DNA of 64,000 bases from positions 1-64,000 of the forward strand of contig JAQGDQ010002389.1 of NCBI GenBank assembly GCA_030141605.1, written 5' to 3'. A program made the position numbers and the translations under genes. This document shows, in pieces, positions 1 to 64,000 of the stretch. The DNA is from Tubiluchus corallicola. Taxonomy: Eukaryota > Priapulida > Priapulimorpha > Priapulimorphida > Tubiluchidae. How positions within the stretch are numbered: position 1 is the stretch's first letter; each line of letters begins with the position of its first letter. The notes beneath the pieces are model-generated. The model was not told where the DNA came from and did not search any database. It saw only the letters and a list, made by a program, of their open reading frames with translations.

Positions 1-118
1 CATTATGAAGATCTCTCTTAATTTGGCACCTTAAGGAATTGTTTTTACAAGCTATATCACCAATATTTCCTGAAAACAATCTAAAATGTGGCAAGTGCGC
101 TTCTTAAGGAGAATAAAG

Positions 119-814
119 ATGAATGAAGAAACACGAAATCAATGCCCCTCAGTGGAAAATCGCCTAAAAACACTCTACCATACAATTGAAAAAAAAAGCC
201 GCACCTCATCACTAAGTGCTCCTAACATCACAATCGTTGCCGTAACAAAAAAACAAGGTATAGAAAAAATCAAACAAGTATTGTCAGCAGGGCATCGTGT
301 TTTCGGTGAAAATAAAGTACAGGAAGCTGAAGAAAAATGGCCAGAAATTAAAAAAAAATTCCCAGATGTGCAACTTCACCTTATTGGTCAACTACAACGT
401 AACAAAGTAAAACGGGCTTTTGCTCTCTTTGATGTTATTGAAACCCTAGATAGCGAAAAATTAGCGCTCTCAATAGACGCACAACGAAAACAAACAGGCC
501 ATTGCCCACAATGCTATATTCAGGTTAATACAGGAGAAGAGCCGCAAAAAGGCGGGATTCTCCCGGCGGATGTTGATGATTTTATCCATTTTACACGTGT
601 TGAGCTTGCTTTGCCCATAGAAGGGTTAATGTGCATCCCTCCTTTTTCCAAACCAGCTGCTCCTCATTTTGCCTTTTTAAGAGAAATTGCACGCTCCCAT
701 TATTTAAAGAAACTCAGCATGGGAATGAGTCGCGACTATGAAGAAGCTATCTTATTTGGCGCGACATCCGTACGAATAGGAACGGAAATTTTTGGATTAC
801 GAGAAGAAAAATAA
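119..814 (+). CDS. yggS: YggS-family PLP homeostasis protein
   Basis: Pyridoxal-phosphate-binding protein of the YggS/PROSC family, a cytoplasmic protein that controls the free PLP pool rather than catalysing a known reaction. The family hallmarks are visible: VAVTK (the PLP-lysine strand), FGENKVQEA, HLIGQLQRNK, and the C-terminal MGMSRDYEEAI and VRIGTEIFG phosphate-binding segments. The reading frame opens at 86, but the ATG at 119 follows an AAGGAG at 106-111 with correct spacing and gives a normal family length of 231 residues, so I use it. It stands alone just upstream of the sdh operon in the same direction. The first 118 bases of the window show nothing else I recognise. Confidence 0.93.
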   Translation: MNEETRNQCPSVENRLKTLYHTIEKKSRTSSLSAPNITIVAVTKKQGIEKIKQVLSAGHRVFGENKVQEAEEKWPEIKKKFPDVQLHLIGQLQRNKVKRAFALFDVIETLDSEKLALSIDAQRKQTGHCPQCYIQVNTGEEPQKGGILPADVDDFIHFTRVELALPIEGLMCIPPFSKPAAPHFAFLREIARSHYLKKLSMGMSRDYEEAILFGATSVRIGTEIFGLREEK

Positions 815-841
815 AAATCAGTATTTTTATGATTATATTCC

Positions 842-871
842 TTGACTTTTTTCTATAGGCAAGGGTATTTT
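842..871 (+). promoter_or_regulatory. Putative promoter of sdhCDAB
   Basis: TTGACT at 842-847 and TATTTT at 866-871 are separated by 18 bases and lie 57 bases before the sdhC start. The match to sigma-70 consensus is reasonable but AT-richness makes chance matches common. Confidence 0.4.
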
Positions 872-927
872 ATAAAAAAATACAGGGTTAATTTCCAAAG
901 AACACAAATTTAAGGTAAATATTGCTC

Positions 928-1320
928 ATGGAAAAGAAAAATCGTCCTATATCTCCACACTTGCAGATCTATAATATTTTCTCTAAGGAGTTAACATCTG
1001 GACCATCATTTTTTAATCGAGTCACAGGTGTCGGGCTTAGCGTCGGAATCATATGTGCCGTCGTATGGTTAGGAGCTGCTGCAAATGGGCCAAAATCCTA
1101 CGATGCATTTCACGCTTTTATAACATCATGGTTTGGATATCTCTGCTTGCTAGGATTTTCAGCTTGTTACTTTTATCATGTTATCAATGGCATTCGCTTT
1201 ATGGTTTGGGATTTAGGATATGGATTTGAACGTGAAACCGTTTTCAAATCCGGAATCGCTATGGGAGCGGCTGTCGCCTTTTTATTCTTATTAACTTGGA
1301 TAATTATTCTATTTTCATAA
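928..1320 (+). CDS. sdhC: Succinate dehydrogenase cytochrome b556 subunit
   Basis: Membrane anchor of complex II, 130 residues, which carries half of the haem b site and helps form the ubiquinone pocket. The N-terminal RPISPHLQIY motif is diagnostic of SdhC, three hydrophobic helices follow, and the haem-ligand helix reads YHVINGIRFMVWD; the usual RH after GI is RF here, but the ligand His upstream is kept. An in-frame TTG at 922 is better spaced from AAGG (912-915) than the ATG at 928, so a two-residue longer start is possible. First gene of a tight sdhCDAB operon. Confidence 0.95.
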   Translation: MEKKNRPISPHLQIYNIFSKELTSGPSFFNRVTGVGLSVGIICAVVWLGAAANGPKSYDAFHAFITSWFGYLCLLGFSACYFYHVINGIRFMVWDLGYGFERETVFKSGIAMGAAVAFLFLLTWIIILFS

Positions 1321-1345
1321 AAACTGTTGAGAGAGGGAAGCTATT

Positions 1346-1789
1346 ATGGGACACGGAAGTTCCTTCGGACCAGATAAAAAAACACGCCAGAGTCGTCTTG
1401 GCCATGTGCGAGGATGGGGAGCATCCGGACATGGAAGCCAGGTATGGTGGCTAGAGAGAATTACGGCTTTTGCTGCTATTCCTTTAAGCGTATATATTCT
1501 TGTGGCACTTCTATCAGGAATGGGCTCTTCTTATGAAGAACTCTTAATGTGGATGTCATGCCCAGGAAATATGACAATCTCGATTCTTGCCGTTGTTGCG
1601 CTCTGTTGGCATGGAGCACTGGCTCTATGTACAGTGGTTAGCGATTATGTGCACACCAAATCTCGGGAAATTTTTGCGTCTCTTGCTATCAAGTATGGCG
1701 CAATTTTTTTAGGTACATACTGTATCGTATCAATCCTGTCTATCGGATTGACTGGCTTAAATTTTAAAGTCCTTCTTGGATTAGAGTGA
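1346..1789 (+). CDS. sdhD: Succinate dehydrogenase membrane anchor subunit
   Basis: Second membrane anchor of complex II, 147 residues with three transmembrane segments after a basic N-terminal tail. [15 protein letters not shown] marks the start of the first helix, and [15 protein letters not shown] contains the conserved Asp-Tyr near the quinone site. It is preceded by GAGAGGGA and lies 25 bases after sdhC and 7 bases before sdhA, so the four genes are cotranscribed. Confidence 0.92.
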
Positions 1790-1796
1790 GGTAAGT

Positions 1797-3587
1797 ATGA
1801 CTAAGGCTTATGAGATTGTCGATCATACGGCTGATGTTGTCGTCATCGGCGCTGGAGGGGCAGGGCTGCGTGCGACACTTGGTATGTGTATGGCAGGGCT
1901 AAATACTGTATGCGTAACAAAGGTTTTCCCAACACGAAGCCATACAATCGCAGCGCAAGGAGGAATCGGCGCCGCACTGGGAAATATGGCCGAAGATAAT
2001 TGGAAATGGCATATGTACGATACAGTGAAAGGATCAGACTGGCTTGGCGATCAGGATGCTATCGAATATATGTGCAGAAATGCCGTGACGGCTGTCTATG
2101 AACTCGAGCATTTTGGCGTTCCTTTCTCAAGGACAGAAGATGGTCGGATTTACCAAAGGCCTTTCGGAGGCCATATGGCTAATTTCGGAGAATCTCTCGT
2201 GCCACGAGCATGCGCAGCAGCAGATATGACAGGGCACGCAATCCTTCATACTCTCTATCAGCAATGCCTGAAATATAAAGCACGATTCTGTATTGAATAT
2301 ATTGTAATCGACCTCATTATGAACGATGAAGGCACATGCGTCGGATGTATAGCATGGGATCTTGATACAGGACTCCTCCACCGATTTAACGCTTCTATGG
2401 TTGTTCTGGCAACCGGAGGTGGTGGACGATGCTATTTCTCTTCTACACTCGCACACACCTGTACGGGCGATGGATTTGGAATGATCGATCGTGCAAACCT
2501 TCCTCTACAGGATATGGAATTTGTCCAATTCCATCCAACAGGAATTTACGGGGCAGGGTGTTTGATTACTGAAGGTGCTCGCGGAGAAGGCGGATACTTC
2601 ACAAACTCTGAAGGCGAGCGATTCATGGAACGCTACGCTCCCACAGCAAAAGATCTGGCAGCACGCGATGTATGTTCACGCGCAATGACAATTGAAATTC
2701 GCGAAGGACGCGGCGTTGGAAAAAATAAAGATTATATTGAACTACATCTTGAACATCTAGATGCTGATATGCTTCATGAACGCCTGCCAGGAATCATGGA
2801 AACAGCAAAAATATTCGCAGGAATTGATCCGGCGAAAAAACCCATACCTGTTCTTCCAACAGCACATTATAATATGGGAGGAATTCCAACAAACTATCAT
2901 GCACAGGTTCTCAACCCAACAGAAGAAAATCCAGAAGCTGTCGTTCCTGGGTTAATGGCGATTGGAGAATGTGCGTGCGTCTCTGTGCACGGCGCAAACC
3001 GACTAGGTACGAACTCGCTTCTTGATCTTGTCGTATTTGGACGGGCAGCCGCTTTGAAAGCAGCCGAAGTCGTTACACCCGGAAAACCTCCGGCACTTCC
3101 TCAGAAAAATGAAGAAGAAATTCTCTCCAGATTGGACAAAATGCGCCACGCAAACGGATCCAAGCCTATCGCTGAAGCACGGCTTGAAATGCAACGCGCT
3201 ATGCAGCGAGACGCTTCCGTCTTCCGCCAAGCAGACTCTCTTCAGGAAGGGTGCCAGAATGTTGACGCTATCTTTAAGAGATTCGATGAATTACAAGTCT
3301 CTGATCGCTCCATGATCTGGAACTCTGACCTCGTAGAGGCACTGGAGCTTGAAAATCTTATGGTAACAGCACGCTCTACAGTCTATTCTGCGAAAAACAG
3401 AGAGGAAAGCCGAGGCGCTCATGCTCGCGAGGATTACTCACAACGTGACGATGAAAAATGGATGAAACATACGATCTCTCGAGGCGCTAGTGTTCATAAA
3501 CCAGTGGAAATCTCCTTCCGTCCCGTTCATAACTGGACATTAACCGATGAGGTTGAGTATATTCCCCCAAAAGAGCGCGTCTATTAA
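1797..3587 (+). CDS. sdhA: Succinate dehydrogenase flavoprotein subunit
   Basis: Catalytic subunit of complex II, oxidising succinate to fumarate and passing electrons to covalently bound FAD. At 596 residues it has the family length. Visible motifs are the N-terminal dinucleotide fold ([12 protein letters not shown]), the FAD-linking His region [18 protein letters not shown], the substrate segment [20 protein letters not shown], the catalytic Arg region ARDVCSRA, and [18 protein letters not shown]. No frame damage. Complex II remains intact here even though the downstream bc1 complex at 36-38 kb looks damaged, so ubiquinol must be reoxidised in some other way. Confidence 0.98.
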
Positions 3588-3605
3588 GAAAGGAGCTTTG
3601 TAAAA

Positions 3606-4388
3606 ATGGTTGAATTTTCATTACCAGATAATGCTGTTGTGCACCCTGGGAAAACATATAAAGCACCAGAAGGCGCTAAAAATATTAGAGTATTTAAAGT
3701 GTATCGCTGGAGTCCGGACGATGAACTTAATCCACAACTTGACAGCTTTGAAATTGATGTGGATAACTGCGGGCCCATGATCCTAGACGGGCTGATTAAA
3801 ATCAAAAGTGAATACGATTCCACTCTTACATTTCGACGCTCTTGTCGAGAGGGAATCTGCGGTTCATGCTCCATGAACATCAATGGAAAAAATGCACTGG
3901 CTTGTACAAAAAAAATCGTGGACTATAAAGGAGATATAGAAATATATCCCCTTCCTCACAGACCTGTTATAAAAGATTTAGTCCCTGACCTTAATACGGC
4001 ATACGCTCAGTATGAAGCCATTCAGCCATGGCTAAAAACAGATACACCCGTAGAGCCCGATAAAGAAAGATTGCAGTCTCCGGAAGAAAGAAAGCAACTT
4101 GATGGGCTTTGGGAGTGTATCTTATGCTTCTGCTGCTCGACAAGCTGCCCAAGTTACTGGTGGAACGGTGAAAGAGGATATTTTGGACCAGCTGTTCTGC
4201 TGCAAGCCTATCGGTGGATTAGAGATACACGCGATGAATATACAGGAGAACGCCTAGATATGCTGGATGATCATACACGCCTGTTCAGTTGCCATACAAT
4301 TATGAATTGTACAGATGTATGCCCAAAAGATCTCAATCCAGGAAGAGCTATCGCAGGTGTGAAAAAGCACCTTGTTCAGCGTTGGTAA
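3606..4388 (+). CDS. sdhB: Succinate dehydrogenase iron-sulfur subunit
   Basis: Electron-transfer subunit of complex II, 260 residues, joining SdhA to the membrane quinone site. The N-terminal 2Fe-2S domain has [21 protein letters not shown], and the C-terminal domain has [16 protein letters not shown] and [18 protein letters not shown] for the 4Fe-4S and 3Fe-4S clusters. Last gene of the operon, 18 bases after sdhA with an AAGGAG ribosome site (3590-3595), followed by a hairpin terminator. Confidence 0.97.
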
Positions 4389-4410
4389 AGAAATCTTTTT
4401 AAAATCAATA

Positions 4411-4443
4411 AAAAGCAGTTCACTATAAAGAGCTGCTTTTTTT
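4411..4443 (+). terminator. Rho-independent terminator after sdhB
   Basis: AAAAGCAG at 4411-4418 pairs with CTGCTTTT at 4433-4440, giving an 8-bp stem followed by a T run. It lies 22 bases past the sdhB stop and may also serve cysQ, which converges from the other side. Confidence 0.75.
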
Positions 4444-4463
4444 ATGGTAATCAGTATAAAAGC

Positions 4464-5249
4464 CTATAGAAAAATATTTTCTGCTCTATTGACAGCATAA
4501 AAGCCTTTAGTATTAAGAGAATCAGGACGATTATATGTCATTTCACTATGATCCAGCTGCTTAAATATCCCGCCTGCTTCCTCAACAATAATTTGCATTG
4601 CAGCCGTGTCCCATTCCATCGTTGGTGTATGTCGATAGTAAATATCTGCTTTCCCCTCCGCTATCAGACATCCCTTTAAAGAGCTGCCAATTTTTAAAAT
4701 ATTCTGTATTTTACTTAAATTTTCTGACATTAATGCTGCAAATTCTGGAGAAGAATGAGAGCGGCTACCTATAGAACGAATCGCGTTAATACGCTTGGAT
4801 ACAGAAATTTTAGCAGAAGGCTCATTTTCTTTTTTTAAAAAAGCGCCAGCTCCTTTTTGCGCAAAATAAAGAGTCCTCAGCACAGGAGCGTAAATAAATC
4901 CCGCAACAGATCGCCCTTCATGGCTTAAAGCAATGTTAATTGTAAATTCTCCATTTCTTTTGATAAACTCCTTTGTTCCATCAAGAGGATCAATAATCCA
5001 GCAATAAGGATTACCAAGATCTTGAGCATCAGATAGATTCTCTTCAGAAAGAATAGCATGAGAAGGAAACCTTTCTGTAAGTGCGGAAACAATTATTTGA
5101 TTTGAAATAAGATCCGCTTCTGTTAATAGAGATTTGTCCTTCTTTTTCCAAACAGAAAAATCTTGGTTGTAAATTTCAGAAATAAGAGTCCCCGATTTCA
5201 CAATAAGAGAATGAAGAAATAAAATATCATTATGATCTAAATACGTCAT
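4464..5249 (-). CDS. cysQ: 3'(2'),5'-bisphosphate nucleotidase (CysQ-like)
   Basis: Member of the inositol-monophosphatase superfamily, 261 residues. CysQ removes the 3'-phosphate of PAP, a by-product of sulfate activation that inhibits RNA turnover enzymes. The metal-binding motif WIIDPLDGTKEFI is the CysQ version rather than the IMPase version, SEEN supplies an upstream metal ligand, and WDTAAMQIIVEEAGG is the C-terminal metal and substrate motif. Single gene, convergent with the sdh operon. A role in general 3'-phosphonucleotide removal is likely, as no sulfate-assimilation genes are visible in the window. Confidence 0.9.
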   Translation of the reverse strand: MTYLDHNDILFLHSLIVKSGTLISEIYNQDFSVWKKKDKSLLTEADLISNQIIVSALTERFPSHAILSEENLSDAQDLGNPYCWIIDPLDGTKEFIKRNGEFTINIALSHEGRSVAGFIYAPVLRTLYFAQKGAGAFLKKENEPSAKISVSKRINAIRSIGSRSHSSPEFAALMSENLSKIQNILKIGSSLKGCLIAEGKADIYYRHTPTMEWDTAAMQIIVEEAGGIFKQLDHSEMTYNRPDSLNTKGFYAVNRAENIFL

Positions 5250-5429
5250 TTTACCGTAGATAATTGAATTCTATTGAAGATATTAAGGATTTTATTCAAA
5301 AAAATGAAATTTATAGTTGCAATATTCTTTTTTTTGTTATATATTCATCCAAGTGCTACCTAGAAAACTGGAATAGAGAATAAGCTTTGTTGCTCTATAA
5401 ACCTATATATTCAGGAGGGAATAAATTTT

Positions 5430-6167
5430 TTATTTCCTCTTTTTTTTTGTGTTTTTTACGGGTTTCTCCTGTCTATGCTGATACGCCGTTAACTCGGTAA
5501 GAATATCCAGTGTCTTTGAACGATATTCACGCCTATATAATACAACCGTAATCCATAATGTTGAGAGCATAAAAGCCATGGGGTGAAAAATCCAGGAAAG
5601 AGCTGCCAGCGCAAAATAGTATGCCCTTAATCCCATATGAAAACTGTACATACCACGCTCTATCAGCTGCGCGATTCTCTTTGATTCGTAATCGCATTCC
5701 TCTTCTGTAAGCGTTCCGGGAGGAGGAGCCGCGCCGATCATAAGAGAAGCATAATGAATCTGGCGCAAAGACCAGATGAATTTAAAAAAAGCGTAGATAA
5801 AGATAAAGATTAATAAAACAATCCGTATTTCCCACTCCAGTTGCGTGAGGGGATATTGAAAGGAAAATAACCTTTCCGCCGTTTCAAAAGCAGCCAATGC
5901 TGTAACAAGCCCTGCGATTAATAAAGCTGTCGTGGACGCGAACAATGTATTTCCGTTACTTAAAATTGACATGATTGTCGCATCAAAAATACGCCCTTCA
6001 CGCTTAAGAAGACATGTCATCCATCGAATACGATGACCATGAGCGACATCAAGAATATTTCCTTTATGTCGCGAGGCATACCAAATATACCCTCGCCAAC
6101 ACACAAGAAAAAATAAAAGCGCGATATAATCCAATAGAGCAATTTGCTCAATAAAAATCGAAAACAT
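5430..6167 (-). CDS. DUF599 family membrane protein
   Basis: Integral membrane protein of 245 residues that I recognise as the DUF599 family common in alphaproteobacteria; the function is unknown. Four or more hydrophobic segments are visible (about residues 8-25, 72-95, 110-130 and 185-215). Family features include the N-terminal WRGYIWYAS, WMTCLLKREGRIFDATIMSIL and SNGNTLFASTTALLIAGL segments, and a basic C-terminal tail. It follows maeB by 68 bases in the same direction and may be cotranscribed with it. The 180 bases on its far side show no clear gene or terminator. Confidence 0.75.
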   Translation of the reverse strand: MFSIFIEQIALLDYIALLFFLVCWRGYIWYASRHKGNILDVAHGHRIRWMTCLLKREGRIFDATIMSILSNGNTLFASTTALLIAGLVTALAAFETAERLFSFQYPLTQLEWEIRIVLLIFIFIYAFFKFIWSLRQIHYASLMIGAAPPPGTLTEEECDYESKRIAQLIERGMYSFHMGLRAYYFALAALSWIFHPMAFMLSTLWITVVLYRREYRSKTLDILTELTAYQHRQEKPVKNTKKKRK

Positions 6168-6235
6168 TCTATCCTAGCCTGAGACTCAGTGTCTTTACTC
6201 TATCATTTTTCAATAACAAAAGCTTACTTGTAAAG

Positions 6236-8548
6236 CTATTTTTCCGGAGATGACGATAATAAACTACGCCATGCTGCAAGGGCTGCCATATTTGTAATAT
6301 CCGTTGTCGTTTGGCTCCAGGGAATAATCTGCACACTCTTTTCCAACCCAGCCAGTATAGGGCCCATAATCGTTCCTTCTCCTAAATGGACAAGCATACT
6401 GCTTGCCAGATTTGCAGACTGCAGTCCCGGAACAATGAAAATATTCGCAGGACCCGATAAACGAGAAAAAGGATAATAACGCTTCATCAGTTTTTGATCA
6501 AGAGCCATCTCTAATGTCATGCTTCCCTCATACTCGAAATCAACTTCTTTCTGGTCTAAAATATCAACAGCTTTTTGTATTTCTCGCGTTGAAGAAAGAT
6601 CAGGATTTCCAAAATTAGCGATAGAAATAAAAGCAACACGTGGTTTAAAACCAAATGCGCGAGAAGCCTTGGCCGCCTGACAAGCAAAACGCGAAAGCTT
6701 TTCCGCATTAGGACGATCGTTCACAGCTGTATCCGCTAAAAGATATCGATGCCCTCCTGCCATAAGAATGCTGAAAGCAAAAATCTCATGGCCGGGCTTT
6801 GGAGGAATCACTGTTTTAACATAGCGAAGTGTATCATAATAATTGCGTGTTAATCCTGTAATCATCGCATCAACATCGCCTTTAGCAAGCATAATAGCAG
6901 CAAAAAGATTACGATTTTCAGTAATCATACGATAACATTCATGACGTAATACTCCTTTTCGACTCAACTTCTCATAAAGAAAATCCGTATAGCTTTCAAG
7001 CCGTTTTGAATCCTGAAGTAAAGGTAAAACTTCTATCTTATCACACGATTCCAAATTCGCTTTGCTAAGCGTCTGCTGAATTGCTCCATTGTCACGACGA
7101 ATCAGTAAAACAGACGTTCCATAGCCTGCATTTTGAAAGGCAATTGCAGAACGAATAATCTTTTCTTCCTCCCCTTCAACAAAAATAACCTTTTTAGGAT
7201 TCGCAGTAACTTGGGCATGAATTAAAGCCATATGCTGCGCCATCGGATCAAAGCGCGTGATAAGCTCATTCTGATAAAGATAAAAATCACTAATTGTTTT
7301 ACGAGCAACACCTGTCTTTATAGCCGCTTTCGCTACCGCTATAGGAATCTCATAAATTAAACGAGGATCAAACGGAGCTGGAATAATATAGTCAAGACCA
7401 TAATGTAGCTCTCTGCCGGGATAAGCTCTCATGACTTCCGGGGGAACATTTTTTCGCGCTAACATAGCAACAGCTTTAGCAGCGGCAATTTTCATCGGCT
7501 CGTTAATTTCATGAGCGCGCACATCCAAAGCTCCCCGGAAAATATACGGAAATCCTAAAACATTATTTACCTGATTGGGATAATCAGAACGACCCGTAGC
7601 AACAATCGCATCAGAAATAATCGCTTTGACTTCCTCAGGCATAATTTCCGGATCAGGATTGGCCATCGCAAAAATAATCGGCTTAGGCGCCATCGATTTA
7701 ACCATTTCCTGCGTTACAGCCCCTTTGACAGAAAGGCCGATAAAAACATCCGCTCCTTCCATTGCTTCTTTCAATGTGCGTAGCTCTGTCTCAATCGCCC
7801 ATTCCTCCTTCCAAGGATTCATTCCCTTTGTGCGCCCTTTATAAATCACACCACTACTATCACACATAATGATATTGCGACTTGAGATACCAAGGCCACA
7901 AATTAAAAACGCACACGCAATAGCAGCTGCTCCAGCGCCATTAATCACAATACGAGTAGATGAAAAATCACGCTCCGTTAAATGAATGGCGTTAATTAAA
8001 GCAGCTCCACAAATAATTGCCGTCCCATGCTGATCGTCGTGGAAAACAGGAATATCCATCAATTCCTTTAGGCGTTTTTCAATAATAAAACAATCCGGCG
8101 CCTTAATGTCTTCAAGATTAATACCGCCGAAACTAGGACCGAGAAATCGGATGCTGTTGATAAACTCATCAACATCAGAGGTGTCCACACACAGATCAAT
8201 CGCATCAACATCCGCAAACCGCTTGAAAAGAACAGCTTTCCCTTCCATCACAGGTTTTGAGCCTGCTGCTCCCATATTGCCAAGCCCTAAGACTGCTGTA
8301 CCATTGGAAACAACAGCCACCATATTTCCTCGTGCTGTATAGTCATAAACAGTATTTGGATTCTCGGCAATCTCTTCACACGGGGCAGCAACACCAGGAG
8401 AATAGGCCAAAGACAGATCATGCTGAGAAGTCAAAGGTTTCGTCGGTTGAATAGCAATCTTTCCAGGGCGACCTTGAGAATGATAATCTAAAGCCTCCTC
8501 TCGGAGTAATTGAGAGCGATTTTCTGTAGCATTATGATCTTTTTCCAC
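6236..8548 (-). CDS. maeB: NADP-dependent malic enzyme with phosphotransacetylase-like domain
   Basis: Oxidatively decarboxylates malate to pyruvate, generating NADPH. The 770 residues match the long MaeB type: the malic-enzyme part (about residues 1-430) has AYSPGVAAPC, NGTAVLGLGNMGA, HDDQHGTAIICGAAL and NGAGAAAIAC (nucleotide fold), and the C-terminal part (about 440-765) is a phosphotransacetylase-like domain with FVEGEEEKIIRSA and GPANIFIVPGLQSANLA, which in this family usually regulates through acetyl-CoA. In this organism it may provide pyruvate from TCA intermediates. Divergent from mutS with a 174-base gap. Confidence 0.95.
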   Translation of the reverse strand: MEKDHNATENRSQLLREEALDYHSQGRPGKIAIQPTKPLTSQHDLSLAYSPGVAAPCEEIAENPNTVYDYTARGNMVAVVSNGTAVLGLGNMGAAGSKPVMEGKAVLFKRFADVDAIDLCVDTSDVDEFINSIRFLGPSFGGINLEDIKAPDCFIIEKRLKELMDIPVFHDDQHGTAIICGAALINAIHLTERDFSSTRIVINGAGAAAIACAFLICGLGISSRNIIMCDSSGVIYKGRTKGMNPWKEEWAIETELRTLKEAMEGADVFIGLSVKGAVTQEMVKSMAPKPIIFAMANPDPEIMPEEVKAIISDAIVATGRSDYPNQVNNVLGFPYIFRGALDVRAHEINEPMKIAAAKAVAMLARKNVPPEVMRAYPGRELHYGLDYIIPAPFDPRLIYEIPIAVAKAAIKTGVARKTISDFYLYQNELITRFDPMAQHMALIHAQVTANPKKVIFVEGEEEKIIRSAIAFQNAGYGTSVLLIRRDNGAIQQTLSKANLESCDKIEVLPLLQDSKRLESYTDFLYEKLSRKGVLRHECYRMITENRNLFAAIMLAKGDVDAMITGLTRNYYDTLRYVKTVIPPKPGHEIFAFSILMAGGHRYLLADTAVNDRPNAEKLSRFACQAAKASRAFGFKPRVAFISIANFGNPDLSSTREIQKAVDILDQKEVDFEYEGSMTLEMALDQKLMKRYYPFSRLSGPANIFIVPGLQSANLASSMLVHLGEGTIMGPILAGLEKSVQIIPWSQTTTDITNMAALAAWRSLLSSSPEK

Positions 8549-8722
8549 ATGACACCTCCGTTAGTGTTAATACGATAATTTTTTATTCAGTATTAATATG
8601 ATATAGTAATTTTGTTGATTTATATTATAAAGGGCAATAAATTATATCCTCTTTTACTTTGATGAGTAAAGAAACAAATTTTCTAAACTGCCCATATTAA
8701 AAAAAGGATGAAAGGAAACTGC

Positions 8723-11377
8723 GTGTTAAAGGAGAAAGCTGCAACGCCAATGATGGCGCAATATATGGAAATTCGGCAGCAATATCCCGATGCTTTATTG
8801 TTTTATCGTATGGGAGACTTTTATGAGCTTTTCTTTGAAGATGCCAAAAATGCAGCACAGGCACTCGATATTACTCTGACAAAAAGAGGACAGCATAAAG
8901 GGGAAGAAATCCCCATGTGCGGCGTTCCTGTTCATAGCCATGAAAATTATTTACTCCGGTTGATTAAAAAAGGATATAAAGTCGCTATCTGTGAACAAAT
9001 GGAAGATCCCCAAGAAGCCAGAAAACGCGGCGGCGCAAAAGCGATCGTTAAAAGAGAAGTTACACGGCTTATAACACCAGGAACACTGACAGAAGAAAGC
9101 TTACTTGATTCAAAAAATCATAACTTTCTCGCCGCCATCGCAACCAAAAAGCAACAAATAGCTGTCGCATGGGCCGATATTTCTACGGGGGCTTTTTTCT
9201 CTCAGACTGTTGAAGCGGAAACATTAAGCTCTTTACTTGCCAGAATCTCTCCAAAAGAACTGCTTGTGCCAGAAAAACTTGCTGAAAAATTTTCCGTTCT
9301 CTCACCTTCCAGCGGTGAATGGCGAGATGTTTCCGTCTTCCTTCCACAAGCGCGTTTTGACGAAGAAAATGCACAAAATGCCTTGCTCGGCTTTTACCAA
9401 GTAGCAAGCCTTCAAGGGTTTGGAAGCTTTACATCTCCGGAAATCATCGCGGCTGGCGTCATTATAGACTATATCCAAATGACACAAATCGGGAAAAAAC
9501 CAACTATTCTTCCTCTTTCTTCTGTGATAGAAGGAACGATTATGGAAATCGATAGCGCAACACGGCGAAATCTGGAACTTTCAAAAACACTTTCCGGAGA
9601 GAGAAAAGGATCCTTAATTGATATTATCGATAGAACAATTACGGGCGCTGGCGCACGCCTTCTACAAGCAAGGCTTCACTCTCCTTTGACAGATATTGAA
9701 AAAATAGAAAGGCGGCAAAATGATCTAGAATATTTCCTTCATGCAAAAAATATTCAGGAAAAAACACGAACACTTCTTCAACACTATCCTGATATGGAAA
9801 GAGCACTCTCACGCCTGACGTTGGAAAGAGGGGGGCCTAGAGATCTCGCCCTTCTTCGAGATGGCATGAAATTAAGCGGAGAGATGCGCATTTTACTACA
9901 ACAGGAAAAACTTCCCATTAATTTACAAGAAGCATGCCAAAGTCTCGCGGGCCATGGAGAGCTTGCCACAGAATTAAGCCATGCACTTGATATTGATCTT
10001 CCCGCATATACCCGAGAAGGGGGCTTTATCGCAAAAAATTATAACCCTGAGCTGGATCTGTTGCGAAATATAGGCAAAAACAAAAAAGAAAAAATAACAG
10101 AGCTTCAAGAAAAATATAAACACTTGGCACAAATCCCTTCATTGAAAATTCGACACAATAATCTTTTGGGATATTTTGTTGAAATTCCTGCAAAACAGGC
10201 AGAGAAAATAACCCAAAAAGACGACACTCTTTTTATTCATAGACAAAGCCTTGCTAATTCTGTGCGCTATACAACGGTTGAGTTGAACGCTATGGAAGGA
10301 GAGTTGACTAACGCTTCTGAGAAAATACTGGCCATGGAAATAGGCATATTTGAAAACCTTGCTTCTGCCACTCTTGCCAGAGCTGCTGAAATTACGCAAG
10401 CTGCTCGTGCATTTGCTCTTATTGATGTTTCCTCAAGCCTTGCAAAACTTGCGCAGGATGAAAATTATACAAAACCCCGTGTCGATAAAAGCTTAAGCTT
10501 TGAAATAAAAGCAGGACGACATCCCACTGTTGAAATGTCACTTAAAAATACAGGAGATAAACCTTTTGTATCTAACCATGCCAACTTGACAGAGTCAAAA
10601 ATATGGCTGCTGACAGGGCCCAATATGGCCGGAAAAAGCACATTTCTAAGGCAAAATGCCCTGATAGCTATTCTTGCGCAAACGGGGTCATTTGTTCCTG
10701 CGCAGTCTGCTCATATTGGTGTTTTGGATCGACTCTTTTCGCGTGTTGGCGCCGCCGACGACTTAGCGCGCGGGCAATCAACCTTTATGGTTGAAATGAT
10801 CGAAACAGCCGCCATATTAAACCAAGCAACTCGGCGTTCCTTGGTGATCCTCGATGAAATTGGGCGCGGAACAGCAACATTTGACGGGCTTTCTATTGCA
10901 TGGTCAACATTAGAATATCTTCATGAAGCCAATCAATGCCGCGTCATTTTCGCAACACATTATCATGAATTGACAAAGTTAGAAAATCAACTGACAAACC
11001 TTGTATGTTTCTCTATGAAGGTGCAGGAGTGGAAAAAGAAAGTCGTTTTCTTACACGAAATTGCACCAGGAGCCGCCGACCGATCCTATGGAATACACGT
11101 AGGACGGCTTGCAGGGCTTCCTGAAATTGTTATTGAACGCGCTGAGGAAATTCTTTCTATGCTTGAAAAGGGGAAAAAAACAGAACGAATTGAAAGGCTC
11201 GCTGAAACACTTCCTCTCTTTTCTCAAATGATCTCTCCGCAAATTGACAAAAAACCAGAAAACTCACCAGAAGAACAACAGCTGAAAGAAATCATTCGAA
11301 AAATTAACCCGGAAACAATCTCCCTTCTTGAAAGTATAGAAACACTACGTACATTAAAAAAACTGATAGATGAGTAG
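8723..11377 (+). CDS. mutS: DNA mismatch repair protein MutS
   Basis: Recognises base mismatches and small loops and starts methyl-directed repair. The mismatch-reading domain carries the FYELFFEDA motif (GDFYELF), followed by the connector, core and clamp domains, and an ATPase with TGPNMAGKST (Walker A), DEIGRGTATFDG (Walker B) and ATHYHELT. I chose the GTG at 8723 because AAAGGA (8711-8716) is correctly spaced before it; the ATG at 8708 has its purine run directly abutting the codon. That gives 884 residues, a normal length. glnD begins 6 bases after the stop, so the two genes are cotranscribed, an order known in alphaproteobacteria. Confidence 0.97.
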   Translation: MLKEKAATPMMAQYMEIRQQYPDALLFYRMGDFYELFFEDAKNAAQALDITLTKRGQHKGEEIPMCGVPVHSHENYLLRLIKKGYKVAICEQMEDPQEARKRGGAKAIVKREVTRLITPGTLTEESLLDSKNHNFLAAIATKKQQIAVAWADISTGAFFSQTVEAETLSSLLARISPKELLVPEKLAEKFSVLSPSSGEWRDVSVFLPQARFDEENAQNALLGFYQVASLQGFGSFTSPEIIAAGVIIDYIQMTQIGKKPTILPLSSVIEGTIMEIDSATRRNLELSKTLSGERKGSLIDIIDRTITGAGARLLQARLHSPLTDIEKIERRQNDLEYFLHAKNIQEKTRTLLQHYPDMERALSRLTLERGGPRDLALLRDGMKLSGEMRILLQQEKLPINLQEACQSLAGHGELATELSHALDIDLPAYTREGGFIAKNYNPELDLLRNIGKNKKEKITELQEKYKHLAQIPSLKIRHNNLLGYFVEIPAKQAEKITQKDDTLFIHRQSLANSVRYTTVELNAMEGELTNASEKILAMEIGIFENLASATLARAAEITQAARAFALIDVSSSLAKLAQDENYTKPRVDKSLSFEIKAGRHPTVEMSLKNTGDKPFVSNHANLTESKIWLLTGPNMAGKSTFLRQNALIAILAQTGSFVPAQSAHIGVLDRLFSRVGAADDLARGQSTFMVEMIETAAILNQATRRSLVILDEIGRGTATFDGLSIAWSTLEYLHEANQCRVIFATHYHELTKLENQLTNLVCFSMKVQEWKKKVVFLHEIAPGAADRSYGIHVGRLAGLPEIVIERAEEILSMLEKGKKTERIERLAETLPLFSQMISPQIDKKPENSPEEQQLKEIIRKINPETISLLESIETLRTLKKLIDE

Positions 11378-11382
11378 AATTC

Positions 11383-14118
11383 GTGATTCAAAAAAAATAT
11401 CAATATCACCTAAATCTTACCACTGAAAAATTACAACAAATCATCGACAGGGAAACCCAATGGACAGGGTGGCAACCCAAGGCACGAACAAAAATACTCA
11501 AACAATTTACCGAAGAATTCTCAAAAGAAAAAAAAGCAATTTATCAGTATTTCTCAGAAGGAAAAATATCCGCCTTTAACGTAACCCGACTCTATGCTGA
11601 TCTTACCGATATCCTGATTAAAATACTCTATCAAAGCGCTGTCAAACTTTACCATATCTCCAACCCATCACCCGGCGATAGGTTGACTGTCGTCGCTATT
11701 GGAGGATATGGTCAACAGAAAATGGCTCCTTTTTCTGATATTGACCTACTCTTTATAATTCCATGGAAAGAAACTCCCAATACAGAAAAGATCATTGAGT
11801 TCATACTGTATTTCCTATGGGATATGAAACTAAAAATCGGACATTCCTGCAGAACAGTCAGTAGATGTATTTCCATCGCTAATGAAGATTTCTCCGTTCG
11901 AACAGCCTTGCTCTACGCACGCTATATTGATGGAAATTATCCTCTCTTTGAAACATTGAAAGCACATTACAAACAAAAAATCATAACAGGAAGCGAACAT
12001 TGGTTCGCAACAACAATCCTTAATGAACGCAGAAAACGCCATAAACATATGGGAGAAAGTCGATATCTTCTGGAGCCCGACATTAAAGAAGGGCAGGGAG
12101 GACTGCGGGATCTGCAGGCGCTTTTCTGGATTGTACGCTATTATTACGGAACAGATAGCCTTGAGAAACTAATTGAAATCGGTTTCTTTACAAAAGCAGA
12201 ATCCGCAAGATTAAAAAAAATCGCCCATTATTTATGGACAGTCAGAATTTACCTTCATGTCCTCAATAAACGCCCAGGAGATCGGCTAACTTTCCCTATG
12301 CAACGCATGATAGCAGAGCAAATGCAATATCGCGACAGCCAATCCGCTGAAAAAGTGGAGCGTTTTATGCGGCATTATTTTCTGACTGCGAGAGAAGTTG
12401 GCCAACTAAGCCATATTTTCAGCACTTTACTCAGGGAAAGAACCTCTTTGGAAAAAGAAGATACCTTAGAAAAATATACGTATATAGAAGGATTTCCTCT
12501 TAAAAAAGGGCAGCTAACAGTCGAAAAAATAGATGAAATGCTGGAAAAAACTCCCCTGGAAGCCTTACGTATTTTTTTTGTGGCCAGAAAACGAAACCTT
12601 GAAGTAAGCCCCGCGTTTTTGCGGTACCTGAAACGCTATAGAAAACCATTCGAAACAGCTCTGAAAGCACAAGAAAATTTACATAAAAGCTTTTTACAGA
12701 TATTTCTTTCTCCTCACTGTACAGAATCAACCCTCAGAGACCTTAGCGAACAAGGTATACTGGAGATGTGTATTCCAGAATTTGCCTCCATTAAAGCTCA
12801 GATGCAACATGATATGTATCACGTCTATACAACGGATGAACATACAATACGGGCTCTTGGGCATCTTTTTAAACTAGAGCAGGGACAGCTCAAAAAAGAC
12901 CATCCTCTCAGCTCACAGGTTATTAAGGAAATATCCTCGCGGACAACACTCTATATGGCAGTTCTTCTTCACGATATAGCAAAAGGCAAAGGAGGGGAGC
13001 ATTCTAAAAAAGGCGCCCTGATCGCGCAATCCGTATGTCAGAGAATGAAACTCGACCAATGGGAAGAAGAAACCGTTACATGGCTTGTCCGGAATCATCT
13101 CTATATGAGCAGAAGCGCATTTAAACGAGATTTAAGTGATCCGGAAACAAGTAGAGAATTCGCACGCCTTGTAACAACACCGGAACGCTTGCGGCTCCTC
13201 TTTCTTCTTACTGTCGTGGATATAAAAGCTGTCGGCCCTTCTGTCTGGAATAGTTGGAAAGGAAACCTCCTTTCAGAACTCTTCTGGCGAACAATGGAGC
13301 AACTGACAGGGAGAACAACGCCGCAAAGACTACAAGCACAAATCATCAACGCACAGAAAAGACTCTATGACAGGCTAGAAGATTGGCCAGAAGATAAGAA
13401 AAAAAATCATCTCGCTTTAGGAACTCCCCTTTATTGGAGACTTTTTAATACAGATTCCCATGAGTATCACGCTCGATTTATCGCCGAAGCGGAAAATAAT
13501 AATATCAATCCCGCAATTTCCGCTTTTATTGACCCAGAAAAAGACACAAGCGAAGTTATTGTCCATACACATGATAGAGCCGGACTCTTTGCTCTTATTG
13601 CCGGCGCCTTGGCTCTTTCAAGAGTCAGTATTATCGACGCGCGGGTTTTTGTCCTCAATAACGGTATGGTTATCGACACGTTTACATTTGTCGATCACAA
13701 GGGAAACCCCGTGGATGATGAAGCCTACCTTTCCAGAATATGCGAGAGAATCAGGCAGACTCTCTATGATAAAAGAATATCAGAAGAGCAAATGCGCACA
13801 ATTATACTGCAAAATATAAAAAACCATGGCACATTTACAGTCCCGACCAAGGTAATCGTCCACCCAGAAGTCAGCCTTTCTCATACTGTTATCGAAGCCT
13901 CTGGAAGAAATAGACCCGGGCTTCTTTACGATCTCGCAAGAACATTAACGCGCCTGAATCTAAAAATTGGAAGCGCATTTATCGCAACATACGGGGAGCG
14001 CGCAACAGATGTGTTCTACGTGAAAAATTGCTTCGGCCTTAAAATCACAAGCACACAACAGTTCAAAAATATTAAAAAAGAACTGCAAAATGTCTTTTCT
14101 CTTTATGAAACCCTTTAG
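11383..14118 (+). CDS. glnD: PII uridylyltransferase / uridylyl-removing enzyme
   Basis: Nitrogen-status sensor that uridylylates and deuridylylates PII proteins in response to glutamine. Domain order is complete over 911 residues: nucleotidyltransferase with GGYGQQKMAPFSDIDLLF (metal Asp 119 and 121; the usual basic residue after GGYG is Gln here), GlnD adenylyltransferase-type helical domain, HD phosphohydrolase with VLLHDIAKGKGGEHS, then two ACT domains near residues 725-800 and 835-905 that bind glutamine. The GTG start six bases after mutS is the only sensible start. Retention of GlnD argues against extreme genome reduction. Confidence 0.95.
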   Translation: MIQKKYQYHLNLTTEKLQQIIDRETQWTGWQPKARTKILKQFTEEFSKEKKAIYQYFSEGKISAFNVTRLYADLTDILIKILYQSAVKLYHISNPSPGDRLTVVAIGGYGQQKMAPFSDIDLLFIIPWKETPNTEKIIEFILYFLWDMKLKIGHSCRTVSRCISIANEDFSVRTALLYARYIDGNYPLFETLKAHYKQKIITGSEHWFATTILNERRKRHKHMGESRYLLEPDIKEGQGGLRDLQALFWIVRYYYGTDSLEKLIEIGFFTKAESARLKKIAHYLWTVRIYLHVLNKRPGDRLTFPMQRMIAEQMQYRDSQSAEKVERFMRHYFLTAREVGQLSHIFSTLLRERTSLEKEDTLEKYTYIEGFPLKKGQLTVEKIDEMLEKTPLEALRIFFVARKRNLEVSPAFLRYLKRYRKPFETALKAQENLHKSFLQIFLSPHCTESTLRDLSEQGILEMCIPEFASIKAQMQHDMYHVYTTDEHTIRALGHLFKLEQGQLKKDHPLSSQVIKEISSRTTLYMAVLLHDIAKGKGGEHSKKGALIAQSVCQRMKLDQWEEETVTWLVRNHLYMSRSAFKRDLSDPETSREFARLVTTPERLRLLFLLTVVDIKAVGPSVWNSWKGNLLSELFWRTMEQLTGRTTPQRLQAQIINAQKRLYDRLEDWPEDKKKNHLALGTPLYWRLFNTDSHEYHARFIAEAENNNINPAISAFIDPEKDTSEVIVHTHDRAGLFALIAGALALSRVSIIDARVFVLNNGMVIDTFTFVDHKGNPVDDEAYLSRICERIRQTLYDKRISEEQMRTIILQNIKNHGTFTVPTKVIVHPEVSLSHTVIEASGRNRPGLLYDLARTLTRLNLKIGSAFIATYGERATDVFYVKNCFGLKITSTQQFKNIKKELQNVFSLYETL

Positions 14119-14261
14119 CCATAGCGTATGTGAAAATAAAACAGACTCTCTCCTTTTTCAGTATCCTAAACAGTATTATATAATCTGCTACAGCGCATAA
14201 GATCACCTTGAATCGCTCTTAGTAGCCAATTTTCTCGGCAACTTTCCTATAAAATCATTAG

Positions 14262-15686
14262 CTACATGCTGCTGCTGGAAATGCTCGCTTTAGCAGCCTC
14301 ATAAACAGACTCTACAATTTGAGGAGTCGCTAAATCTTGCCCCCAAAAATACTCTTGAGACAAAAAGGCCTTAATACCTGCTTTTAAATCTCCCCGGGTT
14401 TGCTGTTTAATCTGTTTTATTTTTTCTAACACAGAATCACTGTCTCGAGCTGGAATAGCAGCAGAACTGGCATGTTGACCTGTATAAAATAAATACCATG
14501 CAGCAAGCGCCTTGCTCATAACAGGTGGTGGTGTCTTTTTATCTTCTAAATAAGCCATAAAACGAGGTAAATTACGAGCCCTGAACTTTGCAATAGAGTT
14601 CAAACTAATATCATACCATGCATGCTGAATATAAGGATTAGAAAAACGCTGAAGTACAGAATCGGCAAAAGCTTTCGCTTTGGCGCTATCCTGCGAAATA
14701 TAAGGTAAAACCTCATTGGTTAAAAAGGATTCCATTATATCTTGATAATATTTCTGCGTTAGAGTTTTATTGACATACTTTTCCCCTTTAATCAGTGCTA
14801 TAGGCGCTAATACCGTATGAGCTCCATTTAATATAGCAACCTTTTGCTCTTTATAGGATTTTAAATTATCCGTAACAACTACATTAAGCCCTGCTTCTAC
14901 AAAGGGTATGATAGGATCAGCACCGCCTTTCGTTTTTTCAACCACCAATGAATAAAAGAACTCTGTCGCCACAATAAAAGAATCTTCATACCCATTTTTA
15001 ATATTGATATCTTCTGCCAAAGCAGCTGGGTATCCCGGAACAATACGATCTACCAAGGTACCAAAAAACGTGTTTTTTGTTTCAACCCAGCTTGCGAAAT
15101 CCTCACATAAATTCCACTGTTTAGCATATCGCAATACATATTTTTTTAGTATTTGCGCATTATTATCAATTAATTCACAGGGGAAAATTTGAAATCCAAG
15201 AGCTTGCGTTTTGCCAGTATTATCAAAACGGTGCCAAAGTAGCTGTGTTAGCTTTGCAGGAAAACTGGCCGCAGGGGAATCAGATAATTGACAAGCCTCA
15301 TCATAGGCAATGCCCGCTTCTGTCGTATTGCTAAAAATAACCTGATAATCTGTATTAAGCGCTAAAGATAAAAAAGCATCAAACTGTTGATAAGGGGATA
15401 ATTCATCACAAACACATTCAATAACCTCTTGTTGATTGAATTCTTTCCCCTGTTCATCCAATCCCTGAACAAGAACCGTATATAAACCATCTTGATCCCG
15501 TAATGTTTTTTCTGCTGCCATATTAATAGGTCGCACAACGGTAACACCCCAGTCTCCATTTGTCTTTTTATTGACTTGCTGCACTTGCCAATCCATAAAT
15601 GCACGTAAAAAATTACCCTCACCAAACTGTATAATTCTTGGGGTATAGGATTTTGCCTTATAAACAGCCCGTGTTAATTGCCTCAT
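14262..15686 (-). CDS. uxaB: Tagaturonate reductase (altronate oxidoreductase)
   Basis: NADH-dependent reduction of D-tagaturonate to D-altronate, the second step of galacturonate breakdown. It belongs to the mannitol-dehydrogenase family (polyol-specific long-chain dehydrogenases), and the N-terminus (PRIIQFGEGNFLRAFMDWQ) is distinctively UxaB-like rather than fructuronate or mannitol reductase. VVTDNLKSYKEQKVAILNGAH carries the conserved lysine and NGAH substrate motif. At 474 residues it has a normal length. It is divergent from the TRAP transporter and LgoD-like dehydrogenase, and the latter produces the substrate of this enzyme, which supports the call. No isomerase (uxaC) or dehydratase (uxaA) gene is in the window. 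Confidence 0.88.
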   Translation of the reverse strand: MRQLTRAVYKAKSYTPRIIQFGEGNFLRAFMDWQVQQVNKKTNGDWGVTVVRPINMAAEKTLRDQDGLYTVLVQGLDEQGKEFNQQEVIECVCDELSPYQQFDAFLSLALNTDYQVIFSNTTEAGIAYDEACQLSDSPAASFPAKLTQLLWHRFDNTGKTQALGFQIFPCELIDNNAQILKKYVLRYAKQWNLCEDFASWVETKNTFFGTLVDRIVPGYPAALAEDINIKNGYEDSFIVATEFFYSLVVEKTKGGADPIIPFVEAGLNVVVTDNLKSYKEQKVAILNGAHTVLAPIALIKGEKYVNKTLTQKYYQDIMESFLTNEVLPYISQDSAKAKAFADSVLQRFSNPYIQHAWYDISLNSIAKFRARNLPRFMAYLEDKKTPPPVMSKALAAWYLFYTGQHASSAAIPARDSDSVLEKIKQIKQQTRGDLKAGIKAFLSQEYFWGQDLATPQIVESVYEAAKASISSSSM

Positions 15687-16128
15687 ATTTTTTACTCCTA
15701 CAATTAAATAACCTTTAAAAATTCATGAAAACACCCTACTGAATTATAAAACAGCCACATTAAATTTCTAAATATTGCTGCCATTAGAGTATAGAAATGT
15801 AATAAGGATACTGTTTTTATATTTCACAGTATTGAAATTTTAATTGCCAAACATTATATACCATAATAATTTAATTATAAAATAACTCAGGGCTATTACA
15901 ATAAAACAGTAGGCAGGAAATTAACGTATTATTGCCTTAAAGTAGCCTTTGTAAAAATAACATAATGAAAACATTGGAAGAAAGTTTAACAACTTGAACC
16001 CTAAAATAATTTGATATTGCTATTTTTTAAAATAGCGTCTAACTATAGTATAGTTAATTTATTAAGTTTATTCTACTAATCTGCCTAATAGATATTTAAT
16101 AATTCAAAAAAATTTAAGGTGAGTTCTG
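15687..16128. other. Divergent intergenic region of the hexuronate island
   Basis: A 442-base AT-rich gap between uxaB (leftward) and dctP (rightward) with no coding signal in either direction. Two inverted repeats near its right end, annotated separately, are the only structured sequence I see. The region must hold both divergent promoters. Confidence 0.6.
16019..16056. promoter_or_regulatory. Two adjacent palindromes, candidate operators for dctPQM-lgoD
   Basis: GCTATTTT-TT-AAAATAGC at 16019-16036 is a perfect inverted repeat, and TAACTATAGTATAGTTA at 16040-16056 is a perfect 17-base palindrome centred on 16048. They lie 73-110 bases before the dctP start, in the only divergent promoter region of the island. 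Dyad size and position suit a dimeric regulator of the GntR or LacI type, but no regulator gene is nearby and the binding protein is unknown. Confidence 0.45.
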
Positions 16129-17136
16129 ATGAAACAGAGGGGAATTATGATAAAACATTTAAAATTTTTACTACTGTCTACAGTATGCCTGTCTATGGCA
16201 GCATTATCCGCATGTACTCAAAATGAGGAGCAAGAAGAAAAATACGTTATTAGAATCGCTTACGGTAATCAACCCGGTGAACCCACAGATTTAGGGGTGC
16301 ATGAATGGGCTCGACTAGCAAGAGAAAAATCAGATGGAAGAATTGAGCTGCAGCCATATCCTGCCTCTCAATTAGGTAGCCAAAAAGATATTACCGAGCA
16401 AGTCCGCATGGGCGCCAGCATTATTACTATTTCTGATGGCGGTTTTTTAATGGACTATTATGAAGATGTTGGTATTACCTATGGACCATACTTAACGGAA
16501 ACCTACGAAGAATATTTTAAATTAATGGATTCTCCATGGTTTGATTCTATTAGAAATGCCTTACGAGGAGAAAAATTTGAAGTTGTTACAGCTAAGTGGG
16601 TATATGGTACACGGCATCTTTTAACGAAGAAACCAGTCAACACTCCCGCTGACTTACAAGGGATGAAAATCAGAACCCCAAGTGCTACAACTTTAATCAA
16701 AACATTTGAGTTACTGGGAGCAACTCCATCTCCTATGCCATTAAGTGAAGTGTATCCTGCATTAATACAAGGAGTGATTGATGGCGTTGAAAACCCGTTG
16801 CCAGTACTTGCAGGAGCGAAACTTCATGAAGCTGCAAAATATCTGACAATGACTGGCCATATAAATAATGTATCGATTTGGATTGGTAGCGCTGATTATT
16901 TTGCCGATCTTCCAGCAGAAATTTCTGAAATTATCAAAGAAGCCGCTGAAGAAGCCGCTATGTTTACTTTCGGGTTAGTGCAAAAGAGTGATGAAGAAGC
17001 TCTGAATATAATGACAGAAGCCGGAGTCACTGTTCACACGCCGGATGTTAGTGCCTTTCGTGATCTCGCGATGCCAATTTATACCGAAATGTTTAAACCT
17101 AGCCTATATGAAACAACACAACAAAATACGAACTAA
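16129..17136 (+). CDS. TRAP transporter substrate-binding protein (DctP family)
   Basis: Periplasmic receptor that delivers a carboxylate, probably a sugar acid, to the TRAP permease. The 335 residues start with a signal sequence ending in a likely lipobox (LSAC near residue 28), so it may be a lipoprotein. DctP family motifs include PASQLGSQKDITEQVRMG, the LQGMKIRTP segment with the conserved Arg that binds the substrate carboxylate, and PLSEVYPALIQGVIDGVENP. AAGGTGAG (16116-16123) precedes the ATG at 16129; a second ATG at 16147 with AGAGGGGAA is also possible. The neighbours point to L-galactonate or a hexuronate as substrate; this is inference. Confidence 0.9.
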   Translation: MKQRGIMIKHLKFLLLSTVCLSMAALSACTQNEEQEEKYVIRIAYGNQPGEPTDLGVHEWARLAREKSDGRIELQPYPASQLGSQKDITEQVRMGASIITISDGGFLMDYYEDVGITYGPYLTETYEEYFKLMDSPWFDSIRNALRGEKFEVVTAKWVYGTRHLLTKKPVNTPADLQGMKIRTPSATTLIKTFELLGATPSPMPLSEVYPALIQGVIDGVENPLPVLAGAKLHEAAKYLTMTGHINNVSIWIGSADYFADLPAEISEIIKEAAEEAAMFTFGLVQKSDEEALNIMTEAGVTVHTPDVSAFRDLAMPIYTEMFKPSLYETTQQNTN

Positions 17137-17147
17137 TCAATAACTTC

Positions 17148-17170
17148 AGGGTTGGCTATCAGCCAACCCT
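17148..17170 (+). other. Intercistronic stem-loop between dctP and dctQ
   Basis: AGGGTTGGCT-ATC-AGCCAACCCT is a perfect 10-bp stem with a 3-base loop, GC-rich in an AT-rich background and not followed by a T run. Such hairpins after binding-protein genes commonly stabilise the upstream transcript or attenuate the permease genes; that role is inferred. Confidence 0.65.
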
Positions 17171-17211
17171 ATTATTGTATAGCGCCCTATGACAAAGCTG
17201 AAAACTATCCC

Positions 17212-17685
17212 ATGATGAAACTGAAAAAAATAGCCTATAACATGGATGACATCGTTGCATGTATTGCTTTGCTGTCTTTAATAATTCTAACGATACTGGC
17301 TGTTATATTACGCTATGCTTTCAACAGCCCTATCCAATGGCAAGAAGAGATTTCCCTTCTTTTAGTTGTCTGGTTTGTTTTTATAGGAGCAAGTAGCACA
17401 ACAAAGCGTGAACTTCATATCTGTATTGACTCTTTAGTTTCTTATTTTCCTATAAGAATTCAACTTTTTTTAAGTTTATTTGTTTTGTTTTTTACAATTG
17501 CCGTATTGATAGTAGTTGCCTACTACGCAGGGCACCTTATGCTCAATACATCCCAATTAACAGATATTTTAAAAATACATTACTTTTTTATGTATTTACC
17601 GGTTTTGGGCGGAACACTGTTAATGATTTGCCACTCTACAGCCAATTTAATCAGCACGATTAAAACGATTATAGGTAAGGGTTAA
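17212..17685 (+). CDS. TRAP transporter small permease (DctQ family)
   Basis: Small membrane subunit of the TRAP transporter, with four transmembrane segments over 157 residues. ILAVILRYAFNSPIQWQEEISLLLVVWFVFIGAS is split by me as the family signature: RYxFNxPxxWxEE followed by a WxxFxGAS segment. The open frame extends back to a TTG at 17152, but that lies inside the intercistronic hairpin, so I place the start at the double ATG at 17212/17215. Two bases before dctM. Confidence 0.85.
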   Translation: MMKLKKIAYNMDDIVACIALLSLIILTILAVILRYAFNSPIQWQEEISLLLVVWFVFIGASSTTKRELHICIDSLVSYFPIRIQLFLSLFVLFFTIAVLIVVAYYAGHLMLNTSQLTDILKIHYFFMYLPVLGGTLLMICHSTANLISTIKTIIGKG

Positions 17686-17687
17686 GT

Positions 17688-18968
17688 ATGTGGGCTTTAT
17701 TTTTTATCTTGTTAGTAACCCTTATTTTATTTAATGTACCTATTTTTATCGCATTGCTCGGAGTAGGGCTCATCTTTACTCTTAGCGTCCCAGATGCTTC
17801 TCTGTCTATCTTCGCACAACAATTTATTTCTGGTACACAAAGTATACCTTTATTAGCTATCCCATTTTTTATTATGGCCGGCGTGTTTATGAATTATACC
17901 GGCATTACACGAAGACTGATGGACTTCTGTTGCGCGGCTTGCTCTGGTATCCGTGGCGGATTAGCACAGGTAAATATTGTACTAAGTACTATGATGGGTG
18001 GGCTTTCCGGATCTAATATAGCCGACGCCGCTATGATGTCTAAAATATTAGTACCAGAGATGGAAAAAAATGGCTTTAATCGCCCATTTTCCTCGGCAGT
18101 TACAGCATCCAGCGCTTTGATTACCCCTATAATTCCTCCTGGAATTGCCTTAATTGTATATGGTTTTGTTGGTAATGTCTCTATAGGCAGACTTTTTATG
18201 GCTGGCATTATGCCTGGCCTGCTCTGCGCTGTCAGCTTAATGGTGCTTGCTGCTTATCTAGCTCCTAAAAATGGCTATATCCCTCCTGAAGAGTCCTTTA
18301 AAGCAAAAAAAGTATTATCATCTGCTGTGGATGCTTTTTTAGCGCTGCTGATGCCAGTAGTTATTATTGGTGGAATACGATTTGGCATATTTACACCAAC
18401 AGAAGCCGGAGCAATCGCAGTAGGATATGCTTTTTTCCTAGGTCTTATTGTCTATAGAGAAACAAGCTGGAAAGATATTAAAAAAGGGCTGATCGAAACC
18501 TTGGCAACAACAACATCCGTCGTTATTATTATTGCTGCTGCCGCTGCTTTTTCATGGATTTTAACATGGGAAAGAGTACCCCATACTATTGCAGAGCTTA
18601 TCCTTACCTGGATAGATAACCCTTTTTATTTTCTGCTGTTTATCAATGTTCTGTTATTACTTATCGGTATGTTTATAGAAGGCAATGCGGCTATGTTGGT
18701 ATTAGTTCCGATTTTAATGCCTATTGTACGGCAATTAGGGATTGATGAAGTCCATTTCGGCATCATTGTTGTGTTTAATATGGCTATTGGTACATTAACC
18801 CCTCCTATGGGCACAATTATATTTACGACCTGTTCTATTACAAAAACAGATACATTACAGTTTTTAAAAGCGATGATTCCTTTTTATGCATTGCTTTTTG
18901 GCCTGTTATTCTTAATTACATATATTCCTCAAATAAGCCTGTTTTTACCAAACTGGGCTTTTCAATAA
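17688..18968 (+). CDS. TRAP transporter large permease (DctM family)
   Basis: Twelve-helix translocation subunit of the TRAP transporter, 426 residues, driving substrate uptake with a sodium or proton gradient. Recognisable DctM features are FNVPIFIALLGVGLIF near the start, IPLLAIPFFIMAGVFMNYTGI, GGLSGSNIADAAMMSKILVP, SALITPIIPPGIALIVYG, FTPTEAGAIAVGYAF and GTLTPPMGTIIFTTCSI. Encoded 2 bases after dctQ and 18 before the dehydrogenase gene, forming one operon. Confidence 0.93.
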   Translation: MWALFFILLVTLILFNVPIFIALLGVGLIFTLSVPDASLSIFAQQFISGTQSIPLLAIPFFIMAGVFMNYTGITRRLMDFCCAACSGIRGGLAQVNIVLSTMMGGLSGSNIADAAMMSKILVPEMEKNGFNRPFSSAVTASSALITPIIPPGIALIVYGFVGNVSIGRLFMAGIMPGLLCAVSLMVLAAYLAPKNGYIPPEESFKAKKVLSSAVDAFLALLMPVVIIGGIRFGIFTPTEAGAIAVGYAFFLGLIVYRETSWKDIKKGLIETLATTTSVVIIIAAAAAFSWILTWERVPHTIAELILTWIDNPFYFLLFINVLLLLIGMFIEGNAAMLVLVPILMPIVRQLGIDEVHFGIIVVFNMAIGTLTPPMGTIIFTTCSITKTDTLQFLKAMIPFYALLFGLLFLITYIPQISLFLPNWAFQ

Positions 18969-18986
18969 TTAAATTAGGATGAAAAA

Positions 18987-20003
18987 ATGAAAGCATTAGT
19001 TTGCCATAAGCCCAATGATATATCTTATGTTGAAGTAGAAAAACCCACCCCACAAGCAGGAGAAATATTATTAAAAGTTGCAGCTGTCGGAATCTGTGGC
19101 ACAGATATCCACGCCTATTTAGGCAAACAACCCTTTTTTTCCTACCCTCGTATTTTAGGCCATGAGATCAGTGGCTCTATAGAAGCAGTAGGGCAAGGCG
19201 TTAAAAAACAAATTGGAAAAAAAGGAATTGTAATCCCTGCTATAGCCTGCGGCGCCTGCTCGGCTTGTCGTGTCGGAAAACCAAATTGTTGCGAATCGAT
19301 TTCTGTAATGGGGGTACATCAAGACGGTGGTTTCCAGGAATATATAACCGTGCCGGAAAAAAATATACTTATAGTACCGGATAATCTTTCCTTCTCTGCC
19401 TGTGCTCTGATTGAGCCTTTTGCAATCGCTGGCCACGCTGTGCGACGAGCAAATGTTGCGGCTACAGATAAAGTCCTTGTCGTCGGCGCTGGCGCCATTG
19501 GCATTGGTGTAGCAACTATTGTTAAATCCTTAGGAGCCGAAGTCATTGTAGCAGAAGTCTCTAAGGAGCGCCGAGAACATATAGAAACCCGTTGCCAAAT
19601 CTCTACATTAAATCCACTAGATGAGAAGTTTCAAGATATTTTAAAAAAAGCCTTTGACGGCGTTCTACCGAATATATTATTAGACGCTACAGGGAACAAG
19701 GATTCCATGTCAAACAGTGTTCATTATATTTCCCATGCGGGAAGAATTGTTTTTATTGGCTTATACCAAGGTAACTTAGAATTGGACGATCCTACATTTC
19801 ACAAAAAAGAAACGACCTTATTGGCATCCCGTAATGCCAATAAAGAAGACTTTCAACAGGTAATTGATATGTTTCAAACAGGAGCATTACAAGAAAAAAT
19901 GATGAAAAACCAAGAGTTTTCTTTTTCTACATTTGGAAACAGCTATCATAAAGATGTTGCAAGCAATCCCTGCCTTGTTAAAGGGGTCGTTTTGTTTGAT
20001 TAA
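18987..20003 (+). CDS. lgoD: Zinc-dependent L-galactonate 5-dehydrogenase-like enzyme
   Basis: Medium-chain zinc dehydrogenase of 338 residues. The closest family I recall is E. coli LgoD (YjjN), which oxidises L-galactonate to D-tagaturonate: shared stretches include GICGTDIHAY, QPFFSYPRILGHEI, ISVMGVHQDGGFQEY, ALIEPFAIAGHAVRRA and FHKKETTLLASRNA. Catalytic zinc ligands (Cys in GICGTD, the GHE pair) and four structural-zinc cysteines (CGACSACRVGKPNCC) are all present, as is the nucleotide fold VVGAGAIGIGVA. Its product would be the substrate of the divergent UxaB. Related RspB and other polyol dehydrogenases are the main alternative. Confidence 0.78.
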   Translation: MKALVCHKPNDISYVEVEKPTPQAGEILLKVAAVGICGTDIHAYLGKQPFFSYPRILGHEISGSIEAVGQGVKKQIGKKGIVIPAIACGACSACRVGKPNCCESISVMGVHQDGGFQEYITVPEKNILIVPDNLSFSACALIEPFAIAGHAVRRANVAATDKVLVVGAGAIGIGVATIVKSLGAEVIVAEVSKERREHIETRCQISTLNPLDEKFQDILKKAFDGVLPNILLDATGNKDSMSNSVHYISHAGRIVFIGLYQGNLELDDPTFHKKETTLLASRNANKEDFQQVIDMFQTGALQEKMMKNQEFSFSTFGNSYHKDVASNPCLVKGVVLFD

Positions 20004-20087
20004 ATTTATTGTTTTAGAGTAGTGATAAAGCTCAGAATGTAACTGTCTCACTATATATGAATCTATTGTTTTATATTGAAGCCATCC

Positions 20088-20945
20088 TTATACTGTAGCA
20101 ATATTCATATGAACACAGTGATTTTTAACTCCGTGACTCTGTAAATAATCACTGAAAACCGTTGTGACAAAAACAGAACGATGACGCCCCCCTGTGCAAC
20201 CTATTCCTATAATCATCGCATGTTTTCCATGAGAGCGAAAATAATCGATAGTAGATACTATCATTTTATTGGCTTTCTTGATAAATAGATCAAAAAAAGC
20301 ATCTTGTCGAATATAAGAGGCGACAGATTCATTCAAACCCGTAAGAGGGCGAAGAGTAGGAACATAATGAGGATTAGAGAGAAAACGCACATCAAAAACT
20401 ATATCGCTTTCTTGCAAAACACCTTTTCGATAGGAAAAGGAGCATAACTGAACAATGAAAGGATCCTTGTGCGCGCGTGCGTACATTTGAACAAGATCAG
20501 AAAGACGCGAAGGCGACATATCCGTTGTATCAATGATTTTATCCGCATGGTGCCGAATAGGATATAATTTTTCTCTTTCCAGCTTGATTGCCCTTTCCAA
20601 CAAAAAACCTTTTTCTAAAGGATGCGCATGCCGCGTCGCTGAAAATCGCCTGTATAATTCCCGATTGCTGCAATCTAAAAAAATCAGTAGAGGATGAAAA
20701 TGTTTATAAAAAGGACGCTGAGAGGAAAGAAGGTTTAAAATTTTATAGCCGGAAGAAATATTTAAACTGATCGCAAGCGGCATTGAGCCTAAAATAGAAT
20801 AAGGTAAATTCGGAATCAAAGCGGCCGGAAGATTATCAAGTATCGTATAGCCAATATTTTCAAGAGCATTTAAAGCACATGTCTTTCCAGCACCAGATAA
20901 ACCCATGATAAAAACAGGAGAAAAATTTTGATATTCTACGTTCAT
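20088..20945 (-). CDS. rapZ: RapZ-family nucleotide-binding RNase adapter
   Basis: P-loop protein of 285 residues. In enterobacteria RapZ senses glucosamine-6-phosphate and guides RNase E to the small RNA GlmZ; in alphaproteobacteria its partner is unclear. Walker A is GLSGAGKT near residue 15, FLDCSNRELYRRFSATRHAHPL is the nucleotide-binding domain signature, and the C-terminal domain has IGIGCTGGRHRSV, the metabolite and RNA-binding loop. Last gene of the long leftward hemC-rapZ block, following lptB directly. In many alphaproteobacteria rpoN, hpf and ptsN-type genes sit around here; they are absent. Confidence 0.92.
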   Translation of the reverse strand: MNVEYQNFSPVFIMGLSGAGKTCALNALENIGYTILDNLPAALIPNLPYSILGSMPLAISLNISSGYKILNLLSSQRPFYKHFHPLLIFLDCSNRELYRRFSATRHAHPLEKGFLLERAIKLEREKLYPIRHHADKIIDTTDMSPSRLSDLVQMYARAHKDPFIVQLCSFSYRKGVLQESDIVFDVRFLSNPHYVPTLRPLTGLNESVASYIRQDAFFDLFIKKANKMIVSTIDYFRSHGKHAMIIGIGCTGGRHRSVFVTTVFSDYLQSHGVKNHCVHMNIATV

Positions 20946-20989
20946 AAACGATTTCCAATAGATAAATAAATCTCTATCATACTCTTTTT

Positions 20990-21745
20990 TTACATTGTAA
21001 ACTGCTCGCCAAGATAGACCTGTCGAACATCTTTGTTTTTAATGATTTCCTCAGGAGGCCCTTCTGCTAAAACAACACCATTATTAATAATATAGGTCCG
21101 ATCAATCGCATTTAAAGTTTCTCGGACATTGTGATCCGTAATTAAAACACCAATTCCCCTTTCTTTAAGGTGGAAAACAAGGTTACGCAAGTCACCAACA
21201 GCAATAGGATCAACGCCCGCAAACGGCTCATCCAGAAGAATAAAAGAAGGAAAAGAAGCTAGCGCTCGCGTGATCTCTACACGACGGCGCTCCCCGCCAG
21301 AAAGAGAAATCGCTGAAGCGTAACGGATATGCGTAATAGAAAATTCAGCAAGAAGCTCATCAAGCTTTCTTTCGCGTTTGTAACGATCCTTGATATGAAG
21401 CTCCAATATCGATCGGATGTTATTTTCAACAGATAAACCCCGAAAAATAGAAATATCCTGAGGAAGATAGCCAATCCCCAAACGAGCACGGCGGTACATC
21501 GGCTGAGCGCTGATATCAACACCATCAAGAAAAACACCCCCTTTATCCGGCGAAAGAAGACCTGTAATCATATAAAAACATGTCGTCTTACCAGCACCAT
21601 TAGGCCCCAGTAAACCAACAATCTCACCTCGCTGAACCTGAATATTAACATGGTTAACAACTTGCTTATTACCAAAAGATTTTCCTAAATTAAACGCAAA
21701 TAAACCATTTTGCTGAATCGTCGGCTCATTGGTATGCGATTCCAT
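20990..21745 (-). CDS. lptB: LPS export ABC transporter ATP-binding protein LptB
   Basis: Cytoplasmic ATPase of the LptB2FG complex, which extracts lipopolysaccharide from the inner membrane. Walker A is GPNGAGKT, the signature is LSGGERRR, Walker B is [16 protein letters not shown] and the switch is TDHNVRET, all typical of LptB. The frame extends to a GTG at 21766, but the ATG at 21745 is preceded by AGAGGA and begins where homologues begin, giving 251 residues. Cotranscribed after lptA. Confidence 0.95.
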
Positions 21746-21805
21746 TTTTGAAGTCCTCTTTCTCACAGATTAACGTAACCCTAAAACAATAACGACAGAG
21801 CAGAA

Positions 21806-22888
21806 TTAATTGACATCATCAAAAAAAAGAATCGCTTCTATCTTATTTTGGGAAGGATCTTTTTGTGTACCACTACAAGGTAATATATTAGTAGTTTCTT
21901 TTGTTATATCAAAAAAAGCTCTGCAGCCCCACAATTTACTTTTTCCACGCTCTATTTGTACATTTCCTGTTAATGTGATACTGTCTTCATAAATATTATA
22001 TGTTCCATAATCCGCAAAAATTATTTCTGCCGGAGAAACAATCTTAACATTATCAGAAACCTCAAAACGATGAATAGAAAATTGATCTTCCAATAAAGCA
22101 GGATCCGCAAAAGCTTGTAAATTGTCCGCGTAAAGTTCGTAAAGTTTATCATCCGCTTTTATATGATGGATTGCTTTTACATGGCCGGATAAAGTAATGA
22201 TGCCTTTTTCAATATCATATTTTCCCTGATCCGCCCAAAGAATCTTCTCTGATTCCGTCTCTTTGGAAACAATCTTAACATTATCAATAGCGTCAAAACG
22301 ATAAAATGAACGACCTTCTGTATTTGAATGGGAAAAAGCCTTCATTTCATCAGCGTAAAGAGTATAATCCTTACTATCAAGAGACGTTTTTCCCGTTGCT
22401 GTAATCACCCCTAAAGCACCATCATAAAATAAATGTTCTTCTGATTCCAAGCGCGCCATATCTGTCTCATAATAAATACCCGGCCCCTTAAGCTCCAGAG
22501 TATCATTCCCAATATGATACTCTCCCCAACTCGCTCCGGCTTGCTTGTCAGGATTGTCAAAAAAAACATCCTCTTCAGCGACTAATCGTGAAATCGCTAT
22601 CTTCCCGTCAGAAGCTCTCTCATACCAAACCGTTAAAAGAGAGGCTTGGATTTTACTGTCAGTAGATTCTATGATCGCATTGCCGCGTGCAATAAAAAAA
22701 TTCTCATTGCGCCGCCATTCAATACCATTATCCGCTGAAATGTTGATCGGAGAGTGAAACTGCTGGGGAAACATTTCAAAACTATAAGCTGGAAAAGGAA
22801 AGAAAAAAAATAAAACCGCAGAAGAAAAAAAACCTCCAAAAATAAAATATAAATAATTCATCTTATTTTCTAAAGCGGAAAAATACAT
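21806..22888 (-). CDS. lptA: LptA-like periplasmic LPS bridge protein, enlarged
   Basis: OstA/LptA-type protein, member of the beta-jellyroll bridge that carries LPS across the periplasm. A hydrophobic N-terminal segment (about residues 11-36) is a signal peptide or anchor. At 360 residues it is nearly twice the usual length near 180-200. The extra length comes from repeated OstA units: YADEMKAFS at 178 and YADNLQAFA at 253, DNVKIVS at 202 and again at 279, and paired GKYDIEKGIITLSG and GTYNIYEDSITLTG stretches, a period of 75-77 residues. Flanked by lptC and lptB, so the assignment is firm, but the architecture is unusual. It may span the periplasm with fewer protomers. Confidence 0.85.
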   Translation of the reverse strand: MYFSALENKMNYLYFIFGGFFSSAVLFFFFPFPAYSFEMFPQQFHSPINISADNGIEWRRNENFFIARGNAIIESTDSKIQASLLTVWYERASDGKIAISRLVAEEDVFFDNPDKQAGASWGEYHIGNDTLELKGPGIYYETDMARLESEEHLFYDGALGVITATGKTSLDSKDYTLYADEMKAFSHSNTEGRSFYRFDAIDNVKIVSKETESEKILWADQGKYDIEKGIITLSGHVKAIHHIKADDKLYELYADNLQAFADPALLEDQFSIHRFEVSDNVKIVSPAEIIFADYGTYNIYEDSITLTGNVQIERGKSKLWGCRAFFDITKETTNILPCSGTQKDPSQNKIEAILFFDDVN

Positions 22889-22903
22889 TTTGCTATTACC
22901 TAC

Positions 22904-23539
22904 CTACTCTTCATCATCAGGAAGGTTAATAGAAATTTTACTTCGGCCTAAAAGGTGAATATTATCCCCATTTTCAGTAATGTGAACACCTTCACCGTCC
23001 ATGCTGCCAATGCTGCTTTCACCAAGAACAGGCCTATTGCTAATGGCTTCACCGTCTTCGACAACAATAGAGGCTTCCTCTGTAAAAATAGAGTAGGGGG
23101 TTTCAACAGTTTCATAAAGAAGATTAACACTTCCCTTTAAATTTAAAACCTCATTGTCTTTATCATAAGTTCCTTCATTGCTTTTTAAAGAAACACGCTG
23201 GCCATTTTGAATCAATATATCCGCCTGAGGCTGAGAGAGCTCCATATCCTGGTCAGAATCACGAGAAAAATTGTGAACAAGATCAGCCTGAATTTTATAA
23301 TTATCCCCGTTATCTCTGCTACTGTCATACTCAGGATTGACCATTGTATGATCATAAGCCGTGTGTATCATCTTGCTGAATTGCTCATAAAGCTTTATTG
23401 AATTTCCCTGTCCATGAATCCAAGGCCATAAAAATATAAGAAAAAAAGAGCCTATAGCACTGAAAAATAAAAATGCCTTAAGAAAAAAAACAAAATGACG
23501 ATGCCAATAAAGTGTTTTCTGTAGCGCGCATATTTGCAT
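22904..23539 (-). CDS. lptC: LPS export protein LptC
   Basis: Bitopic inner-membrane protein that receives LPS from LptBFG and passes it to LptA. One transmembrane helix lies near residues 18-42, followed by a periplasmic beta-jellyroll with the repeated strand pattern (NEGTYDKDNEVLNLKGSVNLLYE, here read as two shorter motifs NEGTYD and LNLKGSV). At 211 residues it has a normal length. The overall match is to the family fold rather than to strong motifs; position between kdsD and lptA makes it secure. Confidence 0.85.
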   Translation of the reverse strand: MQICALQKTLYWHRHFVFFLKAFLFFSAIGSFFLIFLWPWIHGQGNSIKLYEQFSKMIHTAYDHTMVNPEYDSSRDNGDNYKIQADLVHNFSRDSDQDMELSQPQADILIQNGQRVSLKSNEGTYDKDNEVLNLKGSVNLLYETVETPYSIFTEEASIVVEDGEAISNRPVLGESSIGSMDGEGVHITENGDNIHLLGRSKISINLPDDEE

Positions 23540-23587
23540 AGATAATAAAGCCTGTATATCTTAAAATAATACCCCTCTATAAGAGTA

Positions 23588-24550
23588 TTACATAATTCCT
23601 GCTCTTAGACAATCATGAACATGTAAAATTCCCTCGGGAATACCTTTCTCATCAACAACAAAAATATTGGTAATTCCAGCCGTATTCATTATATTCAGCG
23701 CTTCTCCGGCCAAAGTATCCCGAGTCACTTTATAGGACGCTGACGTCATAATATCTTTAACAAGCCTCTCCAGCAAATCTGAAGCCATGTGGCGCCTTAG
23801 ATCCCCATCCGTAATAACGCCTGTAAGCTGCCCATTTTTATTGATAATACCAATACAGCCAAATCCCTTTTCCGACATGGTTAATATCGCATCCGCCATA
23901 AAAGTCTCCTCCTTTACCAAAGGAAGAGATGAGCCTGTATGCATCAAGTTAGAAACACGCTTAAAACGGCTTCCTAAAAGACCTCCGGGGTGAAACACAT
24001 GGAAATCTTCCGCAGAAAATCCTCGTTTTTCTAAAAGCGTGATCGCTAAAGCATCTCCTAACGCTAAGGTCGCTGTAGTCGATGTCGTGGGCGCCAAGCC
24101 TAATGAACACGCTTCAGGAGAGTTCGGAAGCTGCAGACAAACAGAGGAAGCTTCCCCAAGAGGGCTTTGAAGAGAAGAAGTGATCGCAATCAAAGGAATT
24201 GAAAAACGACGGCTGTAACTGATGACATTTAATAATTCCGGATTCTTTCCAGAATTAGAAATAACAATAAGCGTATCCTGCGGCGTAATCATCCCTAAAT
24301 CACCATGGCTGGCTTCGTTAGGATGAACGAAAAAAGAAGAGGTTCCCGTAGAAGATAAAGTTGCTGCAATTTTACTGCCAATATGACCTGACTTTCCAAC
24401 GCCACAAACAATTACTTTCCCGCGTGTCTCATAAAGAATATCCAGCGCCTGGATAAAAGAATCGTCCAGGTGACTCATCAAACATTTTAATCCATGAATC
24501 TCCGCTTGTAATACATTGCGAGCCACCCTTAGCATTTCTTGTTCCGTCAT
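23588..24550 (-). CDS. kdsD: D-arabinose-5-phosphate isomerase (KdsD/KpsF)
   Basis: Interconverts ribulose-5-phosphate and arabinose-5-phosphate, the first committed precursor of Kdo for lipopolysaccharide. An N-terminal SIS domain (residues about 35-180: VIVCGVGKSGHIGSKIAATLSSTGT, read as VCGVGKSGHI and TLSSTGT, plus HPNEASHGDLG and ISNSGKNPEL) is followed by two CBS domains (about 205-320). 320 residues, full family length. Gene order kdsD-lptC-lptA-lptB links Kdo supply to LPS export. Confidence 0.94.
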   Translation of the reverse strand: MTEQEMLRVARNVLQAEIHGLKCLMSHLDDSFIQALDILYETRGKVIVCGVGKSGHIGSKIAATLSSTGTSSFFVHPNEASHGDLGMITPQDTLIVISNSGKNPELLNVISYSRRFSIPLIAITSSLQSPLGEASSVCLQLPNSPEACSLGLAPTTSTTATLALGDALAITLLEKRGFSAEDFHVFHPGGLLGSRFKRVSNLMHTGSSLPLVKEETFMADAILTMSEKGFGCIGIINKNGQLTGVITDGDLRRHMASDLLERLVKDIMTSASYKVTRDTLAGEALNIMNTAGITNIFVVDEKGIPEGILHVHDCLRAGIM

Positions 24551-24597
24551 TAACTGCCTACTCCTCTAATCTTACTATAAAAGCTTAAACTTTATCA

Positions 24598-25197
24598 TTA
24601 AGTATTTCTTTCTTTATCTTCTACAGAAGAAGGCTTTTCAATCTGGCGAACCTCTTTAATTTCCGGAATATAATGTTTTAAAAGATTCTCAACACCATGT
24701 TTTAAAGTTATTCCCGCAGAAGGACAGCCAGCACAGGCCCCCAAAAGCTCAAGATAAACAATACCTTCCTTGAAATCATGAAAAACAATCTGACCGCCAT
24801 CCTGCTCAATAAAAGGGCGAATCCGCGTGTCGATTAATTCCTGAATATACGCTATGGTCTCTTCTGTATAAGAAGAAGACTCATTGGAAGAGGGGGAGAA
24901 GTCCTCTTCATGAGTAATCGTTTCACCCGATTGAAAATAGTCTGTCAAAATAGCAATCACCAGAGGAGTTGTAAGTTCCCAATCGCTATGATCTGATAAG
25001 GTAACTATAATAAAATTAGGATTGAAAGAAATATTTTCAACCCCCTTGAGAGAAAATAAAGCCACAGCAAGAGGCGTGTTGGCAGCAGAATCCTTGTCCG
25101 GAAAATTCATTGGTTGAACCTTTTCGGAAAAAAGAGGCTCCTGTGGTATAAATTTAAGTGTAGAAGGGTTCTGGGTTTTTTCAATTTGAATAAACAT
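24598..25197 (-). CDS. nfu: NifU-like Fe-S scaffold protein (Nfu)
   Basis: Carrier that receives and delivers 4Fe-4S clusters. The N-terminal Nfu domain begins FIQIEKTQNPSTLKFIP, and the C-terminal NifU domain holds the cluster-binding CAGCPSAGITLKHGVE. The ATG at 25197 matches the usual start (about 199 residues); a GTG at 25212 is also open. Position beside trpS and murJ is a conserved alphaproteobacterial arrangement, although the universal-stress gene often found between them is absent. Confidence 0.92.
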   Translation of the reverse strand: MFIQIEKTQNPSTLKFIPQEPLFSEKVQPMNFPDKDSAANTPLAVALFSLKGVENISFNPNFIIVTLSDHSDWELTTPLVIAILTDYFQSGETITHEEDFSPSSNESSSYTEETIAYIQELIDTRIRPFIEQDGGQIVFHDFKEGIVYLELLGACAGCPSAGITLKHGVENLLKHYIPEIKEVRQIEKPSSVEDKERNT

Positions 25198-25255
25198 TAA
25201 GCGATCTTTCACATCATATTTCTAAGTCAAACAAAAGAATGTATATTAGATAATC

Positions 25256-26266
25256 TTACCTTAAGGATTTTCTCTCCAGAAAGCCAACTGTTTTTTCAAT
25301 CTCTTCCAAAATAGGTTGCGCAATTTCTTCTGCTCTTTCTGCTCCCTGCGATAAAAGACCGTCTAAATAATCTGTATCTGTTGAAAGCTTATCCATCTCT
25401 CTGCGAATAGGATCAATATGTTCGATAAGAAGATCAACAAGAGCCTGCTTAAATGTAGAAAATTGCCCCCCAGAAAATTGATCACAAATCGCTCCTAAAG
25501 AAGCTCCAGAAAGAGAAGCGTAAATCGTTGCCAGATTAAGCGCTTCAGAGCGATCTTTAAACGCTTCTTCAGAGTGAGGAAAAGGAAGAGAATCTGTCTT
25601 GGCTTTTTTTATTTTCTGCTCAATGATATCAGGAGTATCTGTAAGATTAATACGTGAAAAATCAGAAGAATCCGATTTACTCATCTTCTTGCTGCCATCC
25701 CGCAGAGACATAACGCGGCTGGCTTTCCCCAGAATTAATGGCTCTGGAATAGGGAAAAAACTATCTTGAAAATCATGGTTGAATTTCTGAGCGATATCGC
25801 GCGCAAGCTCTAAATGTTGCTTCTGATCCTCCCCAACCGGAACATGCGTCGCTTTGTAAAGAAGAATATCAGACGCCATAAGAACAGGATAAGTGTAAAG
25901 ACCAAGAGAAACTCTTTCTCTATTTTTACCCGCCTTATCCTTAAATTGTGTCATCCTATTAAGCCAACCAATACGAACAATACACTCTAAAATCCATACC
26001 AAACTTCTATGCTGCGGAACATGACTTTGAACAAAAAGAATATGTTCCTTAGGATTGATACCCGCTGCTATCAGGCAAGCCGCAACTTCTCGAGTGTTCC
26101 TAAGGAGCTCACCAGGCTCCTGCCATACAGTCAACGCATGAAGATCAACAATGCAAAAAAGGCAATTGGTCTCTTGCTGAAGACTTTCCCAATTGCGAAT
26201 AGCGCCTAAATAATTGCCTAAATGTAAATTACCCGTCGGTTGAATTCCTGAAAACACTCTTCTCAT
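25256..26266 (-). CDS. trpS: Tryptophanyl-tRNA synthetase
   Basis: Class I synthetase that charges tRNA-Trp, 336 residues. The HIGH-like motif is [13 protein letters not shown] and the KMSKS motif is [10 protein letters not shown], with [22 protein letters not shown] (read as ASDILLY and VGEDQKQH) in the active site. No damage. Sits between murJ and nfu in the leftward block. Confidence 0.97.
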
Positions 26267-26361
26267 GGCTTTTTTCTTATACTCCTGCTTGTTGAAAATA
26301 ATAAACGCAATCGGATGATAGTATACTCGTTTGGCTCTTAGAAAACGAGTAATAATATTTT

Positions 26362-27912
26362 TTAAGACCTTTTCTTTTTTAAGAACCCCCTCACATCAAA
26401 TGCCTTTGTCATAAAAATAGTCGCTACCCATATGATAGCTGCACAGGAAATTAATCCAAAAAGCCATGAAAAACGTACAACAGAAGAATGATGAGAGAGA
26501 TAAGAAACACTATAAGGCAAAACAGAAAAAAGGAAGAGCCCCATCAAAATTGTCGAGAAAAAAGATTTTCCTAAGCGAGACAATAAAAGAGAATCTGGGA
26601 AAAAATGGCCCCGCTTATAAAGAATAATAACAGCAATAAGCGTTTGCGCAGAAATAGAAAATGTCGTCGCTAAAGCAATTCCGCTATGGCCAAGAGGATG
26701 AATAAGAATTAAGTTTAATAAAAGATTAAGGAACATGCAGGCAACAGAAATCTTTGCAGGAGTTGCTGTATCTCCTCTCGCAAAAAAACCAGGTAAAAGA
26801 GATTTAAGAAAAATAGCAGATGGCAGTCCTAAAGCATACATGGCAAGAGCCATCGAGGTTGCCTTCGCATGTACAGATGTAAATTCACCATGCTCAAATA
26901 ACACTTTAATAATCGGCTCGCTTAATATTATCAAACCGGCCGCAGCCGGTAAAGAAATACAAACAGCAAACTCAATTAGGCGGTTTTGCGCATAAAGGAT
27001 ATCTTTCAGCGGCTTTGAGCTGTAAATCTGTTGCGATAATATCGGAAGAAGAACCGTTCCCATAGCAACACCAATAACTCCTAACGGAAGCTGGTTGAGC
27101 CTATCAGCAAAATATAAGAAGGAAATAGAACCAGACGGTAAAAAAGAAGCAATAGCCGTGTCAATAATAAGGTTAAGCTGGTAAACACCTGCTCCCAGAA
27201 GAACAGGGATCATCCTCTTAAAAAGTAAAACAATATCCGGTGTTATAGACGGTTTTGAAAAAATAGGAAAAAATCCCATCCTATAACAATTAAACGCCAT
27301 CCATGATAATTGGATGAATCCCGCAAGGCTGATTCCAAAAGCTAGACCGTGCCCAGCTGTTTTGGAAAAAGGAGGAAAAAAAAGCAATGCGCCAATTAAA
27401 CATAAATTCAAAAGAACAGGCGATAGCGCAGCTGCGGCAAAATAACCGCGCGTGTTTAAAATACCCCCCAGTAAAGACGCTAGCGAAATCATCAGAAGAT
27501 ACGGAAAAGATAAGCGACTCATCTCTACTGCAGCTTGCATACGTTCGGGATCTCCCATGGGAAATCCCGGCGCAATAATGGAAACAACCCAGGGCATAAA
27601 AATTTCCGCTAATGCAACAACACATAAAACCACTAAGCATAAAAAAGTTAACGCCTTGCCAGCAAATGATAAAGAATCTTTCTCTCCTCTTTTTTCAGTA
27701 ATCTCAGAAAAAAGAGGAACAAACGCGGGTGTAAAAGACCCTTCTGCGAATAATCGACGAAATAAATTCGGGATTCGAAAAGATACAAAAAAAGCATCCG
27801 CAATAAAAGTAGCACCCAAAAAAGAAGCAATAAGAACATCCCGTATAAAGCCAAAAAAACGACTTAATAAGGTAAAACTACTCACAGTAGCAAAAGCTTT
27901 TAAAGGTTTCAT
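26362..27912 (-). CDS. murJ: Lipid II flippase MurJ
   Basis: Multi-helix MOP-superfamily flippase that moves the peptidoglycan precursor lipid II across the inner membrane, 516 residues with about 14 hydrophobic segments. Family motifs are the N-terminal [32 protein letters not shown] and [24 protein letters not shown] (shortened here), and the central [12 protein letters not shown]-type segment, seen as [14 protein letters not shown]. Part of the conserved murJ-trpS-nfu order; implies a peptidoglycan wall is made. Confidence 0.96.
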
Positions 27913-27957
27913 TGGCTTAAAATAACTCTCTATCCGATTTCTAAAATGCTGCTTTAC

Positions 27958-28716
27958 TTATACAATTTTTTCGCTTTTCCACAAAGATAAAGTGTGCAAT
28001 AAAGACTCTTTATTATGCCCTTCTATAATATAATTCCCTCTCCATGATATATCTTGTAAAACAGAATAGATTTTTTGGCTTAAACAAATAATCGACAGAG
28101 AGGTAGAATAGGATTGTAATTTCGACTGGAGAAAAAGAGACTTCCATATTTCCGCCGTGCGCGTTGAGTAAAAAAGAACAGAAATAAACTTTTCAGACTG
28201 CACAAGAGCAGAGAAATCAGAAGAAAAAGAGCAAGAAGAAATCGTGCGATACATACGATGATATCGATAAGAAATAGCGTGCGTTGAAAAATAAGCAAGA
28301 GGATTTCCTGTAATATGATAACCACATAGATGAAGAAGAATAGGGGAGGGAATTGGCTTTAAAAAATCTGAAATTTTCTGCAAAAGCATATCCTGATCAC
28401 CCCCCCCTTCAAAAACAAGCTTAAATCCATACGCAGCCGCCGCAGCCGCAGTCGCGCTGCTAACAGCAAAAACAGGAAGAGAAACAAGATGCCTTTTCTC
28501 TTCAGGAGAAAGCAACGCTTTTTGTAAAGCCCCCACCGTATGACGGCTTGTGATCATCAGCGCATCAATTGATAACAGAGAAGGAAAAGGAGCGCCAATA
28601 TAGCGTATTTTCATCATAGGCTCTAAAATTGTTTCATAGCCGGCTTTCTCTAAAAAAGAAGAGAGTATCCTGCCATCTTCAATCGGGCGAGTGATAATTA
28701 CGAATCGAGCTTTCAC
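27958..28716 (-). CDS. hemD: Uroporphyrinogen-III synthase
   Basis: Closes and rearranges hydroxymethylbilane to uroporphyrinogen III in haem synthesis. The family is weakly conserved; support comes from the N-terminal VIITRPIEDG, the DALMITSRHTV segment, VFAVSSATAAAA and HLCG followed by a loop, 252-residue length, and the position 2 bases after hemC. No catalytic residues are defined for this family. Confidence 0.85.
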   Translation of the reverse strand: MKARFVIITRPIEDGRILSSFLEKAGYETILEPMMKIRYIGAPFPSLLSIDALMITSRHTVGALQKALLSPEEKRHLVSLPVFAVSSATAAAAAAYGFKLVFEGGGDQDMLLQKISDFLKPIPSPILLHLCGYHITGNPLAYFSTHAISYRYHRMYRTISSCSFSSDFSALVQSEKFISVLFYSTRTAEIWKSLFLQSKLQSYSTSLSIICLSQKIYSVLQDISWRGNYIIEGHNKESLLHTLSLWKSEKIV

Positions 28717-28718
28717 AA

Positions 28719-29678
28719 TTATACCTCTCCTTGATAGGCAGGTAAAAGAGAAGAGGGAGCTTCTTTCTTGATCTCCCGCGCTGACTCAATCGCGACATGA
28801 AGCGACTCTTTTAAAGAGCAAAAACGCTCAACTCTGAAAATATTTTTTCCATATTCATCCGATAAAAAAGCTTGGAAATGAATTTCCTCCCCCTTATAAC
28901 AAGCAAAAGCCCCTAAAGGAGTACTACAGGATCCTTCCATTTCTTGAATAAAAGCACGCTCCATTAAAACACAAGAAGCCGTCTTTTCATCATGCAGCAC
29001 AGAGAAAAAACGCTCTATATCAGCAGTAGCATGGCAACGGCAGGTAATCGCAAGAGCTCCCTGACCGGCAGATGGAATAAAATCTTCTACCGCTAAAGGA
29101 AGCGTGGTAAACTTTAAATCTAAATTCAGGCGCTTTATTCCAGCGCACGCCAGAACAATAGCATCATACTGCTCGGCTTTTAGTTTTTCTAAGCGACTGT
29201 TAATATTGCCCCTTAAAGGAATGATTTTCAGATCAGGGCGCTGCGATAATAACAAAGCTTTACGGCGTAAAGATGTCGTGCCAATAATGCTCCCGTCAGG
29301 AAGATCAAAAAGAGTCTCTATAGCATGCTGAGAAATAAGAGCATCACGTGCATCATCTCGACGAAGAATAGAGCAGATTTTTATTCCCTTTGGTAAAATT
29401 GGAGGAATATCCTTTAAAGAATTCACGCCAACATCAATCTCTCCTGCCAATAAAGACTCATCGATTTCCTTGGTAAATAACGCTTTTCCACCAATATCAA
29501 ATAACGGTCTATCTGTAATTATATCCCCTGTTGTTTTAATAAAGCTGATTGGTAAAGAATCTTCATGAGAAAGGCAGGACCATCGCTCACGAAGTTGATT
29601 GATAACTATTGAGGTCTGCGCGACCGCTAAAGCACTTCCACGAGTCCCAACGCGGATAAGGGGGCTTTCTTTATTCAT
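28719..29678 (-). CDS. hemC: Porphobilinogen deaminase (hydroxymethylbilane synthase)
   Basis: Joins four porphobilinogens into hydroxymethylbilane. 319 residues. IRVGTRGSALAVAQT opens the protein, VNSLKDIPP includes the catalytic Asp region (usually HSLKD/HSxKD; His is Asn here), GTTSLRRKALLL and LRGNINSRLEKL bind the cofactor, and EGSCSTPLGAF holds the Cys that tethers the dipyrromethane cofactor. First gene of the leftward block that runs to rapZ. Confidence 0.95.
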   Translation of the reverse strand: MNKESPLIRVGTRGSALAVAQTSIVINQLRERWSCLSHEDSLPISFIKTTGDIITDRPLFDIGGKALFTKEIDESLLAGEIDVGVNSLKDIPPILPKGIKICSILRRDDARDALISQHAIETLFDLPDGSIIGTTSLRRKALLLSQRPDLKIIPLRGNINSRLEKLKAEQYDAIVLACAGIKRLNLDLKFTTLPLAVEDFIPSAGQGALAITCRCHATADIERFFSVLHDEKTASCVLMERAFIQEMEGSCSTPLGAFACYKGEEIHFQAFLSDEYGKNIFRVERFCSLKESLHVAIESAREIKKEAPSSLLPAYQGEV

Positions 29679-29761
29679 TAAACTCTCTTTTCATTTGATA
29701 TAGACTCTGATATGGCTTAAAATACACGGGTATATATGCCTACAGAAAATATTTTAACATG

Positions 29762-29799
29762 AACTCATCATAGCACAAACTATGAGTTGTATGTATAAT
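29762..29799 (+). promoter_or_regulatory. Possible tsaD promoter with inverted repeat
   Basis: AACTCAT at 29762-29768 and ATGAGTT at 29782-29788 form a 7-bp inverted repeat, and a perfect TATAAT follows at 29794-29799, 36 bases before the tsaD start. No good -35 element is present, so the assignment is tentative. Confidence 0.35.
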
Positions 29800-29834
29800 G
29801 CGTTTTTAATCGAGAAAATAAAGGGATTTTTATT

Positions 29835-30899
29835 GTGCTGATTTTAGGGATCGAATCAAGTTGTGATGAAACAGCCGTTGCTATTATTACACACGAAAAA
29901 AAAATTCTCTCCCATCTCATTCTATCTCAATTTGAAGATCATGAACCTTATGGAGGTGTCGTTCCTGAAATCGCAGCACGTGCTCACCTGCTGCACCTTG
30001 ATCAGCTATTGGAAAAGGCCATAAAACAAGCTAACGTTTCTTTTCAAGACATTGGCATTGTGGCAGCAACCGGAGGACCTGGCCTTATTGGGGGCGTTTT
30101 AAGTGGCGTCATGACAGCAAAAGCCGTAGCGGCTGTCTATAATATCCCTTTCATGGCCATCAACCATTTAGAAGGGCATGCTTTAAGCATACGGCTTGTC
30201 GATGAAACAGTTTCATTTCCCTTTTTACTTCTGCTTGTGTCTGGCGGTCATTGCCAGATCCTCTTAGTGAAAGGCCCAGGGAATTATAAACGTATAGGTA
30301 CAACAATAGATGATTCATTGGGAGAAGCCTTTGATAAAGTAGCCCGTATACTAAGCCTTGGATATCCAGGAGGACCTGCAGTAGAAAAATATGCGCATTA
30401 CGGCAATACAAACGCGTTCCAATTCCCAAGACCCATGAAAGGGAGAAAAAATTGCCACTTTTCTTTCTCCGGGCTGAAAACAGCAGTACGGAGAGAAATT
30501 GAAAATATTAAGCAAGATCCTATTCCTGCACAGACAGTTTATGATATTTGCGCCTCTTTTCAAGCGGCGGCGGCGGAGGTGCTGAAAGATCGATGCATGA
30601 ATGCTCTGAAAGGATGTCAGGAAAATAATGTTCCTATTGATACGCTCGTTATTGCAGGAGGTGTCGCGGCAAATAGATATATCTATGAATATCTTTTACA
30701 GATTCAAAAAGACTATAATATCACTCTGAAAGCGCCTCCTCTTTCCTTATGTACCGATAATGCCGCTATGATCGCTTGGGCAGGATGGGAGCGCTTTCAA
30801 AGTGGAATAAAAGCAACAACACTAGACTTTAAACCTACTGCGCGATGGCCACTGGATCCAGAGGCTTCTCCTGTTTTATTTGCTGGGAAAAAAGCATGA
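29835..30899 (+). CDS. tsaD: tRNA threonylcarbamoyladenosine synthesis protein TsaD
   Basis: Catalytic subunit of the TsaBDE complex that installs t6A at position 37 of ANN-decoding tRNAs. 354 residues, starting at a GTG (no nearby ATG) preceded by AAGGG. IESSCDET opens the ASKHA fold, the metal ligands are His111 and His115 in NHLEGH, and LLVSGGHCQI, GEAFDKVARIL, FSFSGLKTAV and CTDNAAMIAWAG follow in order. Divergent from hemC. Confidence 0.97.
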   Translation: MLILGIESSCDETAVAIITHEKKILSHLILSQFEDHEPYGGVVPEIAARAHLLHLDQLLEKAIKQANVSFQDIGIVAATGGPGLIGGVLSGVMTAKAVAAVYNIPFMAINHLEGHALSIRLVDETVSFPFLLLLVSGGHCQILLVKGPGNYKRIGTTIDDSLGEAFDKVARILSLGYPGGPAVEKYAHYGNTNAFQFPRPMKGRKNCHFSFSGLKTAVRREIENIKQDPIPAQTVYDICASFQAAAAEVLKDRCMNALKGCQENNVPIDTLVIAGGVAANRYIYEYLLQIQKDYNITLKAPPLSLCTDNAAMIAWAGWERFQSGIKATTLDFKPTARWPLDPEASPVLFAGKKA

Positions 30900-30989
30900 A
30901 AAACCATAAAAACAATGAGATTTTTATGAAGTCACTTAAAATGATCAACTAAAGGTACTTTAAAAATCAATGATAAAAGCAGAAAGCGG

Positions 30990-31157
30990 TTACTTAATTT
31001 TCGTTTCCTTAAATATAACGTGCTTACGTGCAACCGGATCATACTTGCGAAATTGAAATTTTTCAGTATGGTTACGAGGATTTTTTTTGGTTACATAATA
31101 ATAACCCGTTCCTGCCGTACTCATTAACCTGACTAAAACTGTTGCGGATTTTGCCAT
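30990..31157 (-). CDS. rpmG: 50S ribosomal protein L33
   Basis: A 55-residue protein translated on the minus strand, starting [18 protein letters not shown] and continuing [16 protein letters not shown] and [17 protein letters not shown]. This is the Cys-free form of L33 typical of proteobacteria, with the full family length. It is alone between tsaD and lexA. The start ATG is followed by Ala-Lys as in most L33 proteins. Confidence 0.95.
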
Positions 31158-31308
31158 GAATCTGACCCTAAAATAGTAATAATGAACACTAGTAAATACT
31201 TAAGATTACCGTACAGACGCTATCCTAAACGTATACTCTTTATGCTGTCAAGAAAAAAATGCAACACCACGCATTAGATAGCTCACCTAAAAAATAACAA
31301 AAAATAGA

Positions 31309-31337
31309 TTGACTTTGAAATAGAACTAAAGTAGAAC
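31309..31337 (+). promoter_or_regulatory. lexA promoter with alphaproteobacterial LexA box
   Basis: GAAC at 31323-31326 and GAAC at 31334-31337 are separated by exactly 7 bases; on the opposite strand this is the GTTC-N7-GTTC direct repeat bound by alphaproteobacterial LexA. TTGACT at 31309-31314 is a likely -35 element, with TAGAAC at 31332-31337 as a weak -10, so the box overlaps the core promoter. This suggests autorepression of the lexA-GST operon. Confidence 0.72.
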
Positions 31338-31404
31338 ATGTGTATTATATATGTTGTATTTTTATGCGTGTTGGAATACAATCAATGAAATTAAAGGATT
31401 CATA

Positions 31405-32106
31405 ATGCAAGCGTTAACATATCAACAGCATAAGCTTTTGGTTTTTATTTGCCAGTATATTGATGAAAAAAGCATCTCTCCCTCTATGGAAGAAATGAAA
31501 GATCATCTTAAACTTGCTTCAAAATCGACTGTTTATAAATTATTACTCAGCCTTCAAGAAAAAAAATATATTCGTAGGGCTCCTCATAAAGCACGTGCTT
31601 TGGAAGTTCTGAAATATCCTCGTAACTTTAACAATACCTCTTACGCCTCCTCTCAGAAGGCGGTCCGCCCTTGTTCGGCCTCATCTTTTTTCTCTGCTGT
31701 TACAGGAGGCGTAAAGCAATGTATCTATCTTCCTTTATATGGAAAAATTCCCTACGAAACAACTGTGGAATCTTTTCGCAACCATACAACATTTATTGAA
31801 GTTCCAACCTCCATGCTTGACAAAGGAGAATATTACTCCTTTCAAATCGAAGGGAATTTTATGCAAGGCTTTGGCATTTTAGATAATGATATTTTGCTAA
31901 TTAACAAATCAAGAGACTCTAATAATGATGATCTTGTTTTGGCTTTAGTCAATGAAACACAAATTATGTTCAGAAAATACGAGAAGAAAGAAAATATGAT
32001 TTTTTTAAAGTCAGGAAACTCTCCTTTAGGCACACAGGAACTTGCCTTTAATAAAGAAAAGGTTAAGTTACAAGGTGTTTTAACAGGCTTAATCAGGCGC
32101 TATTGA
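31405..32106 (+). CDS. lexA: LexA-type SOS repressor lacking self-cleavage residues
   Basis: Alpha-type LexA homologue of 233 residues; ATG at 31405 follows AAAGGA, and the upstream codons back to 31351 do not match the family. The winged-helix DNA-binding domain (1-70) is well kept: SPSMEEMKDHLKL, ASKSTVYKLL and KARALEVLKYP. The C-terminal S24 domain keeps its fold markers (LPLYGKI, GILDNDILLI, LQGVLTGLIRRY) but all autolysis elements are changed: the Ala-Gly scissile pair aligns with Tyr117-Glu118, the catalytic Ser (GDSM) is Phe152 in GNFM, and the catalytic Lys aligns, without gaps, with Arg190. Its own promoter carries a LexA box. It should bind SOS operators yet be unable to cleave itself. 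Confidence 0.88.
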   Translation: MQALTYQQHKLLVFICQYIDEKSISPSMEEMKDHLKLASKSTVYKLLLSLQEKKYIRRAPHKARALEVLKYPRNFNNTSYASSQKAVRPCSASSFFSAVTGGVKQCIYLPLYGKIPYETTVESFRNHTTFIEVPTSMLDKGEYYSFQIEGNFMQGFGILDNDILLINKSRDSNNDDLVLALVNETQIMFRKYEKKENMIFLKSGNSPLGTQELAFNKEKVKLQGVLTGLIRRY

Positions 32107-32125
32107 CAATAAAAGGATACGCCTT

Positions 32126-32878
32126 ATGGAACAAACATGTTTTCGCCTTTTTATCGATAAAGACTCGTTTAGTGGGCAACAGTTAATGCTGATTCTATCT
32201 TGGCTTTTGTTAGATAAACTTCCTTATTTTCCTCTGCCAGAGCAAGAAAAATCGCGCTTTCAGCCTGTCCTTCTTACAGATGATCAGCAATCTTTTATCG
32301 GAATTGTACCAATTATCAACTATCTTAAGCGTCATAATCAACAAGTAAAAGAGCAGATTCAAGAATCAGAAAAAATAAGTGCGACATGGCAGCGGGAACG
32401 CGCGAACTCCCTTATTAATGAATCAAGGCACTATTATGAAACAATTGCTTTCATTTCAGCAGAGTTTATCTTCTGGCCAATTATGAGAAAAGAAAGAAAA
32501 ATAGCCTATAAAGAAGCTGGATTTAAAAATATTGACCAAACAATGCCAGCAGAAAATCTCACGACTATTAAACGAAGTGTAGAAGAAATAAAAAACAGGT
32601 TAAGGATTCTAGACGAGTTTTTATCAACACAATGCTGGCTAAACGGAAACCAAATTGGCCTTGCAGACTTTATCTGGGCGCCATTTTTTCATCGGTTGAA
32701 ATTGGCAGGATGGCCCCAGAAAGAAGAAGGATATATTGAAATATGGCAATGGTACCAGCAAATAGAAAAAATGGAAATATTTCAACAGATCTATTGTAAA
32801 GAAAATATTTCTTTCAAAAGTCGTTTAATTCTTTCTAAAACCCTTCAGATACTCTCTGGAAAAACACTAAAAATTTAA
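32126..32878 (+). CDS. Glutathione S-transferase-like protein
   Basis: A 250-residue protein with a GST-like architecture: an N-terminal thioredoxin-like half (about 1-75, with LILSWLLLDKLPYF and IVPIINYLKRH where the substrate or glutathione segment lies) and a helical C-terminal half ending in WLNGNQIGLADFIWAPFFHRL, the typical GST N-capping box. An Asp in GLADF is the conserved capping residue. No catalytic Ser, Cys or Tyr can be identified with confidence. It starts 20 bases after lexA and is likely cotranscribed, so it may be under the LexA box. Confidence 0.65.
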   Translation: MEQTCFRLFIDKDSFSGQQLMLILSWLLLDKLPYFPLPEQEKSRFQPVLLTDDQQSFIGIVPIINYLKRHNQQVKEQIQESEKISATWQRERANSLINESRHYYETIAFISAEFIFWPIMRKERKIAYKEAGFKNIDQTMPAENLTTIKRSVEEIKNRLRILDEFLSTQCWLNGNQIGLADFIWAPFFHRLKLAGWPQKEEGYIEIWQWYQQIEKMEIFQQIYCKENISFKSRLILSKTLQILSGKTLKI

Positions 32879-32896
32879 AAGGCTAAACATAGCTTT

Positions 32897-33643
32897 TTAA
32901 TAGAAAACCTTTAAAAAATACAACCCATGTGAAGGAGCGGTAATTCCTCCCTGAGAGCGATTTTTGGATTGAAACGCATTTTGAAACCTTTCATATGACC
33001 ACTTTCCTTGCCCGACAAAAGAAAGCGTTCCAACCATGTTTCTAACCTGATGATGAAGAAAAGAAGGCGCACGAACACGAAATTCAATTGTATGCTCATC
33101 TGTTTGCGCGATAGTAAAAGAGGTTAATGATCTTACAGGAGAATGTGCTTGGCATTGACTCGCTCGAAAAGTAGAAAAATCATGCTTCCCGATAAGAAAT
33201 TGAGCCGCCTTATGCATCATATCCGCATCTAAATAGTAAGGAAGCCACCATAACCGACCTTGATCCAAAGCCAAAGGGGAAGGGCGGGTGGAAATTAAAT
33301 AAAGGTAAGAACGCTCCTTGGCAGAAAATCGCGCGTGAAAAGAAGAGTCTCCGCCTAAATTCTCTACCTGTAAAATAGAAATAGCATGATCCCGTATATA
33401 ATGATTTAAAGCCTTGCATACACGATAAGACTCCCAGTTTTTTTTGAGATCAAAATGAGCAACCTGGCCAAAAGCATGAACACCAGCATCTGTCCGGCCA
33501 GCACAGAAAACACGCGTAGCTTCTCCGCTAAAAGAAGTGATCGCCTCTTCTATCACCGCTTGAATGCCTAGGCCATTATTCTGTCGCTGCCAGCCGACAA
33601 AATTGCCCCCATTGTACTCAATCGTAAGCTTATAGCGTATCAT
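32897..33643 (-). CDS. truA: tRNA pseudouridine(38-40) synthase TruA
   Basis: Makes pseudouridine at positions 38-40 of the tRNA anticodon arm. 248 residues with IEYNGGNFVGWQRQ at the start, CAGRTDAGVHAFGQVAHFD carrying the catalytic Asp, FHARFSAKERSYLYLI, and the C-terminal FLHHQVRNMVG motif. Converges on the GST-like gene 18 bases away. The 218 bases upstream to the next gene show nothing I can name. Confidence 0.96.
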   Translation of the reverse strand: MIRYKLTIEYNGGNFVGWQRQNNGLGIQAVIEEAITSFSGEATRVFCAGRTDAGVHAFGQVAHFDLKKNWESYRVCKALNHYIRDHAISILQVENLGGDSSFHARFSAKERSYLYLISTRPSPLALDQGRLWWLPYYLDADMMHKAAQFLIGKHDFSTFRASQCQAHSPVRSLTSFTIAQTDEHTIEFRVRAPSFLHHQVRNMVGTLSFVGQGKWSYERFQNAFQSKNRSQGGITAPSHGLYFLKVFY

Positions 33644-33861
33644 AAAAGAAATTTTTACCTTCTCTATAAATTTTATTGCCAGGATGCATATGCGCTTCCT
33701 ATTGATTTCACAACAATATTAATATGGAATATTAACAAGTATGATTATCTATCAATGTAAACATATAATATAAAGATTTAATTTTCTACTATAATATATT
33801 GTTAAACAATGCTTATTATTTATAAGCAAAACAAAAATACGGGGAAACTTAAAGTAAAATA

Positions 33862-34653
33862 TTAATCTTTAAAGCAGCTGGAAAGAAACTGACGACACCG
33901 CTTGGACTTTGTATGTTCAAAAACTTCTTTAGGTGTGCCATCTTCCTCAATGACTCCCTGGTGCAGGAAAATAACACGGGAAGAAACTTCCCTGGAAAAT
34001 GCCATCTCATGCGTGACAACTAGCATGGTTTTCTTTTCTTCCGCTAACCTTTGCATAACCTTTAAAACACCTCCTACAAGCTCAGGATCTAAAGCTGATG
34101 TCGGCTCATCGAAAAGCAAAACACGAGGATTCATGGCTAAAACACGCGCAATTGCCGCACGCTGTTGCTGCCCTCCGGAAAGTTGAGTAGGGTAATGGTG
34201 GCGTTTATCATAAATTCCCACTTTTTCTAAAAGAGCGTGTGCTCTCTCTAAAGCTTCCGGCTTGTTTATTCCTAAAACAGCCATAGGAGCTGTCGTAATG
34301 TTTTTCTCAATAGTCATATGAGACCATAAATTAAAATTTTGAAAAACAAAACCAACTTGAGAACGTAAGCGCGTAATCTGCGCGCGATCCGCCGCGTCAA
34401 GCGTACCATCAGGCTGACGCTTAAAAAGAATAGGCTCACCCGCAATCGAAATCTTTCCCTCATTGGGCCTCTCCAGTAAATTAAGGCATCTTAGCAATGT
34501 ACTCTTTCCTGAACCACTAGAGCCAATAATTGAGATAACATCACCATCACCAGCTTTTAAAGAGATCCCTCTTAAAATTTCCAGTTGATAAAATTTCTTG
34601 TGTAGATTTTCAACCTCTAAAGCAGTTGATATACCAGTTGGCTGACTTTGCAT
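33862..34653 (-). CDS. Polar amino-acid ABC transporter ATP-binding protein (HisP type)
   Basis: ATPase of 263 residues in the HisP/GlnQ family that powers uptake of basic or other polar amino acids. Walker A is GSSGSGKST, the Q-loop is [13 protein letters not shown], the signature is [16 protein letters not shown], Walker B is [11 protein letters not shown], and the switch is VTHEMAF. The insertion [18 protein letters not shown] before the Q-loop is like HisP/OccP. No permease or binding-protein gene flanks it, so its partners must lie elsewhere or be lost. Confidence 0.9.
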
Positions 34654-34740
34654 AATACGCCATTCCTTAAATCTTCTCTGTTTAACCTCTTAAAATAATA
34701 ACGACAACCCTTTGTAAATTAAAAACATTTAATGACGAAA

Positions 34741-34774
34741 TTCCCTCTAAACCTTAAAAGGTAAAGAGGGAAAA
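34741..34774. other. Nested stem-loop downstream of the isomerase gene
   Basis: TTCCCTCT pairs with AGAGGGAA, and inside them ACCTT pairs with AAGGT, with AA between each step, making one long interrupted hairpin. It lies 87-120 bases past the end of the leftward parvulin gene. No strong T run follows on the minus strand, so it is a weak terminator or another RNA structure. Confidence 0.4.
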
Positions 34775-34860
34775 TTGAAATAAATATGCTATCCCTTGAT
34801 AAGCAGACTCTTACAAAAGAATAGACCTACCTAGGCAATATAACTAACTGTAAAAAAAAA

Positions 34861-35727
34861 TTAAAATTCTTTTAATAAATCTTCTAAATCTAATTGATCA
34901 GCAGGAATAAGATATTCGATATCCGCGTTTTCAACAAGATCTGTAATATATTCAGCTTGTAAATTCATCAAAGCCTGGCGCTCTACAGCAGAATAAATCT
35001 CTGCCAAAGGAGGCGCTGACGCCATACGACTATCCTCAACATAAATGACATGCCAACCAAAAGGCGTTTCTACCGGCTCGTTTGAATAGGTGTTGATATC
35101 TATGGAAAAAGCCGCAGAAGCAAATTCCGGAATAAGAACATCTTGACGTATCCATCCTAAATCACCACCACTGTCCGCAAGAGGATCTTCAGAATAATCC
35201 TGCGCTAATCCTTTGAAACTCGCGCCTTCCTTCAATTGGTTAATAATAGCAATCGCATCCTCTTTCTCTGCAACCAATATATGACGTAAATGGCGCTCTT
35301 CTTGCTCAGATTCATAGGCGGAAAGCATATCATACGCTGTGTTGATTTCATCCTCTAAATCAGCCTTTTTTAAAAAATCCTGTAGCGCAAACTCACCCAA
35401 TAAAGCTCGCTTAAAATCACTTAAGCGCAATTGATAATCTTCTTCCTGATCAAAATTCAACGCTTTTCCTTCTTCTGCAAGAAGGGTTTCACGAACAAGA
35501 AACTCAATAATATTATTCATAACTACTTCCTGTTCAGCATTCTGAATACTTGATAAAAGGCGAGAAGCAACATACTTGAGCTCGTTTTTGGTATAAGTTG
35601 TATCATTAACGCGTACAATAACCGTGTCATCAGATAATTTACTCTCTGCTTGCGCAAATGCGTTAAACAACAGCGTTATCGATGCAATACCGCTGAGAGC
35701 CAAGAGAGCAATTCCTTTTCTTCTCAT
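34861..35727 (-). CDS. Periplasmic parvulin-type peptidyl-prolyl isomerase
   Basis: Periplasmic folding factor of the PpiC/SurA type, 288 residues. A signal peptide (about residues 1-27, ending FAQA) is followed by a helical SurA_N-like region and a rotamase domain (about 140-245) with RHLRHILVAEKEDA, FKGLAQDYSEDPLADSGGDLGW (read as YSEDP and SGGDLGW) and ETPFGWHVIYVED. A short acidic C-terminal tail follows. Likely helps outer-membrane protein folding. Confidence 0.88.
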   Translation of the reverse strand: MRRKGIALLALSGIASITLLFNAFAQAESKLSDDTVIVRVNDTTYTKNELKYVASRLLSSIQNAEQEVVMNNIIEFLVRETLLAEEGKALNFDQEEDYQLRLSDFKRALLGEFALQDFLKKADLEDEINTAYDMLSAYESEQEERHLRHILVAEKEDAIAIINQLKEGASFKGLAQDYSEDPLADSGGDLGWIRQDVLIPEFASAAFSIDINTYSNEPVETPFGWHVIYVEDSRMASAPPLAEIYSAVERQALMNLQAEYITDLVENADIEYLIPADQLDLEDLLKEF

Positions 35728-35918
35728 ATAAATTTCCTCTATTTAATCGTTCATATTCTCTAATATATGAATAAAAAACATTTATCCCTATCTAGCATAT
35801 AATGGTTGTACTCTATCATTATTATTTATGCAATAATATTTTTTCAGAAGATCACAAGCATTTCAGAAAAAAAACAACAAATATCAATGAAATCCTCTGT
35901 GAGTATATAAATAAAAAT

Positions 35919-36242
35919 TTACAAAGGCTGCTTTTTACGCTCATAGCGCTTGTAAATCCTCTTTTGGTAACGATGATAGATAAAAATTGATAGTATGGTC
36001 TGTATAAAAAACCAAAAAACAAAAAAAATCCCCATTAAACGCTTTTTTTCCGCTCTAGGCTCGATAGAAGCCCTCTGAGACCAGACAGAATATTTGATCA
36101 CTTCCTCGGAAACAGCTGGCTTAAGCTCTTCTGTTATCTCAACATAAGAGGGAACAAAATCATCTTCCTGTGCATACGCTTCTGAAAAGAAACTTACGAT
36201 AAAAAAAGATAAACTTAGCACTATAACAATATTTTTTTTCAT
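35919..36242 (-). CDS. Cytochrome c1 remnant lacking the haem domain
   Basis: Third gene of the bc1 operon, only 107 residues instead of about 250-290. It has a signal peptide (about residues 1-24, ending SEAYAQ), a short acidic linker of about 30 residues, then a segment SVWSQRASIEPRAEKKRLMG and a transmembrane helix with basic tail, matching the C-terminal anchor of cytochrome c1 (AAEPxxExRKxxG plus helix). There is no CXXCH haem motif, no Cys at all, and no axial Met region. The frame is open with no stop codons, so it looks like a clean internal deletion. The start is at 36242 or 36248, 2-8 bases after petB. Function, if any, cannot be electron transfer to cytochrome c. Confidence 0.75.
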   Translation of the reverse strand: MKKNIVIVLSLSFFIVSFFSEAYAQEDDFVPSYVEITEELKPAVSEEVIKYSVWSQRASIEPRAEKKRLMGIFFVFWFFIQTILSIFIYHRYQKRIYKRYERKKQPL

Positions 36243-36249
36243 TCGCATA

Positions 36250-37458
36250 TCAGGATTTCCTCTTCTTACGTAAAAGAGCAACCGTAAGGGAAGGGGGAAT
36301 AGAGGCTTTTTTCTCAAGTGGCGTTATCCAATAAACAAGAATGAAAAAACTGAAATATCCCAAAAGCGCGATCCGCGTCAGCCATATCCATATATCAGCT
36401 TGCGGCATTGCTCCACAGATGAAAATTGTTAGGAAACAGACTAAAAAAAATCGAAGGAGCGCTTTGTAAGCAGGGCGAAAAATCGCACTATTATTAGGAG
36501 AATGATCAAGCCACGGCATAAAAAATAAAATCCCAACCATTGCTACGCATAAAATAAGAGCAAAAAATGGAGAAGGAACAGCACGAATAACAGAAAAAAA
36601 GCTCCAAAAATACCACTGAGGGCGAGCTGATAGAAAAGGAGAAAGAGGGTTAGACTCTGCGATAAAGCTGTCAGATAAAGATAAAATATCGCCAGAAAAC
36701 CAGAAAATCAGCCCCATAAGAATTGTCAGATATAAATTGATCGCGCAAAAGTCACGCACCGCAAACCATGGATAAAAAGGAACGTGATCCTGAGTAGGGA
36801 GTGTAATTCCTAAAGGATTATTAATACCTGCTTTGTGAACTGCAATAACATGAATAATAGTAATGATAATGATCAGAAAAGAGAAAAAAAGATGAAAGCT
36901 ATACATTCTCGCTAAAATTGCCTCATGAGGAACAGAGCCTCCCAAAACAAAAGAGGCAAGCGCTTCACCAATAAAAGGAACAGATGACAGTAAATGATAC
37001 AAGACAGTGGCTGCCGCGACCCCATTATGACTCCAAGAGAGAATTGATCCGAAAAAAGACGCCATAAATAAACAACAAAGAAGGAGCAAACCCGTAATCC
37101 AGACAATTTCTCGCGGCGCTTTATAACTGCCATAATAAAAAGCTTTGAAAAGGTGTAAGCCTAATATTATGAATAATAAAGAAGGAACAGTCTTGTGAAT
37201 TGCGAGAATAAACCATCCCCAAGAAATAGTTTCCTTGAAATCTAAAAGCGTTTGAAACGCATAATCCACATATGGAACATAATATAAAGAAAGTGAAAAC
37301 CCACTCAGAAAAAGAAAAAAGAGCGACAAAGAAGCTAATGCGCCTGTTGTCCATAACCAGTTAAGATTACGAGGCATACGGTGTTTCTTGAAATAGTTGA
37401 ATAATGGCTTTAAAGGAAAACGTTTTTCCAACCAATAAAAAAATAAAAAATATCTCAT
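36250..37458 (-). CDS. petB: Cytochrome b subunit of the bc1 complex, Qo site altered
   Basis: Membrane core of ubiquinol:cytochrome c reductase, 402 residues. All four haem ligands are present with canonical 14-residue spacing: His88 and His102 in the second helix (AIHKT and GLHLF), His189 and His203 in the fourth (SFHLF and IIHVI). YYGSYKAPRE is intact. The quinol-oxidation site is not: the PEWY motif reads PQWY at 280-283 (codon CAG for Gln281), and the normally conserved WGQMSFWGA of the cd1 region reads WSHNGVAAA. The protein is open from end to end and flanked by Rieske and the c1 remnant. Confidence 0.9.
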   Translation of the reverse strand: MRYFLFFYWLEKRFPLKPLFNYFKKHRMPRNLNWLWTTGALASLSLFFLFLSGFSLSLYYVPYVDYAFQTLLDFKETISWGWFILAIHKTVPSLLFIILGLHLFKAFYYGSYKAPREIVWITGLLLLCCLFMASFFGSILSWSHNGVAAATVLYHLLSSVPFIGEALASFVLGGSVPHEAILARMYSFHLFFSFLIIIITIIHVIAVHKAGINNPLGITLPTQDHVPFYPWFAVRDFCAINLYLTILMGLIFWFSGDILSLSDSFIAESNPLSPFLSARPQWYFWSFFSVIRAVPSPFFALILCVAMVGILFFMPWLDHSPNNSAIFRPAYKALLRFFLVCFLTIFICGAMPQADIWIWLTRIALLGYFSFFILVYWITPLEKKASIPPSLTVALLRKKRKS

Positions 37459-37480
37459 CCGTATTGATTCACATTCATTT

Positions 37481-38044
37481 CTATGAGCTTTCCTCTGTTA
37501 TACGAATTGTGCTTTCATTCAGAAAATGCCAGGGAAGCGTATCTAAATCCCGCCTTGCTGGCCCTTTAGTCACTTTGCCATATTTGTCAAAATAAGAACC
37601 ATGACACCCACAAGACCAGCCTGACCACTCCCCTCCATGCACACGATTATACTCAACATGTAATGGACAGCCTAAATGCGTACAAAGCCCAATCACAAGC
37701 TGCCATTCTGAAGTATCCTCGCCATGACGAATAATATAAACAGGCTTGTTACGCCATTGTATAACTTTCCGATCACCAGACGCTATATCGGAAATATCAA
37801 TATCAATAAAAGCAGGAGAAGAAAATTCCAAAGCCGCTTTATTAACAACAGAAGAAGGAAATAAACTTCTTAAAAAAGGCCAGCTTAATAAAATAACACT
37901 TAAACTGCTCATAATCTGAATTGTTTTTTTTAACACATCTCGCCGAGCCGCCAGATTATCATTCGCAGGAGTTATAAATAATTTGTTAAAAAGCCTTCTT
38001 GTACGAGATAAAGAAGACGGTTTGTTATGGCGAAAAGTACTCAT
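37481..38044 (-). CDS. petA: Rieske iron-sulfur protein of the bc1 complex
   Basis: Ubiquinol-cytochrome c reductase iron-sulfur subunit, 187 residues. An N-terminal membrane anchor lies near residues 40-62, preceded by RRDVLKK in the place of a twin-arginine signal. Both cluster boxes survive: CTHLGC and CGCHGS (the usual Pro of CPCHG is Gly), so the two Cys and two His ligands and the disulfide pair are all present. First gene of the operon, 22 bases before petB. Confidence 0.92.
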   Translation of the reverse strand: MSTFRHNKPSSLSRTRRLFNKLFITPANDNLAARRDVLKKTIQIMSSLSVILLSWPFLRSLFPSSVVNKAALEFSSPAFIDIDISDIASGDRKVIQWRNKPVYIIRHGEDTSEWQLVIGLCTHLGCPLHVEYNRVHGGEWSGWSCGCHGSYFDKYGKVTKGPARRDLDTLPWHFLNESTIRITEESS

Positions 38045-38282
38045 TTGAAGATACTCTAAAATATAATATTAAAGTTGCTACTCTTATAGGGAGACTCATA
38101 AAATACACAGATACTTAAGCTATAAATTATACTAAAATATAGCATAATTTATGGTAAAAAATATTTCAAGCCGAATCAACTTAATAGAGCGTATCATTAT
38201 AACAGCAAGAGTGCGGTATTATAATACCTCGGCATTAATGTGTTGTTTTTGATGAATTTTTACAGTTATTATTTTCTTTTTA

Positions 38283-38310
38283 TTGACATACTTGCCTAAA
38301 AGCTTATGAT
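38283..38310 (+). promoter_or_regulatory. Promoter of the rplM-rpsI operon
   Basis: TTGACA at 38283-38288 and TATGAT at 38305-38310 with 16 bases between them make a near-consensus sigma-70 promoter 118 bases before rplM. The leader could carry ribosomal-protein autoregulation. The rest of the 383-base divergent gap (38045-38427) is AT-rich and shows nothing else recognisable; it must also hold the petA promoter. Confidence 0.7.
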
Positions 38311-38427
38311 AAACTTCTTATATTTGCATAAAATCTATCTTTTTATGTAAAGCTACTGAAATTTATAAATTAAACCCTATGATAATTTCAGTAATACAAG
38401 AAATCATAGAAGAATGGGAACTTACAG

Positions 38428-38889
38428 ATGACAATGAAAACCTGGTCGGCAAAGCCATCTGATATTGAGCGAAAATGGTATGTGATAGATGCAACAAACC
38501 TTATTTTAGGGCGCCTTTCGGCTATTGCTGCTTCTCGCCTTCGCGGCAAGCATAAACCAATTTTTACGCCTCATATGGATTGTGGTGACCATATTATTAT
38601 CATTAATGCAGAAAAAGTACGCTTAACCGGCAGAAAAAATCAACGCCGCTTTTATTGGCATACAGGCTATCCCGGCGGTATTAAATCCAGAACAATGGGG
38701 CAAATTTTAGAAGGTCCGCATCCGCAGCGTGTTGTTTATAAAGCTGTCGAACGTATGATCAGCCGTAATCCTTTGGGACGCAGGCAAATGAAAAAACTTC
38801 ACGTCTATGCAGGAAGTGAACATCCTCATGAGGCTCAAAAACCGGAAGTTTTAGATGTCGCATCAATGAACCCCAAAAATAGGAGATAG
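38428..38889 (+). CDS. rplM: 50S ribosomal protein L13
   Basis: Ribosomal large-subunit protein, 153 residues. Starts [20 protein letters not shown]; the ATG at 38434 (MKTW) would match the usual L13 start, so two residues are uncertain. [18 protein letters not shown] and [12 protein letters not shown] are family signatures, and [19 protein letters not shown] closes it. Two bases before rpsI. Confidence 0.97.
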
Positions 38890-38891
38890 CC

Positions 38892-39416
38892 ATGGCTGAA
38901 GAGTTTAATGTATTGGAACAGTTGAAGGAAACAAAAACTGAACCCATAAAAAATAATGAAGCACATTCCCATGAGGAACAGTCAAAAGGTGAAATCGCTT
39001 CTGTAAAAAGAGAGCCTGTCATTGATAAACAAGGGCGCTCGTACGCAACAGGAAAACGAAAAGACGCGGTCGCTCGAGTATGGATCAAGCCCGGAAAAGG
39101 GGCGGTCTCTGTCAATGGTCGCGAATTAACACAATATTTCGCTCGCCCTGTCTTAAGAATGCTCATTGATCAACCTTTCCAAACAGTCGAGCGTGTCAAC
39201 CAATATGACGTTGTCTGTACTGTCAAAGGAGGAGGACTTTCCGGCCAAGCAGGCGCTGTTCGCCATGGAATCAGTAAAGCGTTGACACTTTATGAGCCTG
39301 AATTACATGTCGCTCTTAAAAAAGGTGGGTTCCTGACACGGGATGACAGAGTCGTTGAACGTAAAAAATATGGACGTAGAAAAGCACGGAGAAGCTTCCA
39401 GTTCTCTAAACGTTAA
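38892..39416 (+). CDS. rpsI: 30S ribosomal protein S9
   Basis: Ribosomal small-subunit protein, 174 residues. About 45 acidic N-terminal residues precede the S9 domain ([18 protein letters not shown]), an extension common in alphaproteobacteria. [19 protein letters not shown] and the C-terminal [17 protein letters not shown], which reaches the P-site tRNA, are intact. Confidence 0.97.
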
Positions 39417-39431
39417 TCGCTTTTCATATTC

Positions 39432-39452
39432 AGAAAGCTGGCTTTCTTTATT
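39432..39452 (+). terminator. Terminator after rpsI
   Basis: AGAAAG-CTGG-CTTTCT (39432-39447) followed by TTATT, 15 bases past the rpsI stop. A second weaker repeat TGAGCT...AGCTCA follows at about 39452-39470. Converges with xthA. Confidence 0.5.
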
Positions 39453-39545
39453 GAGCTCTTTTAAAGCTCATCATATCTGGTCAAAATTGTAAATGAGCTA
39501 AAAGATATAAAAAAGAAATCCAGCTTCCACTGAGCAATCAAATCG

Positions 39546-40325
39546 CTATGAGAGTTGGCACCATACAACTGTATGATCCGAAGGCTTTTCCCATAAACGA
39601 GGTCGTTTATCAATACCTGCGCACAATAAACGATCCGCCGCAGAAGGGGAGAGCAGAAAATGATCAATTCGTAAGCCCTGATCTTTTTCTAAAGCGCCCC
39701 CTCGATAGTCCCACCATGTATATTGGCCCTCTTTAGAGTCAACAGCCATAAGCGCATCAGTCAATCCTAAATACAACAGGTGGCGGAACCGCTTTAAGCT
39801 TTCCGAGTGGCATAAAGCATCACCAGCCCAGACAGATGGATCATGCATATCACCAGGAAACGGAGCTATATTCCAATCTCCTCCCATAATCAGGGGGATA
39901 TTCTCCTTTAATAAAGGCTCAATATGAGTGTGCAGGCGATCCATCCACTCCAGTTTATAAGAAAATTTCTCAGAATCGACAGGGTTGCCATTAGGAAGAT
40001 ACAAAGAAATAATGCGTAAATCCTTTACTACCACTTCAATATAACGTGCCTGTTTATCGTCTTGGTAAGAAAAAGAAGGAAGTGACTCGCCACAAATCTC
40101 CATAGGATAACGCGATAAAACAGCGACGCCATTCCATGCTTTCTGGCCACTGACAGCACAAAAGTAACCTAGCTCCCTAAAAGAATCAAAAGGAAAAGAC
40201 GCATATTCCATCTTTAACTCCTGTAACAACAAGATATCAGGAGAAAAAAGCTTTAACCATTTCAAAACATGCGATTTACGGGCATTTAAAGAATTAACAT
40301 TCCAACTGGCACACAAAAATGGCAT
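39546..40325 (-). CDS. xthA: Exodeoxyribonuclease III
   Basis: AP endonuclease and 3'-5' exonuclease of base-excision repair, 259 residues. WNVNSLNAR at the start, LLLQELKME with the metal-binding Glu, MGGDWNIAP with the Asp-Asn pair, GLRIDHFLLS and the final SDHTVVW with the catalytic His are all intact. Its start codon overlaps the stop of the upstream Fe-S carrier gene by one base (TAATG), so translation is probably coupled. Confidence 0.95.
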   Translation of the reverse strand: MPFLCASWNVNSLNARKSHVLKWLKLFSPDILLLQELKMEYASFPFDSFRELGYFCAVSGQKAWNGVAVLSRYPMEICGESLPSFSYQDDKQARYIEVVVKDLRIISLYLPNGNPVDSEKFSYKLEWMDRLHTHIEPLLKENIPLIMGGDWNIAPFPGDMHDPSVWAGDALCHSESLKRFRHLLYLGLTDALMAVDSKEGQYTWWDYRGGALEKDQGLRIDHFLLSPSAADRLLCAGIDKRPRLWEKPSDHTVVWCQLS

Positions 40326-40675
40326 TATTGAGAATCCTCAAATGAAAAAGATGTTCCACAACTGCACGTGCCAGAGGCATTAGGAACATCAAGGAAAAAA
40401 TAAGATCCCATCAGATTATCTTGAAAATCAACAGTCGTCCCCTTAAGAAAAGAAAAAAACGCCTTGTCAATAATCACATCAGCCCCATCGGCAGAAAAAA
40501 TGAGATCATCCTCCGATTGCTCCTGATCCAAAGAAAATGACGCCTGAAAACCGGCACATCCTCCTCCCGCAAGCGTAATACGAAGTCGTTCATTTCGAGC
40601 GGAATCGGCAATAGCCCGAATGCGCGCCGCGGCCGCATCGGTTATTATTAATTTTTCCTTGTTTTCTTGGCTCAT
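40325..40675 (-). CDS. erpA: A-type iron-sulfur carrier (ErpA/IscA family)
   Basis: Delivers Fe-S clusters to apo-proteins. The three cluster-binding cysteines are present: GGGCAGFQ and the C-terminal CSCGTSF. The frame opens at 40693, but the ATG at 40675 is preceded by GGAG with a 9-base spacer and begins MSQENKEKL, giving 116 residues. ErpA versus IscA cannot be settled from the sequence; placement beside argS is the usual ErpA location in alphaproteobacteria. Confidence 0.85.
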   Translation of the reverse strand: MSQENKEKLIITDAAAARIRAIADSARNERLRITLAGGGCAGFQASFSLDQEQSEDDLIFSADGADVIIDKAFFSFLKGTTVDFQDNLMGSYFFLDVPNASGTCSCGTSFSFEDSQ

Positions 40676-40822
40676 TATTTTATTCTCCATCAAAATACTC
40701 TTAAACTATCACACAAAATTCACTGTTTTTGAAGTCGTATTTAAAAAATACATTGTTATAAATGCTATTCTATTATAAATTACCAATTCTAAAAAGGTCG
40801 TTTTTAACTTAGGATCTGATGC

Positions 40823-42574
40823 ATGCATGTATTTCGCTTTTTTCACACTGTATTAGAAGAAATTTTCCTGTCAATGAAACAGGAAGGCATTTTTCCAAAA
40901 AATCTATCAACAAGCCATTTTTCCGTAGAAAGACCCAAAAACGCCGAGCATGGTGATATTACAACAAATGCTGCTATGGTTCTTTGTAAACAAGCCAAAA
41001 TGCCTCCGAGAGAGCTCGCCAAGAAAATAGTAGAACATCTTGAAAAAAATTCCACGATAAAAACAATTGATATCGCAGGACCTGGATTTATCAATATGCA
41101 TCTCTCAGAAGATTTCTGGTATCAATCTTTGGAAACTATTCTGGAGCAAGGCGTTGATTATGGCAATTCCACTCTGGGCAATAACGAGAAAGTCAATTTG
41201 GAATATGTTTCCGTTAACCCTACAGGCCCCCTTCATGTTGGTCATGCCAGAGGAGCCGTACTGGGAGATGTTCTTGCCGCATTGCTTAAAAAATGCAATT
41301 ATCAAGTAATACGAGAATATTATGTCAATGACTCTGGGGCGCAGATCAACGCACTGGCACACTCTCTTTATATCCGTTATTGCCAAGCCCTGAAACAAAC
41401 AGACCAAGACGTTCCGGAAGGACTCTATCCAGGAGAATATTTAATTCCTATCGCTGAAACCCTAGTGCAGCAGGATGGAGACAAATGGATTCATAAATCT
41501 CAAGAAGAGCGTATGAACTTTTTTCGACAATATGCTGTTGAAACCATGATGGAAATTATAAAAGACGATTTAAAAACACTCGGTGTTCATCATGATATTT
41601 TCGTTTCTGAGGATAGCCTTATAAAAAATGACTATATGAAAAAAGTCCTCGATTCACTCGAGCAAAGAGATCTCATCTATACAGGTGTACTGGAGCCCCC
41701 AAAAGGAAAAGCAGATGAAAACTGGGAACCTAGACCTCAGAAGCTTTTTCGCTCAACGCTTTTTGGAGACACAATGGACCGGCCACTCGTAAAGCCAGAT
41801 GGAACACATACATATTTTGCCTCGGATATCGCCTATCACTATAATAAATTTGAACGTGGCTTTAAAAAAATGATCGATGTACTGGGCGCTGATCATGGTG
41901 GCTATGTAAAACGTATGCTGGCGGCTACTGAGGCATTCTCACAAAAAAAAGCCTCTTTGGATATTCTTCAATGCCAGATTGTGCGATTCTTCGATAATGG
42001 AAAACCCGTAAGAATGTCAAAACGGGCAGGGCAGTTTATCACAATGAGAGAAGTCGTTAACACAATCGGAAAAGATGTTTTCCGATTCATGATGCTCACA
42101 AGAAAAAATGACGCGCAACTTGATTTCGATTTTCAAAAAGTACAGGAGCAATCTAAGGACAATCCTGTCTTTTATGTACAATATGCCCACGCAAGAATCT
42201 GCTCTGTACTACGTCACGCGCAAAAAGAGTTCCCAGAAAATATGACAGAAATTACCGAGCTGAAAAAAGCGGATTTTTCTCTCCTGAAAGATCAAAATGA
42301 AATTAAACTTATCCGCCTAATGGCAGAATGGCCACACCTTGTTGAAAGCGCAGCACAAAAAAGAGAAGCACATAGAGTTGTTTTTTACTTGCAAGATGTA
42401 GCCGCCGTATTCCACGCACTATGGAATAAAGGAAAAGAAAAAACTGAACTTCGTTTTCTCCTGCAGGACAATCTTCCACTTACGCGCGCGCGGCTCGCTT
42501 TGCTACAAGCACTGGCTTTTTCTATCCAATCCGGTCTTGATATTGTTGGCATTAAGGCTACTGAGGAAATGTAA
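40823..42574 (+). CDS. argS: Arginyl-tRNA synthetase
   Basis: Charges tRNA-Arg, 583 residues. An N-terminal tRNA-binding domain precedes the HIGH-like motif (VNPTGPLHVGHARGAVLGD), YYVNDSGAQINALAHS, the KMSKS-like RMSKRAG and the C-terminal DALR anticodon-binding domain. Divergent from erpA; the dgt gene that usually lies between them in alphaproteobacteria is absent. Confidence 0.97.
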   Translation: MHVFRFFHTVLEEIFLSMKQEGIFPKNLSTSHFSVERPKNAEHGDITTNAAMVLCKQAKMPPRELAKKIVEHLEKNSTIKTIDIAGPGFINMHLSEDFWYQSLETILEQGVDYGNSTLGNNEKVNLEYVSVNPTGPLHVGHARGAVLGDVLAALLKKCNYQVIREYYVNDSGAQINALAHSLYIRYCQALKQTDQDVPEGLYPGEYLIPIAETLVQQDGDKWIHKSQEERMNFFRQYAVETMMEIIKDDLKTLGVHHDIFVSEDSLIKNDYMKKVLDSLEQRDLIYTGVLEPPKGKADENWEPRPQKLFRSTLFGDTMDRPLVKPDGTHTYFASDIAYHYNKFERGFKKMIDVLGADHGGYVKRMLAATEAFSQKKASLDILQCQIVRFFDNGKPVRMSKRAGQFITMREVVNTIGKDVFRFMMLTRKNDAQLDFDFQKVQEQSKDNPVFYVQYAHARICSVLRHAQKEFPENMTEITELKKADFSLLKDQNEIKLIRLMAEWPHLVESAAQKREAHRVVFYLQDVAAVFHALWNKGKEKTELRFLLQDNLPLTRARLALLQALAFSIQSGLDIVGIKATEEM

Positions 42575-42593
42575 CTAATGAAGGCAACATAAA

Positions 42594-43373
42594 ATGCATA
42601 AGGATCTTGAAGATAAGAAATTTTTACAAGCCCCTTCTCGTGTATTTCTCGACAACGAAAGTTACGGTACACCGCAAAAGAAAAAATTTATCCGACTTCG
42701 TTACCTTATTCTGTTTCTTTTTCTTGGAGTGGGGGTGGGGCTATTGCTTTGGAAAAGCTTTCAGCAAGAAAAAAACTCCACCGTTGATATCATCATAACA
42801 GAAGACGGAACTCCCTTTATACAAGCACCTAAAAAAGCGTTTAAAATTCGCCCAGATGATCCAGGGGGAGGAGAAATTCCCCATAGAGATCGCTTTATCT
42901 TTGAACGACTCGGAGATAATATTGAAAATTTCCCTGCCGAGCAACTCAATGCCAGTATTGAAACATTATCTCATATCATTGATGGGCTCGAAAAACAAGA
43001 AACAGAAAAAGATATAATAAATATTCCTCAGGAATCACACGATCCTTATAAGGAAGACTCCTTGGAAATATTGTTAAAGCAAATTTCTAAAATAGAACCA
43101 AAAGAATCCGCTATGCCCGCGAAAGCTAGTTGGAAAGCACAGATATTCGCAGCCAATTCCGAAGATATTGTTTTGAAATTTTGGGAAAATATTCAATTGC
43201 CTCAAGAGCTTCTCAAAGGCCTGAAAGAGGAAATCACCTTAACTGCACTTGATAATCAATCAACTCTTTTTCGTTTGAGAATCCAAGGTTTTCAAAACAA
43301 ACAGGAAGCTGAACAATTTTGCATAGCCTTACGAAAAAAGCAGCTTGATTGCCTTGTTGTTAAGTCCTCATAA
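42594..43373 (+). CDS. SPOR-domain membrane protein
   Basis: A bitopic inner-membrane protein of 259 residues with one transmembrane helix (about residues 39-58) and a C-terminal SPOR-like domain (about 180-258: SWKAQIFAANSE, FRLRIQGFQNKQEAEQFC and ALRKKQLDCLVV). SPOR domains bind denuded glycan strands at the division septum. Cotranscribed with argS as in other alphaproteobacteria. The domain is at the low end of similarity to the SPOR model. Confidence 0.78.
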   Translation: MHKDLEDKKFLQAPSRVFLDNESYGTPQKKKFIRLRYLILFLFLGVGVGLLLWKSFQQEKNSTVDIIITEDGTPFIQAPKKAFKIRPDDPGGGEIPHRDRFIFERLGDNIENFPAEQLNASIETLSHIIDGLEKQETEKDIINIPQESHDPYKEDSLEILLKQISKIEPKESAMPAKASWKAQIFAANSEDIVLKFWENIQLPQELLKGLKEEITLTALDNQSTLFRLRIQGFQNKQEAEQFCIALRKKQLDCLVVKSS

Positions 43374-43510
43374 TAAAAATAAACCCTATGCTATTGAGAA
43401 TTCATTCTTAAATCCCCATTTATCTATGACATTCAATCAAAATGCGTTACCCTACAAAATTTAAAGAATAGACGATTAAAATTTTTACACCTTGGAGTTA
43501 TCTTGTCCTG

Positions 43511-44182
43511 ATGAATATACATTCGATTACTGATATTAGCCTATGGGCCATTCCTGTCCTTCTCTCTGTTACTTTCCATGAAGCGGCCCACGCATGGATG
43601 GCTGCGAAACAAGGCGACGATACAGCATTGCTTATGGGGCGATTGTCTTTTAATCCTCTTTGCCATGTGCATCCTTTTGGAACAATTATCCTTCCTTTGA
43701 TTCTTTATTTTTCTTCTGCAGGATTTCTCTTCGGGTTTGCAAAGCCTGTCCCTGTCAATTTTCGAAAAGCACGAAACTTCAGGCAAGGTATTTTGCTTAT
43801 CTCTCTTGCAGGCCCTGTCTCAAACCTTATGCTTGCCATCGCTTCAGCTATTTTACTGAAAATTTTATGGACTCCACAAGTAGGAACGGGCTTTATCATC
43901 GCATTTCTTGTTCAGCTTCTTCAAAATATGACTGTCTTGAATATTATTTTGTTTTTATTCAACATGATTCCCATTCCACCTCTAGATGGCGGAAAAGTCC
44001 TTGGGGCTTTACTGCCTCCAGCCTATGGGCGATATTTATTTGCTCTTGAGCGATATAGCATGTTTATCCTTATTGCAATTATTATGCTTTCTGTCACTTT
44101 GAGGGGAACAGTCTTTGATCCACTTCTATGGCTTATCAAAATCCCTTTGACATTTTTTCTGTCGATCATGGGACTTTATTAA
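43511..44182 (+). CDS. M50 family site-2-type membrane metalloprotease
   Basis: Intramembrane zinc protease homologue of 223 residues with five or six hydrophobic segments. HEAAHAW (HExxH, residues 23-27) supplies two zinc ligands and NMIPIPPLDGGKVL the third (Asp). The short rhomboid-free form without PDZ domain is the type often encoded beside scpA, but no scpA gene follows here. Preceded by TTGGAG (43493-43498) before the ATG at 43511. Confidence 0.9.
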   Translation: MNIHSITDISLWAIPVLLSVTFHEAAHAWMAAKQGDDTALLMGRLSFNPLCHVHPFGTIILPLILYFSSAGFLFGFAKPVPVNFRKARNFRQGILLISLAGPVSNLMLAIASAILLKILWTPQVGTGFIIAFLVQLLQNMTVLNIILFLFNMIPIPPLDGGKVLGALLPPAYGRYLFALERYSMFILIAIIMLSVTLRGTVFDPLLWLIKIPLTFFLSIMGLY

Positions 44183-44352
44183 ATCTAGAGCCTTGAAAAA
44201 CAGTAGAAAGGGTAGGGATATTACATCCTCTTGCCAGACAAAAAGAAAACAACTCTTTAAAGCCTGATAAAATTACCATTGTAATCAAATAGGATTCTTT
44301 GCTATTGTATTTCCTTAAAAAAGTAACCTGCCGTGACAATAAGGAAAGAACA

Positions 44353-45636
44353 ATGCTGGATATTCGATGGATAAGAGATAATCCAAAACGCTTTGACCAA
44401 GCTATGGAAAAACGAAACATACCCCCCTGTTCAGAGACTATTTTAAAACTTGATCAAAATCGTCGGAGAGCACAGACTCATGCACAAGAAATACAAGCAG
44501 AAAGAAATAAAATCGCCCAGGAAATCGGCTATAAAAAATCAAAGAAAGAAGATGCCTCACACCTGATTGAAGCCGTCTCTCAATCCAAAATTAAACAGGC
44601 TCAGGCTGAAGAAAAAGCACAGGAAGCGCTACAGGAACTGAATAACTATCTGGCAAATATTCCCAATATTCTTATGGACGATGTTCCCTTGGGAAAAGAC
44701 GATTCAGAAAATCAAGAATATGATACTTACGGAAATCCACCTTCTTTTTCTTTTCCTCCTAAAAATCATAGCGAAATTGGCGAAAGACTCGGAATGATGG
44801 ATTTTGAACGAGCGGCAAAACTTTCTGGTGCTCGATTTGTTCTTCTCTCTGGGGATATAGTACGCCTAGAGCGTGCTATAGCAACATTTATGCTCGATCT
44901 TCATGTACAAGAGTTTGGCTATCAGGAAATCTCAACTCCTGTACTTGTTCGGGAAAAAACACTCTTTGGAAGTGGGCAACTTCCAAAATTTAAAGACGAC
45001 CTTTTTCAAACAACAGATAACCGATGGCTGATCCCAACAGCAGAAGTGACATTAACAAATTTATACGCTGATGAAATTCTTGAGGCGGAAAAACTCCCTC
45101 TGCGCTTGACGGCTCTAACAATGTGTTTTCGCTCTGAAGCAGGCTCTGCCGGAAAAGATACAAAAGGAATGATCAGACAGCACCAGTTCAATAAAGTTGA
45201 GCTTGTGAGCTTTTCCCATCCAAAACAGTCCCTAGAAGAACTTGAGCGCATGACTCACTGTGCAACAGAAGTTCTTCGACGCCTTGAACTTCCTTACCGT
45301 GTTGTCACTCTCTGCTCCGGAAGCACCGGCTTTTGCGCACAAAAAACATATGATATTGAAGTCTGGTTGCCTGCGCAAAACTGCTATAGAGAAATTTCAA
45401 GCTGCTCTCTTTGTGGCGACTTTCAAGCAAGGCGTATGAATACACGGAGCCGCGCTAAAGGGGAGAAGCAAACCCAGTTTCTTCATACGCTAAATGGCTC
45501 TGGTTTGGCTGTTGGGCGTACATTAATCGCTATTTTGGAAAATTACCAGCAGGAAGATGGCTCTGTCAGAATTCCAGATGCCCTGCGACCCTACATGAAA
45601 GGAAGTAAAGTAATCCATCCTATTGCTGTCACATAA
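44353..45636 (+). CDS. serS: Seryl-tRNA synthetase
   Basis: Class II synthetase, 427 residues. The ATG at 44353 after AAGGAA (44341-44346) starts [11 protein letters not shown] as in the family; the frame upstream to 44299 is not coding. An N-terminal coiled-coil arm (about residues 30-100) that grips the tRNA is followed by class II motif 2 ([27 protein letters not shown], in parts) and motif 3 ([16 protein letters not shown]). Confidence 0.97.
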
Positions 45637-45774
45637 ATATTTTCTTTTTTAGTAACGAATTTTAAATATTTCCTGTGTATAACTTTATAATTAAAGCCAA
45701 AAGTTGTAATTACCTTGTAAGAAACTATATAATAAAATAGAGCAATTCAAAGGGATATGAAAAGGTAGGATTTT

Positions 45775-46995
45775 ATGAAGAAGACACAGAGACTCTCATT
45801 AAAACTAATGTGCATATCTTTATCCATACCATTACTATTGGGAGGATGTGGTGGAATGGAACTTGGAAAAACAAGCACCTCAGCCTATCGAGGAGGTGAA
45901 TATACACCCTTAGAAGTCCATGATGTGCCAAACTATCCCCATTATCGTATTCTTGTTCAATCCGGAGAGACGTTATTTTCTATTGCACAGCAACATAATA
46001 TAACGATTGATGATATTTTGGCTGTGAATAACCTTTCTTCTTCCTATGTTATCTACCCAAATCAGGAATTAATTATTCCTATAAACAGTAAAAATTCTTC
46101 TAATTTCGCACGCTCCTCAATAGAAAAACCATCCTTGACAAAAGTTGCCTTAGGGGCGCCTTTTAGCCTTTCCGAAGATTCCTCTTATACTCATTTTCAA
46201 GAATCTTCTTTATTGCCGATAGAAGAGATCTATGTAGAAGATATTTCTTACCCGGAAAGTAATATGTCTATAGAGGATCCTATCTACCTAGTAGAAAATA
46301 CTGCAGGAAATATATCAGAAATGCCTATTGTTGCTTATCAGCCTGAGATTAAAAATCTCGCTGTGCAAAAAACACCTCACCCTATTGAAAAGCCTACCAA
46401 GAAAATACAGTCTGTTGCACAAAACACTTCTTTTTCTAAGGCTGCAGCTCCTTCTCATACAGTCGCCATACCTGTTGCTAAACCCCAATTAAAGAAGGAT
46501 GTCGATACTGTTGTCACTAAAAACAAAGTGAATCCTGTCGCTAAACCATCACCTGAAAATAAACATTATGCCGCTTCATATACACCAAAACCAGACAAAA
46601 AAATCTCTAAGGTTCAGTCGTTTATGTGGCCTATTGAAGGAGGGGAAATTGTTACAAAATACGGTATTCAGGATGCAGGATTTCATAGTGATGGAATCAA
46701 TATAGCCGCCCCCCTTGGAACACCTGTTTACGCAACAGAAGACGGGCATGTTGTTTATTCCGGTGATGAGCTGAAAAGCTTCGGAAATTTACTTCTTGTC
46801 AAACATGAAGACGGATGGATATCAGCTTATGGACATAACTCAACCTTGCTCGTTTCAACTGATGATTATGTAAGACGGGGACAGATCATTGCCTATGTCG
46901 GACAAACCGGCAATACATCGGAGCCACAACTTCATTTTGAGTTGAGAAAAAATAACCAGTCTATGAATCCTGAAAAATATTTGCAAAATTTATAA
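45775..46995 (+). CDS. NlpD-like lipoprotein with LysM and M23 domains
   Basis: Envelope lipoprotein of 406 residues. The signal ends in a lipobox LGGC (about residue 25). A LysM domain follows (YRILVQSGETLFSIAQQHN to PNQELIIP, residues 60-105), then a long low-complexity linker and a C-terminal M23 (LytM) domain (about 285-402). In the M23 domain the zinc motif reads HSDGIN instead of HxGxD and the final HFEL is kept (HxH-type ligand partly kept), as in the NlpD type whose LytM domain is degenerate and activates amidases at the septum. Location downstream of serS matches alphaproteobacterial nlpD. Confidence 0.88.
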   Translation: MKKTQRLSLKLMCISLSIPLLLGGCGGMELGKTSTSAYRGGEYTPLEVHDVPNYPHYRILVQSGETLFSIAQQHNITIDDILAVNNLSSSYVIYPNQELIIPINSKNSSNFARSSIEKPSLTKVALGAPFSLSEDSSYTHFQESSLLPIEEIYVEDISYPESNMSIEDPIYLVENTAGNISEMPIVAYQPEIKNLAVQKTPHPIEKPTKKIQSVAQNTSFSKAAAPSHTVAIPVAKPQLKKDVDTVVTKNKVNPVAKPSPENKHYAASYTPKPDKKISKVQSFMWPIEGGEIVTKYGIQDAGFHSDGINIAAPLGTPVYATEDGHVVYSGDELKSFGNLLLVKHEDGWISAYGHNSTLLVSTDDYVRRGQIIAYVGQTGNTSEPQLHFELRKNNQSMNPEKYLQNL

Positions 46996-47020
46996 AATTT
47001 AGACTCTAAAATCCACTATG

Positions 47021-47054
47021 AAATGGCTGATAGCGCATCTTGCTTCAGCCATTT
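47021..47054 (+). terminator. Stem-loop terminator after the NlpD-like gene
   Basis: AAATGGCTGA (47021-47030) pairs perfectly with TCAGCCATTT (47045-47054) around a 14-base loop, 26 bases past the gene. Only a short T-rich tail follows, so strength is uncertain. Confidence 0.5.
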
Positions 47055-47127
47055 TGATTCCAGATATATACTCATATCCTATAGGCAAAAATCCGATCCA
47101 TATTTCTTCCTAAAATAGAAGAGAGAT

Positions 47128-47156
47128 TTGCTTTTTAAAAGGCTTTTTGCTATAAT
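47128..47156 (+). promoter_or_regulatory. Promoter of the plsC operon
   Basis: TTGCTT at 47128-47133 and a perfect TATAAT at 47151-47156 are 17 bases apart, 49 bases before plsC. Good spacing and -10 make this one of the clearer promoters in the window. Confidence 0.6.
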
Positions 47157-47205
47157 TTTAAAATATCCTCTAAAATAAATGGTATATAATTAAGGCATCT
47201 CTTGT

Positions 47206-47931
47206 ATGATTGTTTTACGCTCACTCCTCTTTAATGGTCTATTTTACTTATGGTCAACTTTTGCTATTCTGGCAGGGTTTCTGCTTTTGCCTTTTCCTAA
47301 TACAGTAATACGGCGCTGGGCGATTATATGGGGGAAGGGAACACGATCCTTGCTTAAATTAATATGCTCTATCAATTATGAAATACGAGGAATGGGCAAT
47401 CTTCCACAGTCCGGAGGCTATATCATCGCCAGTAAACACCAATCCGCATGGGAAACAATCGCCCTCTTTAATATGCTGGCGCCTAATCCTTTCTACGCAT
47501 TAAAAGAAGAGCTCAACAGGATCCCTTTCTGGAAAGCTGTCGCTAAAAAATGTGGCGCTATATTTATCAATAGAAAGAATGGAGCACAGTCTCTAAAATT
47601 ACTGATACAACAAAGCGCTGACATCGTACAAAACCAAAAACAACTCATTATATTTCCAGAAGGAACAAGAACAAAACCAGGAGAAACAAAACCCTACTTT
47701 AGAGGCGTTTCAGCAATCTATAAAAAAGCCAATTGCTCAGTCGTTCCGGTCGCCCTTAATTCAGGGCTCTTCTGGCCAAAAGGGAGTTTTATTAAAAAAC
47801 CTGGCACAATTGTTCTGGAGTTTCTTCCTCCCATTTCGCCAGGAGTAGAATCAAAAGAATTCCTTGCTCAACTCCAAGATAATATAGAAAATACGACTCA
47901 AAAATTACTTCTAGAAGCAACAGAACTATAA
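47206..47931 (+). CDS. plsC: 1-acyl-sn-glycerol-3-phosphate acyltransferase
   Basis: Second acylation of phosphatidic acid synthesis at the inner membrane, 241 residues. One or two hydrophobic segments lie near residues 8-35. The catalytic motif is KHQSAWET, that is HX4E rather than the textbook HX4D, a variant known among alphaproteobacterial PlsC-like enzymes. FPEGTRTKPGE and the VVPVALNSG segment bind the glycerol phosphate. Followed after 10 bases by the DUF2125-like gene. Confidence 0.9.
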   Translation: MIVLRSLLFNGLFYLWSTFAILAGFLLLPFPNTVIRRWAIIWGKGTRSLLKLICSINYEIRGMGNLPQSGGYIIASKHQSAWETIALFNMLAPNPFYALKEELNRIPFWKAVAKKCGAIFINRKNGAQSLKLLIQQSADIVQNQKQLIIFPEGTRTKPGETKPYFRGVSAIYKKANCSVVPVALNSGLFWPKGSFIKKPGTIVLEFLPPISPGVESKEFLAQLQDNIENTTQKLLLEATEL

Positions 47932-47941
47932 GACAATATTA

Positions 47942-48874
47942 ATGGCTCCTTTTTATGTTTCTCGGCAGTTTTTCATAAAGAGTATCATTGTTTTTATACT
48001 CTTATGGGCCCTCTATGGAGGAGTGCTAATAGGGATCGCTATTGTATTCCTTATGAAAACAACTGATTATCAATATGCTAAAATCTCCCTTTATCCACAT
48101 AAAACGTCTATTGCACTTTATCATCTCTCTTTAAAAGAAAATAATATCCATTTCTACGCTCCAAAAGGAAGCGTCCATATCTCTTTTTTAGCTCCCTGGG
48201 AGCTCAGAGGAAACCTCAAAGAAGCCAAAATAAAAACAGTAGATACAGCCATTGAGCTCTCTGCTACAGATGCGCATTTTCAAATGGATTTATTGGCAAA
48301 AGAGCGCTCATCACTTGCATTATATAAAACAATTTTCTCCTATAATCTTGTTCAAATTCATAATGATATTATAAAAATAGGGTATAAAACAGAAACGCAT
48401 CATGATAAAGATTCATCAGCGTATCGTATGGATTTTTATAGCGATAAGAGCTATTTATCTCTACATGGGTTCACAGATGGTCTTATATTTGATGCAATTG
48501 TAGGAGAGTTTAAGGTAACAAAAGCTTTTGATAACAACGCGCATAAATCTACCCTTGTTGAAATCATAACAGCCTCTGCGCTTTTTTCTTCTCTTGCTGA
48601 AGTAAATGACAGCCAGAAGAGCTATATTTCTTTTGAGGGTCTACTGTCATTTGATCCTTTACAAAAATTTCCTGAAGGGAAGATTCTTTTCAATGCCAGA
48701 AGATTAGATGTAATTTTCTCTTTTCTGAAAAAAAATCAATTAATTGATCAAAAAATAGCGTCCATATTATCTCCTTTATCATTGCGTCCTATAGAAAATT
48801 TACCCTTACTATTTCAGGAAAATCACTTAAAAGTTGGTAATATTCCTATCACTATTCCCCTAGGAATCTATTAG
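47942..48874 (+). CDS. DUF2125-like periplasmic protein
   Basis: A 310-residue protein with an N-terminal signal anchor (residues 11-37) followed by a beta-rich region. Position directly after plsC and a C-terminal pattern of short strands (FEGLLSFDPLQKFPEGKILF, then ENHLKVGNIPI) fit the DUF2125 family of alphaproteobacteria, whose function is unknown. Similarity is low and I rely partly on context. No terminator is obvious after it. Confidence 0.5.
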   Translation: MAPFYVSRQFFIKSIIVFILLWALYGGVLIGIAIVFLMKTTDYQYAKISLYPHKTSIALYHLSLKENNIHFYAPKGSVHISFLAPWELRGNLKEAKIKTVDTAIELSATDAHFQMDLLAKERSSLALYKTIFSYNLVQIHNDIIKIGYKTETHHDKDSSAYRMDFYSDKSYLSLHGFTDGLIFDAIVGEFKVTKAFDNNAHKSTLVEIITASALFSSLAEVNDSQKSYISFEGLLSFDPLQKFPEGKILFNARRLDVIFSFLKKNQLIDQKIASILSPLSLRPIENLPLLFQENHLKVGNIPITIPLGIY

Positions 48875-49619
48875 CCTTACAGAAAAATATAATAGGCTTT
48901 TATAATCCTGCCACAAATAAGCTATGGCATTTTAAAAAGATTAATATTCCAAAGAGTAGGGTGCTCTTAATTCTCATTTTTCTCATGCGCACTAATGAGA
49001 GAGCTGCTATAGGGTAAAAACATTTTCTGTAAACTGTTGAAGAGAATTCTGACAGCAAAAATATTGTCTGCCATTGTTTATTGCTGCTTAACCGAAAAAT
49101 GGCTGGTGAAAACAAACAGCCAGATAGTGTATAGATTCTTCGAAAAAATTAAGGCTGTGGATTGTGATCGTTTAGAGATTCAAAATAATATTAATTTACA
49201 GCATTAAAATCCATCTCATATAGTTAAAAAATAAAATAATAATTTATTCTTAATTATTTGCAATTTATGTATTATTTATAATTTAACATAATATAAATTA
49301 TGCGACAATTTTCAAGCTATAAAAGAGCGAACAATAAAGTATGTATATTGAAGCGTTATCGCTATAGAATTAAAATAATAACAAACTTCAAGAGTGTTAT
49401 GTCACCTATTACCATCCAAAATACTTTTTTGACGAAACTTCTATAAACCCTCTCTTGTAATACTTTCTTTATTACCAGCCTATATTTGATATAGCTATAT
49501 AAATCCTTTTCACTTGGATATATTTTCTCTAATAGGATTACTAGCTGGTGATAGTAATAGAAAATATAGCAAGATATCCTCTGCCTTTCTGAACAAACTT
49601 GTCCTTCTTTTCTCTTGTA
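48875..49619. other. Non-coding or decayed region
   Basis: 745 AT-rich bases after the DUF2125-like gene with only short, unconvincing reading frames on both strands. It begins the accessory, decayed zone and may hold unrecognisable gene remains. Confidence 0.5.
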
Positions 49620-50175
49620 GAAATATGGCATTGCTTATGAAGATGAACATATTTTAGCCAGCCTAGATAACAAGCCTTCCACTTCTTATATCAAAAAATA
49701 TCCGCATTGATAGTGCTATATGAAGCTGGTTTGGTATATATGGCATCTTTCAGAAATTTTAAACAATCCTGAAGTAATGGGTTGGATTTTAGAGAGTTTG
49801 GTTAAGCTTTACCAGTATGGATATGATGCACGGAGGAAAATGTTCTTATTCCTATGCAGACGGATGGAAAGGATCTTACAGGTCAGATTTTTCAGTGGGA
49901 TGAATATTATGGGAAGAAAGGAAGAAAGTTCCAAAGATCAACTTTATTATTGGACCATGCTATTCCCTATGATCGCGGGTATTCATTGACAAATGGTATA
50001 CGTCTATGATGTGTGCTCCGGAAGATTCCTAAGTGATTTGGCATGGGAAATATTGGTGTTAATCCATATGCTGTTCATTATTTAAATATGAAAACCATAC
50101 TTGATGATCCTAAGGCTATTTTTCTATTGATCGATATTTTTCATGCTACAAAACAAGCTGACAGCGAGTAAAATA
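49620..50175 (+). pseudogene. Broken copy of a PL2 pectate lyase gene
   Basis: Read across at least two frames and two stop codons, this stretch matches the central-to-C-terminal part of the intact PL2 enzyme at 54450-56156: YGIAYEDEH, EAGLVYM, then LNNPEVMGW (frame change), TEENVLIPMQTDGKDLTGQ, DEYYGKKGRKFQRSTLLLD, DHAIPYDRGY, and after a stop FGMGNIGVNPYAVHYLNM and DDPKAIFLLIDIFHATK. The 5' third of the gene and the last part are missing. It is in the opposite orientation to the working copy, about 4.3 kb away. Old decay or a degraded duplication is the likely origin. Confidence 0.85.
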
Positions 50176-51982
50176 TTTCCGACTACAAGTGGATATTGAT
50201 GCTATTTGTGCCATTTTTATTCTTACACGCCGTGAGAACATACTTTAATTTGTGTATAACTACATATGCGCTATATCATTAGAAAAGCCCATAAATAATA
50301 AGACATTCCCTATCTTCATACAATCTAATTAGAGTCCGACAACACACCCTTTTCGTATTGCTGTAGAATTTTTGTTGTAGGAGCGTAAACTCCCAAATAG
50401 CGAGCATACACCAATATGATCATGAACATAAAAAGCTAACGGCTAGCATATCAAGTCTTAGTTATCCTCTTATTGGGCGTTTTCTTATGTTTTTGGCTTT
50501 TATAAGCCAGTATGCAGTCATGCTATCATAACATTATCCCCTCTATCCTAATATTAAAGTGAGCTTCATTCCTCTTGATCATTGTAATACTTTGTTTCTT
50601 ATGAACGGGAAAGAGTTTAGAGCCATAAATCTGATGAGCAGACAATCCTTGAATATAATCAATTTATAGCGTATTGGCCGTATTTACGTCTCTTTCCAAG
50701 CAGCCGCAGAAGTAGCATTAAAGTTCGTTAGGAAAATTATATTACTGTAAAAAGAATTATAGAAAGTAAATATATTTAAAAAACATAAATATAACCAACG
50801 TCTTATTTGCCTTCTAAAGGATTCAACAGACTTTTTTCAATACATAAAGCATCTTCAGAAACATGCATATTCCTGCGGTTTTCGGCAGTGAGTTAACTTT
50901 CTTCAGGTCAGAAGCAGAAACGCCTATTAAAAATAGAGCGAATGCTTACGGATTTTGGAAGGGGTAATTATATGGTTTATAATATATGTGCGCTTTCTAA
51001 GATTCAGTTGCATTAAGTTATTGGGAATCCATGTTTTTGGAAGAATTTATTTTGCCGTTACCCATGAGGATATAGATGGAATTTACACAGGAAGTGATGA
51101 TGTAGATACTATGGTATTGATTGTTTTGATAAGTTCACAGACGGAAACAACGAGTATTTCTATTGGCCAGGTAGCTGATAATAGCGATTTTATTGCATCT
51201 GGAGAGGGATTTATGCTTCCTTCCTTAATTCCTTCTTAAAATATTATTCACCTTGATAGCGTGATCTTAAAATACTGACATTATTAATGCCACTTGCCTC
51301 TATCATAAAGATCTAAGAGCGTTAAAGCCATAATAGATAAAAGATATGAAAATTGCATTAAAAATCCCCTACTCCTGCCTCTTTTTCCTTTTAAGGCAAA
51401 AGAATTCATTGAAGTGAAAAACGGGCCTTTGTTCTTAAGGAATATTTTATTTTCTGAAAGAGGGTCTTTGGAAAAAGAGAGAAGATATAAAGATAGGAAC
51501 GATACAAAAAGAATTGGCATGTTTATACATATATAACAACACAATAAACCATTATATATAATGCAATATATTAATATCGTTCTTTTTTTAAAAACAACGC
51601 GATAAAGTTGGTTGTTTTCTACATAAAACATCACAAAAATAACTATATAACAAATGGATATAAATATTTATCAATGTAAAACATTAATAAATTAAAAAAC
51701 ATCTCATTAAACAACATATGAATAGCATTTTTCTTCAATATTTTTCCATTACTTCAATCACGTATAAATCAATATAAAAATATCTTGGAAATAGAGCTAT
51801 AACTTACCTTCTTATTTAAATGTCTCTACAGGCATCTTTTAGCTACCACACTCATCCCCTCTCCTTTTTCTTCTTTGTTCCTTGGCTTGTTTCGATTTTA
51901 TTCATGCTTGAGGCATGATTGGCATCCTTTTTGCTCCTATAAAAACAACTCACAAACATAATTAAGCAAAAGGATCATAAAT
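50176..51982. other. Decayed region without recognisable genes
   Basis: About 1.8 kb of AT-rich sequence. A few open stretches occur (for example 50955-51239 plus strand and 51284-51634 minus strand), but none matches a family I know and their composition is not gene-like. Most likely pseudogene debris. Confidence 0.5.
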
Positions 51983-52630
51983 ATGAAACAGGGCGTTATA
52001 AAAAAAATCTCTTTTATCACACTTTTATCTTTATTGATTTCTTTTTTACAAATTACACAATCCTATGCCGCAAAAGAAAATAATGGCTTTATTTTCAATA
52101 CAGAGGCTAAAAATTTACCAAAAGAAATAAACTTCCCTAAATGGGATTATGCTTTTGAAACCTCTATGAAAAAACTTGCAGACAAAACAGAAGAAAAAAC
52201 ATTTAAAAAATGGAAAGAATTTATTGAAACAGCCCAAACATACCAACGGCATAAACAGTTAATGGCTGTAAACGCATATGTTAACAAACTGAAATATGTT
52301 AAAGATATCAATAACTGGGGAAAAAAAGATTATTGGGCTTCTATAGACGAAACACTGAAAAAAAATAGTGGAGATTGCGAAGATTACGCCATTTTAAAAT
52401 ATATGACATTAAAAGCCTTAGGATGGGATATGAAAAATATAACACTGCTTGTCGTTAGAAATACAAAAGGAAAAAACTTTATACACGCCGTTTTAGCTAT
52501 TCACTCTCCACAAGACAATAAAACATATATCATGGATAACAGATATTCTTATGTTTATCATGATAAAAAAGTTAGCAGTTATGAGCCTCTCTACGCTATT
52601 AATGAAAATAATTTATGGTACTATAATTAA
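51983..52630 (+). CDS. Transglutaminase-like periplasmic cysteine protease (LapG/BTLCP type)
   Basis: A 215-residue secreted protein of the bacterial transglutaminase-like cysteine proteinase family (DUF920). A signal peptide ends near residue 29 (SYAA). The predicted triad is complete: Cys132 in SGDCEDYAILK, His168 in FIHAVLAIH and Asp185 in YIMDNRYS. LapG in Pseudomonas cuts the N-terminus of large surface adhesins to release biofilm, under control of the c-di-GMP receptor LapD. Neither a LapD nor an adhesin gene is in the window, so the target is unknown. It is intact amid decayed sequence, which suggests selection. Confidence 0.85.
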   Translation: MKQGVIKKISFITLLSLLISFLQITQSYAAKENNGFIFNTEAKNLPKEINFPKWDYAFETSMKKLADKTEEKTFKKWKEFIETAQTYQRHKQLMAVNAYVNKLKYVKDINNWGKKDYWASIDETLKKNSGDCEDYAILKYMTLKALGWDMKNITLLVVRNTKGKNFIHAVLAIHSPQDNKTYIMDNRYSYVYHDKKVSSYEPLYAINENNLWYYN

Positions 52631-52704
52631 GGTAATTATACGCGCTTGGCAACACTTCAATAATCTAACATACTAAGCTCTACAAGGATAACAGAGGTGT
52701 TTTA

Positions 52705-53317
52705 GATATTAAAAAATTTGATAACTTAGTAGAATTTCAGAAAGAATTTTCAACTGAATTAAAATATATTAAGCATTTAATAAAATTATGTTGGCAATAT
52801 AAAGTAAACTGCCTTCATTGTGGAAGAGTTGAAAAAATATGAAAATTAAAATCACCTACTATGTTTAAGTGTGGCACTTGTAACCGCCAGTTTTCTGTAA
52901 GAGTTAGCACTATCTTTGAAGGGGATTCTGCTTTACCTTTACAAAAATGGTTTTTAGCTTAAATAAATCACAAGAAAGAACGACTTGGTAAAGACTTGGG
53001 AGTAAGACAAGCTACGGCTTGATTTATGTAGCAACTCATTAGATACGCCCTTACTTATAATGCTATAGAAAAAACGATTAAAGAATATAGAATGGTGAAA
53101 CTCGCACAAATATACCATTGAAGGTGCATTTCTCTTATTTTAAAAGATATCTAAATGGTACACACTACCAAATAAGTCAAAAGCACTCAGGGGAATATAT
53201 ATAAACTCTTTTATATACAAGTATAACAATAGAGAAAGCACTAATTGTGCTATGTTTAATGAATCTATGAATTTGGTGTTTGGTAAAAGATTAGAGTATA
53301 AAAAGTTAGTTAGCTAA
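52705..53317 (+). pseudogene. Dead IS1595-family transposase
   Basis: Conceptual translation gives an N-terminal zinc-ribbon (CLHCG, later CGTC) followed by FSVRVSTIFEGDSALPLQKWFLA, read as RQFSVRVSTIFEG and PLQKWFLA, the hallmark of ISXO2/IS1595 transposases. There are at least four in-frame stops, then a frame change and the typical C-terminal NSFIYKYNNRES and GKRLEYKKLV. The middle DDE part is largely gone. Terminal inverted repeats were not confidently located. The end overlaps the 3' end of the convergent hypothetical gene by 12 bases. Confidence 0.8.
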
Positions 53318-54061
53318 CCCGATATATTCAACAACTTCATACTGGCTAATAGATTGATTGGGATTGTAATGTACATTTACAGAACATATATGAAGCTTAT
53401 CTTTAAAAAAAGTATTTTCTAAGTTAAATTGATTTATTATTCCATCTGCAAAAATTACTTTTTTGCTTTTATTTTCTATACTTTGTATAATCCCTTTATA
53501 TGTTTTAGCCTCTCCTTTAGAAACTGTTTCTAAGCTTAATTCTACGCTCTTATATAATTCACATTCTTTTTTTAAAGCAGATGATACGTTTTTTAAAGCA
53601 AATACGCTATCGTGTATTTGCTTTGTTGTATCTTTATCTAATGAATATTTTATATCCTCTTTACCTGGTGCTTGTATATAAAAATTAATTTGGTTAACAG
53701 TATTAAAATCTTCTGTAACATTATGTAATGTGTTTACTTGATTTTTAGCTTCTTTATCTTTTTCTTTAAACTTACTTAATACGCTATCCATATTATTTTC
53801 AGCATGTTTTAGAGTATTTATAACATACTTGCCAAACTCATAAACACCGTGACTAACTATACCAGTTATAATTGGAACCATAACATATTGTGAAAATTCA
53901 AAAATTACAGAGCCATCTTTTACACTTTGTATACTAAGAGATGAATTTTTATTAGTAAATCTCGCATACTCCTTTTTTAAGCCAGTAAGATAATTAGTAA
54001 AATCAGATAAAGACAAGCCTTCTTTTCTATCATAATCAATACGAATCTGTAACTTTTCCAC
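53306..54061 (-). CDS. Uncharacterised 251-residue protein
   Basis: I do not recognise this protein. It has a charged N-terminal domain (LQIRIDYDRKEGLSLSDFTNYL, in parts; then a strand SVKDGSVIFEF), a hydrophobic stretch near residues 58-84 (VPIITGIVSHGVYEFGKYV), a coiled, Lys/Glu-rich middle and a beta-rich C-terminus. N-terminal domains with this look occur in scattered accessory proteins of phage and genomic-island settings, but I cannot name a family. It sits alone in the decayed zone, AT-rich, with a full open frame; the ATG is preceded by GTAGAG. Confidence 0.55.
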   Translation of the reverse strand: MEKLQIRIDYDRKEGLSLSDFTNYLTGLKKEYARFTNKNSSLSIQSVKDGSVIFEFSQYVMVPIITGIVSHGVYEFGKYVINTLKHAENNMDSVLSKFKEKDKEAKNQVNTLHNVTEDFNTVNQINFYIQAPGKEDIKYSLDKDTTKQIHDSVFALKNVSSALKKECELYKSVELSLETVSKGEAKTYKGIIQSIENKSKKVIFADGIINQFNLENTFFKDKLHICSVNVHYNPNQSISQYEVVEYIGLAN

Positions 54062-54281
54062 TCTACAAAACCAATTGCTAAAGTATTAATCGTTATATAA
54101 TATACTCTAGTTTATATTAGTGAATTATAATAATAGCTAGATATATTTATAGCTCTATACAGCTTTTAGATTCCCAAAAGTATCCTACTGTAGTTGAATG
54201 ACCATAAAATAAATAGCTAAGAGCTATTTTGAAGCTTAACTGTAATATTATCAAATAAAGCAGAGTAGCAATCTTACCATT

Positions 54282-54383
54282 GAAATACTTGCTTGTACTT
54301 TTTCAACGGCTTGTGCCATCTTTCGTCCAGGTAACGATATAAGTGCCGAAATACTTGCTTGTACTTTTTCAACGGCTTATGCC
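54282..54383. repeat. Two 36-bp direct repeats separated by 30 bp
   Basis: GAAATACTTGCTTGTACTTT and onward to TGCC occurs at 54282-54317 and 54348-54383 with one mismatch (G/A near the 3' end). The 66-base period equals 22 codons. The rest of the 54062-54449 gap, apart from the terminator, shows nothing else. Confidence 0.85.
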
Positions 54384-54396
54384 CCGTTTAAAATAA

Positions 54397-54426
54397 AGCG
54401 CTGTATTTTAAAGAAAATACAGCGCT
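54397..54426 (-). terminator. Terminator of the pectin operon
   Basis: AGCGCTGTATTTT (54397-54409) and AAAATACAGCGCT (54414-54426) form a perfect 13-bp stem with a 4-base loop. On the minus strand it is followed by TTTATTTT, and it lies 24 bases past the PL2 gene, so it ends the leftward operon. Confidence 0.85.
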
Positions 54427-54449
54427 CATAATAATTATCTAAAAAATTC

Positions 54450-56156
54450 TTAACGTGTTACACGATAAAAAATATTTCTATCATATGTTGTTTTTACACT
54501 TCCGTCTTCAAAAAGATACTCTCCGTGAATATAAGCACTATCAGATAAATAAAGTGGAATATCTTTCATCTCCTCTAATGCCGCAATAAGAGAAACTAAA
54601 GCAAACGCCTCTATAGAGGCAAATCTTGTATAAATATGATCAGAAGACTCTATAAAATACCCTTTTATATAACGATTCTTTAAAATATTTTCAGCAATAC
54701 GAAGTCCTAAATTCAAGTAAGCTTTTCGCTTTGTCGCATGAAAAATATCAATCAATAGAAAAATAGCTTTAGGATCATCAACTGTGGTTTGCATATTTAA
54801 ATAATGAACACCATGTGGATTAGCACCAATATCTCCCATCTCAAATCCCTTAACCATCTGTCGCAGCACACGCCATAGACGTATGTCCTTGGCTAATAAA
54901 TACCCACGAGCATAGGGAATAGCATGATCCAACAATAAAGTCGATCGTTTGAATTCTCTTCCTTTCTTCCCATAATATCCATCCCGCTGAAAAACTTGTC
55001 CCGTAAGATCCTTGCCATCCGTCCACATAGGAATAAGAGTATTTTCCTCAGCATCATATCCATATTGAGCAAACTTGACTAAACCCTCCAAAGCCCAATT
55101 CATCACCTCGGGATTGTTTAAAGCTTTTGAAAGATGCATATACACTAAACCAGACTCAGATAAAATAGTCTTCTGGTTTCTAAATAAAACGTTCCCCTCA
55201 TAGGCAACAGAACCAAACTCAGGTCCAAACTGCCGCTGCGCACGATCACCATACTTGGAGCTTGTATCCTTATCATTCTTAGGAGGCCAATCACGGCGCC
55301 TCGGAGAAGAATATTGATACACAGGAAGACCTGTCTCAGGATGGCGTGCCATAACATATTGTTTCGCTAAATGATGCCCCCAGGCTGCCGCTTGCTCATC
55401 CCTTGTGTATTTATAAAGCATACTTGCTGCGTAAATCAAATCGCTCCCAGCATTAATAAATGTCAATCCCTTTGTCTCTGCCATCTTAGGAAGAGAGTTC
55501 TGAACAACATCCACTTTTATAGCCTTGAAAATATCATCATTATAAACCTTGCTGTAAGAGCCATGGCGATTCATATCAAGCGTCTTCCAATCATCAACAT
55601 GCGCATTCCAAAGCGCTTTTAAAAGTCTAACTGTCTTGTCAGACTCAATCTGGTAGAAAAAATCATAATAAGGAAAATGGTTCTTTAATTCATGAACCAT
55701 ATTCTTATCATCTGGCCCTTCAAGCTCTAACGTATCTAAATTAATAAAACGATGTCCCCCCCAATACAAAAGACCATTCTCATCCTGATAATGATCAAAC
55801 ATATATTGAGTGATTTCTTTCGCTTTCTGCTCGTATAGATCCTTCCCTGTAATCCGTGATAAAATAACCAGCGTTTTCAAAAGCGTCTGCTGATTCGCAA
55901 AATTAGTGATCACAGCTTCACGACCATCTTCAAAACGCCATTTGACAAGCTCTCCCGTATCAATATTAATTCCATCCGCAAGCAAAGGAGAAGGCATGAC
56001 TGAACTATAACCATTTTTGAAAATTGTCTCCATAGCCTGCTCAACAGTTTGCACAATTTTTATTTCCCTTTCTGTAGCAAACCCTTGTGACCATCCCACA
56101 ATAAAAAACATACCGAAACAAAATAATAAGCCTTTTCCTGATTTTCTAAAGAACAT
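54450..56156 (-). CDS. pelW: Periplasmic pectate disaccharide-lyase, PL2 family
   Basis: Beta-elimination of polygalacturonate or its oligomers, releasing unsaturated digalacturonate. 568 residues, the family size, with a signal peptide (about 1-28, ending QGFA) that sends it to the periplasm. Family-typical stretches: ADGINIDTGELVKW, REAVITNFANQQ, GLLYWGGHRFINLDTLEL, DKNMVHELKNHFPYYD, LTFINAGSDLIYAASMLY, GSVAYEGNVLFRN and GKDLTGQVFQRDGYYGKKG. I recognise these as the Dickeya PelW / Yersinia PL2 type. Dickeya PelW itself is cytoplasmic and the Yersinia enzyme periplasmic; the signal here favours the latter mode. Last gene of the operon. Confidence 0.88.
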   Translation of the reverse strand: MFFRKSGKGLLFCFGMFFIVGWSQGFATEREIKIVQTVEQAMETIFKNGYSSVMPSPLLADGINIDTGELVKWRFEDGREAVITNFANQQTLLKTLVILSRITGKDLYEQKAKEITQYMFDHYQDENGLLYWGGHRFINLDTLELEGPDDKNMVHELKNHFPYYDFFYQIESDKTVRLLKALWNAHVDDWKTLDMNRHGSYSKVYNDDIFKAIKVDVVQNSLPKMAETKGLTFINAGSDLIYAASMLYKYTRDEQAAAWGHHLAKQYVMARHPETGLPVYQYSSPRRRDWPPKNDKDTSSKYGDRAQRQFGPEFGSVAYEGNVLFRNQKTILSESGLVYMHLSKALNNPEVMNWALEGLVKFAQYGYDAEENTLIPMWTDGKDLTGQVFQRDGYYGKKGREFKRSTLLLDHAIPYARGYLLAKDIRLWRVLRQMVKGFEMGDIGANPHGVHYLNMQTTVDDPKAIFLLIDIFHATKRKAYLNLGLRIAENILKNRYIKGYFIESSDHIYTRFASIEAFALVSLIAALEEMKDIPLYLSDSAYIHGEYLFEDGSVKTTYDRNIFYRVTR

Positions 56157-56167
56157 TTTTCCAATCC

Positions 56168-57289
56168 TTACGTTAACTTCTCCTGACCTGTATTTAAATT
56201 TCGCAAAATTTCCGCATAAGCCATCATGAAAATACCCACCCCTTTTCCGTCATTCTGAACAATAGGCTCTGAAATATAATAATCAAAAGAACCATCACGG
56301 TACGGATAAGTATCATCTATTCTCCCTAAACCAGCCATAACACATATATTTTCCAGCTGCTCATCCTTTAAAAACAGATCAACAACACTGTTAAAACTTT
56401 CCTGACCATACGAAAAATAAACCTCCGGCAAGTAACCAAGGCGCACTCCCTTCATTAAAGTATAGGAAAACATCAAAGAAGATGAGACTTCTATATAATT
56501 CCCTTCACGAGACTTCTGATCTATAACCTGATACCATAATTGCGTCTTATCATCCTGAAACGATAAAATGGACTTCATCGCCTCTCGCAACAAAAGCTCA
56601 AGATAACGATAATCTTCAAAAACCGTTTCTGACATAGCTTCCAAAATGTCAACCAGAGACATAACATACCATCCCATCGCACGCCCCCAAAAACATGGCG
56701 ATACACCCGTTTTAGGGTGAGCCCACCTCTTAAGCCGAGCTTCATCATAACCATGGTAATAAAGACCACTCTTCTCATCACGCATGAAAGAGTTAACATT
56801 ACGAATTTGACCAGTAATATCATAATAATGCCTCTTTCCAGTCCATAACGTATCATAACGCATGTAAAAAGGCTGCCCCATATACAAACCATCCAACCAA
56901 ACCTGATGAGGATAGGATTTTTTATGCCAGAAATTTCCAGACTGTGTACGAGGATGAGATTGAAGCTGGCTATAAAGTGTATCAAGAGCAATCTTAAACT
57001 TCTTTAGAGGATTTTCTTGATAAAGCGATACCAATGTATAACCAGGCTGAATATTATCAATATTAAAATCATCAAGCTTATAAGTCGGAATATCCCCGTT
57101 TGAACGAATCAGCTGATCAAAATAATGAAAAACAAAATCATAAAATTGCCGTTCCTTTGTAATCGTGTAAATATCAAAACTTCCCTTTAAAACACACCCA
57201 TCCTCATAACACCATTGACCATCCTTATAAAAAGAATAATTTTGAATATAGGCGTTGATAAAATCAGCTGATTTCTGAATTCTGCCCAT
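56168..57289 (-). CDS. Unsaturated galacturonyl/rhamnogalacturonyl hydrolase, GH105
   Basis: Removes the terminal unsaturated uronate from oligomers left by pectate or rhamnogalacturonan lyases. 373 residues, no signal peptide, so cytoplasmic. The YteR-type catalytic Asp is Asp133 in QVWLDGLYMGQPF, and Asp78 in DNIQPG matches the second conserved acid. RAMGWYVMSLVDILE is another family stretch. The start overlaps the upstream GH28 gene by 26 bases, implying coupled translation. Whether it prefers galacturonyl or rhamnogalacturonyl links is not clear. Confidence 0.9.
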   Translation of the reverse strand: MGRIQKSADFINAYIQNYSFYKDGQWCYEDGCVLKGSFDIYTITKERQFYDFVFHYFDQLIRSNGDIPTYKLDDFNIDNIQPGYTLVSLYQENPLKKFKIALDTLYSQLQSHPRTQSGNFWHKKSYPHQVWLDGLYMGQPFYMRYDTLWTGKRHYYDITGQIRNVNSFMRDEKSGLYYHGYDEARLKRWAHPKTGVSPCFWGRAMGWYVMSLVDILEAMSETVFEDYRYLELLLREAMKSILSFQDDKTQLWYQVIDQKSREGNYIEVSSSLMFSYTLMKGVRLGYLPEVYFSYGQESFNSVVDLFLKDEQLENICVMAGLGRIDDTYPYRDGSFDYYISEPIVQNDGKGVGIFMMAYAEILRNLNTGQEKLT

Positions 57290-58865
57290 AAGATATTTCT
57301 CCTAATAATTCTGTATTCTCTTGAATAATTGAGTTTCCAACCGCATTTTCTACTAACACATTTTCTAAAAACAACCCTTCTACATTATTGAGATATAACC
57401 CCATAGAAGATACAGGATCAAAAAAGCTCATCATTGCAGGATATCCACTAGAAGCATCCGCTTTCATAGAAACACGATAGTTTTTTATAACCAAATTTTT
57501 TATCTTTTTTTCCGGCAAACCATAAACAAAACCGGCCGCGTACTCCGCACCATGGCAAAGGATATCCTCAAGAAAAATATTCTTGATCTCCGGTGTGCCG
57601 GAATCAACCGGTAGAATCTCCTTTGTCCATATATATTCCGACTCTCCATTCGGATCACAGCAATAGAACGCATTAATGACAAAAGGCGTGCAAACAGAGT
57701 CCATAACGATATTCTTAATCGTGATATTATCAATAATTCCATCCTTACCACGACCACGGCACGTTTTAATACGAATACCCCTGTCTGTTTGATTCATCAC
57801 ACAATCTTTGACGGAAACATCTTTCACACCTCCGGCCATCTCGCTGCCAATAACAACGCCGCCATGACCCGATTCCATTAAGCAATTGGAAATCAAAAGA
57901 GAAGAAGAAGGGCAGCGGAGACGGCGCCCTAAATAAATCTTTCCCGACTTAATGGCAATGCAATCATCCCCAACAGAAAATCTAACTCCAGAAATACGAA
58001 CCATATGGCACGATTCAGGATTAATACCATCTGTATTTGGAGAACTATGTTGATTCTTGATAAATAAATTAACAAAAGTAAGAGACTCGGAAAAAATGGG
58101 ATGAACCGTCCAAGAAGGAGAATGAGAAAGCATAACACCCTCCACCAGAATATTCCGACATTTTGAGAAATAAAGTAAACGAGGACGCCAAGCGTCTATT
58201 TTCTCTTTCGGGGAATGCCACCAATTTTCAAAGCTGGCATTCCCATGAATAGACCCCTCTCCTGTAATCGTAACATCCTCTATATCAACCCCTGTTAATA
58301 AAGAGGCGAAACAATCCAGTGGATTTCCTTCCCACGATCCCAGATATTCTTCCTGGCTATAAGAATAATCTTCCAGTAAACCTGGTAAAATCGGATAAAA
58401 ATCACGATGAAAAAGCCCTTTTAATTCACTCCCTTTTTCAAGCAAAAGTGTAATATGACTCTTTAAAAAAAGAGGTCCGCTCATATATGTTCCTGGAGAA
58501 AAAACAATACAGCCATTTTTCGGGCAAGAGCTAATCGCTGCCTGCAAAGCCGCTGTGTCGTTCGATCTGCCATCTCCTACAGCACCAAACTTTTTGACAG
58601 AAACAACAGAAGTTTCCTCCTTGGTCTGAAAGGAATATGAAAATCTTTCCCCCTTATAGGCAACAGAGATATTATACAAACTTCCTGGGCTTAAGCGAAA
58701 AAGTGTAAAAACATTCTGTCGCGTCTTAAAAGCAAAAGAATTTCCAAGAAAAATATCTTTTTCTTCCACCGTCTTAAAACATCCCTCACCAGACAGCTCA
58801 AAACTTGCTGTGCGTGATGTCGTACTAATCAACTCTAAAGATAATGTCATAGAGAGAAACCCCAT
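57264..58865 (-). CDS. Exo-polygalacturonase, GH28 family
   Basis: Hydrolyses terminal units of (oligo)galacturonates. 533 residues: an N-terminal beta-sandwich-like module (1-85), then the right-handed beta-helix beginning KKFGAVGDGRSNDTAALQAA. GH28 catalytic residues are all visible: Asp279 in SPNTDGINPES, Asp300-Asp301 in GDDCIAIKSG, His334 in SGHGGVVIGSEM and the RIK motif (365-367). No signal peptide, as in cytoplasmic exo-enzymes such as those of Thermotoga, so it likely acts on imported oligomers. The ATG at 58850 (MTLSLEL) is an alternative start. Confidence 0.93.
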   Translation of the reverse strand: MGFLSMTLSLELISTTSRTASFELSGEGCFKTVEEKDIFLGNSFAFKTRQNVFTLFRLSPGSLYNISVAYKGERFSYSFQTKEETSVVSVKKFGAVGDGRSNDTAALQAAISSCPKNGCIVFSPGTYMSGPLFLKSHITLLLEKGSELKGLFHRDFYPILPGLLEDYSYSQEEYLGSWEGNPLDCFASLLTGVDIEDVTITGEGSIHGNASFENWWHSPKEKIDAWRPRLLYFSKCRNILVEGVMLSHSPSWTVHPIFSESLTFVNLFIKNQHSSPNTDGINPESCHMVRISGVRFSVGDDCIAIKSGKIYLGRRLRCPSSSLLISNCLMESGHGGVVIGSEMAGGVKDVSVKDCVMNQTDRGIRIKTCRGRGKDGIIDNITIKNIVMDSVCTPFVINAFYCCDPNGESEYIWTKEILPVDSGTPEIKNIFLEDILCHGAEYAAGFVYGLPEKKIKNLVIKNYRVSMKADASSGYPAMMSFFDPVSSMGLYLNNVEGLFLENVLVENAVGNSIIQENTELLGEISYGQNSEIS

Positions 58866-58896
58866 ACCAAAGAATAGTTATTATATGCGCTAGATC

Positions 58897-60189
58897 CTAG
58901 CGAGAGCGTTTAAGGCGCCTTAAAATCCGATTGCCATCACTCACCATCTTTTCAGCGGCTTGCTCAACGGACATTTTGTCATATCCAAGGCTTTCTATAA
59001 TCTCTTCATAAAGCGCATACATTTGTGCATTTTCAAAAAATGGTGATTCAGGAAGCCCCTTATTATCACGAACATATAAATATCCTTTGTAAACAAGATC
59101 ATTCTCATCAAGAAACCCCTCTTCTCTCAAAATTGTAGAGGCTCTACGGCTAAGTGGAATGCCTCGGATTGTCTTAAGAATTCTTACAGCATCTGGGTCA
59201 TTTATCAGAAAATCTAGCAGAAGAGCCGCTTCTTTAGGGTGTTTGGTATTTTTGTTAATCGAAAACATCATGGAAACCTTCTGATAAATTCCTGAATCTT
59301 TCGCTCCTTCTATCGTAGGATAATCCGCAAGAATAATTTCCTGCCCTGGCTTTAATGTCGCAACAAATTTAGGAATCGACGTATTCCATTGTGGAGAACC
59401 AGCAAATTCACCATTAATCCATGCCCCCGCTTCGTTAATAACAACATTGCCAAAAGATGAGCGATATTTCATAGGAGGCAGCGCATGGCTATCGATAAGA
59501 GATTGATAAAAACGAAATCCGTCAAGCCATTCGCTAACAGAATGATTCATGCGGCCATCTTGATTGATAATGGGCTTGCCTGTCTTTTGCACTAAATAAG
59601 AACGAATAAGAAAAACTCTCTCCCGCTCATCCGCATCAAACGGATAATATTTATTGCCTAAACGCTTAGTAAATTGCCTTCCCGCTACAGAAAGATCATC
59701 CCATGTCTTCGCAAAAGAAGCGTCCGCCTTCTCATAAGTCGTTTTGTTGAGATAAAATAAACGCGCCGTTAACGCTGTCGGTATACCGTTTAATTTGTCG
59801 TTGACCGTAACGGATTCTAAATCCTTTTTATCAAACTGGCTGAGATCAATGACATCCCCTAGGGTATTAAGATCATAAAACCCATCACCTTTCGCTGAAA
59901 AAATAGGAATCCACGGATAGTTAATCTGCATTAGATCAGGCGCTGTTCTCCCAGCAATCTGCGTTGTGATCTTTTCAAAATGCCCCCCCCAACCAGTATA
60001 TTCTGCCTTTACCTTAATATGAGGGTATTTACTTTCAAAAAGACGAACGGCTTGAATCGTCGCTTTATGGCGAGAATCACCCCCCCACCAAGAAAAACGA
60101 ATTTCAACCTGATCTTGAGAAAATGATAACGAAATGCCCACCATTGTAAATAATGAAAATACCAGTAAAAAAATACCTTTTTGTCTCAT
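58897..60189 (-). CDS. togB: ABC sugar-binding protein for oligogalacturonides (TogB-like)
   Basis: Periplasmic binding protein of the CUT1 sugar family, 430 residues with a signal peptide (about 1-25, ending SFSQ). RFSWWGGDSRHKATIQAVRLFE, in parts, is the solute-binding-protein family 1 start, and FTKRLG, LLDFLINDPDAVRIL and RGIPLSRRA are other markers. TogB recognition is by operon context; the exact ligand, di- or trigalacturonate, is inferred. Confidence 0.88.
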   Translation of the reverse strand: MRQKGIFLLVFSLFTMVGISLSFSQDQVEIRFSWWGGDSRHKATIQAVRLFESKYPHIKVKAEYTGWGGHFEKITTQIAGRTAPDLMQINYPWIPIFSAKGDGFYDLNTLGDVIDLSQFDKKDLESVTVNDKLNGIPTALTARLFYLNKTTYEKADASFAKTWDDLSVAGRQFTKRLGNKYYPFDADERERVFLIRSYLVQKTGKPIINQDGRMNHSVSEWLDGFRFYQSLIDSHALPPMKYRSSFGNVVINEAGAWINGEFAGSPQWNTSIPKFVATLKPGQEIILADYPTIEGAKDSGIYQKVSMMFSINKNTKHPKEAALLLDFLINDPDAVRILKTIRGIPLSRRASTILREEGFLDENDLVYKGYLYVRDNKGLPESPFFENAQMYALYEEIIESLGYDKMSVEQAAEKMVSDGNRILRRLKRSR

Positions 60190-60211
60190 GAGTAATTCCT
60201 CCCATAGAATC

Positions 60212-61348
60212 TTACGAATCTAGATTTTTTTCTGTTTTATGATCAAATAGATAACATTTTTCTAAATCAAAGAAAAAACGTCCCTTCCCTAATATCTTTT
60301 TTTGCAAAATACTATCTGTGATATGAGAAGACGACTCCCGTACAATCGTATTGTATCCTGCAAAATCAAAATAAATAAAAATCTCATGCCCCATATTTTC
60401 CACAATTCTGATCGGGCACTCGACAGTATTTTCCTGAACAGAATTGCCCTCATTCATAAAAGAGATCGCTTCGGGTCTTAACGCAACAAAGATTTTCTTT
60501 TCCGAGTAATTCTTTAAACTCTGCGCTTTCTTATCAGAAAAACGGAAATCAGAACCGGAAATATTGACATAAAGATCCCCCCCTTTGGAAAACAAGCTTC
60601 CTTCCATCATATTAATCGCCGGAGAGCCGATAAACTCTGCGACAAATTTATTCGCAGGCTTGTTATAAAGAGCATAAGGTGTATCAGTCTGCTGTATCTC
60701 ACCCAGTTTCAATACACACACGCGATCCGCCATCGTCATCGCCTCAACTTGATCATGGGTAACATAAACAGATGTGGATGGCTGGCCATCACGCCGCAGA
60801 TTATTATGAAGCTCAGTTAAACGAATACGCATAGCGGCCCGTAATTTCGCGTCCAAGTTAGAAAGAGGCTCATCAAAAAGAAATACCTCCGGCTTCTTCA
60901 CAATCGCACGACCAACAGCAACCCGTTGAGCCTGACCACCAGAAAGCTGCTTGGGTAAACGATCCATCAAATCTTCAATCTCAAGATTTTTCGCAGCCTC
61001 AGATACACGCTTGTTAATCTCATTTTCAGGCAACTTTGATAAACGCAAACCAAAATCTAAATTCTGAAACGTTTTCATATGAGGATAAAGTGCGTAATTC
61101 TGAAAAACCATCGCAATACCACGCTCTTTGGGCAAAAGATTATTGACCACTTTTCCAGCAATCCTAATTTCCCCGCCGGAAATACTCTCTAAACCAGCAA
61201 TCATCCGTAATGTCGTTGATTTAGCACATCCAGATGGACCAACAATCACCATAAACTCACCATCTTTGATCTCAAGGTCAATGCCATGAACAGCCTTAAA
61301 TCCATTAGGATAACGTTTCTCAACTTTATTTAAAATAACCTCTCCCAT
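60212..61348 (-). CDS. togA: ABC sugar transporter ATP-binding protein (TogA-like)
   Basis: CUT1-type ATPase of 378 residues; the ATG at 61348 after AAAGGAGAAT begins MGEVILNKVEKRYPNG, as in MsmX/UgpC proteins. The frame continuing to 61492 overlaps the permease gene and is not coding. Walker A reads GPSGCAKST, with Ala where Gly is usual, and LSGGQAQRVAVGRAIV, FLFDEPLSNLDAKLR and YVTHDQVEAMTMADRV complete the ATPase. A TOBE regulatory domain occupies the last 100 residues. Confidence 0.93.
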   Translation of the reverse strand: MGEVILNKVEKRYPNGFKAVHGIDLEIKDGEFMVIVGPSGCAKSTTLRMIAGLESISGGEIRIAGKVVNNLLPKERGIAMVFQNYALYPHMKTFQNLDFGLRLSKLPENEINKRVSEAAKNLEIEDLMDRLPKQLSGGQAQRVAVGRAIVKKPEVFLFDEPLSNLDAKLRAAMRIRLTELHNNLRRDGQPSTSVYVTHDQVEAMTMADRVCVLKLGEIQQTDTPYALYNKPANKFVAEFIGSPAINMMEGSLFSKGGDLYVNISGSDFRFSDKKAQSLKNYSEKKIFVALRPEAISFMNEGNSVQENTVECPIRIVENMGHEIFIYFDFAGYNTIVRESSSHITDSILQKKILGKGRFFFDLEKCYLFDHKTEKNLDS

Positions 61349-61377
61349 AATATTCTCCTTTATTAGTAGCTTTAAAA

Positions 61378-62289
61378 TTATCCCTTTACACCGGTCGTCA
61401 TAACACCACCAACAAAATATCGCTGTGCGAAAAAGAAAATTACTATCGATGGTAAAAGCGATAATGTTGACATCGCTAAAACACGATTCCACTCCACTGC
61501 TGAACTCACATCAATCGACATCTTTAAAGCTAACGCTATTGGATATTTTTCAACGCTTGATAAATAAATCAGCGGCCCCATAAAATCATTCATTGACCAC
61601 ATAAATTGAAAAAGCCCAACCGCAATGATCGCAGGCTTAATAATCGGAAAAATAACATAAATTAAAACTTGAAACGAATTACAGCCATCAATAAATGCTG
61701 CCTCTTCCATATCGCGCGGAATCCCACGAAGAAACTGTATTAACATGAAGACAAAAAATGCATCCGTCGCGAACGCAGAGGGAATATAAAGTGGCATAAA
61801 AGTATCAAGCCAACCAAATTCTCGGAACATTAAATATTGTGGTATACGCAATACCGTCTGAGGAAGTAATATAGTCGCGATTAATGTCGCAAATAAAAAT
61901 TTCTTAAACGGTATATCAAAACGCGCAAAGCCATAGGCAACCAATGTTGCAGAAACAATCGTGAAAATAACTTTCGGAATGATAATCTGAAACGTATTTA
62001 AAAAATAAGTAGTAAACGTATACTCGCTTCCTGTCTTCCAACCCTCAATATATCCATCTAAAGTCGGATCCGTAGGAAATGGATGAATCTCGGAAAAAAT
62101 CTGATAATTCTGCTTAAATGAAGCGCCAACAAGCCAAATAAGCGGGTATAACATAATAAAACCAATAATAATCAGTATCGTATACCGGATATAAGCGTTG
62201 ATTTTCTCCTTTCTCCTCGTCTTTAAAATTTCTTCTGAAATATTGCCTTCTTGAGAAGGTGTGAAATATTCTGTTGCTACGTTTGTCAT
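61378..62289 (-). CDS. togN: ABC sugar permease, second subunit (TogN-like)
   Basis: Inner-membrane permease of 303 residues with six helices. The EAA coupling loop is EAAFIDGCNSFQVLIYVIFPIIKPA, in parts EAAFIDG and FPIIKPA, which contacts the ATPase. A basic N-terminal tail leads to the first helix near residue 33. Encoded 3 bases after togM and 29 before togA. Confidence 0.92.
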   Translation of the reverse strand: MTNVATEYFTPSQEGNISEEILKTRRKEKINAYIRYTILIIIGFIMLYPLIWLVGASFKQNYQIFSEIHPFPTDPTLDGYIEGWKTGSEYTFTTYFLNTFQIIIPKVIFTIVSATLVAYGFARFDIPFKKFLFATLIATILLPQTVLRIPQYLMFREFGWLDTFMPLYIPSAFATDAFFVFMLIQFLRGIPRDMEEAAFIDGCNSFQVLIYVIFPIIKPAIIAVGLFQFMWSMNDFMGPLIYLSSVEKYPIALALKMSIDVSSAVEWNRVLAMSTLSLLPSIVIFFFAQRYFVGGVMTTGVKG

Positions 62290-62292
62290 ATC

Positions 62293-63174
62293 CTATTTCT
62301 CCTTCTCTCCAGAATAAAACACCCAGTATTTTGACGAACGGAAAACAATGGCTGTAAAAATACCTACAATGATAAATAAAACCCATGATAAGGCCGCACC
62401 ATAGCCCATATTGAAATATTTGAAAGATTCCTCGTAAATCATCAGCGATAACAAATAAGTGGACTTTAAAGGGCCCCCGCCTGTAATGATATAAGGGCCA
62501 TTAAATTCCTGAAATGCCTGGACAGTCTGCATAATAAAATTAAAAAAGATCACAGGCGTAATAATCGGAATCGTAATCTTAAATAAAACCTGCCATTTAG
62601 ACGCGCCATCAATAGAGGACGCCTCGTACAATGAAGCTGGAACATTCTGAAGAGCGGCAAGAAAAATAACCATGGCTGAGCCAAATTGCCAAATTCTTAA
62701 AAGAGTAACCGTAAATAAAGCATAACCCGGTGTTCCAAGCCAATTAACTGCCTCAAAACCAAACGTTCCAAGCACCATGTTCATAAGACCATCAATAGAA
62801 AAAACATACCGCCATAAAACTGCTATAGCGACACTGCCTCCTAAAATCGACGGTATATAATAAGCCGACCGAAAAAAGTTTATCCCACGTAATTTGAAAT
62901 TAAGAACAAACGCTATTAATAAAGCAAAAGCTAGCTTCAAAGGAACAGTCATAAAAACATAAATTAATGTCACAACTAGTGATTTCATAAATAAATCATC
63001 TTCAAATAACATATATTCATAATTTTCCAAACCCAAAAAAAGAGGTGGATCCATTAAATTATAATCTGTAAAACTCAGAACAAATGATGTAAAAAATGGA
63101 TAACATGTAAATGCCATCAACCCCAAGATATAGGGGAGAACATAGGCAAAGCCTAGCCACTTGTTTTCATACAT
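62293..63174 (-). CDS. togM: ABC sugar permease, first subunit (TogM-like)
   Basis: Inner-membrane permease of 293 residues with six helices. YVLPYILGLMAFTCYPFF, in parts, is the usual first helix; the EAA loop is EASSIDGASKWQVLFKITIPIITP, in parts EASSIDGAS and IPIITP. Pairs with TogN to form the translocation path. Lies 52 bases after the GH4 gene in the same direction. Confidence 0.92.
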   Translation of the reverse strand: MYENKWLGFAYVLPYILGLMAFTCYPFFTSFVLSFTDYNLMDPPLFLGLENYEYMLFEDDLFMKSLVVTLIYVFMTVPLKLAFALLIAFVLNFKLRGINFFRSAYYIPSILGGSVAIAVLWRYVFSIDGLMNMVLGTFGFEAVNWLGTPGYALFTVTLLRIWQFGSAMVIFLAALQNVPASLYEASSIDGASKWQVLFKITIPIITPVIFFNFIMQTVQAFQEFNGPYIITGGGPLKSTYLLSLMIYEESFKYFNMGYGAALSWVLFIIVGIFTAIVFRSSKYWVFYSGEKEK

Positions 63175-63226
63175 CTTTATACCTCCCTTTAATTTATGAC
63201 TCGTTTATAGCGCCAACTCTACTTCT

Positions 63227-64000
63227 TTACGGCCATCCGGATCCGGCAGGAAGACAATGTCGCATGTTGCTATACATCTCCTCAAATAAATCACGATTTT
63301 CTACCAAAGACAGAGAAACAGCCATAGGATCGTTAAGAAAAATATTAAACACCCTTTCCTTATCACAAGAGGAAACAGCTTCCACCAAACCGTTCTGGTT
63401 ACTGATATGGGACAAAGTGATATCTTCAATAACTTCAGGAAGGCGGCCAGCCACTACAGGACGAACAGAATCCTTCACAAAAACCGCATTCGTCTCAACA
63501 ATAGAGTCTAATGGAAGAGCTTTCATTTGACCGTGGTTAGGGAAATTAACATTGCCGCAATAACTCTCTATACCCGAAAGCGCTAGCAGTTGCTTGATAA
63601 AATCCTCACCGCTCTTTTTTAAGGTTATCGCCTCCTCACCAGAAGCTATTTTACGAGAGCGCTCCCTCAGTGCATCTCTATTTTTTATTCGCCAAGAAAC
63701 CGGCGTTAAGCCAAAATCCCATTCTTTGAAATTCCGTAAATACCAGCTCTGTGGAAAAAAATCCACCAAATGCCGATCCCCTGCCGCAGCTACAGTATGA
63801 AACCGCTTGTATAAATCAAACTTTACCCTTTCTCGCGAAGAAAAATAATGACTTTTTTCATTGGAAGGAGACTCGTCCTTGCTTATCCATATCCCCTCCT
63901 CAGAATAAACATCCACAAGATGCTCCCAGAGAGGGATTAAATCACGATCTTTCCAACGAATCTTATCAACCCAGGTAAAATGGTTAATACCTAACACATT
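63227..64000 (-). CDS. Glycoside hydrolase family 4 enzyme, C-terminal part
   Basis: The gene runs off the right edge; about 257 C-terminal residues are visible, read up to the last bases without a real start. LGINHFTWVDKI is the GH4 motif in which the Asn-His pair helps bind Mn2+ and substrate, and VNFPNHGQMKALPLDS with VETNAVF is the C-terminal GH4 pattern. GH4 enzymes use NAD+ in a redox hydrolysis. Given the operon, an alpha-galacturonidase is the likely activity; alpha-galactosidase or alpha-glucuronidase cannot be excluded. The NAD-binding half and CNxP motif lie outside the window. Confidence 0.85.
   Translation of the reverse strand, partial: NVLGINHFTWVDKIRWKDRDLIPLWEHLVDVYSEEGIWISKDESPSNEKSHYFSSRERVKFDLYKRFHTVAAAGDRHLVDFFPQSWYLRNFKEWDFGLTPVSWRIKNRDALRERSRKIASGEEAITLKKSGEDFIKQLLALSGIESYCGNVNFPNHGQMKALPLDSIVETNAVFVKDSVRPVVAGRLPEVIEDITLSHISNQNGLVEAVSSCDKERVFNIFLNDPMAVSLSLVENRDLFEEMYSNMRHCLPAGSGWP

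Follow-up and report, generated by a model that had tools for sequence, protein, structure and literature searches.

The third gene of a petABC operon on a bacterial contig, C1997, encodes a signal peptide and a c1-type C-terminal anchor with no haem domain, and the cytochrome b encoded ahead of it has largely lost the conserved residues of its periplasmic side, where the Qo pocket and the Rieske-docking surface lie, and has kept its haem ligands and its cytoplasmic Qi side. We propose that these genes may encode a bc1-derived complex in which the Q-cycle has stopped, leaving a remodelled b-haem/Rieske module that would be linked to quinone through Qi; this reading of the sequences is plausible, if somewhat short of probable.

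RESULTS

The petABC operon lies on a bacterial contig within a eukaryotic assembly

The window, that is, the whole stretch of DNA analysed here, runs from the start of contig C1997 (212,950 bases, 39% G+C) to its base 64,000; the contig is contained in an assembly of 343.5 Mb and 2,344 contigs. We regard the assembly as eukaryotic because its sole cytochrome c1 is intron-split, with four separate pieces on contig C2105. C1997 is bacterial and gene-dense, and 168 frames of at least 100 amino acids (overlapped frames removed) cover 88% of it. CarB of this contig was compared with 5.8 billion proteins; among the best 120 of 8000 scored candidates, its nearest named relatives were Rhodospirillales and other Alphaproteobacteria, with 66–67% identity at most. 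In a tree of 44 rows that took in 43 of the 80 loci, the CarB end branch was 1.17 (median, 0.15). From this placement, the petABC bacterium is an alphaproteobacterium for which no close relative was found among the 5.8 billion proteins. We leave its order unclaimed because the placement comes from one gene with a long branch.

As shown in Table 1, petA, petB and the short petC follow one another on the minus strand in the usual petABC order. There was no sign that the parvulin-type prolyl isomerase encoded downstream of petC is part of the complex. Elsewhere, C1997 encodes succinate dehydrogenase and UbiA (ubiquinone synthesis). Rfam gave no matches on the window, and scans for promoters and terminators performed about as they did on shuffled sequences (14 versus 12.3 and 2 versus 2.7, respectively). 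In three regions (window positions 54450–64000, C1997:97322–106966 and C1997:199799–209487), several clusters appear, by eye and from the starts of their frames, to encode glycoside hydrolases, transporters for sugars and dehydrogenases of the uronate type, as would suit a sugar-rich lifestyle. At C1997:132731–135898, two adjoining membrane proteins contain long pentapeptide-like repeats and are similar to each other by eye.

Table 1. Positions of the petABC genes, their neighbour and the protein segments discussed in the text (window numbering)
Feature	Position	Strand	Basis
petA, Rieske iron-sulphur protein, 187 aa	37481..38044	-	TIGR01416, PDB Rieske matches, ligand columns
Rieske cluster box I, CTHLGC, petA residues 121-126	37667..37684	-	alignment
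Rieske cluster box II, CGCHGS (usual CPCHGS), petA residues 145-150	37595..37612	-	alignment
petB, cytochrome b, 402 aa	36250..37458	-	Pfam PF00033/PF00032
SWSHNG for PWGQMS, cd1 region of Qo pocket, petB residues 141-146	37021..37038	-	usual residues each in >=95% of 145 references
PQWY for PEWY, Qo quinol-binding Glu lost, petB residues 280-283	36610..36621	-	alignment
petC, signal peptide + linker + C-terminal anchor, 109 aa	35919..36248	-	frame, hydropathy, anchor alignment
petC signal peptide, residues 1-26, ...AYA|QE	36171..36248	-	sequence and hydropathy; cleavage site by eye
petC c1-type transmembrane anchor, residues 71-93	35970..36038	-	alignment and hydropathy
Parvulin-type prolyl isomerase, next gene downstream of petC	34861..35727	-	Pfam PF13616/PF00639

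petC is an intact short gene

The petC frame may begin at a first ATG at 36248 (109 amino acids) or a second at 36242 (107 amino acids), and its stop ends at 35919. The petB stop, at 36250, is one base ahead of the first ATG (TGA-T-ATG). Two hydrophobic stretches (residues ~3–26 and ~70–92) fall within a layout that consists of a signal peptide, a linker of ~45 residues, a single hydrophobic helix and a basic tail; the product has no cysteine, no CXXCH and no haem domain. A preliminary description of this DNA had presented petC as the third gene of petABC, with signal peptide and anchor and none of these c1 elements, and the minus-strand open reading frame confirmed that account. Its statement that the frame is clean was likewise borne out, as start and stop are clean and in-frame codon usage is coding-like (0.100 bits/codon, compared with -0.081 and -0.057 in the other two frames and an average of 0.125 in 15 small genes of C1997). 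The chance of a 109-codon open frame under the base composition is 0.0007.

The petC anchor resembles the tail of cytochrome c1

General searches with the short petC were silent: Pfam and NCBIfam returned no c1 match at E <= 1, the PDB gave no such match at E <= 10, and among 5.8 billion proteins there were five word-sharing candidates, none of them at E <= 1. The c1 homology of the anchor therefore rests on position and on directed alignment. When petC was aligned by the Smith-Waterman method to a profile built from the c1 tails of 38 relatives, it scored 39.3, compared with a mean of 18.7 (sd 3.1, maximum 33.8) for 300 segment-wise shuffles of petC and a best score of 28.9 for the 167 other C1997 proteins. 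With an HMMER profile of 15 c1 tails, petC ranked first among 799 contig frames at a weak score (E = 0.025, 10.3 bits) that barely exceeded the top score (9.7 bits) among 2000 shuffles; an entry at E = 0.028 was the same frame read from stop to stop, and the next independent frame stood at E = 0.092 (8.5 bits). The weak score is probably due to four extra residues that petC carries between the conserved Trp and Glu-Pro. Just before the anchor is a c1-like stretch, EV..Y..W....EP...KK..G, and both the position of petC behind petB and its topology accord with a c1 anchor. On these sequence features, we take the petC anchor to be c1-derived. The earlier proposal that the electron-transfer domain was lost and the signal peptide and anchor were kept is supported.

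Cytochrome b has kept its cytoplasmic half and lost much of its periplasmic half

We aligned petB with 145 references, namely 114 of the sequences P0001–P0120 (<500 amino acids), 30 loci (L119–L148) from the sample of alphaproteobacterial genomes described below and Rhodobacter sphaeroides cytochrome b; loci L149–L153 were kept out of this set. A position was counted as near-invariant if 95% or more of the references agreed there (104 positions). With side boundaries that were first taken from bovine helices and set after the loss pattern was visible, petB was found to keep 35 of the 41 near-invariant positions on the N-side (cytoplasmic, Qi) and 24 of the 63 on the P-side (periplasmic, Qo/Rieske-docking), so that 6 and 39, respectively, were lost (Fisher p = 2e-6). 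The counts were identical when helix mid-points of an AlphaFold2 model were used as boundaries, and p stayed between 5e-8 and 0.0014 in 1000 draws in which the boundaries were shifted by up to 7 residues. Conservation thresholds of 90, 98 and 99.5% gave p = 3e-7, 4e-5 and 0.018, and when the side labels were slid round the petB sequence, the observed difference was reached in 5 of 404 shifts. The model (mean pLDDT 87.1, pTM 0.85) predicted an intact fold, with the lowest confidence at residues 251–280, followed by 141–150.

The same contrast appeared in overall identity to R. sphaeroides, which for petB was 0.38 on the N-side and 0.28 on the P-side (difference +0.10); the other 144 references averaged 0.53 and 0.67, with N minus P ranging from -0.24 to +0.05. 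None of these 144 relatives came near the petB pattern of P-side loss, the next worst (L144) having lost 14 of 66 P-side positions. Among the loci held outside the references, a divergent one (L150) had lost 12 positions on each side, out of 40 on the N-side and 63 on the P-side, and two weak, non-bc1-like ones (L152 and L153) had lost 10 of 20 and 14 of 25 on the N-side and 26 of 41 and 22 of 41 on the P-side. The best relatives of petB are merely 35–37% identical to it.

All four haem histidines are present in petB (H97, H111, H198 and H212, R. sphaeroides numbering). At Qi, H217, D252, W45, N40 and E126 are kept, and K251 is replaced by Arg. The losses include Met140, Tyr147, PWGQM except its Trp, Thr288, Ile292, Glu295, Tyr302, Lys329 and Met336, and the substitutions at Qo comprise Y147S, E295Q, Y302F, T288P, K329P and PWGQM to SWSHN. 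The Glu of the PEWY motif is conserved in 138 of the 145 references; Val replaces it in 7 and Gln in none. In lists of named residues for these sites, which were partly picked after the pattern was seen and are illustrative only, petB keeps 8/8 haem ligands and packing glycines, 15/17 Qi/N-side residues and 7/27 Qo/docking residues. The remodelled b/Rieske complex anticipated in the preliminary description thus finds support in a cytochrome b whose Qo side is largely lost and whose haem ligands and Qi side are kept.

The Rieske protein retains its cluster ligands

The petA product scored 106.2 bits with NCBIfam TIGR01416 (cut-off, 97.4) and contains all of the cluster and disulphide residues, four Cys and two His (C121, H123, C126, C145, C147 and H148). 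In an alignment with 30 relatives, 59 columns were conserved in 90% or more of them; petA keeps 29 of these columns, and 5 of its 30 losses fall in a deleted stretch. This stretch is 24 residues long in 27 relatives, and its length in the remaining three is 26, 26 and 35. The residue that hydrogen-bonds the cluster, Tyr165 in the bovine protein, is Phe in petA. The available text of PMC10715153 reports the Tyr165Phe change in the long Rieske proteins found in acetous bacteria and associates it with lower activity. The neck between anchor and head of petA is seven residues longer than in all 30 aligned relatives.

Searches for a complete c1 and for further cases of a short c1

The preliminary description had named an intact c1 elsewhere in the genome as a finding that would overturn it. 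We found no bacterial match to PF02167 in the 343-Mb assembly; its four matches are all parts of the one intron-split gene on C2105, which we take for the nuclear c1 of the host and reject as the missing c1 gene.

In a sample of 385 alphaproteobacterial genomes, drawn evenly from the class with one genome per sampled species and holding no known close relative of the petABC bacterium, cytochrome b was matched in 316 and c1 in 314, and we found no second case of a short c1. Three of these genomes had cytochrome b without a c1 match. Two (G159 and G291) were rejected as further cases, since their contigs end within a cytochrome b that has a normal PEWY motif; the third (G235) was rejected as a weak match only (E 2.7e-7, 23% identity). 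One genome, G193, had a c1 match and no cytochrome b match. A scan of genome contigs with cytochrome b gave 18 stretches, none of which was confirmed. Among the PMC literature matches listed, there was no case of a c1 that was lost, truncated or reduced to its anchor; PMC12923049 was set aside as a precedent, since its available text concerns c1 knock-down in a parasite.

Respiratory partners in the assembly

PF00115 (COX1, haem-copper oxidase) had no match in the assembly, which may hold the genome of the petABC bacterium incompletely. Mitochondrial DNA seems to be absent as well, the only cytochrome b found being the petB studied here. A cydAB operon is located on contig C1464 (44 kb; alphaproteobacterial by eye), and composition is its only tie to the petABC bacterium. 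In tetranucleotide usage, the 4.5-kb piece that holds cydAB agrees with C1997 (r 0.637, compared with a mean of 0.633 for 4.5-kb pieces of C1997), whereas a 10-kb piece containing a repeat array disagrees (0.396, compared with a minimum of 0.679 for 10-kb pieces). This array (C1464:25001–35000, about 1–2800) is CRISPR-like, with 40 copies at a 66-bp period, and lies close to mutL, glucose-6-phosphate isomerase and cydBA. A second cydAB, on C1995, belongs to a different bacterium, as judged by eye from the genes around it. A NuoH gene (PF00146, 432 bits) and cytochrome c maturation-type genes (PF01578) were found on separate contigs, C2126 for the former and C926 and C723 for the latter. The respiratory genes on C1995, C723, C926 and C2126 suggest that the eukaryote assembly contains several bacteria. 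On C1997, the CXXCH frames of at least 60 amino acids number four, of which one is an ISC ferredoxin and the other three run antisense to long genes, and a blue-copper pattern was seen in five frames of 55–84 codons, none convincing.

DISCUSSION

A normal Q-cycle requires Qo plus a c1-type acceptor. As Qo is largely replaced here and the c1 acceptor is gone, a normal Q-cycle looks impossible. The loss pattern suggests that a familiar energy enzyme has been reshaped rather than merely decaying. Neutral decay would be expected to affect both sides of cytochrome b alike; this is not seen, and selection has therefore acted. Judged from the sequences, it has acted, probably over a long period, on the haems, on the Qi half and on the Rieske centre in the absence of the output side.

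In the remodelled complex that we propose, cytochrome b would exchange electrons with ubiquinone at the cytoplasmic Qi site via haems bH and bL, and the Rieske head would be held on the other side as a partner that is either fixed or altered. The c1 anchor may have survived as a helix without which the b-Rieske core could not assemble. Cytochrome bd, and not the bc1 branch, would oxidise ubiquinol to oxygen, and the module might tune or bridge the quinone pool instead of reducing cytochrome c. In favour of such a module are the P-side bias of the losses, the retained Rieske ligands, the coding-like frames, succinate dehydrogenase and UbiA on C1997, cydAB on C1464 and the missing COX1 in the assembly, together with the Zymomonas precedent described below; on the other side stand the conflicting composition of C1464 and the cytochrome c maturation-type genes on the unassigned contigs C926 and C723. 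A more specific form, for which the sequences make a possible case that we put below the general one, is a "Qi-only" module of a kind as yet undescribed, in which the output side (Qo pocket, docking surface and c1 haem) would have been dismantled together and Qi and all of the ligands would have stayed under selection. Against the proposed module, the retained Qi-side residues may serve haem binding and folding alone.

One alternative is a structural scaffold, in which the b-Rieske-anchor core transports no electrons and holds respiratory enzymes together, chiefly Complex I. The same role is proposed for the bc1 of Acetobacteraceae in the available text of PMC10715153, and the assembly does contain the NuoH gene, albeit on a contig that we do not assign to the petABC bacterium. 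A scaffold has no obvious need of Rieske ligands and Qi-type residues, and the published cases, as that text presents them, have lost such ligands; we consider this explanation rather unlikely, if still a serious one.

Less likely again is a relic, that is, an operon that became redundant once cytochrome c oxidase was lost and is now decaying, with the c1 deletion as the first large step and relaxation recent. Dead-end bc1 branches in other Alphaproteobacteria (PMC6861446, available text) make such a course conceivable; cytochrome b is unusually divergent, and from its long CarB branch the lineage looks fast-evolving. The three frames are intact, however, with coding-like codon usage, every haem and cluster ligand is retained, and the losses fall mostly on one side of the membrane; the changes on the c1/Rieske side of cytochrome b are old-established, which argues against simple decay as well as against an assembly slip.

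It is improbable that the operon encodes an altered but working quinol oxidase, in which a rebuilt Qo would feed the Rieske centre and a soluble acceptor would replace c1. The retained Rieske ligands would fit, as would the existence of c1-less Rieske/cytochrome b complexes in Archaea; the Qo substitutions speak against it, as do the lack of COX1 in the assembly and the failure of the CXXCH and blue-copper frames of C1997 to provide a credible acceptor. An artefact, with the c1 domain dropped in assembly or a full c1 in an unassembled part of a bacterial genome that may be incomplete, is very improbable, since the petC frame, start and stop are clean, the sole c1 in 343 Mb is the intron-split gene, and cytochrome b is altered on its c1/Rieske side beyond what an assembly slip can cause.

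The operon resembles the canonical alphaproteobacterial bc1 of the R. sphaeroides type in gene order, cytochrome b fold, haem ligands, Qi side, Rieske ligands and c1-type anchor, and differs from it in having no c1 haem domain, in the large loss of the Qo pocket and docking surface, and in a Rieske protein without the 24-residue stretch and the cluster-adjacent Tyr. In this petABC, evolution has split the two quinone sites: most of one half has been erased, and the other has been retained. Should the complex be made, it would reveal what use a cell has for the Rieske centre and the Qi half without a Q-cycle, and whether assembly needs the c1 anchor. Archaea, as distant lineages, also have complexes of Rieske protein and cytochrome b without c1; these use other acceptors and have a working Qo site.

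Acidophilic Acetobacteraceae (Acidocella and Acidiphilium) have a "deranged" bc1 in which the haem bH ligands and the Rieske ligands or gene are lost and c1 is intact; its proposed role is to stabilise Complex I, with reference to a paper on the Paracoccus supercomplex (PMC10715153, available text). According to the same text, its genes persist in spite of a complex regarded as non-functional, its place is taken by ubiquinol oxidases, and acetous relatives of those acidophiles have the Rieske Tyr165Phe change; these points recall the present case, in which cytochrome bd would be the substitute. In its losses, the deranged bc1 so described is a mirror image of this petABC, which keeps the bH and Rieske ligands and loses c1 and Qo. 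Zymomonas mobilis and Gluconobacter oxydans have a "dead-end" bc1 branch that lacks cytochrome c oxidase; Zymomonas relies on cytochrome bd as its sole terminal oxidase, and a cytochrome b mutant of it showed altered antimycin resistance and altered bd reduction kinetics (PMC6861446, available text). A bc1 without a partner oxidase is there called a dead end of obscure function. That text mentions neither a missing c1 nor a lost Qo site in these branches, and the petABC described here is one step further.
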